Source: Subtercola sp. PAMC28395 (lineage in GTDB: Bacteria; Actinomycetota; Actinomycetes; Actinomycetales; Microbacteriaceae). From it: a stretch of DNA of 64,000 bases. The stretch is from the NCBI RefSeq assembly GCF_018889995.1, contig NZ_CP076547.1, forward strand, positions 124,001 through 188,000, written 5' to 3'. The position numbers were made by a program, and so were the translations under genes. Positions 1-64,000 of the stretch are shown here, in pieces. The notes under the pieces were generated by a model. It did no database searches, was not told where the DNA came from, and saw nothing but the letters and a program-made list of their open reading frames with translations. How positions within the stretch are numbered: the stretch's first letter is position 1; each line of letters starts with the position of its first letter.

Positions 1-1
1 G

Positions 2-217
2 CCATCGCCTTCGCCGATGCCTTCCCCTGGCTTGGCGACGAGTTCGCCAGCTGCATCTGCACAGCTGGCCAGTACGGGCAGAGCGCGCGATGAGGTGTCG
101 GGCGGGGCCGGTCTGGTACTTCTTGCTGCGGCTGGTGCGCTCGTGATCGGATCAGGGTCGATGCTCGTGACACGCGTAGTCTCGAGCCATGAGCGTGTTC
201 ACCGACGTCGCCGCTGA
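2..217 (+). CDS. C-terminal end of an LAXTG sortase-anchored surface protein (partial)
   Basis: The reading frame is already open at the left edge, so only the last 71 residues are visible. It begins with a Pro/Ser-rich stretch (PSPSPMPSPG), then reads LASTG, a hydrophobic segment of about 25 residues (GLVLLAAAGALVIGSGSMLV) and a basic tail ending HRRRR. That is the layout of a cell-wall sorting signal. LAXTG is the motif preferred by class E sortases of high-GC actinobacteria, so the protein is probably cut at Thr-Gly and linked to peptidoglycan after a Pro-rich wall-spanning stalk. The catalytic or adhesive part lies outside the window. The last 29 bp overlap the start of the next gene. An unrelated single-pass membrane protein cannot be excluded. 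Confidence 0.6.
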   Translation, partial: PSPSPMPSPGLATSSPAASAQLASTGRARDEVSGGAGLVLLAAAGALVIGSGSMLVTRVVSSHERVHRRRR

Positions 218-974
218 GGGAATCCTGCTGGCCGGGGGCGGGCGGGCGATCCTACTGCAGATCGCCGACCCGGCCGTCGGGGCCGGGGTTGCCCGGCACA
301 GTGACTTCGCACATCGCCCCCTCGACAGACTCACCAACACGGTGACGTACGCCTACGCAACGGTGTTCGCCACTGATGCCGAACTCGCAGCGATCGTCGA
401 AAAGGTGAATCGTGCCCACGGCCCCGTCGTAGCGGCTGGAGACGGGACAACGCCGGGCTACAGTGCATTCGATCCGGATTCGCAGCTCTGGGTCGCGGCA
501 ACCCTGTACGAAACTGCGCTCGGCGTGTACGAACGCGTTTTCGGGCCGCTGTGCCCGGTGTCAGCAGAGAACGTCTACCAGCAGTACAGCGTTCTGGGCA
601 CAACACTTCAGGTTCCGCGGAACCGCTGGCCGACAGACCTCGCAGCATTTCGCCGGTACTGGGATGACGCCATCGGCAGACTCGAAGTCTCTGACGACGC
701 ACGGCGGGTGGCTCATGACCTACTGCACCCGAGGGTTGCACCGATCTGGCTCAGGATTGCGATGCCCGTCGTACGTTTGTTCACCACCGGGCTACTGCCC
801 GCCGAACTGAGAGTGGCGTATGCACTTCCGTGGAGCCGGGGGGCCGAGCGTCGATTCGCCATCGTCTTTGGGGCAATCGCTCTCGTCTACCGCGCCCTTC
901 CCCGAAGTGTTCGTTCCCTGCCAATGCGCCACTATCTTGCACGTATGCGATCGGGCCTGGCGACGACACACTGA
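189..974 (+). CDS. MpaB / DUF2236 family oxygenase-like protein
   Basis: The 261-residue protein opens with AAEGILLAGGGRAILLQIADPAV, close to the family pattern GGxRALLLQ-A-HP-V of the MpaB/DUF2236 (latex-clearing, rubber-oxygenase-like) family. Members are haem-dependent oxygenases or uncharacterised proteins. In this copy the usual HP after the LLQ motif reads DP, but a His follows shortly (ARHSDFAHRPLDRL) and a second His-containing stretch (DLLHPRVAPIWL) lies near residue 180. The ATG at 189 gives the expected family N-terminus and overlaps the preceding gene, so the two may be cotranscribed. The substrate is unknown. The family assignment is from motif recognition only. Confidence 0.7.
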   Translation: MSVFTDVAAEGILLAGGGRAILLQIADPAVGAGVARHSDFAHRPLDRLTNTVTYAYATVFATDAELAAIVEKVNRAHGPVVAAGDGTTPGYSAFDPDSQLWVAATLYETALGVYERVFGPLCPVSAENVYQQYSVLGTTLQVPRNRWPTDLAAFRRYWDDAIGRLEVSDDARRVAHDLLHPRVAPIWLRIAMPVVRLFTTGLLPAELRVAYALPWSRGAERRFAIVFGAIALVYRALPRSVRSLPMRHYLARMRSGLATTH

Positions 975-981
975 CCGCTGC

Positions 982-3492
982 TCAGATCTTCTCGATCGGA
1001 GCGATCTTGATCAACAGCTTCTTCGAGCCCGCCGCGTCGAACTGCACATGCGCGACACGCTTGGTTCCGTCGCCCGTGACGGCGTTCACCCGGCCTTCTC
1101 CGAAATCGGTGTGCCGGATCCTGTCGCCGGGCTGAAGCTCGAGGTCACCGTTGTCGCGCACCTGGGCGGTGACGCGATTGGGCCACTCCGCCTTGACCCT
1201 GGGGAGAGACTGGTCGGTGAACGACAGCGAGTCGCTCGCCCGCGAAGGGTTTCGTGAGGCAAAACCGCCGCCACTGGAGCGGTTTGCATTGAGGGCGCGA
1301 GGCTGGGTTCCGCCCCGTGAGGTCGCCATTCCCGGGGACTGCCGCCAGTCGATGAGCTCGGCAGGAATCTCCTGCAGGTAGCGACTCGGCATCGCGACCG
1401 CGGTCTCCCCATACTGGGCTCTCGTCATCGCAAGCGAGAGATAGAGGCGCTTACGCGCTCTGGTGATTCCCACGTAGAAGAGCCTGCGCTCCTCTGCGGG
1501 CCCGCCTGGTTCTGACGCAGACATGCGGTGCGGCAGGAGATCTTCTTCGACACCGGTGAGGAAGACTGCCTCGTATTCGAGGCCCTTCGCTGTGTGCAGG
1601 GTCATCAACGACACCGTTCCACTGGTGTCGTCGAGCTCGTCGGCTGCGGCAACCAAGGACACCTCGGTGAGAAAGTCGACAAGTGTGCCACCGGGGTTGT
1701 TCTTCTGGAATTCCCTCGTCACAGCAACGAGTTCCTCGACGTTCTCGGCGCGGGCTTCGTCTTGCGGGTCGCGGCCCGCACGAAGAGCCACCACGTATCC
1801 GCTTCGGTCGAGAAGAAGCGTCAGAATCTCTGCCACAGTGACCGGGCCGGCATTTCGATCAGGGTCGATCATCTCTGTCGCCTCGTCGAGCAGTTTCGCG
1901 AGGTCGAGAATCGCCTGCGTCACCTTCGGGCCGAGGCCGAGCTCGGCTGAACGGCGCATGGCATCCCGGTAGCTCACCTCGTTCGTCTCAGCAAAGAACC
2001 CCAGCGCTGTCTCGGTCGCCGGGCCGATACCCCTCTTGGGAGTGTTCAGAATCCGGCGAAGGGCAAGAGCGTCGCGAGGGTTGGCGACTGCAATGAGGTA
2101 CGCCAGCACATCTTTGATTTCGGCGCGCTCGTAGAATCGCGTGCCACCGAGCACCCGGTACGGTACGGCCGACCGGATGAAGATCTCTTCGAGTGCCCTT
2201 GTCTGCGCGTTGGTGCGGTAGAAGACGGCGACGTCTTTGTACGGGGTGCCAGAGTCATGCAGCTTTGCGATCTCGTCAGCGACGAACTGGGCCTCGTCGT
2301 GCCCGCTGTAGCCCGTGAAGCCGGTGATCTTCTCGCCGTCGCCGACGTCGGTCCAGAGCTTCTTGTCTTTGCGATCGAAGTTGTTGGAGATCACCGCATT
2401 CGCTGCGGTCAGGATGTTCTGGGTCGACCGGTAGTTCTGTTCGAGCAGAACGGTCTTCGCCCCCGGAAAGTCGCGCTCGAACTCGACGATGTTGCGGATG
2501 TCTGCGCCTCGGAACGCATAGATCGACTGGTCGGAGTCGCCCACCACCGTGAGAGATGCACCCGGCAAGCCAGCCGACCGTTCGTCGAAGCCGGTTCCCT
2601 CCGTGACTGGACGGGTCAGCTCTCGGATCAGTGCGTACTGGGCGTGATTCGTGTCCTGGTACTCATCGACGAGAATGTGCCTGAACCGGCGCCGGTAGTG
2701 TTCGGCGACGTTCGGGAACGCCCGGAACAGGTAGACCGTCTGCCCGATCAGATCATCGAAGTCGAACGCATTGGCTGCGCTCAGGCTGCGCGTGTACTGC
2801 CGGAAGATCTCAACGAAGAGTTCTTCCTGCGGGTCGTTGAAGTTCGCGGTACGGGCATAACTGTCAGCGTCCGCCAGCTCATTCTTGAGTTTGGAGATCT
2901 TGCCGGCTACGCCAGCAACAGTGAAACCGTAGGTGTCCGCCTGCAGGTCTTTGATGATGCGTTTGATCAGGGTGCGCGAATCGTGCGAGTCGTAGATCGT
3001 GAAGCTCTTGGTGAATCCGAAGTTCTCGGCCTCGCGCCGCAGAATGCGCACGCACGCCGAGTGGAACGTCGAGATCCACATTCCCTCTGCGGTCTGGCCG
3101 AGGAGCGCACCGACGCGCTCCCGCATCTCGGCGGCCGCCTTGTTGGTGAACGTGATGGCAAGAATCTGGCTCGGCCAGGCCTCGCGCGTTCCGATCAGGC
3201 TTGCGATGCGTCTCGTGAGAACGCTCGTCTTACCCGATCCCGCTCCGGCGACGATCAGCAGTGCTGGCCCCCGGTATTCGACGGCGATGCGCTGCTGGGG
3301 GTTGAGCCCCGCCAGCAGGGGGTCTTCATACCCGCCTGCCGAGCCGCCGTTGGAGTAGCCGCCGTTCGAAGTGATCAGCTCGTCGACGATGAGTGGTACC
3401 GAACTCATACCGCCCGAAGGGATGGGTGGGCTCTGGCGGGCTGTGAAGTCGGAGTTCATGTCGTTGCCAAGTTTAGACGTGAGCGCTGACAC
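982..3492 (-). CDS. pcrA: ATP-dependent DNA helicase PcrA/UvrD
   Basis: An 836-residue superfamily 1A helicase that unwinds DNA during nucleotide excision repair, replication restart and Rec protein removal. Visible motifs are LNPQQRIAV (Q motif), AGAGSGKTSVL (Walker A, residues 83-93), VDEYQDTNHAQ (Walker B), GDSDQSIYAFRGA (motif III), EQNYRST (IV), TLHTAKGLEYEAVF (V) and VGITRARKRLYLS (VI). The C-terminus carries the Tudor-like fold typical of PcrA (GDRIRHTDFGEGRVNAVTG...). The longest frame starts at a GTG at 3492. An ATG at 3459 (MNSDFTARQ) is an alternative, and neither has a strong Shine-Dalgarno. The first 55 residues are low-complexity and not conserved. Confidence 0.96.
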   Translation of the reverse strand: MSALTSKLGNDMNSDFTARQSPPIPSGGMSSVPLIVDELITSNGGYSNGGSAGGYEDPLLAGLNPQQRIAVEYRGPALLIVAGAGSGKTSVLTRRIASLIGTREAWPSQILAITFTNKAAAEMRERVGALLGQTAEGMWISTFHSACVRILRREAENFGFTKSFTIYDSHDSRTLIKRIIKDLQADTYGFTVAGVAGKISKLKNELADADSYARTANFNDPQEELFVEIFRQYTRSLSAANAFDFDDLIGQTVYLFRAFPNVAEHYRRRFRHILVDEYQDTNHAQYALIRELTRPVTEGTGFDERSAGLPGASLTVVGDSDQSIYAFRGADIRNIVEFERDFPGAKTVLLEQNYRSTQNILTAANAVISNNFDRKDKKLWTDVGDGEKITGFTGYSGHDEAQFVADEIAKLHDSGTPYKDVAVFYRTNAQTRALEEIFIRSAVPYRVLGGTRFYERAEIKDVLAYLIAVANPRDALALRRILNTPKRGIGPATETALGFFAETNEVSYRDAMRRSAELGLGPKVTQAILDLAKLLDEATEMIDPDRNAGPVTVAEILTLLLDRSGYVVALRAGRDPQDEARAENVEELVAVTREFQKNNPGGTLVDFLTEVSLVAAADELDDTSGTVSLMTLHTAKGLEYEAVFLTGVEEDLLPHRMSASEPGGPAEERRLFYVGITRARKRLYLSLAMTRAQYGETAVAMPSRYLQEIPAELIDWRQSPGMATSRGGTQPRALNANRSSGGGFASRNPSRASDSLSFTDQSLPRVKAEWPNRVTAQVRDNGDLELQPGDRIRHTDFGEGRVNAVTGDGTKRVAHVQFDAAGSKKLLIKIAPIEKI

Positions 3493-3575
3493 GCAGGCAG
3501 GGACCAGTCGGCAGGGGCACCGCGTGGCCCGACGTCGAGAGATGCGGCGATCATCCGCTCGTCTGGCACGCCCGG

Positions 3576-4592
3576 TCAGTGCGGGAGTGCGTCCCTCGCT
3601 GTCACGGCCAGGTCAGGATGATCGGCGAAGACGCCGTCGACACCCGTCGCCAGAATCGCCTCAAACTCTCCTGCCCAGTCACCGAACGCTGTGGGTTCGG
3701 CTCCCGCCCGGAATTGCTCCGACAGGAACATGTTCTCCGGCCTCAGCGTCCAGGTGTACACAGCCAGTCGTTCGTGATGCGCCTCCGCGACCAACCGACG
3801 GCCGTCGTGCGACAGAACCATCTGCTTCGGCACACTGATACCGTCGATGCTCTGGCCATCGGCGAGTTGGCGCAATCCCTCAGTCGTGAGGTAGGAGGCG
3901 TACTCTGGCGCGTCATCGCCCGATGTGGCGAGAAGGTCAGGCGGTGATCCCTCTGCCTCGACCAGAAGCACCCGGGCGCACCCGACCCCGCTCCAGCGCA
4001 CCTCGGCCAGACACGTGGGTTCGAAGCTCTCCACGATGAGCCGACCCTGCGAGTCGCCCCAGCCGGCACTCTGGACCTCGTCGGCGAAGAGCTGGGCGAG
4101 CGAGAACCCCAGCCCCGAGAAGTACGAGGAATGTTTGAGTTCGGCGACGATTCCGAGGGGCCGCTGCGAGGCATCCCCGGCCCCATCGACGAGCGAGAAC
4201 AGGTCGGCGAGGCGCAGAATACCGAATTGCCCGTCAAACTCCGCGCTCTGCGGTCGCAGCTCGGGCAGCCGTTCGGTGCAACGCAGCGTGCTGAGCTCGG
4301 CCCAGGTCAGGTCCTCGGTGAACCACCCGTCGCACACGACCCCGTCAACGACCTTGCTGGTCAGCAGGTGAGCGAATTCCGGATGATCGGCCACATCGGT
4401 CGTCCCCGAAATCTCATTCTCGTGGCGCAGCACCAACTGCCCGTCTTTCGTCACGACGATGTCGGGCTCCACAAAGTCCGCTCCGAGGTCGAACGCCAGG
4501 AGGTAGGCGGCAGCGGAATGCTCGGGCCGATAGCCGCACGCACCACGGTGGCCGATCACCAGCGGGTACGGGAATCCCAGACGTTCGCTCAC
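3576..4592 (-). CDS. Glycerophosphodiester phosphodiesterase
   Basis: A 338-residue GDPD-family TIM-barrel enzyme that hydrolyses glycerophosphodiesters (deacylated phospholipids) to sn-glycerol 3-phosphate and an alcohol. The diagnostic N-terminal signature is present: VIGHRGACGYRPEHS (catalytic HR...PE), then GADFVEPDIVVTKDGQLVLRHE, with the metal-binding E and D and the second catalytic His. There is no signal peptide, so it is probably cytosolic, like E. coli UgpQ, rather than secreted like GlpQ. The GTG start at 4592 is the only one upstream of the signature. The gene is transcribed divergently from the Bax-inhibitor-like gene and in the same direction as pcrA, 83 bp away. Confidence 0.92.
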   Translation of the reverse strand: MSERLGFPYPLVIGHRGACGYRPEHSAAAYLLAFDLGADFVEPDIVVTKDGQLVLRHENEISGTTDVADHPEFAHLLTSKVVDGVVCDGWFTEDLTWAELSTLRCTERLPELRPQSAEFDGQFGILRLADLFSLVDGAGDASQRPLGIVAELKHSSYFSGLGFSLAQLFADEVQSAGWGDSQGRLIVESFEPTCLAEVRWSGVGCARVLLVEAEGSPPDLLATSGDDAPEYASYLTTEGLRQLADGQSIDGISVPKQMVLSHDGRRLVAEAHHERLAVYTWTLRPENMFLSEQFRAGAEPTAFGDWAGEFEAILATGVDGVFADHPDLAVTARDALPH

Positions 4593-4772
4593 GTCTCAAC
4601 GATAGGACTCCTGCGGTTCGCGGTCCATTGATGGCGCATATCGGACGTCTCGCTGTGACCGCACCACAGACGGCGTTGTCTGTGAGAACTTCCAGCAAAC
4701 AGGGCTGAGCTGCCGCTAGATTTGAGGGAATCCGACCGACGTCGGCGCGCACACTCCAGACACGAGGAATCG

Positions 4773-5570
4773 ATGGCTTCCAACAACCCGGCGTTCTCAC
4801 GGAACCCCGTCTTCAACGGCAAGGCCCCGGCTACCCCGACCCCCACCATCACTGCGGCAGGGTTGGAGCAGATGTACGACGCGCCTGCCGCGACAGCAGC
4901 GCAGACCGGGCGCCTGAGCTACGACGACGTCATCATCAAGACGGCCCTGAACTTCGTCGTACTCGTGGCTTTCGCTGTGGTCGGGTGGAACGTTCCTGTA
5001 CTGGCGCTGCCCGCACTTGTTCTCGGCTTCGTCCTCGCCATGGTCAACGTCTTCAAGAAGCAGCCGTCACCTCCGTTGATCCTCCTGTATTCGGCAGTTC
5101 AGGGCCTCTTCATCGGTGCGATCTCCGGCGTCTTCGAGGCCAGGTACCCGGGCGTGGTCATCCAGGCCGTGCTGGCCACGATCTGCGTCTTCGCGGTGAC
5201 TCTCGTGCTCTTCGCCTTCGGCAAGATCCGAGCGTCGAAGCGGGCCACCAAGATCTTCCTGATCGCCATGGTGGGGTACATCGTCTTCTCGATTCTGAAC
5301 ATCGTTCTGATGCTCACCGGAGTCAACAGCAACGCCTTCGGGCTCAGCGGCTCTGTCACCCTGCTGGGAATTCCACTCGGCGTGATTCTCGGCGTGTTCG
5401 TGACGATTCTCGCCGCGTACTCACTGGTACTCGATTTCGACCAGATCCAACGCGGCGTGAAGGCCGGCGCCCCGCGCAACCAAGCGTGGTCGGCGGCATT
5501 CGGCCTTGTCATGACCGTTGTGTGGCTGTACCTCGAACTGCTGCGCATGTTCGCCATCGCGCGCAACTGA
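4773..5570 (+). CDS. Bax inhibitor-1 / YccA family membrane protein
   Basis: A 265-residue integral membrane protein with about 60 cytoplasmic residues rich in Ala/Pro/Thr, then seven hydrophobic segments, ending WLYLELLRMFAIARN. The WxYLELLRM... ending with an upstream Asp pair in the last helices (LVLDFDQI) is typical of the BI-1/TMBIM family, whose bacterial members act as pH-sensitive calcium leak channels. The physiological role in actinobacteria is not known. I chose the ATG at 4773 because GAGGA sits just upstream, and the in-frame ATG at 4722 adds a non-conserved Arg-rich stretch. It is a single gene with its own terminator at 5587-5635. Confidence 0.88.
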   Translation: MASNNPAFSRNPVFNGKAPATPTPTITAAGLEQMYDAPAATAAQTGRLSYDDVIIKTALNFVVLVAFAVVGWNVPVLALPALVLGFVLAMVNVFKKQPSPPLILLYSAVQGLFIGAISGVFEARYPGVVIQAVLATICVFAVTLVLFAFGKIRASKRATKIFLIAMVGYIVFSILNIVLMLTGVNSNAFGLSGSVTLLGIPLGVILGVFVTILAAYSLVLDFDQIQRGVKAGAPRNQAWSAAFGLVMTVVWLYLELLRMFAIARN

Positions 5571-5586
5571 CGCTGAAGCCATACGA

Positions 5587-5635
5587 ACAAAGCGCATCGA
5601 AACCCTCAAATTCCAGTGGTTTCGGTGCGTTTTGT
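5587..5635. terminator. Bidirectional hairpin terminator between convergent genes
   Basis: An 18-bp stem (5587-5604 with 5618-5635), complete as RNA when two G-U pairs are allowed, closes a 13-nt loop. The right arm ends in TTTT and the left arm begins ACAAA, so it could end transcription of the + strand BI-1 gene and of the - strand ABC exporter operon. Confidence 0.8.
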
Positions 5636-5666
5636 CGGTTGATCACAACGGTGGTCGGCTCCGATC

Positions 5667-7649
5667 TCAGTCGGTGATCGCGGCCGCAAACTGCGAGTTG
5701 TACAGGTTCGCGTAGGCGCCGCCTGCCGCCAGCAGCTGGTCGTGGGTACCCTGCTCGACGATGCTGCCCGACTCCATCACCAGGATGAGGTCGGCATCGC
5801 GGATGGTCGACAGGCGGTGGGCGATCACGAAACTGGTGCGGTCCTGCCTCAGCACCGACATCGCTCGCTGCACCAGCACCTCGGTGCGCGTGTCGACCGA
5901 GCTCGTGGCCTCATCGAGGATGAGCACGCTGGGCTTGGCCAGGAAAGCCCTGGCGATCGTGATGAGCTGCTTCTCCCCCGCTGAAACGTTGTCTGCCTCG
6001 TCGTTCAGCACCGTGTCGTACCCGTCGGGCAAGGAGTGCACGAACCGGTCGACGTAGGTGGCCTGGGCCGCGGCCAGAATCTCCTCCTCGCTTGCTTCAG
6101 GGTTGCCGTACGCAATGTTGTCGTGGATCGTGCCACCGAACAGCCACGTATCCTGCAGCACCATTCCGGTACGGCTCCGCAGATCATCCCGTGTCATCGA
6201 GGCGATATCGACGCCGTCGAGGGTGATGCGACCCGAGTCGAGTTCGTAGAACCGCATGATGAGGTTCACCAGGGTCGTCTTGCCAGCCCCTGTCGGCCCA
6301 ACGATCGCGACCGTCTGACCGGGCAGCGCCTCGAGGGAGAGGTTCTCGATGAGCGGCTTTTCAGGGCTGTAACTGAACGAGACGTTCTCGAACACAAGTC
6401 GGCCCTCTTCGTTCAATGGCGTCTCGGCGGGCTGGGCATCCGGAGTCTGGTCATCGGCGTCGAGCAGCTCGAAGACACGCTCTGCGGAGGCCACCCCCGA
6501 CTGCAGCACGTTGGCCATCGACCCCAGCTGGGTGAGCGGCTGCGTGAACTGGCGGGAGTACTGGATGAACGCCTGCACATCACCGAGACTCAGACTGCCG
6601 CTCGCCACCATCAACCCGCCGATCACCGCGATGGCCACGTAGACGAGGTTGCCGACGAACATCATCGCCGGCATGATGATGCCCGACACGAACTGGGCCC
6701 CGAAGCTCGCCGTGAACAACTCGTCGTTCTTCTTGCGGAAGACCTCGTTGATCTCGCGGTGGCGACCGAAGACCTTCACGAGCGCGTGGCCGGTGTAGCT
6801 CTCTTCGATCTGCGCGTTGAGCGTGCCGGTATACGTCCACTGCGCGACGAAGAGCTTCTGGGATCGCTTTGCCACCACCGTCGTGATGATCAGTGTCAGC
6901 GGGATCGTCACGAGAGCGATGAGGGCCAGCAGCGGCGAGATGATGAACATCATCGTGATGACACCGATGACGGTGAGCAACGAGGTCATGATCTGCGAGA
7001 GAGACTGCTGCAGGCTCTGCGAGATGTTGTCGATGTCGTTGGTGACCCGGCTGAGCAGCTCACCGCGGGGCATCCGGTCGAAATAACCCAGCGGGAGCCG
7101 GTTGATCTTCTCCTCGACGTCTTCGCGCAGGCGGTACACGGTTCGTTGCACGACGCCGTTGAGCAGGTACGACTGCGCCCAGCTGAACACCGACGCGAAC
7201 ACGTAGATCGCAAGCACTGTCAGCAGGATCATGCCGAGCTGGGTGAATTCGATGCCCTGGCCCGGGGTGAAAGTGACGCTCTTGAGAAGGTCTGCCTGCT
7301 GGCTCTGGCCAGCTGCGTTCAGCCCGTCGATCGCCTGTTGCTGCGTGGTTCCGGCCGGAAACGCCTTCGACAGGATGCCCGCGAAGATGACGTTCGTCGC
7401 GTTGCCGAGCATCTTCGGCCCGAGCACCGACAGCGTTACGCTCACGACAGCGAGCAGGGTGATCACGCCGATGAGCATCCGCTCCGGGCGGAGTCGGCCG
7501 ACCAGACGCTTCGCACTCGGCCCGAAGGCCTTCGACTTCTCGGCTGGCATTCCTGCCCCGCCGAACGGACCACCACCGCCCGGCCCGCGCCGCACGGGCG
7601 GCCGCGGAATGGCGGGAGCCTTTTCGATCGGCTGCGCTTCGTCGCTCAT
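5667..7649 (-). CDS. ABC exporter half-transporter, canonical ATPase half (MdlB/BmrD-like)
   Basis: A 660-residue fused membrane and ATPase protein of the LmrA/MsbA-type exporter family. A Pro/Gly-rich cytosolic tail of about 45 residues precedes six membrane helices. The nucleotide-binding domain occupies roughly residues 400-650, with VGPTGAGKTTLVNL (Walker A), NVSAGEKQLITIARAF (signature) and SVLILDEATSSVD (Walker B followed by the catalytic Glu). Its start overlaps the end of the upstream half by 4 bp (ATGA), so the two proteins are made together and should form a heterodimer. The membrane domain has an unusually long loop near residues 95-125 (KAFPAGTTQQQAIDGLNAAG). The substrate is unknown; multidrug or lipid export is usual for the family. 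Confidence 0.93.
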   Translation of the reverse strand: MSDEAQPIEKAPAIPRPPVRRGPGGGGPFGGAGMPAEKSKAFGPSAKRLVGRLRPERMLIGVITLLAVVSVTLSVLGPKMLGNATNVIFAGILSKAFPAGTTQQQAIDGLNAAGQSQQADLLKSVTFTPGQGIEFTQLGMILLTVLAIYVFASVFSWAQSYLLNGVVQRTVYRLREDVEEKINRLPLGYFDRMPRGELLSRVTNDIDNISQSLQQSLSQIMTSLLTVIGVITMMFIISPLLALIALVTIPLTLIITTVVAKRSQKLFVAQWTYTGTLNAQIEESYTGHALVKVFGRHREINEVFRKKNDELFTASFGAQFVSGIIMPAMMFVGNLVYVAIAVIGGLMVASGSLSLGDVQAFIQYSRQFTQPLTQLGSMANVLQSGVASAERVFELLDADDQTPDAQPAETPLNEEGRLVFENVSFSYSPEKPLIENLSLEALPGQTVAIVGPTGAGKTTLVNLIMRFYELDSGRITLDGVDIASMTRDDLRSRTGMVLQDTWLFGGTIHDNIAYGNPEASEEEILAAAQATYVDRFVHSLPDGYDTVLNDEADNVSAGEKQLITIARAFLAKPSVLILDEATSSVDTRTEVLVQRAMSVLRQDRTSFVIAHRLSTIRDADLILVMESGSIVEQGTHDQLLAAGGAYANLYNSQFAAAITD

Positions 7650-9382
7650 GCTGCTTCCTCCGCCGTCATCTGCGATTCCACGATCTCTCGATAGGTCTCG
7701 CTGTTCTCCAGCAGTTCGGTGTGCGTTCCACGATCAACGATGACACCATCTTCGAGAACAAGGATCTGGTCTGCGTCGATGATCGTCGAGACGCGCTGCG
7801 CCACCACGATCATGGTCGCCCCGAGCACGTCTCTGCGAAGGGCTCTCCTGAGCCGGGCATCCGTCGCCAGGTCGAGTGCCGAGAACGAGTCGTCGAAAAC
7901 GTAGATCTCAGGGCGCTTCACCAGGGCGCGGGCGATCGCGAGTCGCTGGCGCTGGCCACCTGACACGTTCGTTCCCCCCTGGGCGATCGGAGATTCGAGC
8001 CCGAGCTCCATCTCCGAGACGAAGTCGCGTGCCTGAGCTGTCTCGAGCGCGGCCCAGAGCTGCTCGTCGGTCGCATCGGGCTTGCCGTACCGCAGATTGC
8101 TGGCAACCGTTCCGGAGAACAGGTACGGCTTCTGCGGCACCAGTCCGATGCGCCCCCAGAGCACATCGGGGTCGAGGTCCCTGACGTTCACACCATCGAC
8201 CCGCACTTCGCCCTCGGTGGCATCGAAGAGTCGCGGCAGCAGATTCACCAGCGTTGTCTTGCCCGACCCTGTGCTGCCGATGATGGCCGTCGTCTTTCCG
8301 GGTTCCGCCACGAAGGTCAGCTCGCGAAGCACCGGCTCGGCGGCCCCGGGGTAGGCGAAGCTCGCGTTGTCGAGTTCGATCAACCCGTGTTCGTCGAGCG
8401 TGGTCACGCCCTCGGCAGGCATGACCACCGACGACGGAGTCTGCAGCACCTCGGTGATACGGTCGGCGCACACGGAGGCGCGGGGAATGAGGATCGCCAT
8501 GAAGGTGGCCATCATCACCGCCATCAGAATCTGCACGAGATACGTCAGGAATGCGGTCAGCGTGCCGATCTGCATCGAGCCGTCATTGATTCGGAACGCA
8601 CCGAACCAGATCACCGCGACGCTCGATACGTTCATCACGAGCAGCACGATCGGGAACATGAGCGCGAACAGCCGACCGGCACGCAGCGCTGTGTCGGTCA
8701 CCTCCCTGTTCGCCACCGCGAAGCGCTCGGTCTCGACGCGCTCGCGCACGAAGGCCCGAACCACCCGGATGCCCGTCAGTTGCTCGCGCAACACCCCGTT
8801 CACCTTGTCGATGCGCTTCTGCATCAGCCGGAACAGCGGCACCATGCGAACGATGATCAGGCCGAGGGTGATGAGCAGCACCGGTACAGCCACAGCAATG
8901 ATGCCAGAGAGCGGCACGTCGAGCGACAGGGCCATGATGATGCCGCCGATCGCGAGGATCGGGGCGCTGACCAGCAGCGTGCAGGTGAGCAGCACGAGCA
9001 TCTGAACCTGCTGAACGTCATTGGTCGTTCGGGTGATGAGCGAAGGCGCCCCGAACTGCGACACTTCACGTTCTGAGAAGTCGCCGACGCGGGTGAACAC
9101 CGACAGGCGCAGGTCGCGGCCGAGCGCCATCGCGAGCTTCGCACCGAAATACACGGCGATGATGGCGCAGATCACCTGGGCGAGCGTGATCATCAGCATC
9201 AGCGCACCGATGCGCAGAATGTAGCCGGTGTCGCCCGTGGCGACCCCATTGTCGATGATGTCGGCGTTCAGCGTCGGCAGGTACAGAGAGGCGATGGCCT
9301 GGGCCAGCTGGAAGATCACGACACCGACGATGAGCCGCCAGTGGGGCTTCACGTATGTGCCGATGAGGCGCAACAGTTTCAT
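7646..9382 (-). CDS. ABC exporter half-transporter with degenerate catalytic site (MdlA/BmrC-like)
   Basis: A 578-residue half-transporter with six N-terminal membrane helices (KLLRLIGTYVKPHW start) and a C-terminal ATPase. Motifs are IGSTGSGKTTLVNLLPR (Walker A), NVSGGQRQRLAIARAL (signature) and EIYVFDDSFSALD (Walker B). The residue after the Walker B Asp is Asp, not the catalytic Glu, as in the degenerate halves of heterodimeric exporters such as Thermotoga TM287/288. Together with the canonical partner gene downstream this predicts one competent and one impaired ATP site. It is first in the two-gene operon, and its promoter should lie in the repeat-bearing gap at 9383-9695. Confidence 0.93.
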   Translation of the reverse strand: MKLLRLIGTYVKPHWRLIVGVVIFQLAQAIASLYLPTLNADIIDNGVATGDTGYILRIGALMLMITLAQVICAIIAVYFGAKLAMALGRDLRLSVFTRVGDFSEREVSQFGAPSLITRTTNDVQQVQMLVLLTCTLLVSAPILAIGGIIMALSLDVPLSGIIAVAVPVLLITLGLIIVRMVPLFRLMQKRIDKVNGVLREQLTGIRVVRAFVRERVETERFAVANREVTDTALRAGRLFALMFPIVLLVMNVSSVAVIWFGAFRINDGSMQIGTLTAFLTYLVQILMAVMMATFMAILIPRASVCADRITEVLQTPSSVVMPAEGVTTLDEHGLIELDNASFAYPGAAEPVLRELTFVAEPGKTTAIIGSTGSGKTTLVNLLPRLFDATEGEVRVDGVNVRDLDPDVLWGRIGLVPQKPYLFSGTVASNLRYGKPDATDEQLWAALETAQARDFVSEMELGLESPIAQGGTNVSGGQRQRLAIARALVKRPEIYVFDDSFSALDLATDARLRRALRRDVLGATMIVVAQRVSTIIDADQILVLEDGVIVDRGTHTELLENSETYREIVESQMTAEEAA

Positions 9383-9491
9383 TGAAGAATGCTACTGCGC
9401 AGCTCGAGTCAATCCCGTCCTGCTCCTCAGATCTCCTCCCAAGGGAGTACCTGTGGAGGAGGTGAGAAGCCGCACTCGGACACGCCCGTCA

Positions 9492-9691
9492 AAGTCCCCC
9501 ACCGCACAGTCCAACCACGGCAACGTACTCAAAGCGCGTGCGTGGGGCGCGCAGCGCAACACGCCGCTAGGTGTGCCGCGCTTGGAGAAAGCGCCTGTTC
9601 AAGGCGGTACGCAAGAAGTCACCCACCGCACAGTCCAACCCCGGCAACGTCCTTAAAGCGCGTGCGTGGGGCGCGCAGCGCAACACGCCGC
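9492..9691. repeat. Two direct copies of a 76-bp GC-rich intergenic repeat
   Basis: Copy 1 is 9492-9567 and copy 2 is 9616-9691. They start AAGTC-CCCACCGCACAGTCC and end GCAACACGCCGC, and match at 72 of 76 positions. Copy 2 stops 4 bp short of the guaA stop codon. Both contain a G/C-alternating core (GCGCGTGCGTGGGGCGCGC) able to fold. The whole gap 9383-9695 holds these repeats, 48 bp between them, and about 110 bp next to the exporter start where that operon's promoter must lie. I see no gene in it. Short open frames on the + strand across it are artefacts of the duplicated sequence. Confidence 0.9.
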
Positions 9692-9695
9692 AAGA

Positions 9696-11268
<1,573 letters not shown>

Positions 11269-11273
<5 letters not shown>

Positions 11274-11715
11274 GGGAGGCCTCCACTGTCGGTGTCACTG
11301 ATTCGGCCTCGCGACGGGCCAGGTAGGTGTCGATTTCTCGACGGGTGCGACGCTCGAGAACGAACGAGAGAAAAGGGATCACGCCGCCGAGGGCGAGAAC
11401 CACGAAGCGAGCGAGCGGCCAGCGCATGCGGGTCCAGAGCTGGAAGCACGAGAACAGGTACACCACGTAGAACCAACCATGAACGATCAGGATGCCCGTG
11501 CTCAGGTTCATCGCAGTGACCGTACCGGCGGGCACGAATGCGAGGAACCCCTGTCTGCCCCCGAGCTGCAGTTCGACCGCGATGGGTGTGTACTTCAGCA
11601 GCATTTCAGCGCACAGCAGCAGCAGGAAGACGCCGGTGATGATGGCGCAGACCTTGTAGAACGCAAGTGCAGAGCGGATGCGCGGAAAATCAGCGCGTTT
11701 GGGCTCGAGTGGCAT
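11269..11715 (-). CDS. DUF3817 membrane protein
   Basis: A 148-residue protein with three or four hydrophobic segments ([65 protein letters not shown]). The [10 protein letters not shown]...HGWFYVVYL...[10 protein letters not shown] pattern is that of DUF3817, found in actinobacteria and some Firmicutes next to guaA or SURF1. Function is unknown. It starts 3 bp after the SURF1 stop, and its own TAG stop is embedded in the start region of guaA, so translation of guaA may be coupled to it. Confidence 0.88.
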
Positions 11716-11718
11716 GGG

Positions 11719-12537
11719 CTAATTGTACCTTTCGAGTTCAGACTGGGTTTCGAGTTCGGCCTCTTCGACTTCGCGCTCCCATGCGTCTTTCACCAGGCGG
11801 TACCAGAAGAAGATCGCGAACGCGGCGAAGATGACCCACTCGATGGCGTAGAAGATGTTCAGCCAGTTGATCTCGGTGGTTCGCACGGGCACGGGAGAGT
11901 CGATCGCGGCGAGCGAGTCGACGGGGGTCTGGGCCACGACGTATCCGCCGAAGACGCTTGCCGTCTCGGGGAAGCCGCTCCACTGGTTGATGAGCGCAGA
12001 GATCGCCATCGTCGACGGAACGAAATCTGCCGCCGTCTTACCCTGTGCGGCAGTGACATCGGGGCCATCGGTACCGACATAGCGGCCGATGAGCTGCTGC
12101 GGCGCGAACGTCGGCGTGGAGTTGAGCCCAGCAGCGACGGATTCGGCCCGGGACCGGTCTGCCGACCATCCGAGTGCCACAGCAACGCTGGTGAGAGTGC
12201 CCACCTGCGATTCGCTGAGGTCGAAACGACCCACGACCCAGTACCCCTGGACGCCGCCGTTCAACCTCGACGAGACGATGCTGAAATCGGGCGCGACCAG
12301 CGAGCCCGTGACCGACACCATCTGGCCATCCTGCGCCTCGAAGACGGGCTGGCCCGCTGTCGCCACCTGGGTGAGCGGGGTCACCGACTCTGTCGTCGCC
12401 CGCGGGTCAGGCCCGTTCGATGTGACGGCCCGGCTGAGCTGCCATTGGCCGAGAAGCGCGAACACTGCGGCGAGCAGCAGGGCGTAGACGAGAGCGCGAA
12501 TCCACTTCGGCCTTCGCATCACGCTGAAGATGGTCAA
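11719..12537 (-). CDS. SURF1 family cytochrome oxidase assembly protein
   Basis: A 272-residue protein with one N-terminal membrane helix (IRALVYALLLAAVFALLGQWQLSRA), an extracytoplasmic domain and a second helix near the C-terminus (NIFYAIEWVIFAAFAIFFWYR). This two-helix hairpin with the GQWQLSRA motif after helix 1 and NW-x-NIFYAIEW before helix 2 is the SURF1/Shy1 pattern. Family members help insert haem a into cytochrome aa3 oxidase. The ATG start overlaps the antiporter gene stop by 4 bp. Confidence 0.9.
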   Translation of the reverse strand: MTIFSVMRRPKWIRALVYALLLAAVFALLGQWQLSRAVTSNGPDPRATTESVTPLTQVATAGQPVFEAQDGQMVSVTGSLVAPDFSIVSSRLNGGVQGYWVVGRFDLSESQVGTLTSVAVALGWSADRSRAESVAAGLNSTPTFAPQQLIGRYVGTDGPDVTAAQGKTAADFVPSTMAISALINQWSGFPETASVFGGYVVAQTPVDSLAAIDSPVPVRTTEINWLNIFYAIEWVIFAAFAIFFWYRLVKDAWEREVEEAELETQSELERYN

Positions 12538-14018
12538 TACTCGTCGTCTTTCTCGGGCCTGGACTCGCGCTCTGGCGGGTGAGAGCCAAAGGGCCAGTTC
12601 GGATGATCGGCTCTGCTGTGAAGATCGGATTGGTTGCTCGCCTGCTCGACGACCCGATCAACATACTCCTTGGTAGCTGGGTTCTCGCCCGGCTCGAGCG
12701 TCGCCGTCGCAGCTTCGACGAGCGCGATCTGCTCGAGGATCATGGGGTCGACGATTCGCGGGCGATCCGCGCCTTCTGCTGCAACGGGATTCTGCGAATC
12801 ACGCTTCTTCTTCTTCGTCTGAAGGAGAGCACCGCCGATCTTCTCAGAGTTGGCGGCCAGAATCGGCCCGGCGACAGCCATCACGAGCACGTACAGGCCG
12901 GCAAAGGCCTGGATTCGCTCGTCGAGGCCGGCTGCAAGGGCGAGAGTCGCGAGAATGAGGGCGAATTCACCTCGGTTCTGCAGGATGACCGTGGCATTGA
13001 TTCCCGCTTGAACACCGAGCCCGTTGAGCCTGGCCACGAATTGGCCGGCCAGGATGTTCAGGATCATGGTCATCGCGACGGCACCCAACACGGGCCAGAT
13101 GACCTCGGGGAACTGGGCGGGGTTCAGACCCAGCCCGAAATTCAGGAAGAAGAATGCACCGAACACGTCGCGCAGCGGAATGGCGATGTGCTCGATCTTG
13201 TTGCGGTACCGGCTGGCTCCGAGCACGAGCCCGATGAGGAACGCGCCGATCGCGTCGGTGACGCCGAGGATCTCACCGAGTCCACCGAACATGATCGCCA
13301 GCCCGAAGAACAGGATGGTGAACAGTTCGTCGTCTTTTGTGCGGAAGAGTCGCGATACCCACTTGCCGCCGAAGCGCGCGACAGCGAACATCACCACCAG
13401 GAAGAGGAACGCAATGCCGAGCTTCGCCACAACGGGCCAGACGGCGGTCTCACCACTCAGCACGACGGAGACGATGGCCAGGTAGATGGCGATGAAGATG
13501 TCTTCGACGACCGTGACACCCAGGATCATCGGCGTCTCCGGGTTTGCCAGCCGGTTGAGCTCGATGAGGAGCTTGGTGACGATCGCGCTCGACGACGTGG
13601 CGGTGATGCCGGCGATGACCAGCGCCTCCCTGGTTCCCCACCCCACCAGGAAACCGAAGGCGAACCCGGCGATCATGTTGACGGCGATGTACGAGCCACC
13701 GGAGATGATCAACTTTCCGGCATTGCCGAAGAACTCGTCCTGGTCGAACTCCAGGCCCAGGCTGAACAGCAGCATGATCAGCCCGAAGACGGCGATCAGG
13801 GCGATGTAGTCGTTGTGGATGAAGTCGAGCGGAAAGATGTGGAAGTTCGGGCTGGCCAGCAGACCGACGACCATGTAGATCGGGATCGCAGGCAGGCCCA
13901 CTGCCTTGCCGAGGCGGCCGAGGATGTAGGCGATGACGAAGAGAATCCCGAGGACGAGAAGGTCACCGCCGAGGTGTGTCGTGTCGCCTGCCTGCGTGGC
14001 TGCGATCGCGATCTGCAT
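12534..14018 (-). CDS. CPA2 family K+/H+ (cation/proton) antiporter
   Basis: A 494-residue protein with about 12 hydrophobic segments between residues 20 and 395, then a charged cytosolic tail of about 95 residues ending in acidic and polar sequence. Family hallmarks are the GLLASPNF start region, GLIMLLFSLGLEFDQDEF, TATSSSAIVTKLLIEL and GVTDAIGAFLIGLVLGAS. It lacks the RCK/TrkA-N nucleotide-binding domain of KefB. The neighbouring gene supplies a separate TrkA-C regulatory subunit, as in Bacillus KhtTU/YhaTU. It would exchange K+ (or NH4+) for protons. GGAGG lies 7 nt before the ATG. Confidence 0.9.
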   Translation of the reverse strand: MQIAIAATQAGDTTHLGGDLLVLGILFVIAYILGRLGKAVGLPAIPIYMVVGLLASPNFHIFPLDFIHNDYIALIAVFGLIMLLFSLGLEFDQDEFFGNAGKLIISGGSYIAVNMIAGFAFGFLVGWGTREALVIAGITATSSSAIVTKLLIELNRLANPETPMILGVTVVEDIFIAIYLAIVSVVLSGETAVWPVVAKLGIAFLFLVVMFAVARFGGKWVSRLFRTKDDELFTILFFGLAIMFGGLGEILGVTDAIGAFLIGLVLGASRYRNKIEHIAIPLRDVFGAFFFLNFGLGLNPAQFPEVIWPVLGAVAMTMILNILAGQFVARLNGLGVQAGINATVILQNRGEFALILATLALAAGLDERIQAFAGLYVLVMAVAGPILAANSEKIGGALLQTKKKKRDSQNPVAAEGADRPRIVDPMILEQIALVEAATATLEPGENPATKEYVDRVVEQASNQSDLHSRADHPNWPFGSHPPERESRPEKDDEY

Positions 14019-14021
14019 CGC

Positions 14022-14552
14022 TTAGCCTCCTGGCGGCGCGTCGACGGCGCTCTTGGCCTTGTACTGGCCGGTCCGGAAGAAGTTGAAGACCTTCGCGACC
14101 TTTTCAGGCGATCCAGCCACGACGAGGGTGTCACCGGGGAAGACCTTGAAGTCTGATGCCGGTGCCGGGTTCGCAGACTCGCCCCGAACCACTGCCACGA
14201 CGGTGACCCCGACTACGCCTCGGTCGGCCGGGTCTCCGAGCTCCTGCCCGGCGATGTGGTCTTCGTAGTCGACCGTGAACCAGTCGATGCTGAGGCCGGG
14301 AATCTGATCGAGGGCGGTCAGCGACTCGGTGATCTGCGTCCCGCCGAGGAGCTCTGCCAGCGTGCGGGCTTCGTCTTCGCTGAGGCGGAGTGAGACCTTG
14401 GTGGACTCCGCGCCGTCTTCTTCGTCCTGGAAAGTGATCAGGTCGCTGTGGCCGGAGCGGTGCGCGATCACGCCCACCTTGCCCCCGTCATCGGTCACGA
14501 AGGTATGGAGCACACCCACTCCCGGGAGCTTGACCCGACGTACGTCAACCAT
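14022..14552 (-). CDS. TrkA-C domain regulatory subunit of the antiporter (KhtT-like)
   Basis: A 176-residue soluble protein. The N-terminal half (VRRVKLPGVGVLHTFVTDDGGKVGVIAHRSG) is typical of KhtT-like subunits, and the C-terminal half is a TrkA-C (RCK-C) ligand-binding domain: VVAVVRGESANPAPASDFKVFPGDTLVVAGSPEKV. Such subunits gate the partner antiporter in response to ligand, often cyclic di-AMP. The ATG at 14552 follows AGGGAGA with 7-nt spacing, so the in-frame start at 14573 is less likely. Only 3 bp separate its stop from the antiporter start. Confidence 0.88.
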   Translation of the reverse strand: MVDVRRVKLPGVGVLHTFVTDDGGKVGVIAHRSGHSDLITFQDEEDGAESTKVSLRLSEDEARTLAELLGGTQITESLTALDQIPGLSIDWFTVDYEDHIAGQELGDPADRGVVGVTVVAVVRGESANPAPASDFKVFPGDTLVVAGSPEKVAKVFNFFRTGQYKAKSAVDAPPGG

Positions 14553-14632
14553 TGTTGATCTCCCTGACTTCACTCGCGTTTCGCATAATTCGCAGGTACC
14601 AGTCTAACCGCGGCGAATTTCAGCGAGGCGGC

Positions 14633-15757
14633 TCAGCGGGACGAGTACGGCGAAACGACCACTTCGATGCGCTGGAACTCCTTGAGATCGGAGTACCCCG
14701 TCGTCGCCATCGACCGTTTCAGCGCACCCATCAGGTTGGCCGTTCCATCGGCCACCGGCGACGGCCCGAACAGGATCTGGTCGAGGGGCGCGACGCTGCC
14801 GACGTGCACACGATTGCCCCGTGGGAGCTGCGCGTGGTGGGCCTCCGGGCCCCAGTGGTACCCGCCGCCCGGAGCATCCGTCGCCCGCGCGAGGGCGCTG
14901 CCGAGCATCACTGCATCGGCGCCGACCGAGATCGCCTTCACAATGTCGCCCGAGGTGCCAAGGCCCCCGTCGGCGATCACGTGAACGTACCGCCCGCCGG
15001 ACTCGTCGAGGTAGTCGCGTCGGGCACCGGCGACATCGGCTACAGCTGTGGCCATCGGCGCATGGATGCCGAGGGTGGCTCTGGTGGTCGAGGCCGCTCC
15101 CCCACCGAATCCGACGAGCACGCCGGCCGCGCCGGTGCGCATGAGATGAAGCGCTGCGGTGTAGGTCGCCGCACCACCCACGATCACGGGCACGTCGAGC
15201 TCGTAGATGAACTTCTTCAGATTCAGTGGCTGGACGGTCTTCGAGACATGTTCTGCTGAAACTGTCGTTCCCCTGATGAAGAAGAGGTCCACACCCGCTG
15301 CCACGACGGTCTCGTAGAGCTCCTGAGTGCGCTGGGGCGAGAGAGCGCCCGCGACGGTGACTCCGGATGCCCGGATCTCGGCGAGTCTCTCCGTGACAAG
15401 CTCCGGCTTGATCGGTTCGGCGTAGATCTGCTGCATGCGAACCGTTGCGTCTGCTGCATCGAGAGACCGGATCTCCTCCAGGAGCAGCTCAGGGTTCTCA
15501 TACCTCGTCCACAGACCCTCGAGGTCGAGCACGCCGAGGCCTCCGAGCTTGCCCATGGCGATTGCGGTGAGAGGCGAGACGACCGAGTCCATGGGAGCTG
15601 CCATGACGGGAATGTCGAAATGGTAGGCGTCGATCGACCACGAGATCGACACATCCTGCGGATCACGGGTACGCCGGGAGGGCACCACCGCAATGTCGTC
15701 GAAGGCGTAGACCCTGCGGCCTCGTTTTGACCGGCCGATTTCTCTTTCCATACTCAC
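14633..15757 (-). CDS. guaB3: GuaB3 family IMP dehydrogenase-related protein
   Basis: A 374-residue TIM-barrel protein of the IMPDH/GMP reductase superfamily without CBS domains. Hallmarks are YAFDDIAVVPSRRTRDP, FDIPVMAAPMDSVVSP, YVHVIADGGLGTSGDIVKAI, GADAVMLGSALARATDAPGG and LMGALKRSMATTGYSDLKEFQ. At the position of the catalytic Cys of IMPDH (GSICTTR in the guaB gene here) it reads GAASTTR, so the nucleophile is replaced by Ser. Actinobacteria commonly carry this paralogue beside guaB. GMP reductase activity has been reported for a cyanobacterial GuaB3, but the reaction here is unproven. The GTG at 15757 or the ATG at 15751 could be the start. Confidence 0.9.
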   Translation of the reverse strand: MSMEREIGRSKRGRRVYAFDDIAVVPSRRTRDPQDVSISWSIDAYHFDIPVMAAPMDSVVSPLTAIAMGKLGGLGVLDLEGLWTRYENPELLLEEIRSLDAADATVRMQQIYAEPIKPELVTERLAEIRASGVTVAGALSPQRTQELYETVVAAGVDLFFIRGTTVSAEHVSKTVQPLNLKKFIYELDVPVIVGGAATYTAALHLMRTGAAGVLVGFGGGAASTTRATLGIHAPMATAVADVAGARRDYLDESGGRYVHVIADGGLGTSGDIVKAISVGADAVMLGSALARATDAPGGGYHWGPEAHHAQLPRGNRVHVGSVAPLDQILFGPSPVADGTANLMGALKRSMATTGYSDLKEFQRIEVVVSPYSSR

Positions 15758-15781
15758 CCACCAATACTACCGAGGAGCAAC

Positions 15782-16028
15782 CAGACGCGCCGCGCTACCA
15801 ACGGACGACTCGTTCAGCCACGCCCGCCGCGCGAGACGCGCCGCGCTAAAAGCGAGCAGCCGTTCAGGCTGCCCGCCGCCCGAGACGCGCCGCGCTCAAA
15901 GCGAGCAGCCGTTCAGGCTGCCCGCCGCCCGAGACGCGCCGCGCTCAAAGCGAGCAGCCGTTCAGGCTGCCCGCCGCGCGAGACGCGCCGCGCTAGAAGC
16001 GAGCAGCCGTTCAGGCTGCCCGCCGCGC
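15782..16028. repeat. Five-unit tandem 49-bp hairpin array
   Basis: Units begin at 15782 (divergent, 51 bp), 15833, 15882, 15931 and 15980, and the last four have an exact 49-bp period. Each of the last four starts GAGACGCGCCGCGCT and contains the inverted repeat GCAGCC-GTTCA-GGCTGC, which extends to a 10-bp stem with one A-C mismatch (GCGAGCAGCC / GGCTGCCCGC). The array fills nearly all of the gap between the guaB stop (16033) and the guaB3 start. The period is not a multiple of three and there is no open frame across it, so it is noncoding. Repeats directly abut without unique spacers, so it is not a CRISPR. Confidence 0.95.
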
Positions 16029-16032
16029 TCGC

Positions 16033-17601
<1,569 letters not shown>

Positions 17602-17756
17602 CTAACGATCCGGGGGCCACGCCTATTCCGCGCCCGCGGCCTTGTCCAGCTCCAGCAGTCCGGAAACACGACTGACACAAACGCCTTATAACGTAAGCTC
17701 ACTTGCAACTCACTCGTAGCGTCCAATGGTGCGCGCTCGTCCTGGAGGAATAGAAC

Positions 17757-19175
17757 TTGACGACACTCACAGTGCTGCAGAGCACAGTGCCGCAGAGACC
17801 AAAGCCACACAGGGCTGAAAACCGTGTGGGCTTCTGGCGACTCGCGGCGATGCTCATGCTGGCGATCACCGCCGTGATCACCATGATCGGCCTGGGCGCT
17901 GCGCCCGCTCACGCAGCGACACCGGCGGCAGCAGCAGCCTGTGTCTCGAACGCGACCACCGGGTGTCTGCAGGGCACGATCAAGCTCCCGAACGGCGACC
18001 CTGCCGTCGGCATCAAGCTCGGCATCAAGGGCGGCGACCTCGACGCCACGGTGGCGACCGGCGACGACGGCAAGTGGAGCCAGGCGATCACCGTCGCGGG
18101 GCCGTACACCATCACGGTCGACACCACATCGATTCCCGACGGTGCGGTACTCGACTCAGCAGCAAAGAACCCCGCCACGGTCAACGGAGCCCTGAACAAG
18201 AACGTCGGCTATGTGTTCAAGATCGTCGGCGGCACCACTGCCGCCGATGGAACGACAACCCAGACGCCCACCACCGACTCCGGCACGGGAGTCTCGTTCG
18301 AGAGGTTCCTGCAACAGTTCGTCTCGGGCATCCGGCTCGGGTTGCTGCTCGCGCTTGCTGCGGTGGGCCTGTCGCTGATCTTCGGTACGACCGGGCTCTC
18401 GAACTTCGCACACGGCGAGCAGGTGACGCTCGGTGGACTGCTGGCGTACCTCTTCGCCAACGTGCTCGGCCTGAATCTCATTCTCGCGGCGATCATCTCC
18501 GTGGTGATCTGCGCAGCAACCGGGTACTTCCAGGACGCCTTGATCTGGAAGCCGCTGAGGCGACGGGGACTGGGCACCACCCAGCTCATGATCGTCACGA
18601 TCGGTCTCTCCATTGCGCTGCAGTACCTCTTCCAGTACTTCCTCGGGGCATCCACTGTGCGCATCGACCAGGCGAACCCCGTCACGGTGGCCCTCGGCCC
18701 CGTCACGCTCTCGGCACAGTCGCTCGTGGCGATGGGCATCGCCGTGGTCGTCATTGCCCTGGTCGGCTTCGTGCTCGTCAAGACACGCATCGGCCGGGCG
18801 ACACGGGCTGTCTCTGACAACCCCTCGCTCGCGGCCGCCTCCGGCATCGACGTCGACCGCATCATCCGGCTGGTCTGGACCAGCGCCACTGCGCTGGCAG
18901 GTCTCTCCGGCGTGCTGCTCGGCCTGGTTCTCAACGGAGTCAACTGGCAGACCGGCCTTCAGCTGCTGCTGCTCATGTTCGCGGCGATCACCCTCGGCGG
19001 TCTCGGCACCGCATTCGGCGCCCTCGCCGGTGCAATGATCATCGGGCTCGTCGTCGAACTGACCAACCTCGTGCTGCCGGGCGACTTCAAGTACGCCACG
19101 GCGCTCGTCATCCTGATCCTGGTTCTTCTGGTCAGACCGCAGGGTATCTTCGGGCGCCGAGAGCGCATCGGTTAG
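17757..19175 (+). CDS. livH: Branched-chain amino-acid ABC permease LivH with N-terminal secreted domain
   Basis: A 472-residue protein. Residues 180-472 are a LivH-type permease (GLSLIFGTTGLSNFAHGEQVTLGG; the C-terminal RPQGIFGRRERIG). Ahead of it is an extra segment: a basic leader with a hydrophobic stretch ending APAHA|A (cut near residue 53), then a domain of about 95 residues with two Cys (62, 70) and a beta-rich pattern (GTIKLPNGDPAVGIKLGIKG...GDDGKWSQAITVAGPYTIT) resembling carboxypeptidase-regulatory/Cna-B-like folds, then a Gly/Thr linker. The TTG start at 17757 follows GGAGG by 8 nt. No internal stop or frameshift separates the parts. It heads livHMGF. The extra domain would face outside and could contact the binding lipoprotein LivK. 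Confidence 0.9.
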   Translation: MTTLTVLQSTVPQRPKPHRAENRVGFWRLAAMLMLAITAVITMIGLGAAPAHAATPAAAAACVSNATTGCLQGTIKLPNGDPAVGIKLGIKGGDLDATVATGDDGKWSQAITVAGPYTITVDTTSIPDGAVLDSAAKNPATVNGALNKNVGYVFKIVGGTTAADGTTTQTPTTDSGTGVSFERFLQQFVSGIRLGLLLALAAVGLSLIFGTTGLSNFAHGEQVTLGGLLAYLFANVLGLNLILAAIISVVICAATGYFQDALIWKPLRRRGLGTTQLMIVTIGLSIALQYLFQYFLGASTVRIDQANPVTVALGPVTLSAQSLVAMGIAVVVIALVGFVLVKTRIGRATRAVSDNPSLAAASGIDVDRIIRLVWTSATALAGLSGVLLGLVLNGVNWQTGLQLLLLMFAAITLGGLGTAFGALAGAMIIGLVVELTNLVLPGDFKYATALVILILVLLVRPQGIFGRRERIG

Positions 19176-19188
19176 AAGGGCTGAACTC

Positions 19189-20178
19189 ATGGATCAACTA
19201 CTCCAGACGCTGAACGCCATCCTCAATTCGGCGATCTCACCGCAGACCGCTGCCCTGGCGATCGCCGCAATCGGCCTCAACATCCACTTCGGCTACACCG
19301 GACTGCTCAACTTCGGCCAGGCCGGATTCATGCTGATCGGCGCGTACGGCTTCGCGATCTCCATCATCGCCGGGCTGCCGATCATCCTCGCCGTGCTCAT
19401 CGCTCTCGTGGCGGCGCTCATCTTCGCACTCATCCTCGGTATACCCACCCTCAAGCTCCGGGGCGACTACCTCGCGATCGTCACCCTGTCGGCCGCTGAG
19501 ATCGTGCGGATGATCGGGCGATCCTCGCTTCTGACCAACGTCACCGGCGGTTCGAACGGCATCACCGGCAATGAATACCGGAGCCCCTTCACCGACCTGT
19601 CGTTCTTCGGTGACGGCCGCATCAACGTCGGGCCGTGGAACTACGACGCTACCGGGTCGAATGGCTGGTGGTTCATCGCCACCGCATGGTTGGTGGTCGG
19701 GCTGCTCTGCCTCTTCGTCTGGGCGATCATGCGCAGCCCCTGGGGCCGCGTGCTCCGCGGAATCCGCGAAGACGAAGACGCCGTGCGCAGCCTCGGCAAG
19801 AACGTCTACAGCTACAAGATGCAGGCGCTGATCCTCGGTGGTGTCATCGGTGCCCTCGCAGGAATCGTCTACATTCTGCCGGCGTCACTCCAGGCCGACA
19901 GCATGGGGCGCTCAATGACGTACTTCATCTTCACCGCCCTGTTGCTCGGCGGTGCGGCGACGGTCTTCGGGCCCGTGCTCGGTGCGATCGTATTCTTCGC
20001 CATCCGCCTGTTCGTACAGGGGCTCGCGGGCCAGTTCGTGCCGTCGAGCATCATGAATGGCCAGCAGACCGAACAGTTCGCCTGGATCGTGATCGGCATC
20101 ACTCTCATGCTGGTCGTGATCTTCAGACCCCAGGGTATTCTCGGCAACAAGAAGGAGCTGAGCTTCGATGTCAAGTAG
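19189..20178 (+). CDS. livM: Branched-chain amino-acid ABC permease LivM
   Basis: A 329-residue membrane protein, second permease of the Liv importer. It has about nine hydrophobic segments and the family motifs GLNIHFGYTGLLNFGQAGFMLIGAY and GDYLAIVTLSAAEIVRMI. The cytoplasmic EAA-like region RGIREDEDAVRSLGKNVYSYKMQALILGG would dock with the ATPases, and the C-terminus reads FRPQGILGNKKEL. The ATG has AGGG upstream and lies 13 bp after livH. Its end overlaps livG by 11 bp. Confidence 0.95.
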   Translation: MDQLLQTLNAILNSAISPQTAALAIAAIGLNIHFGYTGLLNFGQAGFMLIGAYGFAISIIAGLPIILAVLIALVAALIFALILGIPTLKLRGDYLAIVTLSAAEIVRMIGRSSLLTNVTGGSNGITGNEYRSPFTDLSFFGDGRINVGPWNYDATGSNGWWFIATAWLVVGLLCLFVWAIMRSPWGRVLRGIREDEDAVRSLGKNVYSYKMQALILGGVIGALAGIVYILPASLQADSMGRSMTYFIFTALLLGGAATVFGPVLGAIVFFAIRLFVQGLAGQFVPSSIMNGQQTEQFAWIVIGITLMLVVIFRPQGILGNKKELSFDVK

Positions 20179-21208
20179 TCTTCCCACGACAAGTCACATC
20201 ACCGAGGCAGGTGCCGCGGCGAAGGCCAGCGTCGCAGGAGTCGCTCCGGTTCCCGGGGTCTCCAAGCCCGACCCGATCCTCACTGTGGACCACGTCACTC
20301 GCCGTTTCGGTGGCATGACCGCGGTCGACGTGCAGCACCTCGAGGTCCAGCGCGGCATCATCACGGCACTCATCGGCCCGAACGGGGCCGGGAAGACCAC
20401 GTTCTTCAACCTCATCACCGGGTTCGACAAGCCGAGTTCCGCTCCTCGTCTGATCGGCGGCCCGAAAGCCGGAGAAGCCGCGAAATCGACCTTCAACGGC
20501 CGCGACGTCGGCAACACCGGTGCAACCAAGGTCGCCAAGATGGGCATGGTCCGCACCTTCCAGCTCACCAAGGCGCTCTCGAAGCTCACGGTGATCGAGA
20601 ACATGCGGCTCGGCGCGAAAGACCAGCCGGGCGAGAACCTCTTCGTCGCCGTCGTCAAACCCCTCTGGGCCAAACGCGAGGCCGAGATCACGGCGAAGGC
20701 GGAAGAGCTTCTCGCGCGCTTCAAGTTGCTTGAAAAGCGTGACGACATGGCAGGAAGCCTCTCGGGCGGCCAGAAGAAGCTGCTCGAAATGGCGCGGGCA
20801 CTGATGAGTGACCCGGTCATGATCATGCTCGACGAACCGATGGCTGGAGTCAACCCTGCTCTCACCCAATCGTTGCTCGGCCACATCCAGGCCCTGCGAG
20901 ACGAGGGGATGACCGTGCTCTTCGTCGAGCACGACATGCACATGGTGCGCCACATCTCCGACTGGGTGGTCGTCATGGCCGAAGGCAAGGTCGTGGCCGA
21001 GGGCCCGTCCGGCACCGTCATGGACGACCCGGCGGTCATCGATGCGTATCTGGGTGCTCACCACAACACAGACCTCGGCGACGACTCCCTCCTGACCGAC
21101 GAGGTCGCCGAGGAACTCGCTGCAGAAGTCAGTGCAGAAGACGCAGCAGAAGCTGCTGGAGACAGTACCGGAAACAGCGCCGACAGGCGCGCGGAGGGCA
21201 AAGCCTAG
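20168..21208 (+). CDS. livG: Branched-chain amino-acid ABC ATPase LivG
   Basis: A 346-residue ATPase, longer than the roughly 255 residues typical of LivG. Core motifs are LIGPNGAGKTTFFNLITGF (Walker A), SLSGGQKKLLEMARAL (signature), VMIMLDEPMAGVNP (Walker B and catalytic Glu) and FVEHDMHMV (H-loop). The extra length is an Ala/Ser-rich N-terminal tail of about 38 residues, a short insert after Walker A (SSAPRLIGGPKAGEAAKS) and an acidic C-terminal tail of about 55 residues (EVAEELAAEVSAEDAAEAAG). The tails look disordered. It is in the middle of livHMGF, overlapping livM by 11 bp. Confidence 0.95.
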   Translation: MSSSLPTTSHITEAGAAAKASVAGVAPVPGVSKPDPILTVDHVTRRFGGMTAVDVQHLEVQRGIITALIGPNGAGKTTFFNLITGFDKPSSAPRLIGGPKAGEAAKSTFNGRDVGNTGATKVAKMGMVRTFQLTKALSKLTVIENMRLGAKDQPGENLFVAVVKPLWAKREAEITAKAEELLARFKLLEKRDDMAGSLSGGQKKLLEMARALMSDPVMIMLDEPMAGVNPALTQSLLGHIQALRDEGMTVLFVEHDMHMVRHISDWVVVMAEGKVVAEGPSGTVMDDPAVIDAYLGAHHNTDLGDDSLLTDEVAEELAAEVSAEDAAEAAGDSTGNSADRRAEGKA

Positions 21209-21210
21209 TC

Positions 21211-21993
21211 ATGGTCGAAACGACTGAAACCCGGGTCCCTGTGATGCAGGCGACCGATCTCGTGGCCGGCTACCTGCCGGGCATCAACATCCTGAACGGG
21301 TGCAATCTCGACGTCTATCCCGGCGAGCTGATCGGCATCATCGGCCCGAACGGCGCCGGCAAGTCGACCCTGCTCAAGGCACTCTTCGGTCTGGTGAACG
21401 TGCGCTCCGGCAGTGTGACGCTGAAAGGCGAGAACATCACCGGGCACAAGGCCAACAAGCTCGTGCAGGCCGGTGTGGGTTTCGTGCCCCAGAACAACAA
21501 CGTCTTCCCGTCGCTGACCATCGAAGAGAACCTGCAGATGGGGCTCTTCCTCCGCCCCAAGCTGCTCAAGGAGCGTCTCGAGGCGATCTTCGACCTCTTT
21601 CCGGTGCTTGCCGACCGGCGAACGCAGCGTGCGGGTTCACTCTCGGGTGGAGAGCGACAGTCGGTTGCCATGGCTCGAGCCCTCATGATGGACCCGTCAG
21701 TGCTCCTGCTCGATGAGCCCTCCGCCGGACTCTCGCCCGTTCGACAGGATGAGACCTTCATCCGCACCCGCCGCATCAACAAGACGGGTGTCTCGATCAT
21801 CATGGTCGAGCAGAACGCCCGGCGCTGCCTGCAGATCTGCGACCGCGGTTACGTGCTCGACCAGGGCCGGAACGCCTACACCGGCACCGGCCGCGAGCTC
21901 GCAGACGATCCGAAGGTCATCGAGCTCTACCTCGGTACCCTCGCAAAAGACGTGGAAGAAGAGACTTCGCACGACGCCCCCGGCGCCATCTGA
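21211..21993 (+). CDS. livF: Branched-chain amino-acid ABC ATPase LivF
   Basis: A 260-residue ATPase, second of the Liv pair. Motifs are IGIIGPNGAGKSTLLKALFG (Walker A), VPQNNNVFPSLTIEENLQMG (Q-loop region), SLSGGERQSVAMARAL (signature), VLLLDEPSAGLSP (Walker B) and MVEQNARRCL (H-loop, where LivF-type proteins usually have EQN). It begins 2 bp after livG, with GGAGGG upstream. The gene ends before a strong hairpin terminator at 22010-22045. Confidence 0.95.
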   Translation: MVETTETRVPVMQATDLVAGYLPGINILNGCNLDVYPGELIGIIGPNGAGKSTLLKALFGLVNVRSGSVTLKGENITGHKANKLVQAGVGFVPQNNNVFPSLTIEENLQMGLFLRPKLLKERLEAIFDLFPVLADRRTQRAGSLSGGERQSVAMARALMMDPSVLLLDEPSAGLSPVRQDETFIRTRRINKTGVSIIMVEQNARRCLQICDRGYVLDQGRNAYTGTGRELADDPKVIELYLGTLAKDVEEETSHDAPGAI

Positions 21994-22009
21994 CACACAT
22001 TCTCGGCCC

Positions 22010-22045
22010 AGAAGGCCCACTCCGGATGATCGGGGTGGGCCTTCT
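22010..22045. terminator. Hairpin terminator after livF
   Basis: A 15-bp stem (22010-22024 with 22031-22045, one G-U) closes a 6-nt loop, followed by TCGTACCCTT. It sits 17 bp after the livF stop. Its arms AGAAGG / CCTTCT suit termination in both directions. Confidence 0.85.
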
Positions 22046-22090
22046 TCGTACCCTTCAGCTGTCTTACCGCACCAGCCACGTCGCACCGGT

Positions 22091-22142
22091 ACAACAGAAG
22101 AAGCCCCCGACCGGATCACCGGGCGGGGGCTTGTTCTGTTGT
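22091..22142. terminator. Long hairpin terminator serving livK
   Basis: A 24-bp stem with two mismatches (22091-22114 with 22119-22142) closes the loop ATCA. The core is AAGCCCCCG / CGGGGGCTT. On the - strand it lies 26 bp after the livK stop. With the hairpin at 22010-22045 it insulates the convergent livF and livK transcripts. Confidence 0.85.
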
Positions 22143-22168
22143 GAGGCGCAAACCTCAGGCGCTACTCC

Positions 22169-23497
22169 CTAGTAGGAGGTCTGGCCTTCGATTGACGACT
22201 GGAACGTGTACGTGTTGTCGGCGTTGTACTTGTAGATACCGATGAACGCGCTCGAGGGCTCGTTGTGCGTGTTGAACGGGCCGATGCCGGACTTGCCTGT
22301 GTACTGAATCTCAGTACCGGCAGAGACCAGCTTGGCGCACTCGGCGTAGGAAGCACACTTCGTGCCGCCATTCGCACCGGAGACCGCAGCGAGCTGCTTG
22401 TTGAGGTCGGCAGAGACGTTCGACTTGGCCTTCAGCGCTGCCAGAGCGGTGAGGGTGGTCGCGTCGTAGGCCTCAGGAGCGTAGGAGAAGTCCTTGAGGT
22501 CGCCGTTCTCAGCCGACTTGTACCAGGCCACCAGCGAAGCCTTGAAGGCGTCGTCAGCGTTTGCACCGGGGATCGTACCCTGCGCGCCGGTCAGGGTACC
22601 CGCCTGGAAGTCCTTGCTGTAGTCAGCGGTGTTACCGTCTGACAGGTAGGTCTTCGGCATGGTCCAGCCCTGGGCGACCAGCTCGGGGATGATCGACTTG
22701 GTCTCGTCGAACGCGAGGATCACGATGGCGTCGGGCTTGGCAGCCAGGGCCGCGGTGACCTCAGCCGAGAACGTCGTCTGGCCGGGAGGGAACTCCTGGC
22801 CTGCGCCCTTGGCCCCGTATACGACGGTTCCGCCAGCGGACTCGATCGATGCCTGCGTGAAGTCGCGGAGGCCAGTGCCGTAGGAGTCGTTGAACACGAG
22901 GAACGCGATCTTCGAGTTGCCGTCACCGGTGATGAGCGAGCCGAGAGCTGAACCCTGTACCGAGTCCGGCGGTGCGGTGCGGTAGTAGAACGGACCGTAG
23001 CCACTGAGCTTGGCCGAAGTGTTCGCGGGCGAGATCTGTGTGATCTTGGCCGAGGCGAACGAGTCGACGACGTTCAGCGAGACGCTCGACGAAGCTGCAC
23101 CGATGGCGACCGACGGCTTGGCCGTGATCAGCTTCTGGGCAGAGGCCGTCGAAACACTGAGGTCGGTCGAGTCTCCGGAGTCGGTCGCGAGAACGCAGGC
23201 CTGTTTGCCGTCGACTCCGCCAGCGGCGTTGATGTCGGAAACCGCGAGGCCGACGCCAGCCTGCTCCGGCGGGTTCAGGTACGCGAGGCTACCCGTGATC
23301 GGGAGGATCGTACCGACAACGAGGTTGTTGGCTGTCGTTGCGTCGCTCGCGCAGTCAGACGAAGTCGCGGCCGCTGAAGCGGTCGCTGAGGAAGTCGATG
23401 TCGTGCTGCCACCGGAGGCACAGCCGGAAAGCATGACGGCAATGATGCCTGCTCCAGCCAGAATTGTGGTCCGGAGGGCGTACTTGGATTTGATCAT
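22169..23497 (-). CDS. livK: Branched-chain amino-acid-binding lipoprotein LivK
   Basis: A 442-residue solute-binding protein of the Peripla_BP_6 type. The signal peptide ends in a lipobox (VMLSGC, Cys at about residue 26), then a Ser/Thr/Ala linker, then the ligand-binding lobes (VVGTILPITGSLAYLNPPEQAGVGLAVSDINAAGGVDG). It would be tethered to the outer face of the membrane and deliver Leu/Ile/Val or a related amide or urea-type ligand to LivHM. It is convergent with livHMGF rather than inside the operon. Two Cys near the C-terminus (KCASYAEC) probably form a disulfide. The ATG at 23497 has AGGG about 9 nt upstream. Confidence 0.93.
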   Translation of the reverse strand: MIKSKYALRTTILAGAGIIAVMLSGCASGGSTTSTSSATASAAATSSDCASDATTANNLVVGTILPITGSLAYLNPPEQAGVGLAVSDINAAGGVDGKQACVLATDSGDSTDLSVSTASAQKLITAKPSVAIGAASSSVSLNVVDSFASAKITQISPANTSAKLSGYGPFYYRTAPPDSVQGSALGSLITGDGNSKIAFLVFNDSYGTGLRDFTQASIESAGGTVVYGAKGAGQEFPPGQTTFSAEVTAALAAKPDAIVILAFDETKSIIPELVAQGWTMPKTYLSDGNTADYSKDFQAGTLTGAQGTIPGANADDAFKASLVAWYKSAENGDLKDFSYAPEAYDATTLTALAALKAKSNVSADLNKQLAAVSGANGGTKCASYAECAKLVSAGTEIQYTGKSGIGPFNTHNEPSSAFIGIYKYNADNTYTFQSSIEGQTSY

Positions 23498-23581
23498 CCT
23501 GTGAACCCTTTCATAGTGCTCGCAAACCTCGGGCCTTCGGATGAAGACCCTTCGCGCTCATTAGGTCCCAACCTACGGTTC

Positions 23582-24526
23582 CTATGTTTCAAACGTGTTT
23601 TCTGTGCGTGCCATGCGAATATCGTTAGCAATTTGTAATGCGTCCCGCCGGCGCTGAGAACGGCTGTTGCGGGCCATGTCGACCGACAGAATCACGAGCG
23701 CCAGCCACACGATCACGAACCCGGCGAGCCTTTCGGGCGGCATCGGTTCCTGAAGAACGAATACACCGAGTACGAACTGGATGATCGGGGTCAGGTACTG
23801 CACGAACCCGACGACGATGAGCGGCAATCGCTTGGTGGCTGAGGCGAAGAGCAGCAGGGGCACGGCAGTGATGACGCCTGCGCCCACAAGCGCCACGGTG
23901 TGCCACGCGTTGATCTGACCGAAGGTGAGCCCCGTAGTCGCTCCGACCACGCAGAGCTGAATGACGACCAGCGGCACGAGCCACAGGGATTCGAGCGTCA
24001 AGCCGTTCACGGCGTCGATCTTGGGGCCCACGTGCTTCTTCACCAGACCATAGAACCCGAAGGAGAAAGCGAGGATGAGGGCGATCCAGGGCACGGCGCC
24101 ATAGCCGACGGCCAGCACAACTACGGCGACCGCACTGAGCGCGAGTGCAGCCCACTGAAGAGGTCGAAGGGTCTCCCGCAGAACGAAGACGCCCAGAAGA
24201 ATGGTTATCACTGGGTTGATGAAGTACCCAAGCGACGCCTCGACGACGTGCCCTGAGACCACGCTGAGAACGTATGTCTGCCAGTTGACGTAGATCAGGG
24301 CGCCGGCCAGACCCATCATGAGGATCAGGCGCGGCTGCCGGAAGACCCGGAGAAACGCGGGCCAGCGCCGAACAACGGTGATGATGAGGGAGCAGAACAC
24401 CAGCGAGAAGATGACGCGCCAGGCGACGATCTCGAAGGCTCCTGTCGGCGCCAGAAGAAGGAAGTAGAGAGGTAGCCCACCCCAGATCAGGTACGCGCCC
24501 AGCGCATAGAAGAACCCGACGCGCAC
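23582..24526 (-). CDS. rarD: EamA/RarD family transporter
   Basis: A DMT-superfamily protein with ten hydrophobic segments. VGFFYALGAYLIWGGLPLYFLLL at the N-terminus, WRVIFSLVFCSLII, NWQTYVLSVVSGHVVEASLGYFINP and QYLTPIIQFVLGVFVLQEPM match RarD. The role is unresolved; RarD members are often called chloramphenicol-sensitivity proteins or metabolite exporters. The frame is open to a GTG at 24613, but that extension would run through the groES terminator hairpin (24568-24602) and has no family counterpart, so I place the start at the GTG at 24526, giving 314 residues. It follows groES on the same strand. Confidence 0.88.
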   Translation of the reverse strand: MRVGFFYALGAYLIWGGLPLYFLLLAPTGAFEIVAWRVIFSLVFCSLIITVVRRWPAFLRVFRQPRLILMMGLAGALIYVNWQTYVLSVVSGHVVEASLGYFINPVITILLGVFVLRETLRPLQWAALALSAVAVVVLAVGYGAVPWIALILAFSFGFYGLVKKHVGPKIDAVNGLTLESLWLVPLVVIQLCVVGATTGLTFGQINAWHTVALVGAGVITAVPLLLFASATKRLPLIVVGFVQYLTPIIQFVLGVFVLQEPMPPERLAGFVIVWLALVILSVDMARNSRSQRRRDALQIANDIRMARTENTFET

Positions 24527-24567
24527 CCGACGGGCTACTGCCGTCGCTCCGTCATGTGCACCACGTG

Positions 24568-24602
24568 AAGAAGGCCCGGGTTCACCGAACCCGAGCCTTC
24601 TT
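24568..24602 (-). terminator. groES terminator hairpin
   Basis: A 16-bp stem with one C-A mismatch (24568-24583 with 24587-24602) and a 3-nt loop, with core GGGTTC-ACC-GAACCC and outer arms AAGAAGG / CCTTCTT. It starts 11 nt after the groES stop on the - strand and separates groES from rarD. Confidence 0.8.
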
Positions 24603-24612
24603 GAAGATCTCA

Positions 24613-24909
24613 CTATCGAACGATAACAGCCAGTACGTCGCGAGCGGAGAGCACGAGGTACTCTTCACCGTTGTACTTGACCTCGGTTCCGCCGTACTTG
24701 GAGTACAGGACCTTGTCATCGACGGAGATGTCGAGGGGAACGCGGTTACCGTTGTCGTCGATGCGACCGGGGCCGACGGCGACGACGACGCCTTCCTGAG
24801 GCTTCTCTTTGGCCGTGTCAGGAATGACGAGACCAGATGCGGTCGTCGTTTCTGCTTCGACCTGCTTGATAACGATGCGATCCTCGAGCGGCTTGATGGA
24901 GACCGACAC
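24613..24909 (-). CDS. groES: Co-chaperonin GroES
   Basis: A 98-residue 10-kDa chaperonin that caps GroEL. The sequence ([61 protein letters not shown]) is canonical, including the mobile loop with the IPDT segment. The start is the GTG at 24909, preceded by AGAGG at 7 nt. The upstream ATG at 24936 would add nine Arg/Lys-rich residues and no homology. Two CIRCE-like operators lie upstream, so repression by HrcA is likely. groEL does not follow and must be elsewhere. Confidence 0.97.
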
Positions 24910-24947
24910 TGTTGACCTCTTCTTTCTTCGGTTCAAAAGTCATTGTT

Positions 24948-24974
24948 TTGGCACACTCACACTGAGAGTGCTAA
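24948..24974 (-). promoter_or_regulatory. CIRCE element (HrcA operator) for groES
   Basis: On the - strand: TTAGCACTC, 9 nt, GTGTGCCAA. The left arm is a perfect match to the CIRCE consensus TTAGCACTC-N9-GAGTGCTAA and the right arm matches 7 of 9. It lies 38 bp upstream of the groES start, the usual place for HrcA control. Confidence 0.9.
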
Positions 24975-24993
24975 CTGAAGTTTAGAGGTGAAT

Positions 24994-25020
24994 CTAGCAC
25001 TCGGTCAACCCGAGTGCCAG
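24994..25020. promoter_or_regulatory. Second CIRCE-like element
   Basis: On the + strand: CTAGCACTC, 9 nt (GGTCAACCC), GAGTGCCAG. Arms match the CIRCE consensus 8 of 9 and 7 of 9 with the correct 9-nt spacing. It begins 19 bp beyond the first element and is 56 bp upstream of the divergent methyltransferase gene at 25077, so HrcA could act on both genes. Confidence 0.75.
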
Positions 25021-25076
25021 CCGCGCGCGGTGTTCGCGAAGCCGATGCAGCGAAGCTTCGCGCCTAAACTGAGCTG

Positions 25077-26276
25077 ATGCACAGGTCCGAGCTCGAACAG
25101 CTGTTGACGCCGGAGGGCCTGCGCTTGCTCGACTCGTTGCCTCCCTACACGAACGGCGGCGACATCGTGCGCTCCGTGGCCGATCTGCGTAAGAGCGGAT
25201 ACCCGGCATCACTGGTCGGCACCGTCATGACGCAGGCCAGACTTCGCGCCAGGGCGCAGTCGAAGTTCGGCGAATTCGCCACCCGGATGCTGTTCACCGA
25301 CGCCGGCCTCGAACAGGCGACCAGGCTCAGCGTCGCTGCGGTCCACGCAGGGCGCTTCCGATCAGCGGGGATCACCCGCGTCGCCGACCTGGGGTGCGGA
25401 ATCGGGGCAGATGCCCTCGCCCTCGCGGCGCTCGACATCTCTGTGACGGCAGTCGAACGCGACGAGGTCACGGCTGCCCTCGCCGCCTACAACCTCGCAC
25501 CGTTCCCCTCAGCCACGGTCGAGAACGGCGAGGCAGAGTCGTTCGACCTCACACGCGTCGACGGGGTCTATCTCGACCCGGCGAGGCGCTCTTCGGGACA
25601 CACCAATACGACACGGATGATCGACCCGGCCGATTTCAGCCCCACCCTCGATTTCGTGTTCGATGTCGCGCGTCGCGTGCCCACAGGAGTGAAGCTCGGT
25701 CCGGGAATCGACCGGGGGTTGATTCCCGGCGACTGTGAAGCGCAGTGGATCTCGGTCGACGGGCAGGTCGTGGAGATGGGCCTCTGGTTCGGACCCCTCG
25801 CCCGCCCGGGCATCCGGCGGGCAGCACTGGTGATGCGTGGAGACGCACGCCACGAGTTGACCGGGCCAGGGGACAGCGAAGATGTCGAGCCCGGTGAGCT
25901 GGGAGCGTATCTCTACGAACCCGACGGCAGTGTCATTCGCGCACGCCTCATCGGCGACCTCGCCCGCGCCCTCGACACGCGACTGGTCTCGGCCCAGATC
26001 GCGTACCTCACCGGAGACACACTGGTCGAATCGCCGTTCGCGCAGGTGTTCCGGGCGCGCGAGGTCTTCGCGTTCAACGTGCCGACGCTGAAGCGCGAGC
26101 TGAGAAGTCGCAACATCGGTTCGCTCGAGATCAAGAAACGAGGCGTGGATGTCGACCCCGCGACGCTTCGCACGAAGCTCGCGCTCAAGGGCACGGAGTC
26201 TGCCACCCTGTTCGTGACGCGCGCCGGCGGCAAGCATGTCGCGATCCTCGCCGACCGGGTGACCCCCACCGCCTGA
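25077..26276 (+). CDS. THUMP-like class I SAM-dependent methyltransferase
   Basis: A 399-residue protein. A helical N-terminal region (residues 1-95) precedes a Rossmann methyltransferase core: VADLGCGIGADALALA (motif I, SAM-binding), VTAVERDE (acidic residue that contacts the ribose), GVYLDPARR (motif IV, DPA-R as in the THUMP-like methyltransferases). The C-terminal third (NVPTLKRELRSRNIGSLEIKKRGVDV) is the THUMP-like domain. Actinobacterial members are widespread and uncharacterised; RNA is the presumed substrate. The ATG at 25077 is the start. It is monocistronic and divergent from groES across the two CIRCE-like sites. Confidence 0.87.
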   Translation: MHRSELEQLLTPEGLRLLDSLPPYTNGGDIVRSVADLRKSGYPASLVGTVMTQARLRARAQSKFGEFATRMLFTDAGLEQATRLSVAAVHAGRFRSAGITRVADLGCGIGADALALAALDISVTAVERDEVTAALAAYNLAPFPSATVENGEAESFDLTRVDGVYLDPARRSSGHTNTTRMIDPADFSPTLDFVFDVARRVPTGVKLGPGIDRGLIPGDCEAQWISVDGQVVEMGLWFGPLARPGIRRAALVMRGDARHELTGPGDSEDVEPGELGAYLYEPDGSVIRARLIGDLARALDTRLVSAQIAYLTGDTLVESPFAQVFRAREVFAFNVPTLKRELRSRNIGSLEIKKRGVDVDPATLRTKLALKGTESATLFVTRAGGKHVAILADRVTPTA

Positions 26277-26346
26277 GTCAGGCTGTGGGGGTCCTGGGTC
26301 AGAACGACGCGGGCCAGAAGGGCACAGCTGCTCTGCCTACGACGGT

Positions 26347-26937
26347 TCAGTACGAGTACGAGGTATTGATATTCGAGACGATCGCGATGATGAAGACCAG
26401 GATCAGAATCACTGACAAAGCGATGCCAGCAAACCCGGTGATCAGTGCGGTGAGCCAGAATCCACGGGCAGCAGGTTCTTTCTTACGGCCCAGGAACCCG
26501 AGCACAACGGCGCCGACGGAGAAGAGGAAGCCGCCGATTCCCAGGCTCACGAATGAGATGAGGATTCCGAGAATTCCGGCGACCATTCCGATGATGCTGA
26601 GCACCGGTGACTTCGCCACAGGGGCACCGTACCCTGCTACGGGCGCAGGGTATCCCGGAGCGGCAGGTGGCGCGGGGGGTGTTGCGGCGTACGCCTGTGG
26701 CGGCGACGCGTAAGCCGGGGGCGGAGTTGCTGGAGCCGAGTAGCTCGGTGCCGGGTACGCAGGCGCAGCGGGAGCTGTGTAGCTGGGCGCGGGAGGTGCG
26801 ACCGGCGGAGCCGGAGGAACCGGCGGAGCAGTGGGTGGCACGTTCGGCGCAGGAGGGGGTGGCGGGGTGTCGGATGCCCCGGGCCCTGCCGGCTGGCCCG
26901 GAATACCGTTGCCTGTGGGTGTGCTCGGATCGGTCAT
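26347..26937 (-). CDS. Pro-rich DUF4190 membrane protein
   Basis: A 196-residue protein. The first 110 residues are very rich in Pro, Ala and Tyr (repeated APPAPSYTAPAAPAYPAP-like blocks), and the rest is two membrane helices joined by a short positively charged turn (GFLGRKKEPAARGFW), which is the DUF4190 pattern. A frame runs further upstream, but GAAGGGA precedes the ATG at 26937 at a good distance and the upstream part is not protein-like. Pro-rich heads on DUF4190 proteins are common in actinobacteria. They face the cytoplasm and may bind partners. Function is unknown. Confidence 0.8.
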   Translation of the reverse strand: MTDPSTPTGNGIPGQPAGPGASDTPPPPPAPNVPPTAPPVPPAPPVAPPAPSYTAPAAPAYPAPSYSAPATPPPAYASPPQAYAATPPAPPAAPGYPAPVAGYGAPVAKSPVLSIIGMVAGILGILISFVSLGIGGFLFSVGAVVLGFLGRKKEPAARGFWLTALITGFAGIALSVILILVFIIAIVSNINTSYSY

Positions 26938-27104
26938 GGTGACATCCCTTCCCTGTTCCAGTCTCGGTTGAGACGCCGCATTCCAGCAGGCCATGTTCAT
27001 CGGCCCTGCCTGCAGTGCGGGTCTGCTTGTGCCACAGCCTACCGAGGCAGACCTGCCGAGCGGCACCCCCGCGGCAAAGAAATTGACGTGTGACCGGGGG
27101 TGCG

Positions 27105-27383
27105 TCAGTAGGTCGAGGCGCTGAGGCTCGCGAGTGCCGCCACATACACGATGATCAGAATGACTCCGAGAACCAGCTCGATGAAGCCGATCACAATGGC
27201 CGCGATCGCGAGTCCGCGGCCGGCCTCTCCGGTCTTCTTGACCTGGTTCAGCCCCACGAAGCCGAGAATGATGCCGACGACCGTGAACCCGATGATCGAG
27301 AGCACGAGGGCGACGATGGAGATGACATTCGTCTTCGCTGCCACGGGTGCGGGGCCGGCGGTGTAGGGGGCTGGGGTGGTCAT
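27105..27383 (-). CDS. Small DUF4190 membrane protein
   Basis: A 92-residue protein: a short Pro/Ala head (MTTPAPYTAGPAPVAAK) and two membrane helices (VISIVALVLSIIGFTVVGIILGFVGL; LAIAAIVIGFIELVLGVILIIVYVAAL) joined by NQVKKTGEAGRG. The turn sequence and spacing are those of DUF4190. It is a shorter relative of the gene at 26347-26937 on the same strand, 167 bp upstream of it, so the two probably arose by duplication. Confidence 0.82.
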   Translation of the reverse strand: MTTPAPYTAGPAPVAAKTNVISIVALVLSIIGFTVVGIILGFVGLNQVKKTGEAGRGLAIAAIVIGFIELVLGVILIIVYVAALASLSASTY

Positions 27384-27519
27384 GGTCTGCTCCTTCGACT
27401 ACGGACCCGGGCGATCGTCGCGGCACGGGTGCGGTGGTTGGCCGACAGCATTGTCGCGGCGGCGTTGACAATAGTGACAGATTGTCTGAAGAAATGTCAA
27501 TTGATGACGCGAATGACTG

Positions 27520-28635
27520 TCAGATGACGTGGATGTCGGTCACAGGCAACGTGGAATCCGCACCGAAATCGAGAGTGGAGGGGGGCAGTCCCCGCATGAT
27601 CACCTGGGCACCGAGTGCAGCGATCATCGCCCCGTTGTCGGTGCAGAGATCGAACGGAGGAATGCGCAGCGTCACTCCGGCGCTCTCGGCCCTCACGGCG
27701 GCCAGCTCACGGATGCGCGCGTTGGCCACGACTCCACCTCCCAGCAGCAACCGGGGAACGCCGAGATCGGCGCATGCCGCGAGCGCCTTGGTCAGCAGCA
27801 CGTCGGCAACGGCCTCGCGAAAGCTGGCAGCCACATCGGCGATGGGCACTTCCTCCCCGCGATCCTGACGGGCCTCGACCCACCGCGCGACGGCCGTCTT
27901 GAGCCCGCTGAACGAGAAGTCGTACCGATGCAGAGCCATGTCTTTGGGCAGGCTCAGCCCACGAGGAAAACGGATCGCCTTGGGATTGCCGCCCACAGCG
28001 ACGCGATCGATGTGCGGGCCTCCGGGGTAGGGAAGCCCGAGCACCCTCGCGACCTTGTCGAAGGCCTCCCCCGCTGCGTCGTCGATGGTTTCTCCCAGCA
28101 GCTCCACGTCGTCGACGAGGTCGCGCACATAGAGCAGCGAGGTGTGGCCACCCGACACCAGCAGGGCGATCGTGGGGTACTCGAGCGGCGCACTGTCGGG
28201 AGTCACAAGATCGACGCCGACATGGCCGACCAGGTGATTCACTGCATACAGCGGTTTTCCCGTTGCGACAGCCAGGCCCTTTGCCGCAGCGACGCCGACA
28301 ATGAGTGCGCCTGAGAGCCCTGGCCCGTTCGTCACAGCGATTGCGTCGATGTCGTGGATGCCCAGGCCTGCCTGCTCGAGGGCGAGCAGGATGGTCGGGG
28401 TCAGAGCTTCGAGGTGCGCACGCGCCGCGATCTCGGGCACGACTCCCCCGTACCGTGCATGCTCATCCATCGACGAGGCGATCGCGTTGGCCAGCAGCGT
28501 GGTGCCCCTCACGATCCCGACGCCGGTCTCGTCGCACGAGGTCTCGATGCCGAGCACGACAGGCTCTGCCGGCATCGGCCTGGTCGCTTCGAGCAGGTCA
28601 TCCATGCCGATGGGCCGGGTGGCGGGGTCAGTCAT
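27520..28635 (-). CDS. tsaD: tRNA N6-threonylcarbamoyladenosine transferase TsaD
   Basis: A 371-residue ASKHA-fold enzyme that transfers the threonylcarbamoyl group to A37 of ANN-decoding tRNAs, working with TsaB and TsaE. Motifs are [24 protein letters not shown] (metal-binding His with the following HxxH-type residues), [20 protein letters not shown] and [12 protein letters not shown]. It carries an N-terminal extension of about 25 residues. Its start overlaps the rimI stop by 4 bp. It is last in the glmS-to-tsaD operon. Confidence 0.97.
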
Positions 28636-29123
28636 GACGTCCTGCTTCCGCTCTGTGCCGTGTTGTGCGCAAGATCCAGGCGCATCACGATCGCGTCGAC
28701 ATTGTCGGGTTGGTAGTACCCCCGTCGTGTGCCGATCGGCGCGAAGCCCAGGGTGTTGTAGAGGTGCTGGGCGCCGGGATTGTCTGCCCGGACCTCGAGG
28801 AATACCCGGCGCGCACCGCGGCGTTCGGCTTCAACGAGGAGTGCCAGCATGAGTTGGCGGCCGAGGCCGTGCCGCCGGGCATCCGGTGCCACGGCGATCG
28901 TCTGGATGTCGGCGTCGGGCGCTCCCTGCGGGCTCAGCAGCCCGGCGTACCCGCGGAGCTCGCTGGAGCCCTCACTCGTGGCGACGAGGTAGTAACAGTG
29001 CGGCTGGGCGACGTCGGCCAGCATCATCGCGGGTGACCACGCGTCGGAACCGAAGGTGCTGGTCTCGAGCAGCATGATGTCGGCGACATCGGCAGGGCCG
29101 GCCCGGTGCAGTGTGAAGCTCAT
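28632..29123 (-). CDS. rimI: Ribosomal protein S18 alanine N-acetyltransferase RimI
   Basis: A 163-residue GNAT acetyltransferase. The acetyl-CoA-binding motif is [17 protein letters not shown] (R-x-x-G-x-G/A pattern), followed by [37 protein letters not shown], typical of RimI (LEVR-x-N-x-A-x-x-LY-x-x-GF). It acetylates the N-terminus of S18, and in some bacteria other proteins. It sits between tsaB and tsaD with 4-bp overlaps on both sides, the standard bacterial arrangement. Confidence 0.95.
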
Positions 29124-29827
29124 TGGCTGACCCGCTTCACGCTGGTCGAGACGGTCACATCCGGAGAACGGAGGTACAGCGCCTGGCCGGTGGCGAACTC
29201 GTCTCCCGACTCGAGGATTCCGAGCGCGACTGTGCCGAGCGCCCCGGCCGAGACCTGGGTCGCGTCGACCCGCGCTGCCGCGTTGTACGCAAGCGAATCG
29301 GGCTTCGCCAGGCCCGGGCCGTCGAGCCTCCGCGCTGCCCCGGCAATTCGTGCCCCGCCGCTTTCTCCAGAAGCTCCTGGGCTGGCACTGTCTGCAACAG
29401 CTTCAGCCGCGCCAAGGTCGTACAGCGACCAGTACACCTCCCTGCGTCGCGCATCGGTCACCACGAGGAGTTCACCGTGCTCGCCCGCCGCACGGCGTTC
29501 GAAAGCGACGGCGTCATGGCTGACGACGGGCAGTACGTCGATGCCCGCGCCGATCGCGAAGGCGTGCGCGGCGGCGATGCCCACCCGAAGCCCGGTGAAC
29601 GGCCCCGGCCCCATCCCCGCGACCACGGCCGTCAGCTCTGCCGGCCGGACTCCCGCTTCGGTGAGGGCCTGCTCGATGAGCCGCCCGATGACCTCGGCGT
29701 GCTTCATCGTGTCGAGTCCGTTGGCTTCGCTCAGGATGCCCCGCTCGCCACTCACGACAGCCACACTCGTCGCTGCAGAGGTGTCGATCGCCAGAACGAT
29801 CACGTCGGATTTCGTCGTGGCAGTCAT
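29120..29827 (-). CDS. tsaB: t6A biosynthesis subunit TsaB
   Basis: A 235-residue inactive TsaD paralogue that dimerises with TsaD and is needed for t6A37 formation. Recognisable segments are VIVLAIDTSAATSVAVV, TMKHAEVIGRLIEQAL and VVAGMGPGPFTGLRVGIAAAHAFA (the GPGSFTGLR signature with Pro for Ser). A low-complexity insert near residues 148-170 (SASPGASGESGGARIAG) is unusual but lies in a variable region. It overlaps tsaE upstream and rimI downstream by 4 bp each. Confidence 0.95.
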   Translation of the reverse strand: MTATTKSDVIVLAIDTSAATSVAVVSGERGILSEANGLDTMKHAEVIGRLIEQALTEAGVRPAELTAVVAGMGPGPFTGLRVGIAAAHAFAIGAGIDVLPVVSHDAVAFERRAAGEHGELLVVTDARRREVYWSLYDLGAAEAVADSASPGASGESGGARIAGAARRLDGPGLAKPDSLAYNAAARVDATQVSAGALGTVALGILESGDEFATGQALYLRSPDVTVSTSVKRVSQ

Positions 29828-31614
29828 CCATCGGCCCGTCTGCGCCGGTGAAGTGTCACGACACGGGGTTCGACCGGCGCCTCGCCGGTCTCGTCAGCGT
29901 CTGCCCCACCGCCGTCTGTCGAGCCCGCGCGGCCCATCGGCCGCTCGATAACGAGTTCGAGGTAGTCGCCGACGATACGGTCGATGAGACCGGAACCCCA
30001 TTCGACGACGACGATCGAACCGCCGAAATCGATATCGAGGTCGTCGAGTTCTGCTGCGTTTCCGAGCCGGTAGGCGTCGACGTGAACCAGAGGCACGCCG
30101 GTGGTGAGGTTGGGGTGCGTCCGGGCGAGTACAAACGTCGGGCTCGTGACAGAGCCCCGCACACCCAGGCCCTCGCCGAGCCCCCGGGTGAAGGTCGTCT
30201 TGCCGGCACCGAGCTCGCCCGTCAGAACGAGCACATCGCCCGCGCCGAGACGTGAGGCGAATCCGAATCCGAAATCGTGCATGGCCTCCGGGTCGGCGAT
30301 CACCCAGCGGTCCGGGTCTGCAGCGCTCCCATCGGTGGCGCTCGCTTCGGCGGCATCTTCACCCGCATCAGCGTCGTCGGTCAGGTAGACACGAGGCACC
30401 CGGGGGCCCACCCGCGCGACGATCTCGTCGCCGATCGTGTGCGCGAATCCGGCCCAGTCCTCCGCCGTCGGAACCCCGGTGCCCGGCTCCTGTTCGACCG
30501 CAGTCCGGCCTTCGCCGAAGACGATCACCTCGTCGCCGACGGCCACAACGTCGTCACCGACGTCGATGACGAACTGGTCCATAGCGATACGACCCGCAAT
30601 GGGGTACCGCCTTCCCTTCAGCCAGACCTGGCCCCGCCCGTTCGCCGCACGCGGAACGCCGTCGGCGTAGCCCAGGGGCACAAGTGCGAGCGTCGTCGGC
30701 CGAGTGGTGCGGTAGTCGAATCCGTACGAGACCCCGTGCCCGGCGCCGACCCGTTTGAGAGAGGCAACCGGTGCTGCGAGCGTCATCACCGGGCGAAGCC
30801 CCAGCTCCAGGGCCGTCTCATCGTCGAACGGCGAGATTCCGTAGGCCGCGATGCCGAAGCGCACAAAACTGAGCCTGGCCCCCGGCATCCGGATTCCGGC
30901 CGAACTGGCCGCCAGATGCAGGGCTTCGAATCTCGCACCCAGCCCCTCTGCGACATCCACCGCCTGCCGGAAGTGGGCGTACGCTTCTTCGTCATCGGCC
31001 GGCGACGCGTCTGCGAGGTGCGACCAGGCGGCATGAAGGCGCACGACACCGGCAGCGTCGGCGGCCATCGCGGCCTGCACGAGACCCGGCCACTGTTCGA
31101 CACTGGCGCCGTTGCGATGAAGCCCCGTGTCGATCTTGAGATGAACCCGAGGGGCGTTCGCCTGGGCTGCGGCAGCGATGGCCTCGAGCTGCCACACTGC
31201 GGAGAGGCCGAGATCGATGTCGGCCGCGGCAGCGGCCCCGAAATCAGCGTCGGGTGCGTGCATCCACGCGAAGATCGGGGCCGTGATTCCTGCCGCCCGC
31301 AGCACCAACGCCGCCGGGATGTCGAGCACGGCAAGCGAGGTCGCGCCCGCCTCCAGGGCAGCGAAGGCGAGCGGAACCATGCCGTGCCCATAGGCGTCTG
31401 CCTTTACCGCGAGCATCGTTTCGGCCGGCGCAGCGAGCTGATTGAGCAGACGCACATTGTGCCGGAACGCATCGACGTTGATGCGGGCGACCCGTTCTGG
31501 CGCCGCTCCCAGGCGAGCAGACCCCAACGAGAGGTCATCCAGCGAGCCACTGACCGTCGACTCGCGGCCCGTTGGCAGACTGCCGGCGTGCGCTGAATCA
31601 CGCACCTCGCTCAC
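29824..31614 (-). CDS. Alanine racemase-TsaE fusion protein
   Basis: A 596-residue two-domain protein. Residues about 40-415 are an alanine racemase: PLP lysine K71 in AVKADAYGHG, HLKIDTGLHRNG, catalytic Tyr297 in GVSYGFDYR, PLGYADGVPR and AGRIAMDQFVIDVG. After an acidic linker (about 417-435) comes TsaE, with Walker A GELGAGKTT at 466-474, SPTFVLARTH and VHVDAYRL. TsaE is the ATPase of the t6A complex. All key racemase residues are kept, so both halves could be active. The GTG start overlaps the preceding alr stop by 4 bp. The frame is continuous with no sign of error. Confidence 0.95.
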   Translation of the reverse strand: MSEVRDSAHAGSLPTGRESTVSGSLDDLSLGSARLGAAPERVARINVDAFRHNVRLLNQLAAPAETMLAVKADAYGHGMVPLAFAALEAGATSLAVLDIPAALVLRAAGITAPIFAWMHAPDADFGAAAAADIDLGLSAVWQLEAIAAAAQANAPRVHLKIDTGLHRNGASVEQWPGLVQAAMAADAAGVVRLHAAWSHLADASPADDEEAYAHFRQAVDVAEGLGARFEALHLAASSAGIRMPGARLSFVRFGIAAYGISPFDDETALELGLRPVMTLAAPVASLKRVGAGHGVSYGFDYRTTRPTTLALVPLGYADGVPRAANGRGQVWLKGRRYPIAGRIAMDQFVIDVGDDVVAVGDEVIVFGEGRTAVEQEPGTGVPTAEDWAGFAHTIGDEIVARVGPRVPRVYLTDDADAGEDAAEASATDGSAADPDRWVIADPEAMHDFGFGFASRLGAGDVLVLTGELGAGKTTFTRGLGEGLGVRGSVTSPTFVLARTHPNLTTGVPLVHVDAYRLGNAAELDDLDIDFGGSIVVVEWGSGLIDRIVGDYLELVIERPMGRAGSTDGGGADADETGEAPVEPRVVTLHRRRRADG

Positions 31615-32777
31615 CGCGTGTACCGTCTCTCGATGCGGCCGCCCACGCGGGTGACGATCTCGTAGTTGATGGTCTCAGCGCTCTCTGCCCAGTGTTCGGC
31701 TGCCGGCACACCTGTCGCGGGGTCGCCGAACAGCACAACGCTGTCACCCACCTCGACCTGTGCATCGTGCACATCGACCACGAACTGGTCCATTGCGATG
31801 CGGCCAGACACGGTGTACGTCGCCCCATTGATCCACACGGGCGCCCGGTTCGAGCCCAACCGAGGAATACCGTCGGCATAGCCGAGTGCGACCAGCGCCA
31901 GCGTCGACGCTCCCTCGGTGCGATAGGTGTAACCGTACGAAACTCCGCTGTCGGCCTCGACTCGCTTCACTGCGATGACCCGGCCCTCCAGTCGCATCGC
32001 CGGCCGGAGGCCCAGCGCAGCGGAGTCCTCATCGTCGAACGGTGAGAGGCCGTACATTCCGATTCCCAGGCGCACGAGCGAAAGACGCATCTCTGGCAAT
32101 CGCAGGGCTGCCGCCGTCGACGCCAGATGGATGATCGTGGGAGCCAGGCCCGCATCCCGAGCTTGCGCGACGGCACTCTCGAGCATCGCCAACTGGGCAC
32201 GATCTTCCTCGTCGTTCGCATTCGACAGGTGACTGAACATGCCGACCACAGTGATCAGTTCCTGTGACTCGAGCTCAGCCGCCCGCTCGAAGAGCCCGGC
32301 CCAGTCCGACGACTCCGCACCGTTGCGCCCGAGGCCGGTGTCGATCTTGAGGTGAACCCTTGCCGTCGCCGGTGTCTGTGCGTCACCCCGCGCTTCCGGG
32401 GCTGCTCCGCCGGGCATCCTGAGGCCCTCAGTGGCGCGGGCAACGGCGTCGAGCTGCGCACGGGAACTGATGCCGAGGTCGATCGACTGGCGAACAGCGT
32501 CGGTGAAATCGGGTTCGGTCGCATGCAGCCACGCGAGAATCGGCGCGGTGATCCCGGTCGCGCGAAGCTCGAGTGCTTCGTCGACATCGGCGACACCGAG
32601 CCAGGTGGCACCACCCTCGAGTGCGGCGCGAGCCACTTCGACTGCGCCGTGGCCGTATCCATTGGCTTTGACGACGGCCATGACTTCGGAGTCGCCCACC
32701 AGCCGGTCCACGGTTCGAACGTTGTGGCTGATCGCTGCGAGGTCGATCGTCGCCAGCCGGAGCGGGGTGTTCGTCAC
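31611..32777 (-). CDS. alr: Alanine racemase
   Basis: A 388-residue PLP enzyme interconverting L- and D-alanine for peptidoglycan. K37 in AVVKANGYGHG binds PLP and Tyr281 in GVSYGYTYR is the second catalytic base. HLKIDTGLGRNG, ALGYADGIPR and SGRIAMDQFVVDV are also present. The GTG start at 32777 overlaps the acpS stop (GTGA) and has GGAGAG upstream. The longer open frame to 33152 runs antisense-like Arg-rich sequence over acpS and is not real. It is directly followed by a second racemase domain in the next gene, so the operon encodes two. Confidence 0.96.
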   Translation of the reverse strand: MTNTPLRLATIDLAAISHNVRTVDRLVGDSEVMAVVKANGYGHGAVEVARAALEGGATWLGVADVDEALELRATGITAPILAWLHATEPDFTDAVRQSIDLGISSRAQLDAVARATEGLRMPGGAAPEARGDAQTPATARVHLKIDTGLGRNGAESSDWAGLFERAAELESQELITVVGMFSHLSNANDEEDRAQLAMLESAVAQARDAGLAPTIIHLASTAAALRLPEMRLSLVRLGIGMYGLSPFDDEDSAALGLRPAMRLEGRVIAVKRVEADSGVSYGYTYRTEGASTLALVALGYADGIPRLGSNRAPVWINGATYTVSGRIAMDQFVVDVHDAQVEVGDSVVLFGDPATGVPAAEHWAESAETINYEIVTRVGGRIERRYTR

Positions 32778-33139
32778 TGGGTTCTCTCCGGGCCCTCGGC
32801 GACGACGAACGCGCAGGCTGAATCGCCGTCGTGACTGAGAGAGAGGTGGAGGGCCGCGACGCCGTCTGATGCGACGCGGGCAGCCGAAGTACCCTCGAGC
32901 GAGAACGAGGGGCGACCGTGTTCGTCTGTCACGATTTCGATGTCGTGCCAGCGAAAGCCTGTCGGGCCTCCGACCGCCTTCACGAGTGCTTCCTTCGCAG
33001 CGAACCGGGCCGCGAGCGACCGCACCGCGAGTCCGCGTTCGCTGGGAGCGAACAACCGCTCGATGAGCGCCGGCGTTCGCTCCAGCGACCGACGGAACCG
33101 GGGCACGTCGACGATGTCCACACCCACGCCCACGATCAT
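32774..33139 (-). CDS. acpS: Holo-[acyl-carrier-protein] synthase
   Basis: A 121-residue phosphopantetheinyl transferase that activates acyl carrier protein with CoA. The signature is intact: VGVDIVDVPRF with the Mg-binding Asp, and RFAAKEALVKAVG with the WAAKEA-like Glu and Lys. The protein ends LHLSLSHDGDSACAFVVAE, and the SLSHD motif is typical. I start it at the ATG at 33139, since upstream frame sequence is not conserved. It lies 31 bp after glmS and overlaps alr by 4 bp. Confidence 0.95.
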   Translation of the reverse strand: MIVGVGVDIVDVPRFRRSLERTPALIERLFAPSERGLAVRSLAARFAAKEALVKAVGGPTGFRWHDIEIVTDEHGRPSFSLEGTSAARVASDGVAALHLSLSHDGDSACAFVVAEGPERTQ

Positions 33140-33170
33140 TCGACCGGGCCAATCACTCGACCGGGACCGC

Positions 33171-35018
33171 TCATTCGACCGTGACGGACTTGGCCAGGTT
33201 GCGCGGCTGGTCGACATCAAGCCCCTTGGCCGTGGCGAGCTCCATGGCGAAGATCTGCAAGGGAACCACAGCAAGCAGCGGCTCGAACAGCGCGCCGGCA
33301 AGAGGAATGGGGATCACTTCGTCGGCGAACGGCAACACAGCGGCGTCACCCTGCTCGGCGACGGCCAGGATTCGGGCACCACGAGCCCTGATCTCCTGGA
33401 TGTTCGACACGACTTTGGCGTGCAGCGAATTCGGGTCCCTCGGGCTAGGTACGACCACGAAGACCGGCTGCCCCGGTTCGATCAGGGCAATCGGGCCGTG
33501 CTTCAACTCGCCCGCTGCGAAGCCTTCAGCGTGGATGTATGCGAGTTCCTTGAGCTTGAGAGCGCCCTCGAGCGCCACCGGGTAGCCGACGTGCCTGCCG
33601 AGGAAGAGAACGGCCCTCGTGTCAGACATCCACCCGGCGAGTTCGCTGATCCGCGGTGCCGTGAGAAGCACCTTTTCGAGCTTCTCCGGGATGGCCTGGA
33701 GCTCGTCGAGCGCGCCCGCGATCTCGGCCGCTGGAAGGGTGCCCCGAACACTGGCGAGGTGCAGACCGAAGAGATACAGGGCGGCGATCTGGGCGACGAA
33801 TGCCTTCGTCGAAGCTACGGCGACCTCGGGCCCGGCATGGGTGTAGATCACAGCATCTGATTCCCTGGCGATCGTTGCGCCCTGGGTGTTGCAGATCGAG
33901 AGAGTCCGTGCGCCCGCGTCGATCGCGTACTTCACGGCCATCAGCGTGTCCATCGTTTCACCGGACTGGCTGATCGAGATGACCAGGGTGTTCGGCGTCA
34001 GCACCGGGTCTTCGTAACGGAACTCGTGCGAGAGCTGCACTTCGACCGGAATGCGCGCCCACTTCTCGAGCGCGTACTTGCCGAGCATCCCGGCATAACT
34101 GGCCGTGCCGCACGCGATGATGACGATGCGGTCGATGGCTTCGAGATGTTCTGCCAGCACGCCGAGGTCAGGGAGCACGACCTTCTTGTCGACGACACGA
34201 CCCAGCAGGGTCTTCAGGACCGCCTCGGGTTGTTCGCTGATCTCCTTGGCCATGAAGCTCGACCAGCCACCCTTCTCGGCGGCCGACGCGTCCCACGAGA
34301 CCTGGAATTCCGAAACCGGCACCTCGGTGCCGAAGAAGTCGGTGACGACGACCGAGTCGGGAGTGATGGTGACGATCTGGTCCTGGCCGATGGCAACGGC
34401 ACGCTGGGTGTGTTCGACGAAGGCCGCGACGTCGGAGCCGAGGAAGTTCTCGCCCTCGCCCAACCCGATCACCAACGGAGAGTTGCGGCGGGCACCGACG
34501 ACCACGCCGGGTTCACCCTTGTGCAGGGCAAGAAGCGTGAAAGCACCCTCGAGGCGCACCACGACACGCCCGAGCGCAGCTGCGAGGCCGTCGCCTTTGT
34601 CGTATTCGCGCCCGAGAAGCTTGGCTGCGACCTCGGTGTCGGTCTCGCTCTCGAAGGTGAATCCTTCAGCAAGCAGTTCGGCCTTCAGCTCGGCGAAGTT
34701 CTCGATGATGCCATTGTGGATGAGTGCCAGCGTGCCGTCCTGGCTCAGGTGCGGGTGCGCGTTCACGTCGGTGGGCCCGCCGTGCGTAGCCCAGCGGGTG
34801 TGCCCGATGCCCGTCGATCCGTTCTGCAGCGGATTGGCTGCAAGATCGTCGACCAGCACCGCGAGCTTGCCGGCACGCTTTCGCGTCACCAGATCACCGT
34901 CTTCGGTGATGATCGCCACGCCTGCGGAGTCATAGCCCCGATATTCCAGACGCCGAAGGCCGCCGAGGAGAACCTCCAGGCTTTGGGGTCGTCCGACATA
35001 GCCCACGATTCCACACAT
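33171..35018 (-). CDS. glmS: Glucosamine-6-phosphate synthase (isomerising)
   Basis: A 615-residue enzyme that makes glucosamine 6-phosphate from fructose 6-phosphate and glutamine, feeding cell-wall synthesis with glmM. The N-terminal amidotransferase begins [12 protein letters not shown], so Cys2 is the nucleophile after Met removal. [13 protein letters not shown] and [10 protein letters not shown] follow. Two SIS domains hold the isomerase: [43 protein letters not shown]. The C-terminus is the usual [11 protein letters not shown]. The start must be the ATG at 35018, since Cys2 has to follow it. There is no glmS ribozyme in the 49-bp gap upstream. Confidence 0.97.
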
Positions 35019-35030
35019 GAATTCGATTTT

Positions 35031-35046
35031 ACAGGTGGGTACCTGT
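35031..35046. promoter_or_regulatory. Inverted repeat in the glmS-coaA divergent promoter
   Basis: ACAGGT-GGGT-ACCTGT has perfect 6-bp arms and a 4-bp spacer. It is centred in the 49-bp gap between the divergent glmS and coaA starts. The gap is too short for two separated promoters, so a protein bound here could affect both genes. No regulator is assigned. Confidence 0.5.
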
Positions 35047-35067
35047 GTTGAGGCACAATGGAGGTCT

Positions 35068-36033
35068 ATGGCCGATCCCACGTCGAATCCCGCGTCGCAT
35101 TCAGCAGCGGGCCAGACCACCCCTTTTGTCGAGATTGACCGTGCTGAGTGGGCCGCGCTGGCACCGGCCACGCCGCATCCATTGCTCGAAACCGAAATCG
35201 TGCAACTCCGAGGTCTCGGCGAGCCGCTCGACATGACGGAGGTGTCAGAGGTCTACCTGCCGCTCAGCCGGCTTCTGAACCTGTATGCCGCCGGATACAA
35301 GAATCTCCATCGGTCGACGAGTGATTTTCTCGGGGAGAAGGCCAGGAGCACACCGTTCGTCATCGGCGTTGCGGGCTCTGTTGCCGTGGGAAAGTCGACG
35401 ATCGCGCGTCTCCTGCGCGAGCTGCTTGCGCGCTGGGATGACACACCACGTGTCGAGCTTGTCACCACCGATGGGTTCCTGCTGCCCAACCGGGAACTCG
35501 AGCGACTGGGTCTCATGAATCGCAAGGGTTTCCCCGAGAGTTACGACCGAAAGGCGCTTCTCCGTTTCGTCACCGCGATCAAGAGCGGCGCAAGCGAAGT
35601 ACGCGCGCCCTTCTACTCGCACCTGAGCTATGACATCGTCGCCGACGCCCAGATCGTCGTGCACCAGCCCGACATTCTCATCGTCGAGGGGCTGAATGTG
35701 TTGCAACCGCCGACACCGGGCAACCGACTCGCGGTCAGCGACCTCTTCGACTTCACGATCTACGTCGACGCACGAACGACAGACATCGCCCGCTGGTACG
35801 AAGAACGTTTCCTGAAGCTCAAGAAGGGCGCGTTTGCGAGCCCGAGCTCGTACTTCCACCGCTATGCGAGTCTTTCTGACGATGAGGCACGCCAGACAGC
35901 AAACTCCATCTGGGAGTCGATCAACCAGCCCAACCTTCTCCAGAACGTACTGCCGACACGCTCGCGCGCGACGCTGGTGCTCAGAAAAGACGCCCAGCAC
36001 CACGTCAGCCGCGTGTTGCTGCGCAAGATCTGA
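35068..36033 (+). CDS. coaA: Pantothenate kinase (type I)
   Basis: A 321-residue kinase that phosphorylates pantothenate, the first step of CoA synthesis. The P-loop is [19 protein letters not shown], and [39 protein letters not shown] and EGLNVLQPP match type I CoaA. I start at the ATG at 35068 (MADPTSNP), which has GGAGG 3 nt upstream. An in-frame ATG at 35017 would lie inside the glmS start region. It is divergent from glmS. Confidence 0.96.
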
Positions 36034-36090
36034 AAGCGATCCGAATCACCGCTTGAGGTTGCCCCCACTGCACTCGCGGCGGATTGTGCG

Positions 36091-37449
36091 CTACGTGGCG
36101 GGCGTCAGCGCCAGTCGCTCGCGAACAAGATCCGCCAGCCGCGCAGCAACCCTGTCTGCCGTTGCCTGGTCCGCGGCTTCAACCATCACGCGAACGAGAG
36201 GCTCGGTACCGGACGGACGCAGAAGCACGCGACCCGTGTTGCCGAGTTCGACACCGGCCTCGAGCACCGCCTGGGCTATGACGTCATCAGACGCGACAGC
36301 TTCCCTGTCGACACCACGAACGTTCACGAGCGTCTGCGGGTACACCTTCATGATCGACGCGAGCTCGGCGAGAGACTTTCCGGTCGCAGCCATCTGGCTC
36401 ACGAGCTGCAGCCCGGTCAGAATTCCGTCTCCGGTCGTGGCGTAGTCGCCGAAGATGATGTGGCCGGACTGTTCACCACCGAGGTTGTAGCCTTCGGCGT
36501 TGATGGCCTCGAGAACGTAACGGTCACCGACACGGGTCTCGAGCATCCGGATGCCCTGCTCAGCCATCGCGACACGAAGCCCCAGATTGCTCATCACGGT
36601 CGCGACAAGTGTTCGGTCTTTGAGCGCCCCTCGCGCATCGAGTGCGGTGGCGAGGATAGCCATGATCTGGTCGCCGTCGACAATCGCGCCGTTATGGTCG
36701 ACCGCCAGGCACCGGTCAGCGTCACCATCGTGGGCGATGCCCACGTCGGCACCCAACTCGCGCACGGTGTCGATGAGGGCCTGCATGTGGGTCGAGCCCA
36801 CCTGGTCGTTGATGTTGTCGCCGGTGGGGTCGTTGCCCATGACGGTGACAGTCGCTCCCGCAGTGGCGAAGACGTGCGGAGAGACTCCCGCCGCAGCCCC
36901 GTGCGCACAGTCGAGAACGACATGCAGGCCTTCGAGGCTGTGAGGCAGTGTCGACAGCAGGTGGACGACGTAGCGATCCTCGGCGTCAGCGAACCTGCGG
37001 ATCCTGCCGACGTCGGAACCCAGCGGGGTGAGGAACGGCTCGGTGAGAGCGACCTCGATCTGATCTTCGATGTCATCGTCGAGCTTCTTCCCCTTGCGGG
37101 CGAAGAACTTGATGCCGTTGTCAGGAGCAGGATTGTGCGAAGCCGAGATCATGCAGCCGAAATCAGCGCCGAAGTCAGCGACGAGGTATGCCGCCGCGGG
37201 GGTCGGGATGACGCCGGCGTCATAGACGTCGACACCAGAACTGGCGAATCCCGCTGCAACCGCGGCCGCGATGAAATCGCCCGATGTACGCGGGTCGCGT
37301 GCGAGGACCGCGACAGGCCTGCGGCCGGCACGGCGCGCCTCAGCACCGAGCACAACCGCGGCCGCCTGGGCTACACGAAGGGCCAGATCTGCCGTGACAT
37401 CTCTGTTCGCGAGCCCACGCACGCCGTCAGTGCCGAAGAGGCTACCCAC
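36091..37449 (-). CDS. glmM: Phosphoglucosamine mutase
   Basis: A 452-residue alpha-D-phosphohexomutase converting glucosamine 6-phosphate to the 1-phosphate. The start [15 protein letters not shown], the phosphoserine loop [17 protein letters not shown], the metal loop HDGDADRC and the phosphate-binding [14 protein letters not shown] are all present. It is downstream of rpsI on the same strand, the usual actinobacterial position, and works with the nearby glmS. Confidence 0.97.
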
Positions 37450-37607
37450 AGAAGTTCCCCTGCCCGAAACGCCGACCGACTACTGCCGAGCCAGCAGACT
37501 TCTTCGTTGAGAATGACATGCACTGAACGACTTCAGACAGCGCTGTTTCAGACAAGACACCCTCGAAAAGCACGACTTGCAACAGCACAGGTGAAGTCTA
37601 TGGGCTG

Positions 37608-37626
37608 CGAAGCGCTTAGCGCTTCG
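37608..37626 (-). terminator. Hairpin enclosing the rpsI stop codon
   Basis: On the - strand CGAAGCGC-TAA-GCGCTTCG is a perfect 8-bp stem whose loop is exactly the rpsI stop codon. No U-run follows, so termination is uncertain. It may protect the 3' end or slow ribosomes. Confidence 0.45.
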
Positions 37627-38101
37627 AGAACTGAGGAGCCTTACGAGCCTTCTTGAGACCGGCCTTCTTGCGCTCTTTCACGCGTGCGTCGCGGCTCAGG
37701 AAGCCGGCCTTCTTCAGGGTTGCACGGTTGTTCTCTTCGTCGATCTCGTTGAGCGCACGGGCGATGCCGAGGCGCAGCGCACCGGCCTGGCCGGAAGGGC
37801 CACCACCGGAGATCTTGGCGATCACGTCGTAGCTGCCGAGCAGGTCGAGGAGCTTGAAAGGGTCGTTGATCAGCTGCTGGTGCAGTTTGTTCGGGAAGAA
37901 GTTCTCGAACTCGCGGCCGTTGACGACGATGGTGCCTGCGCCGGGGGTCAGACGCACGCGGGCGATGGCCTGCTTGCGACGACCGACGGCTGCGCCACCG
38001 ACGCTCAGTACGGGGCGAGCTGCCTTGGGGGTCTCGATGGTGGGGGTTTCGGTCGAGTAGCTCTCGGGAGCCACGTCAATCTGATCTGCGATCTTCGCCA
38101 C
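37616..38101 (-). CDS. rpsI: Ribosomal protein S9
   Basis: A 161-residue small-subunit protein. The conserved part begins [20 protein letters not shown] and ends in the basic tail [12 protein letters not shown] that reaches the P-site tRNA. About 30 acidic/Thr-rich residues precede it ([20 protein letters not shown]), a common extension in actinobacteria. It follows rplM by 61 bp, the conserved L13-S9 pair. Confidence 0.97.
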
Positions 38102-38162
38102 TTTGGTTACGAATTCCTTTGTCTAAATCTAAAGATGTCTAAGAGGAGGTGACCGGCGGGCG

Positions 38163-38609
38163 CTACTGCGCGACCTGGTCGAAGGTGTACGGAACGGGCT
38201 GCTGCGCGGCGTGCGGGTGCTCGCTGCCCGTGTAGACCTTGAGCTTGGTCAGCTGCGAACGGCCGATCGAGTTCTTCGGCAGCATGCCACGGATGGCCTT
38301 CTCGACCGCGCGGGTGGGGTTCTTCTCGAGAAGCTCGGCGTACGTGACAGCCGAGAGGCCTCCCGGGTAACCGGAGTGGCGGTACGCCTTCTTCTGCAGG
38401 GCCTTCGAGCCGGTGAGGGCGACCTTCTCGGCGTTGATGATGATGACGAAGTCGCCACCGTCGAGGTGGGGGCTGAAGGTCGGCTTGTTCTTACCACGGA
38501 GAATGATCGCGGCGTGGCTGGCCAGACGGCCGAGCACCACGTCGGTTGCATCGATGATGACCCAGTTGCGAACGAGCTCGCTCACTTTGGGGGAATAGGT
38601 ACGCGTCAC
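38163..38609 (-). CDS. rplM: Ribosomal protein L13
   Basis: A 148-residue large-subunit protein: [72 protein letters not shown]. The start is the GTG at 38609 (MTRTYSPK). The frame is open further upstream, but that sequence is the mRNA leader and is not conserved. A promoter-like motif at 38738-38779 would give a leader of about 130 nt containing a CCCTGC-TTCTT-GCAGGG hairpin. Confidence 0.97.
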
Positions 38610-38737
38610 AGTAACAGTGCTTTCTGGTTGAAATGAGGTGTTCGTGAAATCCCGCTCCGTGGAAGATTCTGCCCTGCAAGAAGCAGGGGAACGTGCCGGT
38701 GGAGGGCTCAATTTCAGGTGGCGCAAATATGCTGCAC

Positions 38738-38779
38738 ACACCAAAGAGCGAGCCTAGCCCATTTCTGGCTGATTGGCCA
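38738..38779 (-). promoter_or_regulatory. Probable rplM-rpsI promoter, overlapping the truA stop
   Basis: On the - strand a -10-like TAGGCT (38756-38751) lies 17 nt after a -35-like TGGCCA (38779-38774). The -10 shares its TAG with the truA stop codon. The 19-nt block from the -10 onward (38756-38738) matches the one upstream of infA (54909-54891) at 18 of 19 positions, which supports a shared promoter or initiation signal. Confidence 0.6.
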
Positions 38780-39710
38780 GTTGGCGCGCGCCCGTCCCGT
38801 GGGTCTGCTCGGCTCGCGCGGCCTGTTCGGCTCGTTCAGCGATCAGCGCCTCGCGCGTGCGCCGTGCCCGCGTCTCGTTGGCGCGAACGGCGAGGCCCGC
38901 CGCATCAGGGTACCCGACCTCTGTGAGCGTGAGCCCGCGCGCCGGCATCACCTTGAAGGCACTTGTGCGCTCGAGCGCCTCACGCAGTCGCACGACATCA
39001 TCCACGCTCAGTCGCCCTTCCCCGACGGCGACTGTCGCGCCAACCAGAGCCCTCACCATGCTGTGGCAGAACGCATCAGCCTCCAGCGAGGCGACGACCG
39101 TGTCGTCGCCAGTCCGGACCCACATGAACTCCTGGAGAGTACGGATGGTCGTGGCGAACGGCCGCGGGCGGCAGAACGCCGCCCAGTCATGCAGCCCCAG
39201 CATCTGGGCCGCAGCCTCATTCATGAGCTCGACGTCGAGGGGTTTGGTCGTCCACGCTGTCGTTCGGCGGGTAAGGGGGTTGCGGGCGGGAAGCGTGTCG
39301 GCGATGCGGTACTCATACCGACGCCAGAGTGCAGAGAACCGCGCGTCGAATCCTTCGTCGGAGATGGTGCTGCGCCGAATCACGATGTCCTGGTTGCCAC
39401 CGGGCGTGTTACTCGGCATGGTACTCGGCATCGTGCTGAGCAATCCATTCACGCTGAGTGCAATACGACTCACCTCGATCTTCGCAGCCTGCTCGTCACT
39501 GAGATCGAGGTGGGCCACCTGACCGCGAGCGTGCACACCTGCATCGGTGCGCCCGGCGACAACCAGGGAGGCGATGGGACCCAGTTTCGAGTACAGGCCC
39601 GCGAGAGCCTTCTCTACTTCGCCCTGGATGGTACGAAGACCAGGCTGGCGCGCCCAGCCGGCAAAATCGGTGCCGTCGTAAGCGAGATCGAGGCGAACTC
39701 GAACCACCAC
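38754..39710 (-). CDS. truA: tRNA pseudouridine(38-40) synthase TruA
   Basis: About 318 residues. It modifies U38-U40 in the tRNA anticodon arm. VRLDLAYDGTDFAGWARQ, the catalytic Asp in VVAGRTDAGVHARGQVAHLDL, and RNPLTRRTTAW / FCHSMVRALVGATVAVGEG are family hallmarks. GTG codons at 39719, 39710 and 39707 compete as start, and AGAGG spaced 8 nt from 39710 favours that one. Between the two domains is a short repetitive stretch (STMPSTMPSNTPGGNQ) that is not typical. In related actinobacteria truA follows rplQ. Here about 12 kb is inserted between them. Confidence 0.95.
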   Translation of the reverse strand: MVVRVRLDLAYDGTDFAGWARQPGLRTIQGEVEKALAGLYSKLGPIASLVVAGRTDAGVHARGQVAHLDLSDEQAAKIEVSRIALSVNGLLSTMPSTMPSNTPGGNQDIVIRRSTISDEGFDARFSALWRRYEYRIADTLPARNPLTRRTTAWTTKPLDVELMNEAAAQMLGLHDWAAFCRPRPFATTIRTLQEFMWVRTGDDTVVASLEADAFCHSMVRALVGATVAVGEGRLSVDDVVRLREALERTSAFKVMPARGLTLTEVGYPDAAGLAVRANETRARRTREALIAERAEQAARAEQTHGTGARQLANQPEMG

Positions 39711-39764
39711 CGCATGCACCTCTCAACCCGTATGCTCCGAGCCGTACGCTCCGAACCGTGTGCT

Positions 39765-40331
39765 TCAGACCGCCCTCTCGACGCACTCGTCGCCCGGAAA
39801 TGCGTCGAACATTCTCGACGCAAAGTCTTCGGTGTCGAGAGTACCAAGACCGAGCAGCGTCTCGGTTCTCAGAATTCCCGGGAGCGTGGGCACCCTGTCG
39901 AGAATCAGTTCACGCAGATGCGCCTGGTCACTGATTCGAAATCGTGCAGCAAGGTCATACCTGCCCGTGACGATGGTGAGCTGTTCGAGCTCGACCATGC
40001 CGGCGAGTGCGTCGAAGACCTCCTGGCGATCACAACCAGGCTTGAGCGTCACGTTGACCAGCGCAACGACACCCAACCCGAGCTTGTTCCAGTCGATCGA
40101 GACGGAGTACTGCCTGACGATGCCGGTGCGCTCGAAACGCGCGAGCCGTTCAGCGACAGCCGGAGGCGACATGCCGACCGAACGGCTCAATGCCCGCTGC
40201 GACTGCCGCGAATCCTTTGCGAGCTCCCTCAAGAGGGAGAGATCCTTGTCATCGAGTTCGACTTCGGGCTGTTCGAAGCGAGCCCCGACGTACGACGAGA
40301 ACGGACTGCGTTTTGCTTTTCTGGGCAACAT
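39765..40331 (-). CDS. Lrp/AsnC family transcriptional regulator
   Basis: A 188-residue regulator: N-terminal winged helix-turn-helix (LDDKDLSLLRELAKDSRQSQRALSRSVGMSPPAVAERLARFERTGIV) and a C-terminal RAM ligand domain (VVALVNVTLKPGCDRQEVFDALAGMVELEQLTIVTGRYDL). A 25-residue tail precedes the HTH. Such proteins sense amino acids. GAGGAA lies 8 nt before the ATG. It stands at the edge of the methylthioribose/sulfur island and is divergent from the flavoprotein gene, so local control of that island is plausible but unproven. Confidence 0.93.
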   Translation of the reverse strand: MLPRKAKRSPFSSYVGARFEQPEVELDDKDLSLLRELAKDSRQSQRALSRSVGMSPPAVAERLARFERTGIVRQYSVSIDWNKLGLGVVALVNVTLKPGCDRQEVFDALAGMVELEQLTIVTGRYDLAARFRISDQAHLRELILDRVPTLPGILRTETLLGLGTLDTEDFASRMFDAFPGDECVERAV

Positions 40332-40366
40332 CGTTGCATTTCCTCACGTGACCCCCACGATGACTG

Positions 40367-40422
40367 GATATGAGTATATCTCGCTTAGCTCTTGAAAACT
40401 CACCAGCGCGAAAACTCGCCAG
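40367..40422. promoter_or_regulatory. Operator-like repeats between lrp and the flavoprotein gene
   Basis: The inverted repeat GATAT-GAGT-ATATC (40367-40380) is followed by two direct copies of GAAAACTC(A/G)CCAG at 40394-40406 and 40410-40422, 16 bp apart. AT-rich spaced repeats near an Lrp gene suggest autoregulation. No site consensus is available to confirm this. Confidence 0.45.
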
Positions 40423-40587
40423 AGTGGAGGCCTGCACAGAACCTGCACGCGTCTTCTCTGAGGTACACGGTCACTGAAAGACTCGCCGACGCACAAAGGC
40501 ACCCGGACCGGGCATAGTGGTGAGTAGACGTGGTGGTACTACGACCGCCGCACGACAAACGACACCTCACGCTGGAGACAGATCATC

Positions 40588-41817
40588 GTGCCCCTGCCGC
40601 CTCACGCCCCTCGTTCGTTCACCACTCCCCTGCCGGTGATCACCAGCGCAACAGCAGCAGGGGAAGCTGGCGTTCGCTTGGCCGAACAGTTCGCAGACGT
40701 CGCTGCGGAACGGGACCGCGAGGGCACGGCGCCGTTCGGCGAGGTCGCCGCACTACGCGAGACCGGTCTGCTTCCTGCCCTGGTGCCATCCGGGCTCGGT
40801 GGTGGCGGGCTCGACTGGACTTCCGTCTTCGTCGCCCTGCGCCCGATCATCAGGGCAGATGCCGGGCTCGGCCACGTGTTCGCGTATCACTTCGTCAATT
40901 CGTGGCGGCTTGCACTCAACGAAGACTCCGCAGCCATCACGTCTCTGCAGCGCGGCCTCGCAGCCAACCACTGGTTCTGGGGCGGGGCGGGCAATCCCCG
41001 CGATGCGAACCTCGCCCTCACCCCCGTCGAGGGTGGTTTCACGGTTTCTGGCCGCAAGTTCTTCGCGACCGGAGCACAGGTGTCCGACCGCATCACCGCC
41101 AGCGGCACTCGGGTCGACACCGGGGAGAAGCTGTCGATCGTGATCGACGCGACCCAGCAGGGAGTGACACACCACGACGACTGGAACAGCATCGGGCAGC
41201 GCCTCTCGGCCTCCGGCTCGGTCTCGTTCACCGATGCCTTCGTAGCAACGGCCCACGTCCTCGGATTCGGCGGACAGGAGGGGCCTCGCTACCGCCCGTA
41301 CTCCTCGCTGTCGATCCTTCTCTTCCAGCTCGCCCTCGACCACGTGCACGTCGGCCTCGCCGAGGGTGCCCTGGCCGCAGCATCCGACTACGTCACCTCC
41401 ACAACACGGCCCTGGTCCACCAGCGGAGTCGAACACGCCACAGATGACCCACACATTCGCGCGCTGTTCGGTGAGCTCCAGGCACAGACACGGGCAGCGG
41501 ATGCCCTGACCTGGCAAGCGACGGAGACCTTCGTCGAGGCTGCCGAGCGCGGCTGGCAACTGACTGATGCCCAACGCGGTGAAGCCGCCGTGGAGATCGC
41601 CGCTGCAAAGGTCTTCACCACAGAAGTCGCGTTGACCGTGTCGTCTCGCATCTTCGAACTGACGGGAGCCCGAGCGACAGCCTCGAGCTATGCCTTCGAC
41701 AGGTTCTGGCGGAACGCACGCACTATCACCCTGCACGACCCGGTTGCCTACAAAGCCCAGGAGGTCGGTGACCACGGCCTCGTGGGCACCTTCCCGGCGC
41801 CGAGCGGCTACAGCTGA
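40588..41817 (+). CDS. DszC/SfnB-like acyl-CoA dehydrogenase-fold flavoprotein
   Basis: A 409-residue acyl-CoA dehydrogenase-fold protein. Segments such as ALRETGLLPALVPSGLGGGGLDW, LGHVFAYHFVNSWRLAL, FWGGAGNPRDANLALTPVEGGFTVSGRKFFATGAQVSD and the C-terminal FDRFWRNARTITLHDPVAYKAQEVGDH resemble the SfnB/DszC/SoxC group of FMNH2-dependent monooxygenases, which oxidise organosulfur compounds. The catalytic Glu of true acyl-CoA dehydrogenases is not evident. The start is a GTG at 40588, with GGAG 11 nt upstream. It is convergent with mtnD and adjoins methionine salvage genes, which fits a sulfur role, but the substrate is unknown. Confidence 0.78.
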   Translation: MPLPPHAPRSFTTPLPVITSATAAGEAGVRLAEQFADVAAERDREGTAPFGEVAALRETGLLPALVPSGLGGGGLDWTSVFVALRPIIRADAGLGHVFAYHFVNSWRLALNEDSAAITSLQRGLAANHWFWGGAGNPRDANLALTPVEGGFTVSGRKFFATGAQVSDRITASGTRVDTGEKLSIVIDATQQGVTHHDDWNSIGQRLSASGSVSFTDAFVATAHVLGFGGQEGPRYRPYSSLSILLFQLALDHVHVGLAEGALAAASDYVTSTTRPWSTSGVEHATDDPHIRALFGELQAQTRAADALTWQATETFVEAAERGWQLTDAQRGEAAVEIAAAKVFTTEVALTVSSRIFELTGARATASSYAFDRFWRNARTITLHDPVAYKAQEVGDHGLVGTFPAPSGYS

Positions 41818-41840
41818 GTCAGACTGGCCTTCGACCGAGC

Positions 41841-42416
41841 TCAGACCGAGACAGCGGCCAACTCGTCGTACGTGGCGAAGTGCGTGGCGACGTCACTGCC
41901 GGTGAAGTTGCCGACCCAGCCGTCGTCGTCGTGGAAGAAGCGCACCGAAACGTAACTCGGTGTCGTGCCCATGTCGAACCAGTGTGTCGTGTTGGCCGGC
42001 ACTGAGAGCAGGTCGCCCTCTTCACAGAACACCGCGTGCACCTTGCCGTTGACGTTCAGGTAGAAGACCCCGCTGCCACGCGCGAAGAAGCGGTCTTCGT
42101 CGTCATCGTGGCGGTGCTCGCTCAAGAACTTCTGTCGCGCCGTCTCGGCGGTCTGTCGGTAGGCGTCCGAATCCTCAGGCACGATCGACACAACGTCGAC
42201 GAGGCTGTAGCCCTGAGCAGCATTCACGGCGGCGATCTCGTCTGCGTAGGCGGCAAGCACCTCGTCCTGTGTCGGGTTCTCCGACAGCTCCTTGAGCTCC
42301 CACCGGCTGAACCGGGCACCGACACCCGCGAGGATCCCTCGGATCGTATCGGCATCGCGGGTCTGGATTTCAGGGGTCGAAGGGTCGGTGGTGCTCCACA
42401 CGGTCAGCAGCGTCAT
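41841..42416 (-). CDS. mtnD: Acireductone dioxygenase
   Basis: A 191-residue cupin that oxidises acireductone to 4-methylthio-2-oxobutanoate and formate, the last carbon-breaking step before methionine is rebuilt. The metal ligands align with the Klebsiella enzyme: H101, H103, E107 (SEHRHDDDEDRFF) and H145 (NTTHWFDMG). GVRFERW-like GVGARFSRWE and the final GWVGNFTGSDVA also match. I start at the ATG at 42416 (MTLLTVWS), since the longer frame is not conserved. It is divergent from the sugar ABC importer across a 220-bp gap, so it is likely co-regulated with it. Confidence 0.95.
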   Translation of the reverse strand: MTLLTVWSTTDPSTPEIQTRDADTIRGILAGVGARFSRWELKELSENPTQDEVLAAYADEIAAVNAAQGYSLVDVVSIVPEDSDAYRQTAETARQKFLSEHRHDDDEDRFFARGSGVFYLNVNGKVHAVFCEEGDLLSVPANTTHWFDMGTTPSYVSVRFFHDDDGWVGNFTGSDVATHFATYDELAAVSV

Positions 42417-42573
42417 GTACTCATCGTAAACGCGTCCTCCAGACGGCCAACTCGAATTGTTCATGAAAGTAACAGAGCGAAACACAATTGGCAGAAGCCA
42501 CCGATTACGCCCTTGAATGGTGGAGAACACAGCAGCCGCCGGTTCCCTTCACCAGAGAGCCCGCGTGCGTTCT

Positions 42574-42591
42574 GCCTGACTCACCTCAGGC
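42574..42591. promoter_or_regulatory. Inverted repeat upstream of the methylthioribose-linked importer
   Basis: GCCTGA-CTCACC-TCAGGC has perfect 6-bp arms and a 6-bp spacer, 45 bp before the binding-protein start. It lies in the 220-bp divergent gap between mtnD and the importer (42417-42636). It may be an operator or part of a leader. I found no known SAM riboswitch pattern in the gap. Confidence 0.4.
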
Positions 42592-42636
42592 GTCGTCTCT
42601 CAATCCACTCCCCCACACCTTTCAAGGAGAGCCTTC

Positions 42637-43730
42637 ATGGCCATTTCCCGTCGAGCCCCGATACTGGTCGTTGCCGCAGCGACCCTGCTCGCGCTGACCG
42701 CCTGCTCGCAGTCCGGGACGAGCTCCAGCACCTCTGCGGGAGCGTCCACTCCCGCTGCCACCGCTTCTGCTCCCCTGCCCAGCCCGTTCAACGGCGCACC
42801 TGTGAAGGTCGCCCTGGTCCGCCAGAGCGGCGCAGGCGACTTCTTCGAGGCCTGGGGTGCTGGCGCGACGGCGCAGGCCAAGGCCGCCAACATCGAACTC
42901 ACCGTCACGGATGCCCGCAACGACAACGCGAAGCAGGCAAGCGACCTCGAACAGGCCATCGCCTCGAAGCCCGCCGCCATCATCGTCGACCACGGGCAGA
43001 CGGACACGCTCCAGCCGTTGATCACCGAGGCCGTCGCCGCCAAGATCCCGGTGGTCACCTACGACCTCGCCCTCACGGACGCGACCGGCGTCATCACCAC
43101 CAGCCAGTCCGATGCCTCGATGGCTCAGGGCGTTCTCGATCAACTGGTGAAAGACGTCGGAGACGGTGCGAAGGTCGGCTACGTCTCCGCCACCGGTTTC
43201 GCTCCTCTCGACGCCCGCGCGAAGGTCTGGGACCAGGTCGTCGCGGCCCACAAGCTCAACGTCGTCTTCTCGACCGGCAAGGTCACCGAGTCGACCGCGA
43301 CCGACAACATCCCCCTCGTCGACGCCGCTCTCAAGCAGAACCCCGACGTTCAGGCGATCTTCGCCCCGTACGATGAAATCACCAAGGGAACGGTCCAGGC
43401 CGTCATCCAGAACAACCTGCAGTCGAAGGTGAAGGTCTACGGCATCGACATCTCGAACGCCGACATCCAGGTCATCACCGCAGACGGCAGTCCCTGGGTC
43501 GCCACCTCGGCCACCGACCCGGCCGCCGTCGGTGCCGGCGTCATCCGCACCCTGGCTCTATCGCTCGCCGGCCAGCTGAAGGACACCAGCGAACAGTTCC
43601 CCGCTGTCACGATCACTCAGCAGTTCCTGGCCGACAACAAGGTCACCAACGTGACCCAGCTCCGCGTTGCCGAACCGAAGCTCAAGCTCGACACGACCGT
43701 CGTTGCAGATTGGCTCCCCGCGGTCTCCGG

Positions 43731-43734
<4 letters not shown>
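42637..43734 (+). CDS. Sugar-type ABC substrate-binding lipoprotein (possible methylthioribose binder)
   Basis: A 365-residue protein with a signal peptide ending in lipobox LTAC (Cys about residue 23), a Ser/Thr/Ala linker and a Peripla_BP_4 (ribose/autoinducer-binding type) fold: VKVALVRQSGAGDFFEAWGAGATAQAKAANIELTVTDAR, SDLEQAIASKPAAIIVDHG and IFAPYDEITKGTVQAV. Proteins of this class bind pentoses and their relatives. AAGGAGA lies 7 nt before the ATG. It is first in the operon with an ATPase, a permease and mtnK, which makes methylthioribose or a similar 5-substituted ribose the likely ligand. This is inference from context. Confidence 0.9.
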
Positions 43735-45298
<1,564 letters not shown>

Positions 45299-45302
<4 letters not shown>

Positions 45303-46351
45303 CCAGCGCGACCCTGATCAGAGTGCGAAAGAGCAGCGCCGGGGAGCAGTTCGCCGCCTTCGTGGTCAAGTGGGGCTTCGTCGGCGTGACCATCGGTCTC
45401 GTCGCGTTCTTCGCGATAAGCGAACCGAGTTTTCGAACCGTCGACAACCTCTTCGGAATGCTCAAATTCATCGCGCCCACCGCGATCGCCGGCCTCGGTG
45501 TGATGCTGGCGATGACCGTCGGCGGGATCGATCTCTCGGTGGGCGCATCGGCAGGTTTCGCCGTGTCGATCGCCGCCTGGACGATGGTGGTCGCCAACCA
45601 GGTCGGTGGCGTAGCGGTGACTGTGGTTCTCATCTGCGGTCTGTTGATCGGCGCACTCAATGCCTTTCTGATCGTGGTGGCGCGCATCCCCGACCTGCTG
45701 GCAACCCTCACGACGATGTTCGTGATCGTCGGGCTCAAGTTGATCATCGTCGACGGCAAATCCATCTCCTCGCAGATGACGCTCGCCAATGGCCAGACGG
45801 CCCAGGGCAAGTTCACTGCCGACTTCCTCTGGCTCGACCGCGGCAGCATCGGGCCGGTTCCGGTACCCGTCATCCTGTTCTTCCTCATCACAGTGCTGCT
45901 GTGGTTCCTGCTCGAACGAACCCGCTGGGGGCGCGCACTCTTCGCCGTCGGAACGAACTCAGAGGCTGCACGTCTGGCGGGCATCCGGGTTCAGTGGTAC
46001 CGCACGTTCGCCTACATGGGGTGCGGGCTGCTCGCCTCTGTTGCGGGGCTTCTTCTTGCTGCTCGCATCGGCCAGGGCGACGTCACAGCAGGCAATTCAC
46101 TGTTGCTCGACGCGGTCGCCGTCGCGCTCGTCGGCGTCTCGGTTCTCGGCATCGGCCGGCCGAACGCCTGGGGCACGGCCCTCGGCGCGATTCTCATCGC
46201 GGTCATGGTCACGGGCTTCACCATGCTGGGCCTGCCGTACTACTTCCAGGATTTCGGTAAAGGCGTGGTGTTGCTGATCGCGCTCCTGTTCAGCTTCACC
46301 TTCTCGAGACGGCGTACAGTCGTCACGGCAGGCTCCACCACCTCGAACTGA
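45299..46351 (+). CDS. Ribose-type ABC permease
   Basis: A 350-residue RbsC-like permease with eight to ten hydrophobic segments. GVMLAMTVGGIDLSVGASAGFAVSIAA is the family's conserved GGIDLSVG loop, and RTRWGRALFAVGTNSEAARLAGI is the cytoplasmic coupling motif (G-N-EAARLSGI). The end VLLIALLFSFTFSRRR is typical. It would homodimerise to form the pore for the sugar. It overlaps the ATPase gene by 4 bp and lies 11 bp before mtnK, so uptake and phosphorylation are encoded together. Confidence 0.94.
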
Positions 46352-46362
46352 AGACAGCGCAG

Positions 46363-47589
46363 ATGATCGACTTCTCAATCCTGACCGCCGACACGGTCGT
46401 CCCCTACCTGTCCAGTCGAGCTGCGCTCGCCGGGCACATCGATGCCTCCAGCGTGACGTCTGTGAGGGAGGTGGGCGATGGCAACCTCAACCTCGTCTTC
46501 ATCGTCGGAGACGCACGCGGCGCTTCACTCGTTCTCAAGCAGTCTCTGCCCCATGTTCGCACCGACCCGTCATGGCCGATGACAAGGGAACGCTCCGCTC
46601 GCGAAGCGACCGTGCTCGCCCATCACTTCGAAGCCGACGCGAGCCATGTGCCAGCACTGTACGACTTCGACGACGCCAACTACATCCTCGCCATCGAGGA
46701 CCTGTCAGACCATGCGGTGTGGCGAAACGAACTCAATTCCGGTCGAGTGCACGCCTACGCTGCGGATGATCTGGGGCAGTATGCGGCCCGTGCTGCGTTC
46801 TCGACCTCACCGGTGGGCCTGTCTCCGCTCGAGCACAAGCTGCTGGTCGCCCGCGCAATCAACCCCGAACTCTGCGAGATCACCGAAGACCTGGTCTTCA
46901 CCGAACCCTACATCGAGCACGAGCACAATGCCGTGCTCCCGGCGAACGAACCCGATGTCCGTGCGATCCAGGGCGATAGAGCACTCGTCCAGGAGATCGG
47001 CCTGGCCAAACTGCGATTCATGACGGTGGCGCAATCGCTCATCCATGGCGACCTGCACACGGGCTCCGTCTTCGTTCGCGCGGCAACCGCGACCACTCCC
47101 GCATCGGTGCGGGCCTTCGACAGCGAGTTCGGTTTCGTCGGCCCCACGGGGTTCGACCTCGGGGCACTCTGGGCCAACTTCGTGATCGCTGCAGCCCGCG
47201 CAGAAGCACTCGGCGACAGCGAGCGTGCAGCCCTCATCCTGACCCTGCCGTCGCGCCTCTGGGCGAGTTTCGAAGCGCAGTACCGCGCGCTCTGGCCGGC
47301 CAGGCTCGACCCACGGGTGTGGAATGACGACGTTCTCGATGCACTCCTGGCGGGCATCCTCGACGACGCCATCGTCTTCGCCGGCGCAAAGTGCATTCGC
47401 CGCATCATCGGGTTCGCCAAAGCGAGCGACATCGAGTCGCTGGAGCCACCTCTGCGGGAGGGCGCTGCACGGGGTGTTCTGCGAGCCGGGCGCGCTCTGG
47501 CGCTCGCCCACGCCTCGCGCAGGCCAGCCGACGACCTCTCGGCCGAGACAGCACTGATTCTGAAGAGCGCAGCAACGCCGGCAGAGTGA
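46363..47589 (+). CDS. mtnK: S-methyl-5-thioribose kinase-like protein 1
   Basis: A 408-residue APH-fold kinase that phosphorylates methylthioribose at C1. The nucleotide loop is REVGDGNLNLVFIV (residues 35-48; DGNLN-VF matches Bacillus MtnK), hinge IEDLSDH, EHEHNAVL, catalytic HGDLHTGSVFV (228-238) and metal-binding FDSEFGFVGPTGFDLG (D253, E255). The usual DPEF reads DSEF here, a small deviation. It is the last gene of the importer operon. A second homologue lies at 49022-50296 on the other strand. Confidence 0.92.
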   Translation: MIDFSILTADTVVPYLSSRAALAGHIDASSVTSVREVGDGNLNLVFIVGDARGASLVLKQSLPHVRTDPSWPMTRERSAREATVLAHHFEADASHVPALYDFDDANYILAIEDLSDHAVWRNELNSGRVHAYAADDLGQYAARAAFSTSPVGLSPLEHKLLVARAINPELCEITEDLVFTEPYIEHEHNAVLPANEPDVRAIQGDRALVQEIGLAKLRFMTVAQSLIHGDLHTGSVFVRAATATTPASVRAFDSEFGFVGPTGFDLGALWANFVIAAARAEALGDSERAALILTLPSRLWASFEAQYRALWPARLDPRVWNDDVLDALLAGILDDAIVFAGAKCIRRIIGFAKASDIESLEPPLREGAARGVLRAGRALALAHASRRPADDLSAETALILKSAATPAE

Positions 47590-47616
47590 GGCACCTCGCC
47601 GGCCGACGGCGCGAAG

Positions 47617-48285
47617 CTACGCCCTCGTCGCCAACGCGATCTGCAGCAGCGCCTCGGTGAGTTCGAGGTGCCATCGCGCCTGCCGGAGATCCCTGCCCCA
47701 GGCATAGATACCGTGGTCTGCCACGATCAGCGCCGGTACCTCCGCGGTCGATTCCGTCGCCGGAAGGTAGACCCTATCGAAGTCGTCGCCGAGAATCGCC
47801 ATGTCCTGGTGGTTTCTGACGACGGGAATGGTGACTCGCTCATGGTGAGCACTGTGCCCGATTCCTTTGAGCATCTCCAGGTCGTGCAGCTCGACCCCGT
47901 GCGGCCACTGGTATCCGGCTCGAACGGCAGCGAGGGCGTGAACGTGGATGACCGCGCCGGCTCCCGTCACCGCAGCAATACGCGCGTGCAGCCCCGCTTC
48001 GGCGGAGGGCTGTCGAAACGGCAACCCCGCCTCAGCCACCCAGTCTCCGACTCCATCGACCACAACGACGTCGGTCGCGCTCAGTTCGCCCTTGTCCAGG
48101 CCAGAAGCCGTCACGGCCAGACGCAGTGGATTCCGCGCGAGGGTCATCGACAGATTGCCAGCGGTGCCGGGCATCCACCCGCGGGCCGCGAAACGGGCCG
48201 ACTCCGTCGCCAGCGCCGCCCCGGCCGACAACACCGATTCCGAGGTCACCGCGCCATCTCCACCTGCACGTGCAGTGTCATTCAC
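47617..48285 (-). CDS. mtnB: Methylthioribulose-1-phosphate dehydratase
   Basis: A 222-residue class II aldolase-fold enzyme that dehydrates 5-methylthioribulose 1-phosphate. The zinc ligands are H114 and H116 (AVIHVHALAAV) and H191 (ADHGIYAWG). GWMPGTAGNLSMTL near residue 37 and PSAEAGLH (E96) also match MtnB. The GTG start at 48285 overlaps the mtnC stop (GTGA). It is last in the mtnA-mtnK2-mtnC-mtnB operon and convergent with the first mtnK. Confidence 0.94.
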   Translation of the reverse strand: MNDTARAGGDGAVTSESVLSAGAALATESARFAARGWMPGTAGNLSMTLARNPLRLAVTASGLDKGELSATDVVVVDGVGDWVAEAGLPFRQPSAEAGLHARIAAVTGAGAVIHVHALAAVRAGYQWPHGVELHDLEMLKGIGHSAHHERVTIPVVRNHQDMAILGDDFDRVYLPATESTAEVPALIVADHGIYAWGRDLRQARWHLELTEALLQIALATRA

Positions 48286-49025
48286 GGTGCACTCACCTCG
48301 ACGCCGTTGAACGACGAGACAACGGATGCTCCATCGAAGTCGGCTCCGAAGAACGGTTCGCCCTGACGAGCGAACGCCACGACTTGCCACCCGGCTTCGG
48401 CGGCCGCTGCCACCTCACCCGGATTGTCGGTGAAGAACACCAGTTCCGACCCGGGTGCGCCCAACGCCTTGGCGATGGTGTCGTACGAGGACGCGAGCTT
48501 CTTCGGCCCGGCATTCACCGTGTCGAAGTAGTCGGTGATGAGACCGGTCAGGTCGCCAGCCGGCGAGTGACGGAACCACGGTACCTGTGACGCGATCGAG
48601 CCTGAGGAGAACACAGCGAGTTCGACCCCCGCATCGTGCCAACGGCGCAGCTTCGGAATGACATCGTCGAAGAAGTGCGAGCTGATCTCGGAGCGGGCGA
48701 ATCCTTCAGCCCAGATCTGGCCCTGGATCGTCTTCAACGGAGTCGCTTTGACGTCGTCGGCCATCCACTGGTGCAGCACCGCGACGACATCGCTCGTTGA
48801 GGCGCCAGCGGCAAGCCGGGCGTCCTGGATCACCTGCGCCCGCGCCTCAGCGATCGCGGTGTCTGAGGCGTGATCGTCGAGCCAACCGGCCAGGCGAGGG
48901 CGGGCATAGTCGTAGAGGTCGCCGAGGATGAAACCGGCCGCGCTCGTGGTGCCCTCCAGATCGAGCACGACGAATCTGGCCCGCACGGAGAGAGAGGCTG
49001 AGAACGGGGTTGTGTCTGGTGTCAC
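48282..49025 (-). CDS. mtnC: Acireductone synthase (enolase-phosphatase E1)
   Basis: A 247-residue HAD-family enzyme that enolises and dephosphorylates diketo-5-methylthiopentyl phosphate to acireductone, the MtnD substrate. Motif I is VVLDLEGTTS (D22, E24; DxEGTT is specific to MtnC), motif II AVFSSGS, motif III GPKKLASSY and motif IV VFFTDNPGEVAAAAEAGW. The helical cap includes IWAEGFARSEISSHFFDDV. The GTG start overlaps the preceding mtnK2 stop, and its end overlaps mtnB. Because this form is bifunctional, separate MtnW and MtnX are not needed. Confidence 0.95.
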   Translation of the reverse strand: MTPDTTPFSASLSVRARFVVLDLEGTTSAAGFILGDLYDYARPRLAGWLDDHASDTAIAEARAQVIQDARLAAGASTSDVVAVLHQWMADDVKATPLKTIQGQIWAEGFARSEISSHFFDDVIPKLRRWHDAGVELAVFSSGSIASQVPWFRHSPAGDLTGLITDYFDTVNAGPKKLASSYDTIAKALGAPGSELVFFTDNPGEVAAAAEAGWQVVAFARQGEPFFGADFDGASVVSSFNGVEVSAP

Positions 49026-50296
49026 GCGGGGAGATCCTTCGTGCTCGGTGAGGCGGGGTGGGATACGGAAAGCAAAGCGGACGTGCGTGGAGGACTCAGC
49101 ACTGAAAGCAGGTGCCGCAGAGCGGTGTCGCAGAGCTCGATCGAGGCCGCTTCACACTGTGCGCTCCGAAGGGTGTCGATGTCTGCGGCGTGCGAGTACC
49201 CGACGGCCCTCCGCATCATCTCGACGCCGGCGAAGCCCCAGGCCTCTCGTTCGATGACGGGTAGGAGCGGGTCGCCGCTCCACAGTGTGGCGAACGCGAC
49301 GCGACTTCGAGTGACGGCCTCGAGGCGGGAGGCAGCTGCAGAGTGGTCTCCGACCGCGCGTGCGGCGATCGCTGCGATCTCCATGTTCGCCCAGAAGAGA
49401 CCGAGGTCGAGCCCGACCGGCCCGACGAAGCTGAATTCTGGGTCGAAGATCTTCGTCACCTGGGAGCCGCCCCGGTGGCCGACCATGACAGACCCGGTAT
49501 GCAGGTCTCCGTGCACGAGCCCCTGCTTCGCCGTCTCGAACGTCGATCGCACGATCGCGACCGCGCGCTGGACGTGTTCGTCGACATAGAGGTCCCGCAC
49601 GCGTGAATCCAGCACAGGATGCCAGTGGTTGTGTTCATGCGCGCGATAGGGCTCGTCGAGCACGACATCGACGGTCAGCTGGCAGAGTTCAGGGTTCGCT
49701 GCCGATTCGACCAGCCGTTCGAATTCCGCCTCTCCGAGCCCCGCGCGGCTCGTGGACTTCGACAGTTCACCGACGAACCGGCCCACGACCTCGCCGACAT
49801 CGCCCCAGTCGTACAGCGGATCTCGAGCTGTCGATGACACGGGGCCGGAATCGGGGCGCCCTTCGCCATTCGATTCGGCGGGAGCACGGAGTGCCAACTG
49901 GTCCACCAGCTCATCACGCAACACGACGAGGTCGGAGAGGTCTTCCATCACGAGGATGTGCCGCTGTTCGTCGAAGTGCACAATGGTCGGAATGGACTCC
50001 GGGACCCGGTCGGCCAGACGCTCATAGGTGCGAGCTTCTGAAGTGATGCGGCCCGGGTCTATCGGCCATCCGGGGCCTGCAACCTGAACCCAGGGAGGCG
50101 CCTGTTTGACGGCAAGACTCCCCCGCGGTCCGCGCGCCAGGAATACCCGATTCATGTTGCCGGCGGTCACCTCGACCACGGTCACCTGCGACTCGTGGTG
50201 CGCGACGAGAGAGAGAAGCCCTGAATCTCTCAGATAGGAGGAGACATCACTGCTGGTTTCGAGCAGCCCGTACCCTGCCGACGCGTACGCGGTCAT
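49022..50296 (-). CDS. S-methyl-5-thioribose kinase-like protein 2
   Basis: A 424-residue APH-fold kinase of the MtnK family. The loop reads VEVTAGNMNRVFLA (residues 41-54), where MtnK1 has GDGNLNLVF. The hinge is VMEDLSDL, with EHNHWHPV, the catalytic HGDLHTGSVMV (263-273) and canonical FDPEFSFVGPVGLDLG (D285, E287). A poorly conserved insert of about 25 residues (135-160) separates the lobes. The ATG at 50296 overlaps the mtnA stop (ATGA). The two kinases are clearly diverged from each other, so they may differ in substrate. One could act on 5-deoxyribose or another 5-substituted ribose. Confidence 0.88.
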   Translation of the reverse strand: MTAYASAGYGLLETSSDVSSYLRDSGLLSLVAHHESQVTVVEVTAGNMNRVFLARGPRGSLAVKQAPPWVQVAGPGWPIDPGRITSEARTYERLADRVPESIPTIVHFDEQRHILVMEDLSDLVVLRDELVDQLALRAPAESNGEGRPDSGPVSSTARDPLYDWGDVGEVVGRFVGELSKSTSRAGLGEAEFERLVESAANPELCQLTVDVVLDEPYRAHEHNHWHPVLDSRVRDLYVDEHVQRAVAIVRSTFETAKQGLVHGDLHTGSVMVGHRGGSQVTKIFDPEFSFVGPVGLDLGLFWANMEIAAIAARAVGDHSAAASRLEAVTRSRVAFATLWSGDPLLPVIEREAWGFAGVEMMRRAVGYSHAADIDTLRSAQCEAASIELCDTALRHLLSVLSPPRTSALLSVSHPASPSTKDLPA

Positions 50297-51363
50297 GCTG
50301 CGCCGTTGGGGTCGACCTCGGCCCGGGCATCCGACCAGTAGCGGTGCACCTCCTGGGGTGAGTAGGCACCCCTGTCGGTGACGATCTTCGACACGAACCG
50401 CCCGGGTGTCACATCGAAGGCGGGGTACCACGCCTCGGTTACGAGGCCGGATGCCGTACGGCGCCCCAGCGTGTGAAGTACCTCCGCTGGGTCACGCTCC
50501 TCGATGACGATGTCGGCTGCCGTCTGGGCGGCCTGATCCGGAGCCTGAACGAGCGCAAAGAACGGCACGTCGAAGGCCGACGCCGCAATCGCCAGACCGA
50601 GCGTACCGACCTTGTTCACGACGCTGCCGTCGAGGCTCACCCGATCGGCTGCCGTCACGAGCGCGTCGATGGGGCCGATGGATGATCCCGGCGAGAGGGC
50701 AGCGGCGCCCATACCGTCGGTGATGAGGGTGACGTTCTGGCCGAGTTCCGCGAGCGTGTGAGCGGTGAGCCTCGCTCCCTGGAGGTAGGGGCGCGTCTCT
50801 GTGGCGACCCAGTCGAACGATTTGCCGGCGTCTGCCGCTGCACGCACGAGTTCGATCAGGTAGCTGTCCATCCAGCAGTGGGTGAGGATCCGCGACCCGT
50901 CAGCAAGCAACGTCGCAGTCTCTCTGCCGAGGGCGTAACTACGGGTTCGATAGTCCTGTGGCCCCGATCGTACGGCCTCGAGGGCCAATTCGACGAGGTT
51001 GCCCGTTGAATGTGCGGCGTCGACCGCGCCGAGTACATGGTTCACCGCTTCGCGCGGATGATTGTTGGTGGGCCTCGCCGAAGCCAGTGCGGCACCCGCC
51101 TGCTGCATCCGCGTCTGCGCGAGTGCCAGATCGAGCCCTGCGACCTGCAATGCGGTGATCTCCATACCCGCGTAGGCGGCGAAGAGCGGGCCGGAACTCT
51201 GGGTCACCATCTCCCGAATCGCCCGAGCAACGTCTTCTGCCGATTCGGCGACAACCCAGCTCAGGGATTCAGGAAAGACCCTGCGGTCGAGGATGTGAAC
51301 AGTCTGGCCGTGCACTCGAACCGAGTCGTCGAGCACAGGAATCGTTGTGCGGGCCGTGGCCAT
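50293..51363 (-). CDS. mtnA: Methylthioribose-1-phosphate isomerase-like protein, divergent
   Basis: A 356-residue eIF2B-alpha-like protein. It keeps the MtnA catalytic Cys (C163, ILTHCWMDSYL) and Asp (D240, TAADRVSLDGSVVNKVG), ATETRPYLQGARLTA, VTLITDGMGA and VIEERDPAEV. The hallmark RGAPAIG loop, whose Arg contacts the substrate phosphate region, is replaced by SSGPLFA (57-63), and THCNAGS by THCWMDS. So it may isomerise methylthioribose 1-phosphate with altered binding, or a related phosphate. GAGGGG lies 6 nt before the ATG. It leads the four-gene mtnA-mtnK2-mtnC-mtnB operon. Confidence 0.85.
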   Translation of the reverse strand: MATARTTIPVLDDSVRVHGQTVHILDRRVFPESLSWVVAESAEDVARAIREMVTQSSGPLFAAYAGMEITALQVAGLDLALAQTRMQQAGAALASARPTNNHPREAVNHVLGAVDAAHSTGNLVELALEAVRSGPQDYRTRSYALGRETATLLADGSRILTHCWMDSYLIELVRAAADAGKSFDWVATETRPYLQGARLTAHTLAELGQNVTLITDGMGAAALSPGSSIGPIDALVTAADRVSLDGSVVNKVGTLGLAIAASAFDVPFFALVQAPDQAAQTAADIVIEERDPAEVLHTLGRRTASGLVTEAWYPAFDVTPGRFVSKIVTDRGAYSPQEVHRYWSDARAEVDPNGAA

Positions 51364-51382
51364 GCATTTCCCCTCGTGAAGA

Positions 51383-51418
51383 AAGCCCCAGACGACTCGA
51401 TGGAGTCGTCTGGGGCTT
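51383..51418 (-). terminator. rplQ terminator hairpin
   Basis: A perfect 16-bp stem (51383-51398 with 51403-51418), loop GATG, followed on the - strand by CTTTCTTC. It starts 16 nt after the rplQ stop and ends the ribosomal-protein transcript just before the mtnA operon. Confidence 0.9.
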
Positions 51419-51433
51419 GTCGAACTGTCACAC

Positions 51434-52018
51434 CTACTTGGAGGAGTCGTCAGCCTTCTCGGCAGCGTCGGCCTCAACCTCGGCGGCAGCCTCTGAAGGC
51501 GCCTCCTCGGCTACAGGTTCGCTTGCTTCGACGGTCTCGGTCTCTTCGACCGGCACGTCGGAGGCTTCGGCTTCGGGGGCCTCAGCCTCGGGCGTCTCGA
51601 CGAGGGGCTCGACGCTGGCCGAAGCAGTCGAGGTGCGCTTGGCACGGACCTTGGGGGTCACGGGCTCGAGAACGAGCTCGATCTGCACCATCGATGCGTT
51701 GTCACCCTTACGGAAGCCGAGCTTCGTGATGCGGGTGTAGCCCCCGTCACGCTCAGCGACCAGGGGGGCGATCTCGGTGAAGAGTTCGTGCACGACGGTC
51801 TTGTCACCGATCGTGGCAAGAACGCGGCGGCGGGCGTGAAGGTCGCCCTTCTTTGCGAACGTGATGAGACGCTCGGCTACCGGGCGAAGGCGCTTGGCCT
51901 TGGTCTCGGTGGTCTTGATGCTCTTGTGGGTGAACAGGGCTGCGGCCAGGTTGGCGAGCATGAGGCGCTCGTGCGCCGGCCCACCGCCGAGACGAGGCCC
52001 TTTAGTTGGGGTTGGCAT
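51434..52018 (-). CDS. rplQ: Ribosomal protein L17 with acidic C-terminal extension
   Basis: A 194-residue protein. Residues 1-118 are standard L17 ([66 protein letters not shown]). After it a tail of about 75 residues is rich in Glu, Ala, Ser, Pro and Val and ends KADDSSK. Actinobacterial L17 often has such tails, but this one is long. It follows rpoA by 67 bp and is the last backbone gene before the island. In related genomes truA would be next. Confidence 0.97.
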
Positions 52019-52085
52019 TTCATTTCTCCAGTAAGTGAGTCTGTGCGGTCGGCCCGGCCATCAAGCCGGGTAACAACAAAGTGGG

Positions 52086-53075
52086 TTAGATGTTCTCGTC
52101 GTCGTAGCCGCCGTAGAAGTGCGCACCGTCAAAGCCGGGCACCGTGTCCTTCAGCGACAGACCAAGCTCAACGAGCTTGTCTTTGACCTCATCCACCGAC
52201 TTCTGACCGAAGTTGCGAATGTTCATGAGCTGCGTCTCCGACAGCGCTACGAGCTCGCTGACGGTGTTGATGCCCTCACGCTTGAGGCAGTTGTACGAAC
52301 GAACCGACAGATCGAGGTCTTCGATCGGTACGGCGAGTTCGCTCGAGAGCACAGCGTCGACCGGCGCAGGGCCGATCTCGATGCCCTCGGCGGCGGTGTT
52401 CAGCTCGCGAGCGAGGCCGAACAGCTCGGTCAGTGTGCGACCGGCCGAAGCGATGGCGTCGCGCGGCGTGATGGCCGGCTTGGTCTCGACGTCGACCACG
52501 AGGCGGTCGAAGTCAGTGCGCTCACCGGCACGAGTCGCCTCGACGCGGTACGTGACCTTCAGAACGGGCGAGTAGATCGAGTCGATCGGGATCTGACCCG
52601 CTTCGCTGAACTCACTGCGGTTCTGGGTCGACGAAACGTATCCACGGCCGCGCTCGATGATGAGTTCGAGTTCGAACTTCGCCTTGTCGTTCAGAGTGGC
52701 GATGACGAGCTCGGGGTTGTGGATCTCGACACCGGCAGGTGCAGAGATGTCCGCAGCGGTGACCTGGCCAGACGCGTGCTTGCGCAGGTAGGCGGTGATC
52801 GGCTCATCGTGCTCGCTCGAGACGACCAGGCCCTTGATGTTCAGGATGATCTCGGTGACATCTTCTTTGACACCGGGAATCGTGCTGAACTCGTGAAGTA
52901 CGCCGTCGAGGCGGATGCTCGTGACAGCAGCTCCCGGGATCGACGAGAGCAGGGTGCGACGGAGGGAGTTACCGAGGGTGTAACCGAAACCGGGTTCCAG
53001 TGGTTCGATGACGAACCGCGAACGGAACTCCGAGATGTTTTCTTCGGTGAGCGTTGGACGCTGTGCAATGAGCAC
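52086..53075 (-). CDS. rpoA: RNA polymerase alpha subunit
   Basis: A 329-residue subunit. The N-terminal assembly domain ([34 protein letters not shown]) and the C-terminal DNA/activator-binding domain ([38 protein letters not shown]) are complete. It lies between rpsK and rplQ. rpsD, often found between rpsK and rpoA in other actinobacteria, is absent; the 152-bp gap upstream (53076-53227) holds no gene. Confidence 0.98.
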
Positions 53076-53227
53076 TGTTGATTCCTTTCGGCGAAGTGTC
53101 CGCTATATGACACTTTCGTTTGCGATGCGGGTGGCTAAGCCCGACGTTATTGAATTTTCAAAGCTGAACGGCCTGAGCGGCGTAACGCACAGGCGTCACG
53201 CCGCTTCGGGCTTGAAAGAAAGGAAGG

Positions 53228-53626
53228 CTATACGCGACGACGCTTGGGCGGGCGGCAACCGTTGTGCGCCTGCGGGGTGACGTCGTTGATCGAGCCGACC
53301 TCGAGGCCAGCAGCCTGGAGTGAGCGGATCGCGGTCTCGCGGCCGGAGCCGGGGCCCTTCACGAAGACGTCGACCTTCTTGACACCCTGCTCCTGTGCCT
53401 GGCGAGCAGCAGACTCAGCAGACAGCTGGGCGGCGAACGGGGTCGACTTGCGCGAACCCTTGAAGCCGACGGTGCCTGACGAAGCCCAGCTCAGAACAGC
53501 GCCTGAGGGGTCAGTGATGGTCACGATGGTGTTGTTGAACGTCGACTTGATGTGGGCCTGGCCCACAGGAACGTTCTTCTTCTCTTTACGACGCGGCTTA
53601 CGAGCGGCCGATTTTGGTGCTGCCAT
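53228..53626 (-). CDS. rpsK: Ribosomal protein S11
   Basis: A 132-residue small-subunit protein with the S11 core ([50 protein letters not shown]) and the C-terminus [21 protein letters not shown] basic tail ([16 protein letters not shown]) precedes it. It follows rpsM by 62 bp. Confidence 0.98.
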
Positions 53627-53688
53627 GATGTTCTCCTAAAACGTTTATGGCGATGCCTTACCTCAGGGTCGAAACCCGGAAGTGTTGG

Positions 53689-54063
53689 CTATCGGGCCTT
53701 CTTCTTGCCGGCTACGGTGCGCTTCGGGCCCTTGCGGGTACGAGCGTTGGTCTTGGTGCGCTGACCGTGCACGGGAAGCCCGCGGCGGTGACGGATGCCC
53801 TGGTAGGAGCCGATCTCGACCTTGCGGCGGATGTCGGCGGCGACCTCGCGGCGGAGGTCACCCTCCACCTTGTACGCGCCTTCGATGTGCTCGCGAAGCG
53901 CAAGCAACTGCTCGTCAGTGAGGTCTTTGACGCGGATGTCGCCCGAGATCTCGGTATCGGCGAGGGTCTGAAGTGCCCTCGTACGGCCAACGCCGTAGAT
54001 GTAAGTCAGTGCGACCTCCACGCGCTTGTCGCGTGGAATGTCTACTCCTGCAATACGTGCCAT
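53689..54063 (-). CDS. rpsM: Ribosomal protein S13
   Basis: A 124-residue small-subunit protein: [65 protein letters not shown]. The start is the ATG at 54063, with AGGAG about 10 nt upstream. The open frame beyond it is leader sequence. The gap to rpmJ is 229 bp and holds two strong hairpins. Confidence 0.98.
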
Positions 54064-54216
54064 GGTGGCATGCTCCTGTAGATGAGTGGAGGTGTGGTGC
54101 ACGGTCTGTGCTGCGGCCTCCACCGCAGGTGTCCACGGATGATCGTTGCCGAGCATCCGGTTCTGGCCGTGCTATCAATCGATATTCAGTTGTAAGACTT
54201 CAGTCGAGATTCATAC

Positions 54217-54244
54217 GTTTTGTGAGCGCGTGCGCTCACAAAAC
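54217..54244. terminator. Hairpin in the rpmJ-rpsM gap, distal
   Basis: GTTTTGTGAGCGC-GT-GCGCTCACAAAAC is a perfect 13-bp stem. As RNA on either strand it has an A/U-rich base. It may be a terminator or attenuator ahead of rpsM. Confidence 0.65.
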
Positions 54245-54258
54245 CAAGTGGCTCTTGG

Positions 54259-54292
54259 GTTTTTTCGACCGCGCGGACGCGGGCGAAAAAAC
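54259..54292 (-). terminator. Hairpin immediately after rpmJ
   Basis: Arms GTTTTTTCG / CGAAAAAAC (9 bp), one A-G mismatch, then CCGCG / CGCGG around a CGGA loop. It begins at the base next to the rpmJ stop codon. With six U/A pairs at its base it resembles an intrinsic terminator for infA-rpmJ. Confidence 0.7.
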
Positions 54293-54409
54293 TCAACCCT
54301 GGCGCTGTTTGTGGCGCGGGTTCGACTTGCAGATGACCATCACGTTGCCGTTGCGTCGGATGACGCGGCAGTGCTCGCAGATGGGCTTGACGCTGGGGTT
54401 GACCTTCAT
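54293..54409 (-). CDS. rpmJ: Ribosomal protein L36
   Basis: A 38-residue zinc-binding large-subunit protein, read directly from the sequence. [19 protein letters not shown] is followed by [19 protein letters not shown]. The Cys/Cys/Cys/His pattern (C11, C14, C27, H33) of the zinc-ribbon form is complete, so this is the zinc-dependent C+ type. AAAGGA precedes the ATG. It lies between infA and rpsM, as expected. Confidence 0.97.
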
Positions 54410-54518
54410 GATTTCCTTTTTCGCTGTCTTCGTACCGGTTCAGTTCGATCCGGCCGTTACTTTCCAGCAGGTGCTTCGTGTGAAGCGGCTATTCGGCGGG
54501 CTTATTTATAGCGGCGGC

Positions 54519-54740
54519 TTATTTGTACCGGTAGACAATACGACCACGGGTGAGGTCATACGGGCTGAGCTCCACAATCACGCGGTCCTCGGGGAGGATA
54601 CGGATGTAGTGCTGTCGCATCTTGCCCGAAATGTGGGCAAGAACTCTGTGTCCGTTGGTCAACTCAACACGAAACATCGCGTTGGGAAGAGCCTCGACCA
54701 CTGCGCCCTCGATCTCGATGACACCGTCTTTTTTGGCCAT
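54519..54740 (-). CDS. infA: Translation initiation factor IF-1
   Basis: A 73-residue OB-fold factor with canonical sequence ([67 protein letters not shown]). It heads the infA-rpmJ unit, with a leader of about 150 nt below the promoter-like motif at 54891-54909. No strong Shine-Dalgarno is visible. Confidence 0.98.
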
Positions 54741-54890
54741 AACTCACTGTCTGCTATAAATTGCGTTTCACTTAAATAGTGACTACTGGTCGTGCGTTCT
54801 TCTTGTCGGTGCCGCGCCGCTTCGTTCGGAACCGACACGTGATCGTGACGGTTTGGAGAGAGGGGCAAAGCGCGTGTGAACACGCCGGAG

Positions 54891-54909
54891 ACACCAAAGA
54901 TCGAGCCTA
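54891..54909 (-). promoter_or_regulatory. infA promoter-like motif shared with rplM
   Basis: On the - strand this block begins TAGGCTCGATC and continues TTTGGTGT. It matches the block upstream of rplM (38738-38756) at 18 of 19 positions. TAGGCT fits an actinobacterial -10 (TANNNT). No convincing -35 is visible here. Confidence 0.55.
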
Positions 54910-54938
54910 CCATAACGAACGGTGTATATTGCCGGTCT

Positions 54939-56090
54939 TCAGCGGTTCGATTGCACTGACTCGATGACCCGCACGACACTGGCAAAAAGTGGATGCCCGG
55001 GCTCGAGCCCGGTGATCTCTGACGTCGCCTCTTCGGCAGTTGCCGACGAGAGCAGACCCTGCAGTCGAACTGCTTCCGGGTCACCGGCGAAGTCGAACCT
55101 CAGCGCCGCTCGCACCGCGGCGAGCAGGGCAACCGGTTCGATCCCGCGCTCTGCCAGCTGTGCAGCCGGGCCGATGAAACGCTCGTTCAGACTCAGTTTG
55201 CGAAGAGGGGCCCTGCCCACCCTTTCGACCGTGTCGGGCAGGTACGGGTTCGCGAATCGGGTGAGATTCTTCTCGAGATACGCCTCCTGCACGTCGTCGT
55301 CGAACTCGTGCTTGGCTACAAGCAGAGCCTTGGTCTCATCGAGCACGGCTTTCACCGCAACGAAGATTTCGGGAACACAGATCGCCTCGGCGATGGTCGC
55401 CACTCCCGCTAGGTACCCGAGATAGGCCGTCGCAGCGTGACCGGTGTTCACGGTGAAGAGCTTGCGCTCGATGAAGGGGGCGAGATCGGGCACGAAATGC
55501 GCCTCGGCGATCTCGGGAGGTGCTTCGCCGAACGGCCCACTCTCGATCGCCCATTCGAAGAAGTCCTCAACCGTGACGTCGAGACCCGCGTGCGGAACCT
55601 GCGCCGGCACGATGCGGTCGACGGCGGTGTTCGCGAAGACGGCCCGCCCCGAGACACCGGCGAAGGCGGCGGCACCGAGCTCGGAGACGATGTGCTCCCG
55701 CAGGGCATCCGTCGCGTTGATGGCGTTCTCGCAGGCCATGACCTGCAGCGGCGGCAGCGAATCGGCTCGGGCGTCGAGCGCCCGGGCGATGAGCGGCGCG
55801 ATGAAGCGCAGGATGCTCGGCCCCACAGCCGTCGTGACGATGTCGGCCGTCGCTATCTCTTCAACCACGGCGTCGGTGTTGCTCGCACTGTTCAGCGCGC
55901 GGTAGTTGCCGACCGTCCAGGTCTTCGGTGCCATGCCCACCTCGAACACCTGGTAACTGCTCGATGCTGCCAACGCATCGATGAGTTCGGCATTGACGTC
56001 GGCGAACACCACTTCGTAGCCGGCATTGTGCAGGATCAGCCCAACAAATCCGCGGCCGATGTTCCCTGCTCCGAAATGTACGGCTTTCAC
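54939..56090 (-). CDS. mtlD: Mannitol-1-phosphate 5-dehydrogenase
   Basis: A 383-residue enzyme that oxidises mannitol 1-phosphate, the product of PTS import, to fructose 6-phosphate with NAD+. The N-terminal dinucleotide loop is KAVHFGAGNIGRGFVGLILHNAGYEVVFADV, followed by VGPSILRFIAPLIARAL, ACENAINATDALREHI and KLFTVNTGHAATAYLGYLAG. The start is a GTG at 56090, with AAGGA upstream. It ends the PTS operon, 15 bp after mtlF. Confidence 0.96.
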   Translation of the reverse strand: MKAVHFGAGNIGRGFVGLILHNAGYEVVFADVNAELIDALAASSSYQVFEVGMAPKTWTVGNYRALNSASNTDAVVEEIATADIVTTAVGPSILRFIAPLIARALDARADSLPPLQVMACENAINATDALREHIVSELGAAAFAGVSGRAVFANTAVDRIVPAQVPHAGLDVTVEDFFEWAIESGPFGEAPPEIAEAHFVPDLAPFIERKLFTVNTGHAATAYLGYLAGVATIAEAICVPEIFVAVKAVLDETKALLVAKHEFDDDVQEAYLEKNLTRFANPYLPDTVERVGRAPLRKLSLNERFIGPAAQLAERGIEPVALLAAVRAALRFDFAGDPEAVRLQGLLSSATAEEATSEITGLEPGHPLFASVVRVIESVQSNR

Positions 56091-56105
56091 GAAGTTCTTC
56101 CTTTT

Positions 56106-56546
56106 CTAATCGTCGTTCACATCAGCGAGGAGAGCGAAGACTGCCTCGTCACTGGGTGCCTTCAACAGCTTCTCGACCTCGTCTTCATCGCTGAAGATGA
56201 TGGCGATCTTCGACAGGATGTCGAGATGACCGCCGTCTTTTCCGGCGATGCCGACAACGAACCGCACCTCTTCGCCGTTCCAGTCGATCGGCTTGGCGTA
56301 CCGCACGAACGAGAGCGCCGAGGCGAGAATCGCATCTTTGCCCTCGTTCGTGCCATGTGGTATTGCCAGATAGTTGCCCATGTACGTGGAGACAGAAGCC
56401 TCACGCTCGAGCATCGACTCCAGGTACCCGTTCGACACGGCACCTACAGCAAGCAGGAGGTCGTTCGCTTCAGCGATCGCCTCTTCCTTGGTGGTGGCAG
56501 AGCCGTTGATCTTGATCGAGTTCAGGGTGAGTACGGTGTCGCTCAT
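56106..56546 (-). CDS. mtlF: Mannitol PTS EIIA component
   Basis: A 146-residue EIIA of the mannitol/fructose type. The phosphorylated His is H64 in YMGNYLAIPHGTNEGK, and SIKINGSATTKEEAIAEANDLLL and VRFVVGIAGKDGGHLDILSKIA are characteristic. It accepts phosphate from HPr and passes it to the IIB domain of MtlA. The start is an ATG, with the gene 27 bp after mtlA. Confidence 0.95.
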   Translation of the reverse strand: MSDTVLTLNSIKINGSATTKEEAIAEANDLLLAVGAVSNGYLESMLEREASVSTYMGNYLAIPHGTNEGKDAILASALSFVRYAKPIDWNGEEVRFVVGIAGKDGGHLDILSKIAIIFSDEDEVEKLLKAPSDEAVFALLADVNDD

Positions 56547-56573
56547 GAGACTGCTGTTCTCCTTCTGACGTTG

Positions 56574-58193
56574 CTACGCCTTTTGGTTGTGGCTCTGGTT
56601 CTGCAGAAGCCCGACGATCTCGTCGTACTTCGGGCTCGACATGAAATTCTCCACAGAGACATGTTCTGCACTGGGCGACTGCTGCCGGGCCCGCGCCGTC
56701 AGATCCTGGTGAGTGATCACCAGGTCGATGTCGTCGGTCAGGTTGCTGATCGCCTTGTTGACCACAGTAACGTCAGTGATGCCCGCCTTCTTGATCTTGT
56801 TGCGAAGAACAGAGGCGCCCATCGCACTCGACCCCATTCCCGCGTCGCAGGCGAACACGATGTTGTGGATGGCCGAGAGGTTCTGGGCTTCCTGGATGCG
56901 TTCGACCTCTTCGGCTGACTCGAAACCACCCTGGGCGGCCATGGCCTTGAGAGCGACATCTTCGTTTGCCAGGCCATCTGCCTGCAGGTGGGAGAGAACA
57001 GAACTCGACTTGCCCTTGTTGGCCTCGGTCTGCGCGATGGCCGCGCTGAGGTCGCCAGCGTTCTCGTTTGCGAGGTCACGCTTGCGGGTCGCCCGCAGAA
57101 TGACAGCCGTCACCAGGAACGACACCGAAGCGGAGAGGATGACCGAGAGGATGACGCCGACATAGCTGTCAGGCGCGGTCTGGATCAACACGGCGATGAT
57201 GCTGCCGGGCGAAGCGGGTGCCCTGAGCCCCGTCTGGAACAGAACGTTGACGAACACGCCCGTCATGCCGCCGAGGATCGCTGCGATGATCGTCATCGGC
57301 TTCATCAGCACATACGGGAAGTAGATCTCGTGGATGCCGCCGAAGAACTGGATGATGAATGCGCCAGGGGCGCTCGCCTTGGCAAGACCGACACCGAAGA
57401 TCGCAAAGGCCAGCAGGATTCCGGCGCCGGGGCCGGGGTTCGCCTCGATCAGGAACAGGATGCTCTTGCCGTTCTCGGCGACCTGCTGGACTCCCAGCGG
57501 GGTGAACACACCGTGGTTGATCGCGTTGTTGAGGAAAAGCACCTTTCCCGGCTCGACCAGGATGCTCGCCAGCGGCAGCAGCGAAAGGGAGACGAGCCAG
57601 TTCACGGCCGACTCGAGTGCGGCACTCAACGCGGTGATCAGCGGAGCCACCAGGAAGAACCCGGCGATCGCAAGAATCGCACCCAGAATACCGGCAGAGA
57701 AGTTGTCGACGAGCATCTCGAAGCCGGGCTTGACCTTGTTCGCCCAGATCTTGTCGACCTGCTTCATGATCCATGCCGCCAGCGGCCCCATGACCATCGC
57801 GCCGATGAACATGGGAACGGGGCTGCCCACGATGACACCCATGGTCGCCACAACGGCGACGACACCGCCTCGCGTGCTGTAGATCATCCGGCCACCCGTG
57901 TTCGCGATGAGCAGGGGCAGAAGGTACGTGATCATCGGGCCGACGAGACCGACGTTCTCGGTACCGTCAGCGTTCGGGAACCCGCCGACGACCGGAACCA
58001 GGATGCCGAACTGCGCCAGCCAGCCGGTCTTGATGAACAGGGCCGTGATGAGACCCCACGCGATGAACGCGGCGATGTTCGGCATGACCATTCCGCTGAG
58101 GAAGGTACCGAACCGCTGAACGGCGACCCTGGCACCCCCTGGCTTTGTGGCAGCGCCCGGGCCGCTGGTCTGTGGTTGTGACAACGTTGTCAT
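56574..58193 (-). CDS. mtlA: Mannitol PTS EIICB permease
   Basis: A 539-residue permease. Residues about 25-365 are the IIC membrane domain (FLSGMVMPNIAAFIAWGLITALF, IMKQVDKIWANKVKPGFEMLVDNFSAG, FGGIHEIYFPYVLMKP). The C-terminal IIB domain has its phosphocysteine at C449 (NIVFACDAGMGSSAMGASVL). The conserved GIHE motif for mannitol binding is present. There is no attached IIA, which is the separate mtlF. The ATG overlaps the ptsI stop by 4 bp, so EI and permease are translationally coupled. Confidence 0.96.
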   Translation of the reverse strand: MTTLSQPQTSGPGAATKPGGARVAVQRFGTFLSGMVMPNIAAFIAWGLITALFIKTGWLAQFGILVPVVGGFPNADGTENVGLVGPMITYLLPLLIANTGGRMIYSTRGGVVAVVATMGVIVGSPVPMFIGAMVMGPLAAWIMKQVDKIWANKVKPGFEMLVDNFSAGILGAILAIAGFFLVAPLITALSAALESAVNWLVSLSLLPLASILVEPGKVLFLNNAINHGVFTPLGVQQVAENGKSILFLIEANPGPGAGILLAFAIFGVGLAKASAPGAFIIQFFGGIHEIYFPYVLMKPMTIIAAILGGMTGVFVNVLFQTGLRAPASPGSIIAVLIQTAPDSYVGVILSVILSASVSFLVTAVILRATRKRDLANENAGDLSAAIAQTEANKGKSSSVLSHLQADGLANEDVALKAMAAQGGFESAEEVERIQEAQNLSAIHNIVFACDAGMGSSAMGASVLRNKIKKAGITDVTVVNKAISNLTDDIDLVITHQDLTARARQQSPSAEHVSVENFMSSPKYDEIVGLLQNQSHNQKA

Positions 58194-59938
58194 TGCCGTG
58201 CTCCTTCATTGTGAGTGGGTGTTTCAGGGTGGGATTGTGAATCTGAGAGGGCCTCAACCACAGCGGCCTTGGCTTCGAAAGCCGAGTTCGCCGCGAGCGC
58301 GACCATGGCGAACTGCTGGGCCTGCTCGAGGGAGTAGAGCGCGAGTTCGCCCCTCACATCGGCGAGGGCAGCTGGCGACATCGACAGGCTCGTCACGCCG
58401 AGGCCGACCAGCACGACGGCCAACAGCGGGTCTGCTGCCGCCTCGCCGCACACGCCGACGGGCTTGCCGAGTGCTGCTCCGGCCCGACCGACTTCTCCGA
58501 CGAGTCGAAGCACGGCCGGGTGCCAGGGATCCTGGAAGGCGGCCACCGACCCGAGGAGTCGGTCTGCAGCGAGGGTGTACTGGGTGAGGTCGTTGGTGCC
58601 GATGCTCGCAAAATCCGCGTCGGCGAGAATCCGGTCGGCCAGTAGCGCCGCTGACGGAACTTCGACCATGACGCCGAGCGTCTGGAGCCCGAGTTCACGC
58701 CCGAGGCCGGTGAAGTACCGGGTCTCCTCGACAGTCGAGACCATGGGCGCCATCACCCAGAGATCGGCATCGGTGACGGCAGCCGCGTTGGCGAGCGCCG
58801 TGAGCTGGTCCCGCAGGATCTGCTCGTTCGCCCTCAATGCCCGCAAGCCTCGGAGCCCGAGCGCGGGATTCTCTTCAGCAGCGTCATTCAGAAAGCTCAG
58901 CGGTTTGTCGGCGCCAGCGTCGAGTGCCCGGACGACGACCTTCTTGCCGGCGAACGCTGAGAGCAGCGCGGTGTACTCGGCCTGCTGTGCCGCGACCGTG
59001 GGAGCTTCAGTCTGGTCGAGAAAGAGGAACTCGGTGCGAAAGAGCCCGACGCCCTCAGCGCCCTTGGCAACGGCGTCGGCCGCTGCCGCTGCAGAACCCA
59101 GATTGGCCAGCAGCGGAATCAGCGTGCCGTCTGCCATCGTGCCGGCGCCCGTGAGGGCCGTCGTGCGAGTGCTCCGCTCGAGGAGGTCCGCGTGCGCCGC
59201 TGCCACCTCGTCGTCGATCGGTGAGGCGACGATCGTGCCGGTGGCGGCGTCGACGATGACCAGCTCGCCCTCGCGAAGCTCAGCTGCGCCCACCGCACCC
59301 ACAACCGCGACGATGGCTTTGTCCCTGGCAAGGATCGCCGTGTGGGAGGTCGGGCCACCCTCGCTTGTCACGAGTGCCAGAACCGTGGTCAGATCGAGCA
59401 GAGCCGTATCCGCTGGAGCGAGGTCACGAGCGACGAGCACGAATGGATGCCCGGGGTCGGGTATTCCGGGGGCCGCAACTCCCTGCAGCCGGGCCACAGC
59501 GCGCTGGGAGATGTCGTCGAGATCGGTTGCCCGCTCGGCCATGTACCCGCCCATACCCACCAGGAGCTCGCGGAATCCGGCGAAGGCTTCGAATACAGCA
59601 CGTTCAGCGGTCAGCCCACTGAGTATGCGCGCCTCGACGTCCTCCAGGAGGGTCGGGTCTTCAGCCATGTATGCCTGTGCCTGGAGAACATCGCCCGCGG
59701 TGCCGCCGGCATTCTCAGCCCTGGTGCGGATGTCCGACGCTGTGGCGGCGAGTGCCGTCGTTGCACGGGTCGATTCGGCACCCGGTGTCAGCCCGCTCGG
59801 CGAATTCGTGGGCTCCGGCAGTGGTTCGGGCATCCGTGCCACAACACCGACGGCAAGCCCCCGACCGATACCGGCACCCTGAAGGCGGCGGGTGACAGGC
59901 GCATCCATCACGGCTGCGCCCTGCTTGTCACTCAGCAT
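58190..59938 (-). CDS. ptsI: PTS Enzyme I
   Basis: A 582-residue phosphoenolpyruvate-protein phosphotransferase. The phosphorylated His is H199 in TSEGGPTSHTAILAR. The PEP-binding half has GVGLFRTEFLFLD, GADKPLSFLND, NPALGLRGLRA and SIGTNDLTQYTLAADR, with the catalytic Cys in GVCGEAAADP. The ATG at 59938 (MLSDKQ) has GAGAGGGA upstream and overlaps ptsH by 11 bp. It is usual for the general PTS genes to stand alone, but here they are inside the mannitol operon. Confidence 0.96.
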   Translation of the reverse strand: MLSDKQGAAVMDAPVTRRLQGAGIGRGLAVGVVARMPEPLPEPTNSPSGLTPGAESTRATTALAATASDIRTRAENAGGTAGDVLQAQAYMAEDPTLLEDVEARILSGLTAERAVFEAFAGFRELLVGMGGYMAERATDLDDISQRAVARLQGVAAPGIPDPGHPFVLVARDLAPADTALLDLTTVLALVTSEGGPTSHTAILARDKAIVAVVGAVGAAELREGELVIVDAATGTIVASPIDDEVAAAHADLLERSTRTTALTGAGTMADGTLIPLLANLGSAAAAADAVAKGAEGVGLFRTEFLFLDQTEAPTVAAQQAEYTALLSAFAGKKVVVRALDAGADKPLSFLNDAAEENPALGLRGLRALRANEQILRDQLTALANAAAVTDADLWVMAPMVSTVEETRYFTGLGRELGLQTLGVMVEVPSAALLADRILADADFASIGTNDLTQYTLAADRLLGSVAAFQDPWHPAVLRLVGEVGRAGAALGKPVGVCGEAAADPLLAVVLVGLGVTSLSMSPAALADVRGELALYSLEQAQQFAMVALAANSAFEAKAAVVEALSDSQSHPETPTHNEGARQ

Positions 59939-60197
59939 CGAGGTCCCTCTCGAGTAGTGCGACGAGGTCTTCGAGAACGCTGACGGAGTCGTCACCTTCT
60001 GCGCTCAGCGTGACAGTGTCACCGCTTTCGATACCGAGCGAGATGACGCCGAGAATGCTGGCGGCATTGACCGATTTGCTTTCGGGCTTCGAGATCGTGA
60101 CCTTGGCGCCCGACTTCGCGACGGCCTGGGTGAAGAGCGACGCCGGCCTGGCGTGCAGACCGTGTGTCGAGGCGATGAGTGCAGTTCGTTCCGTCAT
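59928..60197 (-). CDS. ptsH: Phosphocarrier protein HPr
   Basis: An 89-residue phosphocarrier. H15 in STHGLHARPAS takes phosphate from EI. NAASILGVISLG includes Ser47, aligned with the regulatory Ser46 of Firmicutes HPr, though HPr kinase is usually absent from actinobacteria. It overlaps the EIIB-like gene by 4 bp upstream and ptsI by 11 bp downstream. Confidence 0.96.
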   Translation of the reverse strand: MTERTALIASTHGLHARPASLFTQAVAKSGAKVTISKPESKSVNAASILGVISLGIESGDTVTLSAEGDDSVSVLEDLVALLERDLDAE

Positions 60198-60526
60198 GAG
60201 AGCAGGCTTTCTGTCTGTGGGTGGTCGAAGAGAGTGAGGGCGAGGGTGAGAGCTTCGTCGTCTCCCCCGGCCGAAAAGGCCGTTGACGGCAGCAGTGCAC
60301 TCGGCACACCGACGAGCCTTGCTGACGCTGCCAGCGCTGTGTACTCCGGTGCGAGATGCGGCCCGACGAGCAGGGCATCGCTGTCGGCAATGGCGGCAGC
60401 CAACTCGCTCTGGCTGGTGGCCGTGATGGTGAGCTCGAGCCCTCTCATCGCTGCCACCTTGCGCATGCGGTGAACCAGGAACGTGCTCGATGCGCCTGCG
60501 CCGCAGACCACAAGAATTCTCTTCAC
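60194..60526 (-). CDS. Orphan PTS EIIB component (lactose/cellobiose type)
   Basis: A 110-residue protein that starts VKRILVVCGAGASSTFLVHRM, with Cys8 in the phosphorylatable CGAGASS loop of lactose/cellobiose EIIB domains. The rest (ITATSQSELAAAIADSDALLVGPHLAPEYTAL) fits the same fold. The GTG at 60526 has AAGGGGG upstream. There is no matching EIIC here, and MtlA already has its own IIB. It may serve a permease elsewhere or act as a regulatory phosphoacceptor, for example toward MtlR. It is the first gene of the PTS operon. Confidence 0.85.
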   Translation of the reverse strand: MKRILVVCGAGASSTFLVHRMRKVAAMRGLELTITATSQSELAAAIADSDALLVGPHLAPEYTALAASARLVGVPSALLPSTAFSAGGDDEALTLALTLFDHPQTESLLS

Positions 60527-60560
60527 GTTTCTCGCCCCCTTGCGCGATCGTGCTGGTCCG

Positions 60561-60675
60561 TCTTGCTCTGTGCAAGAATTCGGTGCCCCTACAGGCTGTG
60601 CACAAGTAAGTGTGCGGCGGATCCACTCCTCGCTTCCAGCAGGAAACCTTCCGCCCCTGCGGAAATGTGCAAGAA
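60561..60675. promoter_or_regulatory. Repeat-rich divergent control region of the PTS operon and mtlR
   Basis: The 215-bp gap 60527-60741 contains TCTTGC-TCTGT-GCAAGA (60561-60577, perfect 6-bp arms), two direct copies of TGTGCAAGAA (60569-60578 and 60666-60675) and the palindrome TGTGCACA (60597-60604). These are candidate MtlR or catabolite sites. The exact role is unproven. Confidence 0.55.
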
Positions 60676-60741
60676 CATCGGGCATGCGGCCACCGACACA
60701 CCGAAAGGTGTCTAGAGTTTCTCCAATGACGGGTTACACAC

Positions 60742-62655
60742 ATGGCTGACAAACGCCAACGATTGCTGGAGTACCTGGCCGAATCCTCCGGCTGGATCAC
60801 CTCAGCGCAGCTGGCGGATCGCCTGGGTGTGACGACACGCAGTGTCCGGAGCTACGTCACGGCTGCAAAGTCGGCGGCTGAGCCGCTCGACATCATTGCT
60901 TCTTCGGCAGAGGGCTACCGGCTGAACCGCGAAGCCTACGCTGCGTACCTGTCGACGCGAACCCGGGCGAGCGAACCGGAGACACCCGGAGACCGGCTCT
61001 ACCATGTGGTCCGCCGGTTGCTCGATGCGCCCGACGGCCTCGATCTCTACGAGCTGGCCGCACGTCTCTTCGTGAGCGATTCAACACTGGAGGCCGATCT
61101 CCGCAAGATCCGCCCTCTCCTCAGTGAGTCGAACCTCTCTCTGGGTCGCCAGGGCAGCCTGCTTCTGATCACGGGGTCCGAAGAAGATCGGCGCGCCCTC
61201 ATCAGCAAGATGTTCCGCGAGGAGAGCGCCCGCGGCTTTCTCGAGATCGAGCGGATCCAGAACGAATTCGCCTCCGAGAACCTGGCCGTCTTCAAGACAG
61301 AGCTACTCGAACTGCTCGACTCCGGCGGGTACTTCATCAACGAATATGGGCTCGACAGCGTGATGCTGCACCTCGCCATCGCGGTCGACCGCATCTCAAA
61401 AGACCAGTTCCTCGAGTCGGCCAGCGCACCGGTGCCCGGCCAGTCCGACGTTGCCGCGGGCATCCTGACGCTCGTCGACCGGCACTTCGGAGTGTCGTTG
61501 CCGAACGCCGACCTCGATCACATCGTGCTCCTGCTCACGACACGGGTGATCACGCCGGGGCATGACCTGCCCGCTCCGGTGCAGACCGACGAACTGGGCC
61601 TCACCGACGACGTCGAATTCATCAAACTCGTAGCCAAGCAGGCCAGCGCCCAATACCTGATCGATCTCGATGACGACGAGTTCGCGGTCAGGCTCGCCCT
61701 GCACGTGCGCAACCTCGTCGCGAGAGCCAGGGTCAGCTCGTTCTCGCGAAACCCCATGACGCGCTCGATAAAGACCTCGTACCCGATGACCTATGAACTC
61801 GCGGTCTACATCGCCAGCGAGATCCAGCAGCGCGAGAGCATCACGATCAACGACGATGAGATCGCATACATCGCCCTGCATGTCGGTTCGCACCTCGAAC
61901 GCCAGGCCCGGCGAGAAGAAATGGTGACCTGCACCCTCGTCTTCCCGAACTACCACGACATCCACCTGATGATGTTGCGCCGGCTCGAGCATGCGCTCGG
62001 AGACCAGGTACGCGTCGACAAGATCATCACACGCACCGATATCGACCGCAGCGAGATCTCGACTGACTTGGTGATCACGACCGTCCCTGCGCTGGCACTG
62101 ACCGAGAACGTCGTGCTCGTTCAACCGTTTCTCACCGACGCCGACGTCGAGAGCATCCGCAAGGCAGCAAACCGCGTGAGGCGTGGCCAGCGACGCAGGC
62201 AGCTCAAAGACGAACTGCTCCTGTACTTCAGCGAAGATCAGTTCGTGCGGAATCTGCGGGCAACATCAGAAGCAGACATGATCCGCCAGCTGGGCGAACG
62301 GATGCTCGAGGCAGGGATCATCGACAACGACTACATCGAAGCGGCCATCACGCGCGAGCGGATGTCGTCGACGGCGTTCACCGATTCCGTCGCCGTGCCC
62401 CATTCGATGCTGATGACCGCAAACAGAACGGCGATCGCGATCGCCCTGAACGACACTCCGATGGCCTGGGGCGAGAACCGGGTCAGCGTGGTGGCGCTGA
62501 TCGCGTTCAGCAGCAACGGGCGCAACTCATTCCAGACGGTCTTCGACCAGTTCGTCGAAGTCTTCTCTGACCATGACGACGTGCAACAGCTCGTGCGGGC
62601 GTCCCCGGACTTCACGTCGTTCATCGAACAGCTCGTGCACCTGATGGACGCGTAG
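60742..62655 (+). CDS. mtlR: BglG-family PTS-regulated activator (MtlR-like)
   Basis: A 637-residue activator. In order: an N-terminal HTH (KRQRLLEYLAESSGWITSAQLADRLGVTTRSVRSYV), a second Mga-type HTH (DGLDLYELAARLFVSDSTLEADLRKI), two PRD domains (about 180-385) with His residues such as VMLHLAIAVDR and YIALHVGSHLERQ, an EIIB-Gat-like domain (CTLVFPNYHDIHLMML) and a C-terminal EIIA domain with phosphorylatable His in DSVAVPHSM. This is the MtlR architecture, in which phosphorylation by HPr and EII components sets activity. It is divergent from the PTS operon, so it probably activates it. Confidence 0.93.
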   Translation: MADKRQRLLEYLAESSGWITSAQLADRLGVTTRSVRSYVTAAKSAAEPLDIIASSAEGYRLNREAYAAYLSTRTRASEPETPGDRLYHVVRRLLDAPDGLDLYELAARLFVSDSTLEADLRKIRPLLSESNLSLGRQGSLLLITGSEEDRRALISKMFREESARGFLEIERIQNEFASENLAVFKTELLELLDSGGYFINEYGLDSVMLHLAIAVDRISKDQFLESASAPVPGQSDVAAGILTLVDRHFGVSLPNADLDHIVLLLTTRVITPGHDLPAPVQTDELGLTDDVEFIKLVAKQASAQYLIDLDDDEFAVRLALHVRNLVARARVSSFSRNPMTRSIKTSYPMTYELAVYIASEIQQRESITINDDEIAYIALHVGSHLERQARREEMVTCTLVFPNYHDIHLMMLRRLEHALGDQVRVDKIITRTDIDRSEISTDLVITTVPALALTENVVLVQPFLTDADVESIRKAANRVRRGQRRRQLKDELLLYFSEDQFVRNLRATSEADMIRQLGERMLEAGIIDNDYIEAAITRERMSSTAFTDSVAVPHSMLMTANRTAIAIALNDTPMAWGENRVSVVALIAFSSNGRNSFQTVFDQFVEVFSDHDDVQQLVRASPDFTSFIEQLVHLMDA

Positions 62656-62693
62656 GGCATCCAGCGGGCACTCTGCGCCCACGCGGACTGTGC

Positions 62694-63521
62694 TCAGGAA
62701 ATCGGAACCGGGCGGACGCCAAGGGGCGCCAGCTTCGATGCGCCACCGTCCGCTGCGGTCAGCACCCAGATCCCGCCGGCGTGCACGGCGACGGAATGCT
62801 CCCAATGAGCGGACATGCTGCCGTCTGCAGTGGCGACAGTCCAGTCATCGTCGAGGGTCAGCGTGTCGATGCTTCCTGAGGTCACCATGGGCTCGATGGC
62901 CACCACGAGCCCGGGCCTCACAGCGGGGCCCTTTGCGCGCACCCGATAGTTGTAGACCGGTGGATCCTCGTGCATGCTCCGCCCGATTCCATGACCGATG
63001 TAGTCGGTCAGAATGCCGAACTCGCCCTGGGAGTCGATGTACTCCTCGATGGCTGCACCGACCTCATTGAGATGCTTCGCCGAGGCGAGCCGGGCGATGC
63101 CGTGCCACAGCGATGCTTCAGTGACGTCGCTGAGGTGATGGCGTGGGCCTGACATGGCCGGGCTTGCACCGGGAACGACTACGGTGATCGCGGAATCCCC
63201 GCTCCAGCCGCCCACATCGGCACCCGAGTCGATCGACACGATGTCTCCGGGCTCGAGGGGCCGGTCATCCGGGATGCCGTGCACGACGTTCTCATTGACC
63301 GACGCACAGATGGTGTGACGGTAACCGGGCACCATCTGGAAATTGGACCGCCCGCCGAGGGCGCGGATGGCGGCGTCGGCGATCGAATCGAGCTCGAGGG
63401 TGGTGACGCCAGGCCTGATGGCCTCGCGCACCGCATCGAGTGAGGCGAGGGTCGCGAGGCCCGGCGCGACCATCAGCCGGAGCTCGTCGGGAGTCTTGTA
63501 GATCGATGTGCGAAAAGCCAT
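62694..63521 (-). CDS. map: Methionine aminopeptidase
   Basis: A 275-residue type I enzyme that removes the initiator Met. The five metal ligands are visible: two Asp in VSIDSGADVGGWSGDSAITV, His in IGHGIGRSMHEDPP, and Glu in VVAIEPM and HWEHSVAV. It lies 27 bp after adk. In most related genomes infA comes next; here the PTS operon and mtlR intervene. Confidence 0.96.
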   Translation of the reverse strand: MAFRTSIYKTPDELRLMVAPGLATLASLDAVREAIRPGVTTLELDSIADAAIRALGGRSNFQMVPGYRHTICASVNENVVHGIPDDRPLEPGDIVSIDSGADVGGWSGDSAITVVVPGASPAMSGPRHHLSDVTEASLWHGIARLASAKHLNEVGAAIEEYIDSQGEFGILTDYIGHGIGRSMHEDPPVYNYRVRAKGPAVRPGLVVAIEPMVTSGSIDTLTLDDDWTVATADGSMSAHWEHSVAVHAGGIWVLTAADGGASKLAPLGVRPVPIS

Positions 63522-63548
63522 GGGATCAGGTGACTGGGCGGTGTCGCG

Positions 63549-64000
63549 TCAGGCCACTGGCTGGGCGAGGCCCCGCGCAGTGAGGGCCGACACAATGCGT
63601 CCCGTGACATCGTCGACGGCGCCGAGGCCATCGACCTCGACAACCAACCCTCGGGCAGTGTAGATCGAGATCAATGGTGCTGTCTGCTCTTCGTAGACCT
63701 CGAAGCGGTGCCGGATGACGTCGACCGTGTCGTCGCTGCGCCCCTGCTCGATGGCACGTTTCGACAACCGCGTGACGATCTCGTCTTTCTCGGCGACAAT
63801 CAGAACGACCACGTCGAGCGCGTGACCACTCTGGGCCAGGATGTCATCGAGTTCGTCGACCTGCGCGCTCGTGCGGGGGTAACCGTCGAGCAGGAACCCG
63901 TCGGACACGTCTGCATCGTTCAGACGACTTCTCACAAGGTCATTCGTGAGACTGTCGGGTACGTACTTACCTGCGTCCATGAACTGTTTGGCCTGGAGGC
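63549..64000 (-). CDS. adk: Adenylate kinase (partial, N-terminus beyond the window)
   Basis: The frame is open to the right edge, giving the last 150 or so residues. AKQFMDAGKYVPDSLTNDLVRSRL and FLLDGYPRTSAQVDELDDIL are the AMP-binding region, followed by RLSKRAIEQGRSDDTVDVIRHRFEVYEEQTAPLISIY in the LID and core. The zinc-finger LID is absent (short form), as is typical for actinobacteria. The P-loop lies outside the window. The enzyme interconverts ATP, ADP and AMP. Confidence 0.95.
   Translation of the reverse strand, partial: LQAKQFMDAGKYVPDSLTNDLVRSRLNDADVSDGFLLDGYPRTSAQVDELDDILAQSGHALDVVVLIVAEKDEIVTRLSKRAIEQGRSDDTVDVIRHRFEVYEEQTAPLISIYTARGLVVEVDGLGAVDDVTGRIVSALTARGLAQPVA

Follow-up and report, generated by a model that had tools for sequence, protein, structure and literature searches.

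An inserted island in Subtercola sp. PAMC28395 with a predicted methylthioribose ABC importer and genes for oxygen-dependent methionine salvage

We analysed a 64,000-nucleotide stretch of the Subtercola sp. PAMC28395 genome (contig NZ_CP076547.1, positions 124,001 to 188,000; hereafter the window), in which two facing operons, a divergent gene and a flavin monooxygenase gene form an island predicted to serve the import and salvage of 5-methylthioribose (MTR). In window coordinates, its features are:

40588..41817, plus strand: DszC/MsuC/SfnB-like flavin monooxygenase, by Pfam/NCBIfam and PDB matches; predicted island member
41841..42416, minus strand: mtnD, acireductone dioxygenase (ARD); Pfam ARD 89 bits, cut-off 27
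42469..42485, plus strand: candidate operator-like element in the gap separating mtnD from the importer; consensus GTAAYASNNNGNMAYA
42637..43734, plus strand: predicted MTR-binding lipoprotein, a CUT2 substrate-binding protein; Peripla_BP_4, lipobox Cys23
43731..45302, plus strand: double-ATPase subunit with two ABC_tran stretches; Pfam/NCBIfam
45299..46351, plus strand: permease of ribose type, BPD_transp_2; Pfam/NCBIfam
46363..47589, plus strand: mtnK1, the MTR kinase gene in the importer operon; TIGR01767 350 bits, cut-off 275
47617..48285, minus strand: mtnB, methylthioribulose-1-phosphate dehydratase; TIGR03328 160 bits, cut-off 137
48282..49025, minus strand: mtnC, enolase-phosphatase (acireductone synthase); TIGR01691 188 bits, cut-off 128
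49022..50296, minus strand: mtnK2, second MTR kinase; TIGR01767 252.7 bits, below the cut-off of 275
50293..51363, minus strand: mtnA, MTR-1-phosphate isomerase; Pfam IF-2B above cut-off

Every gene named in a first-pass annotation of this DNA was recovered at its position by Pfam, NCBIfam and the list of open reading frames, and the island was found to start at the monooxygenase gene at 40588, upstream of the boundary at 41841 drawn there. The plus-strand operon (42637–47589) runs from the binding lipoprotein through ATPase and permease to mtnK1, and its coordinates confirm the two 4-bp overlaps and the 11-bp gap described earlier. The minus-strand operon (51363 to 47617) has the order mtnA, mtnK2, mtnC and mtnB, again as described, with three 4-bp overlaps that depend on the choice of start codons; mtnD, also as described, is divergent from the importer, and it is convergent with the monooxygenase gene. 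ATG starts were assigned to the ATPase, permease, mtnK1, mtnK2, mtnA and mtnD and GTG starts to mtnB and mtnC, the ATG at 43731 being a likelier start for the ATPase than the TTG at 43710 of the open reading frame list.

MtnK, MtnA, MtnB, MtnC and MtnD make up a full set for oxygen-dependent methionine salvage. Scores of mtnK1, mtnB and mtnC lie above their NCBIfam cut-offs and those of mtnK2 and mtnA below, with mtnA reaching 185 bits for TIGR00512 (cut-off 279) and 243 bits for NF004326 (cut-off 271); mtnD matched no NCBIfam model at E 0.001 and passed the Pfam ARD cut-off. The HGDLHTG, DxE and RR motifs are retained in both kinases, and MtnK2 forms a clade apart from MtnK1 (support 100/100). 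Since the trees of the binding protein and of MtnK1 recover identical groups and MtnK2 stands in a separate clade, MtnK1 and the importer appear to move together. No gene for the final aminotransferase (mtnE or an equivalent) was found in the island; other aminotransferases can substitute at this step (available part of PMC3228920). A DHAP shunt operon in E. coli ATCC 25922 likewise groups a transporter gene with mtnK and mtnA, but there an aldolase replaces mtnB, mtnC and mtnD, and the available part of the source describes a single permease gene and no ABC importer (PMC12632272). Because the island has mtnC and mtnD and its aldolase-family protein exceeds the cut-off for mtnB, it lacks the replacement of MtnB by a class II aldolase that marks such a shunt.

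The importer operon combines a binding protein, a double ATPase and a ribose-type permease, which is the architecture of an ABC importer, and it adjoins mtnK as expected of an MTR importer. By sequence and by fold, the closest solved relative of the binding protein is 4RY8, which is TLET_1677 of Thermotoga (Pseudothermotoga) lettingae and was deposited under the title 5-methylthioribose transporter binding protein. The two proteins have common blocks, including GFAPLDxR and SPWVAT, but their identity is just 37–38%. The window protein is nearer to this MTR-named protein than to ribose-binding protein, and it falls below the cut-off of all nine NCBIfam models matched (for example RbsB, 68 of 337 bits). 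A Rhizobium binding protein has the same residue as 4RY8 at 31 of 47 positions; of these 47, only 21 agree between the window protein and the MtrB-type proteins of Klebsiella and Yersinia. No paper on 4RY8 or Tlet_1677 was found in a literature search with most subscription journals outside its reach. Judging from these relatives, the substrate of the importer in Subtercola is most likely MTR.

A dedicated MTR importer had been thought not well described, which does not hold: because mtrACB is in print as a probable MTR transporter and a binding-protein structure is deposited under the MTR name, the importer is a further member of an already known kind, in a gene order that we did not find described. 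As given in the available part of PMC3228920, mtrACB is not functionally characterised, was first noted in Bacillus cereus with credit to Rodionov et al. 2004 (its reference 26), and occurs in Bacillus cereus and enterobacteria; experiments on an MTR transporter are mentioned in the available part of PMC6302742 and placed in its supplement. Like the window system, mtrACB is a sugar-type ABC importer close to mtnK and mtnA, and the Klebsiella binding protein adjoining mtnK (mtrB by position) shares 84% identity over the aligned part with 5ULB, which ranks second among the fold matches of the window binding protein. This Klebsiella protein is, however, only 29% identical to the window protein, and mtrACB is described as being under metboxes or a SAM riboswitch (PMC3228920, available part), whereas no SAM riboswitch or other Rfam element was found in the window at gathering score or in 40300–51500 at E up to 1.

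Among 150 sampled Microbacteriaceae genomes, the binding protein was present in 17 (E 1e-20), and in all 17 mtnK lay on the same contig within 13 kb. Together with the 4RY8 match, this supports the earlier proposal of a pentose-type MTR importer coupled to salvage, and the linkage between importer and mtn genes extends to other Microbacteriaceae. In 15 of the 17, mtnK follows the transporter genes on the same strand; G026 and G122 carry the mtnK2 type alone, 13 and 7 kb from the binding protein. Matches to mtnK at E 1e-40 or better occurred in 19 of the 150 genomes, with weak matches only (E 2e-11 or worse) in a further 12. Two of these 19 are without a binding protein among the matches listed: in G099, a genome of 66% completeness, the contig stops inside the ATPase gene adjoining mtnK, and G009 has an mtnK-like gene with no importer match nearby. 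In a phylum-wide sample, the binding protein was found at E 1e-40 in 2 of 296 genomes, one of them the window's own, and the same two were the genomes with mtnK (E 1e-30), which shares a contig with the binding protein.

Across 18 related loci, the importer-kinase cassette occurs in three settings. In clade A (the window and eight loci), mtnA, mtnB, mtnC and mtnD are present in 9/9, mtnK1 in 7/9 and mtnK2 in 8/9; since no clade-A locus is without both kinases, this distribution suggests that MtnK1 and MtnK2 may be interchangeable. A distant mtnA and a RuBisCO-like protein were found in L053, L054, L056, L057 and L058, the latter called by Pfam in L056 and L057 and by tblastn in L053, L054 and L058 (56–58% to the L057 protein, which itself lies below the MtnW cut-offs). 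L052 and L055 combine a distant mtnA with class II aldolases (family scans for the L052 pair, tblastn for L055). L051 has mtnA only, the sequence of L060 is incomplete, and L059 (from G009) is without the importer. Other genes flanking the clade-A loci (VIT1, M50B peptidase, Nramp, rhodanese, aminodeoxychorismate lyase-like, LuxR-type and others) were dropped, being common to at most 3 of 8 loci at the clustering limits chosen. Because one cassette accompanies methionine salvage, RuBisCO-like and aldolase genes as three alternative downstream sets, importers that currently bear the name of ribose or simple-sugar carriers can be renamed on a sound basis.

In two congener genomes, we found rpoA, rplQ, an Lrp-type gene, truA and rplM in this order, with rplQ and the Lrp-type gene under 0.2 kb apart, and it is between these two genes that the entire block from the monooxygenase gene to mtnA sits in the window. 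Neither congener had a match to mtnK, or to the binding protein at E 1e-20. On this comparison the island is an insertion relative to the congeners, loss in the congeners being formally possible. Its G+C content (0.652) is close to that of the flanks (0.642 and 0.624), so that no distant donor is visible from composition. Matches to rplQ and truA were absent from stretches of up to 20 kb around eight related clade-A loci, and the block therefore occupies other sites there. ARAGORN found no tRNA within the window that might mark the insertion point.

The monooxygenase matched DszC (4doy, 3.5e-71) and the methanesulfinate monooxygenase MsuC (6u76, 3.8e-71) equally well in the PDB, and DszC, MsuC and SfnB are homologous to it across nearly its length. 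It differs from DszC and SfnB in lying far below their curated cut-offs (DszC NF043015, 270.6 of 850 bits; SfnB TIGR04022, 256.3 of 430.9 bits) and in having MTR genes as partners. Matches at E 1e-60 were found in 33 of the 150 Microbacteriaceae genomes; eight of these, the window included, carry a copy of at least 59% identity, always within 5 kb of a clade-A importer, and copies other than these eight reach at most 42%. The ninth clade-A genome (G122) had no match at E 1e-60. As the congeners are without the whole block and 8/8 close orthologues lie within 5 kb of the importer, the monooxygenase is, by its neighbourhood, a member of the island. A luciferase-like partner was sought and not found in the island (24 PF00296 matches in the genome, none in the window), and none of the genomic matches was assigned to the monooxygenase.

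The 17-bp candidate operator lies in the gap between mtnD and the importer in 9/9 clade-A loci, and it was the best leave-one-out site in 9/9 clade-A stretches, a result that is partly circular because the sites were initially chosen by their GTAAYA core. The second-best site lies 165 bp upstream of mtnA in L049, with 17.2 bits, and 76 bp upstream of the monooxygenase gene in L048, with 14.5 bits; the sites that precede the monooxygenase gene in L047 (9.7) and mtnA in L043 (8.1) are at noise level. The five best sites in the window include none before either gene, and no regulator of the element was found.

Taken together, the gene content and order, protein families, fold match, conservation and insertion described above make it very probable that the inserted island encodes an MTR ABC importer and an oxygen-dependent methionine salvage pathway. 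Some bacteria excrete MTR as sulfur-bearing waste. For the substrate in this organism, for flux and for regulation we infer the following: the lipoprotein would bind MTR and the ATPase-permease pair would carry it into the cell, where MtnK1 (or MtnK2) would phosphorylate it and MtnA would isomerise the product, after which MtnB would dehydrate, MtnC process and MtnD oxidise the intermediates to the keto acid of methionine, with a general aminotransferase completing methionine formation. MTR produced internally by MtnN would enter via the same enzymes. The genome encodes such an MTA/SAH nucleosidase outside the island (mtnN, an open frame of 108.6 bits against a cut-off of 73.8 that overlaps a putative luxS gene); the one match to MTA phosphorylase in the genome is partial, lies below cut-off (77.5 of 274.85 bits) and was not counted. 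The first-pass annotation was thus right that the cluster has no MTA nucleosidase or phosphorylase, but for the nucleosidase this is not true of the genome. With mtnN elsewhere, its absence from the island is uninformative on the origin of MTR, and the earlier preference for feeding on external MTR over recycling of internal MTA is not borne out, as internally made MTR fits the same enzymes.

Three other explanations were weighed against import of MTR for salvage. The island could chiefly recycle the cell's own MTA, with the importer recapturing leaked MTR, which is compatible with MTR import and which we consider possible but somewhat unlikely; mtnN lies above its cut-off in the same genome, and MTR can leak from cells and is excreted by E. 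coli (available parts of PMC6302742 and PMC3228920), but the two congeners have neither mtnK nor the island, so that the genus can do without internal recycling by this route, and we judge a dedicated importer to be expensive if leaked MTR is all that it recovers. It is improbable that the importer carries 5-substituted riboses in general (5-deoxyribose as well as MTR) and is used mainly for carbon or detoxification, with sulfur salvage secondary. In favour of this reading, two sister cassettes carry mtnA with class II aldolases, the set of E. coli for 5-deoxyribose and MTR (PMC12632272, available part); the aldolase variant described there serves both compounds, so the importer pocket may accept 5-deoxyribose too. 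However, mtnB, mtnC and mtnD in 9/9 clade-A loci fit a methylthio compound, 8/9 of these loci have the sulfur-type monooxygenase, and 4RY8 is named for MTR. That an ordinary ribose importer stands beside the mtn genes by chance is the least credible of all: relatives are annotated as simple sugar or ribose binding proteins and the architecture is of CUT2 type, but we rejected it because of the 17/17 co-localisation with mtnK and the MTR-named closest solved chain, and the scores below all nine NCBIfam cut-offs, RbsB included, also speak against it. The points counted against MTR import itself were the possible fit of 5-deoxyribose in the pocket, the scores of mtnA and mtnK2 below curated cut-offs, the limited agreement with MtrB-type proteins and the rhizobial loci, described next, in which no mtnK flanks the related binding protein.

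Related binding proteins, ~39% identical to the window protein, occur in rhizobia, where we surveyed the 8-kb flanks of the best 80 of 553 loci. No mtnK was found in any of these 80 (tblastn, E 1e-20), so that the wider binding-protein family is not tied to mtnK; the earlier concern that homologous importers might occur mostly apart from mtn genes thus applies to these distant relatives and not to Microbacteriaceae (17/17). An orthologue of the monooxygenase was present in 67 of the same best 80 loci, and four of the 13 loci without it are on incomplete stretches. Among 20 genomes chosen from these 67 loci, 17 had no mtnK above cut-off (one of them with a weak match) and three had mtnK. The orthologue (~45% to the window protein) directly adjoins a related importer in Rhizobium lentis, R. 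ruizarguesonis and R. etli, where the neighbouring genes include an SfnB-annotated one and luciferase-like ones, and in seven plasmid records common to two sets of listed matches (30 of 328 and 40 of 670) importer and orthologue are at most 1 kb apart. Binding proteins of Rhizobium and Methylobacterium are sister (100/100) to the mtnK-adjoining one of Sinorhizobium meliloti.

The orthologue beside an importer with no mtnK nearby, and the 17/20 genomes without mtnK, suggest but do not prove a second, kinase-free route for MTR sulfur, in which the MTR-importer family would provide the entry and the DszC/MsuC-like monooxygenase, in rhizobia often accompanied by SfnB-like and luciferase-like monooxygenases, would oxidise a methylthio group carried by MTR or by a spent product. 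We propose this route only tentatively, from gene neighbourhood, and the rhizobial substrate may alternatively be another thioether sugar. Several observations run counter to it: a Shinella orthologue (75% to the R. lentis copy) adjoins a different importer, whose binding protein has only 28% identity to the window's across 259 residues; the Methylobacterium importer adjoins only a 32%-identical monooxygenase; a Bradyrhizobium stretch has the importer with neither mtnK nor monooxygenase by tblastn; the S. meliloti stretch has mtnK and no monooxygenase; and the 13 of 80 rhizobial loci without the orthologue, the three rhizobial genomes with mtnK and the one clade-A genome of nine without the monooxygenase also depart from the pattern. 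The route was not found in print in our search, which lay largely outside subscription journals. If it exists, MTR sulfur would leave as an oxidised C1 sulfur compound, and most rhizobia would use the oxidative route alone while the window clade would have both this and classical salvage. The link between importer and monooxygenase recurs in actinobacteria and rhizobia, which makes oxidation of MTR instead of its phosphorylation a specific proposal that is testable and cheap to test.

Two MTR (5-methylthioribose) kinases belonging to distinct clades, mtnK1 (46363-47589) and mtnK2 (49022-50296), are encoded in the island of the window. Among the nine clade-A loci (the window and the related Microbacteriaceae loci L043-L050), mtnK1 is absent from L043 and L049 and mtnK2 from L050, with at least one of the two kinases kept in each locus. 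All nine also carry an operator-like element in the gap between mtnD and the importer, the conservation of which is partly circular as the sites were first picked by their GTAAYA core:

42469-42485, conserved 17-bp operator-like element, mtnD-importer gap

Additional good copies of this element were found upstream of mtnA in L049 and upstream of the monooxygenase gene in L048.

In five other Microbacteriaceae loci (L053, L054, L056, L057 and L058), a RuBisCO-like protein is encoded in a row with the importer, mtnK and a distant mtnA, and mtnB, mtnC and mtnD had no matches within the fetched stretches; these loci possibly represent an actinobacterial RuBisCO-like MTR route.

No mtnK above the cut-off was found in 17 of 20 rhizobial genomes examined, chosen among loci bearing an orthologue of the island's monooxygenase. 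DszC-like, SfnB-like and luciferase-like monooxygenases cluster with an MTR-type importer in rhizobia (L063, L067, L069 and L071-L150, this last range being the best 80 of 553 loci, of which 67 carry the DszC-like orthologue).

Elsewhere in the Subtercola genome, a further DszC/SfnB-like gene lies beyond the window (G000:C1:215146-216348; 39% identity to the island copy), and an mtnN-like gene on the minus strand overlaps a gene reading as luxS (L001 1075-2387).
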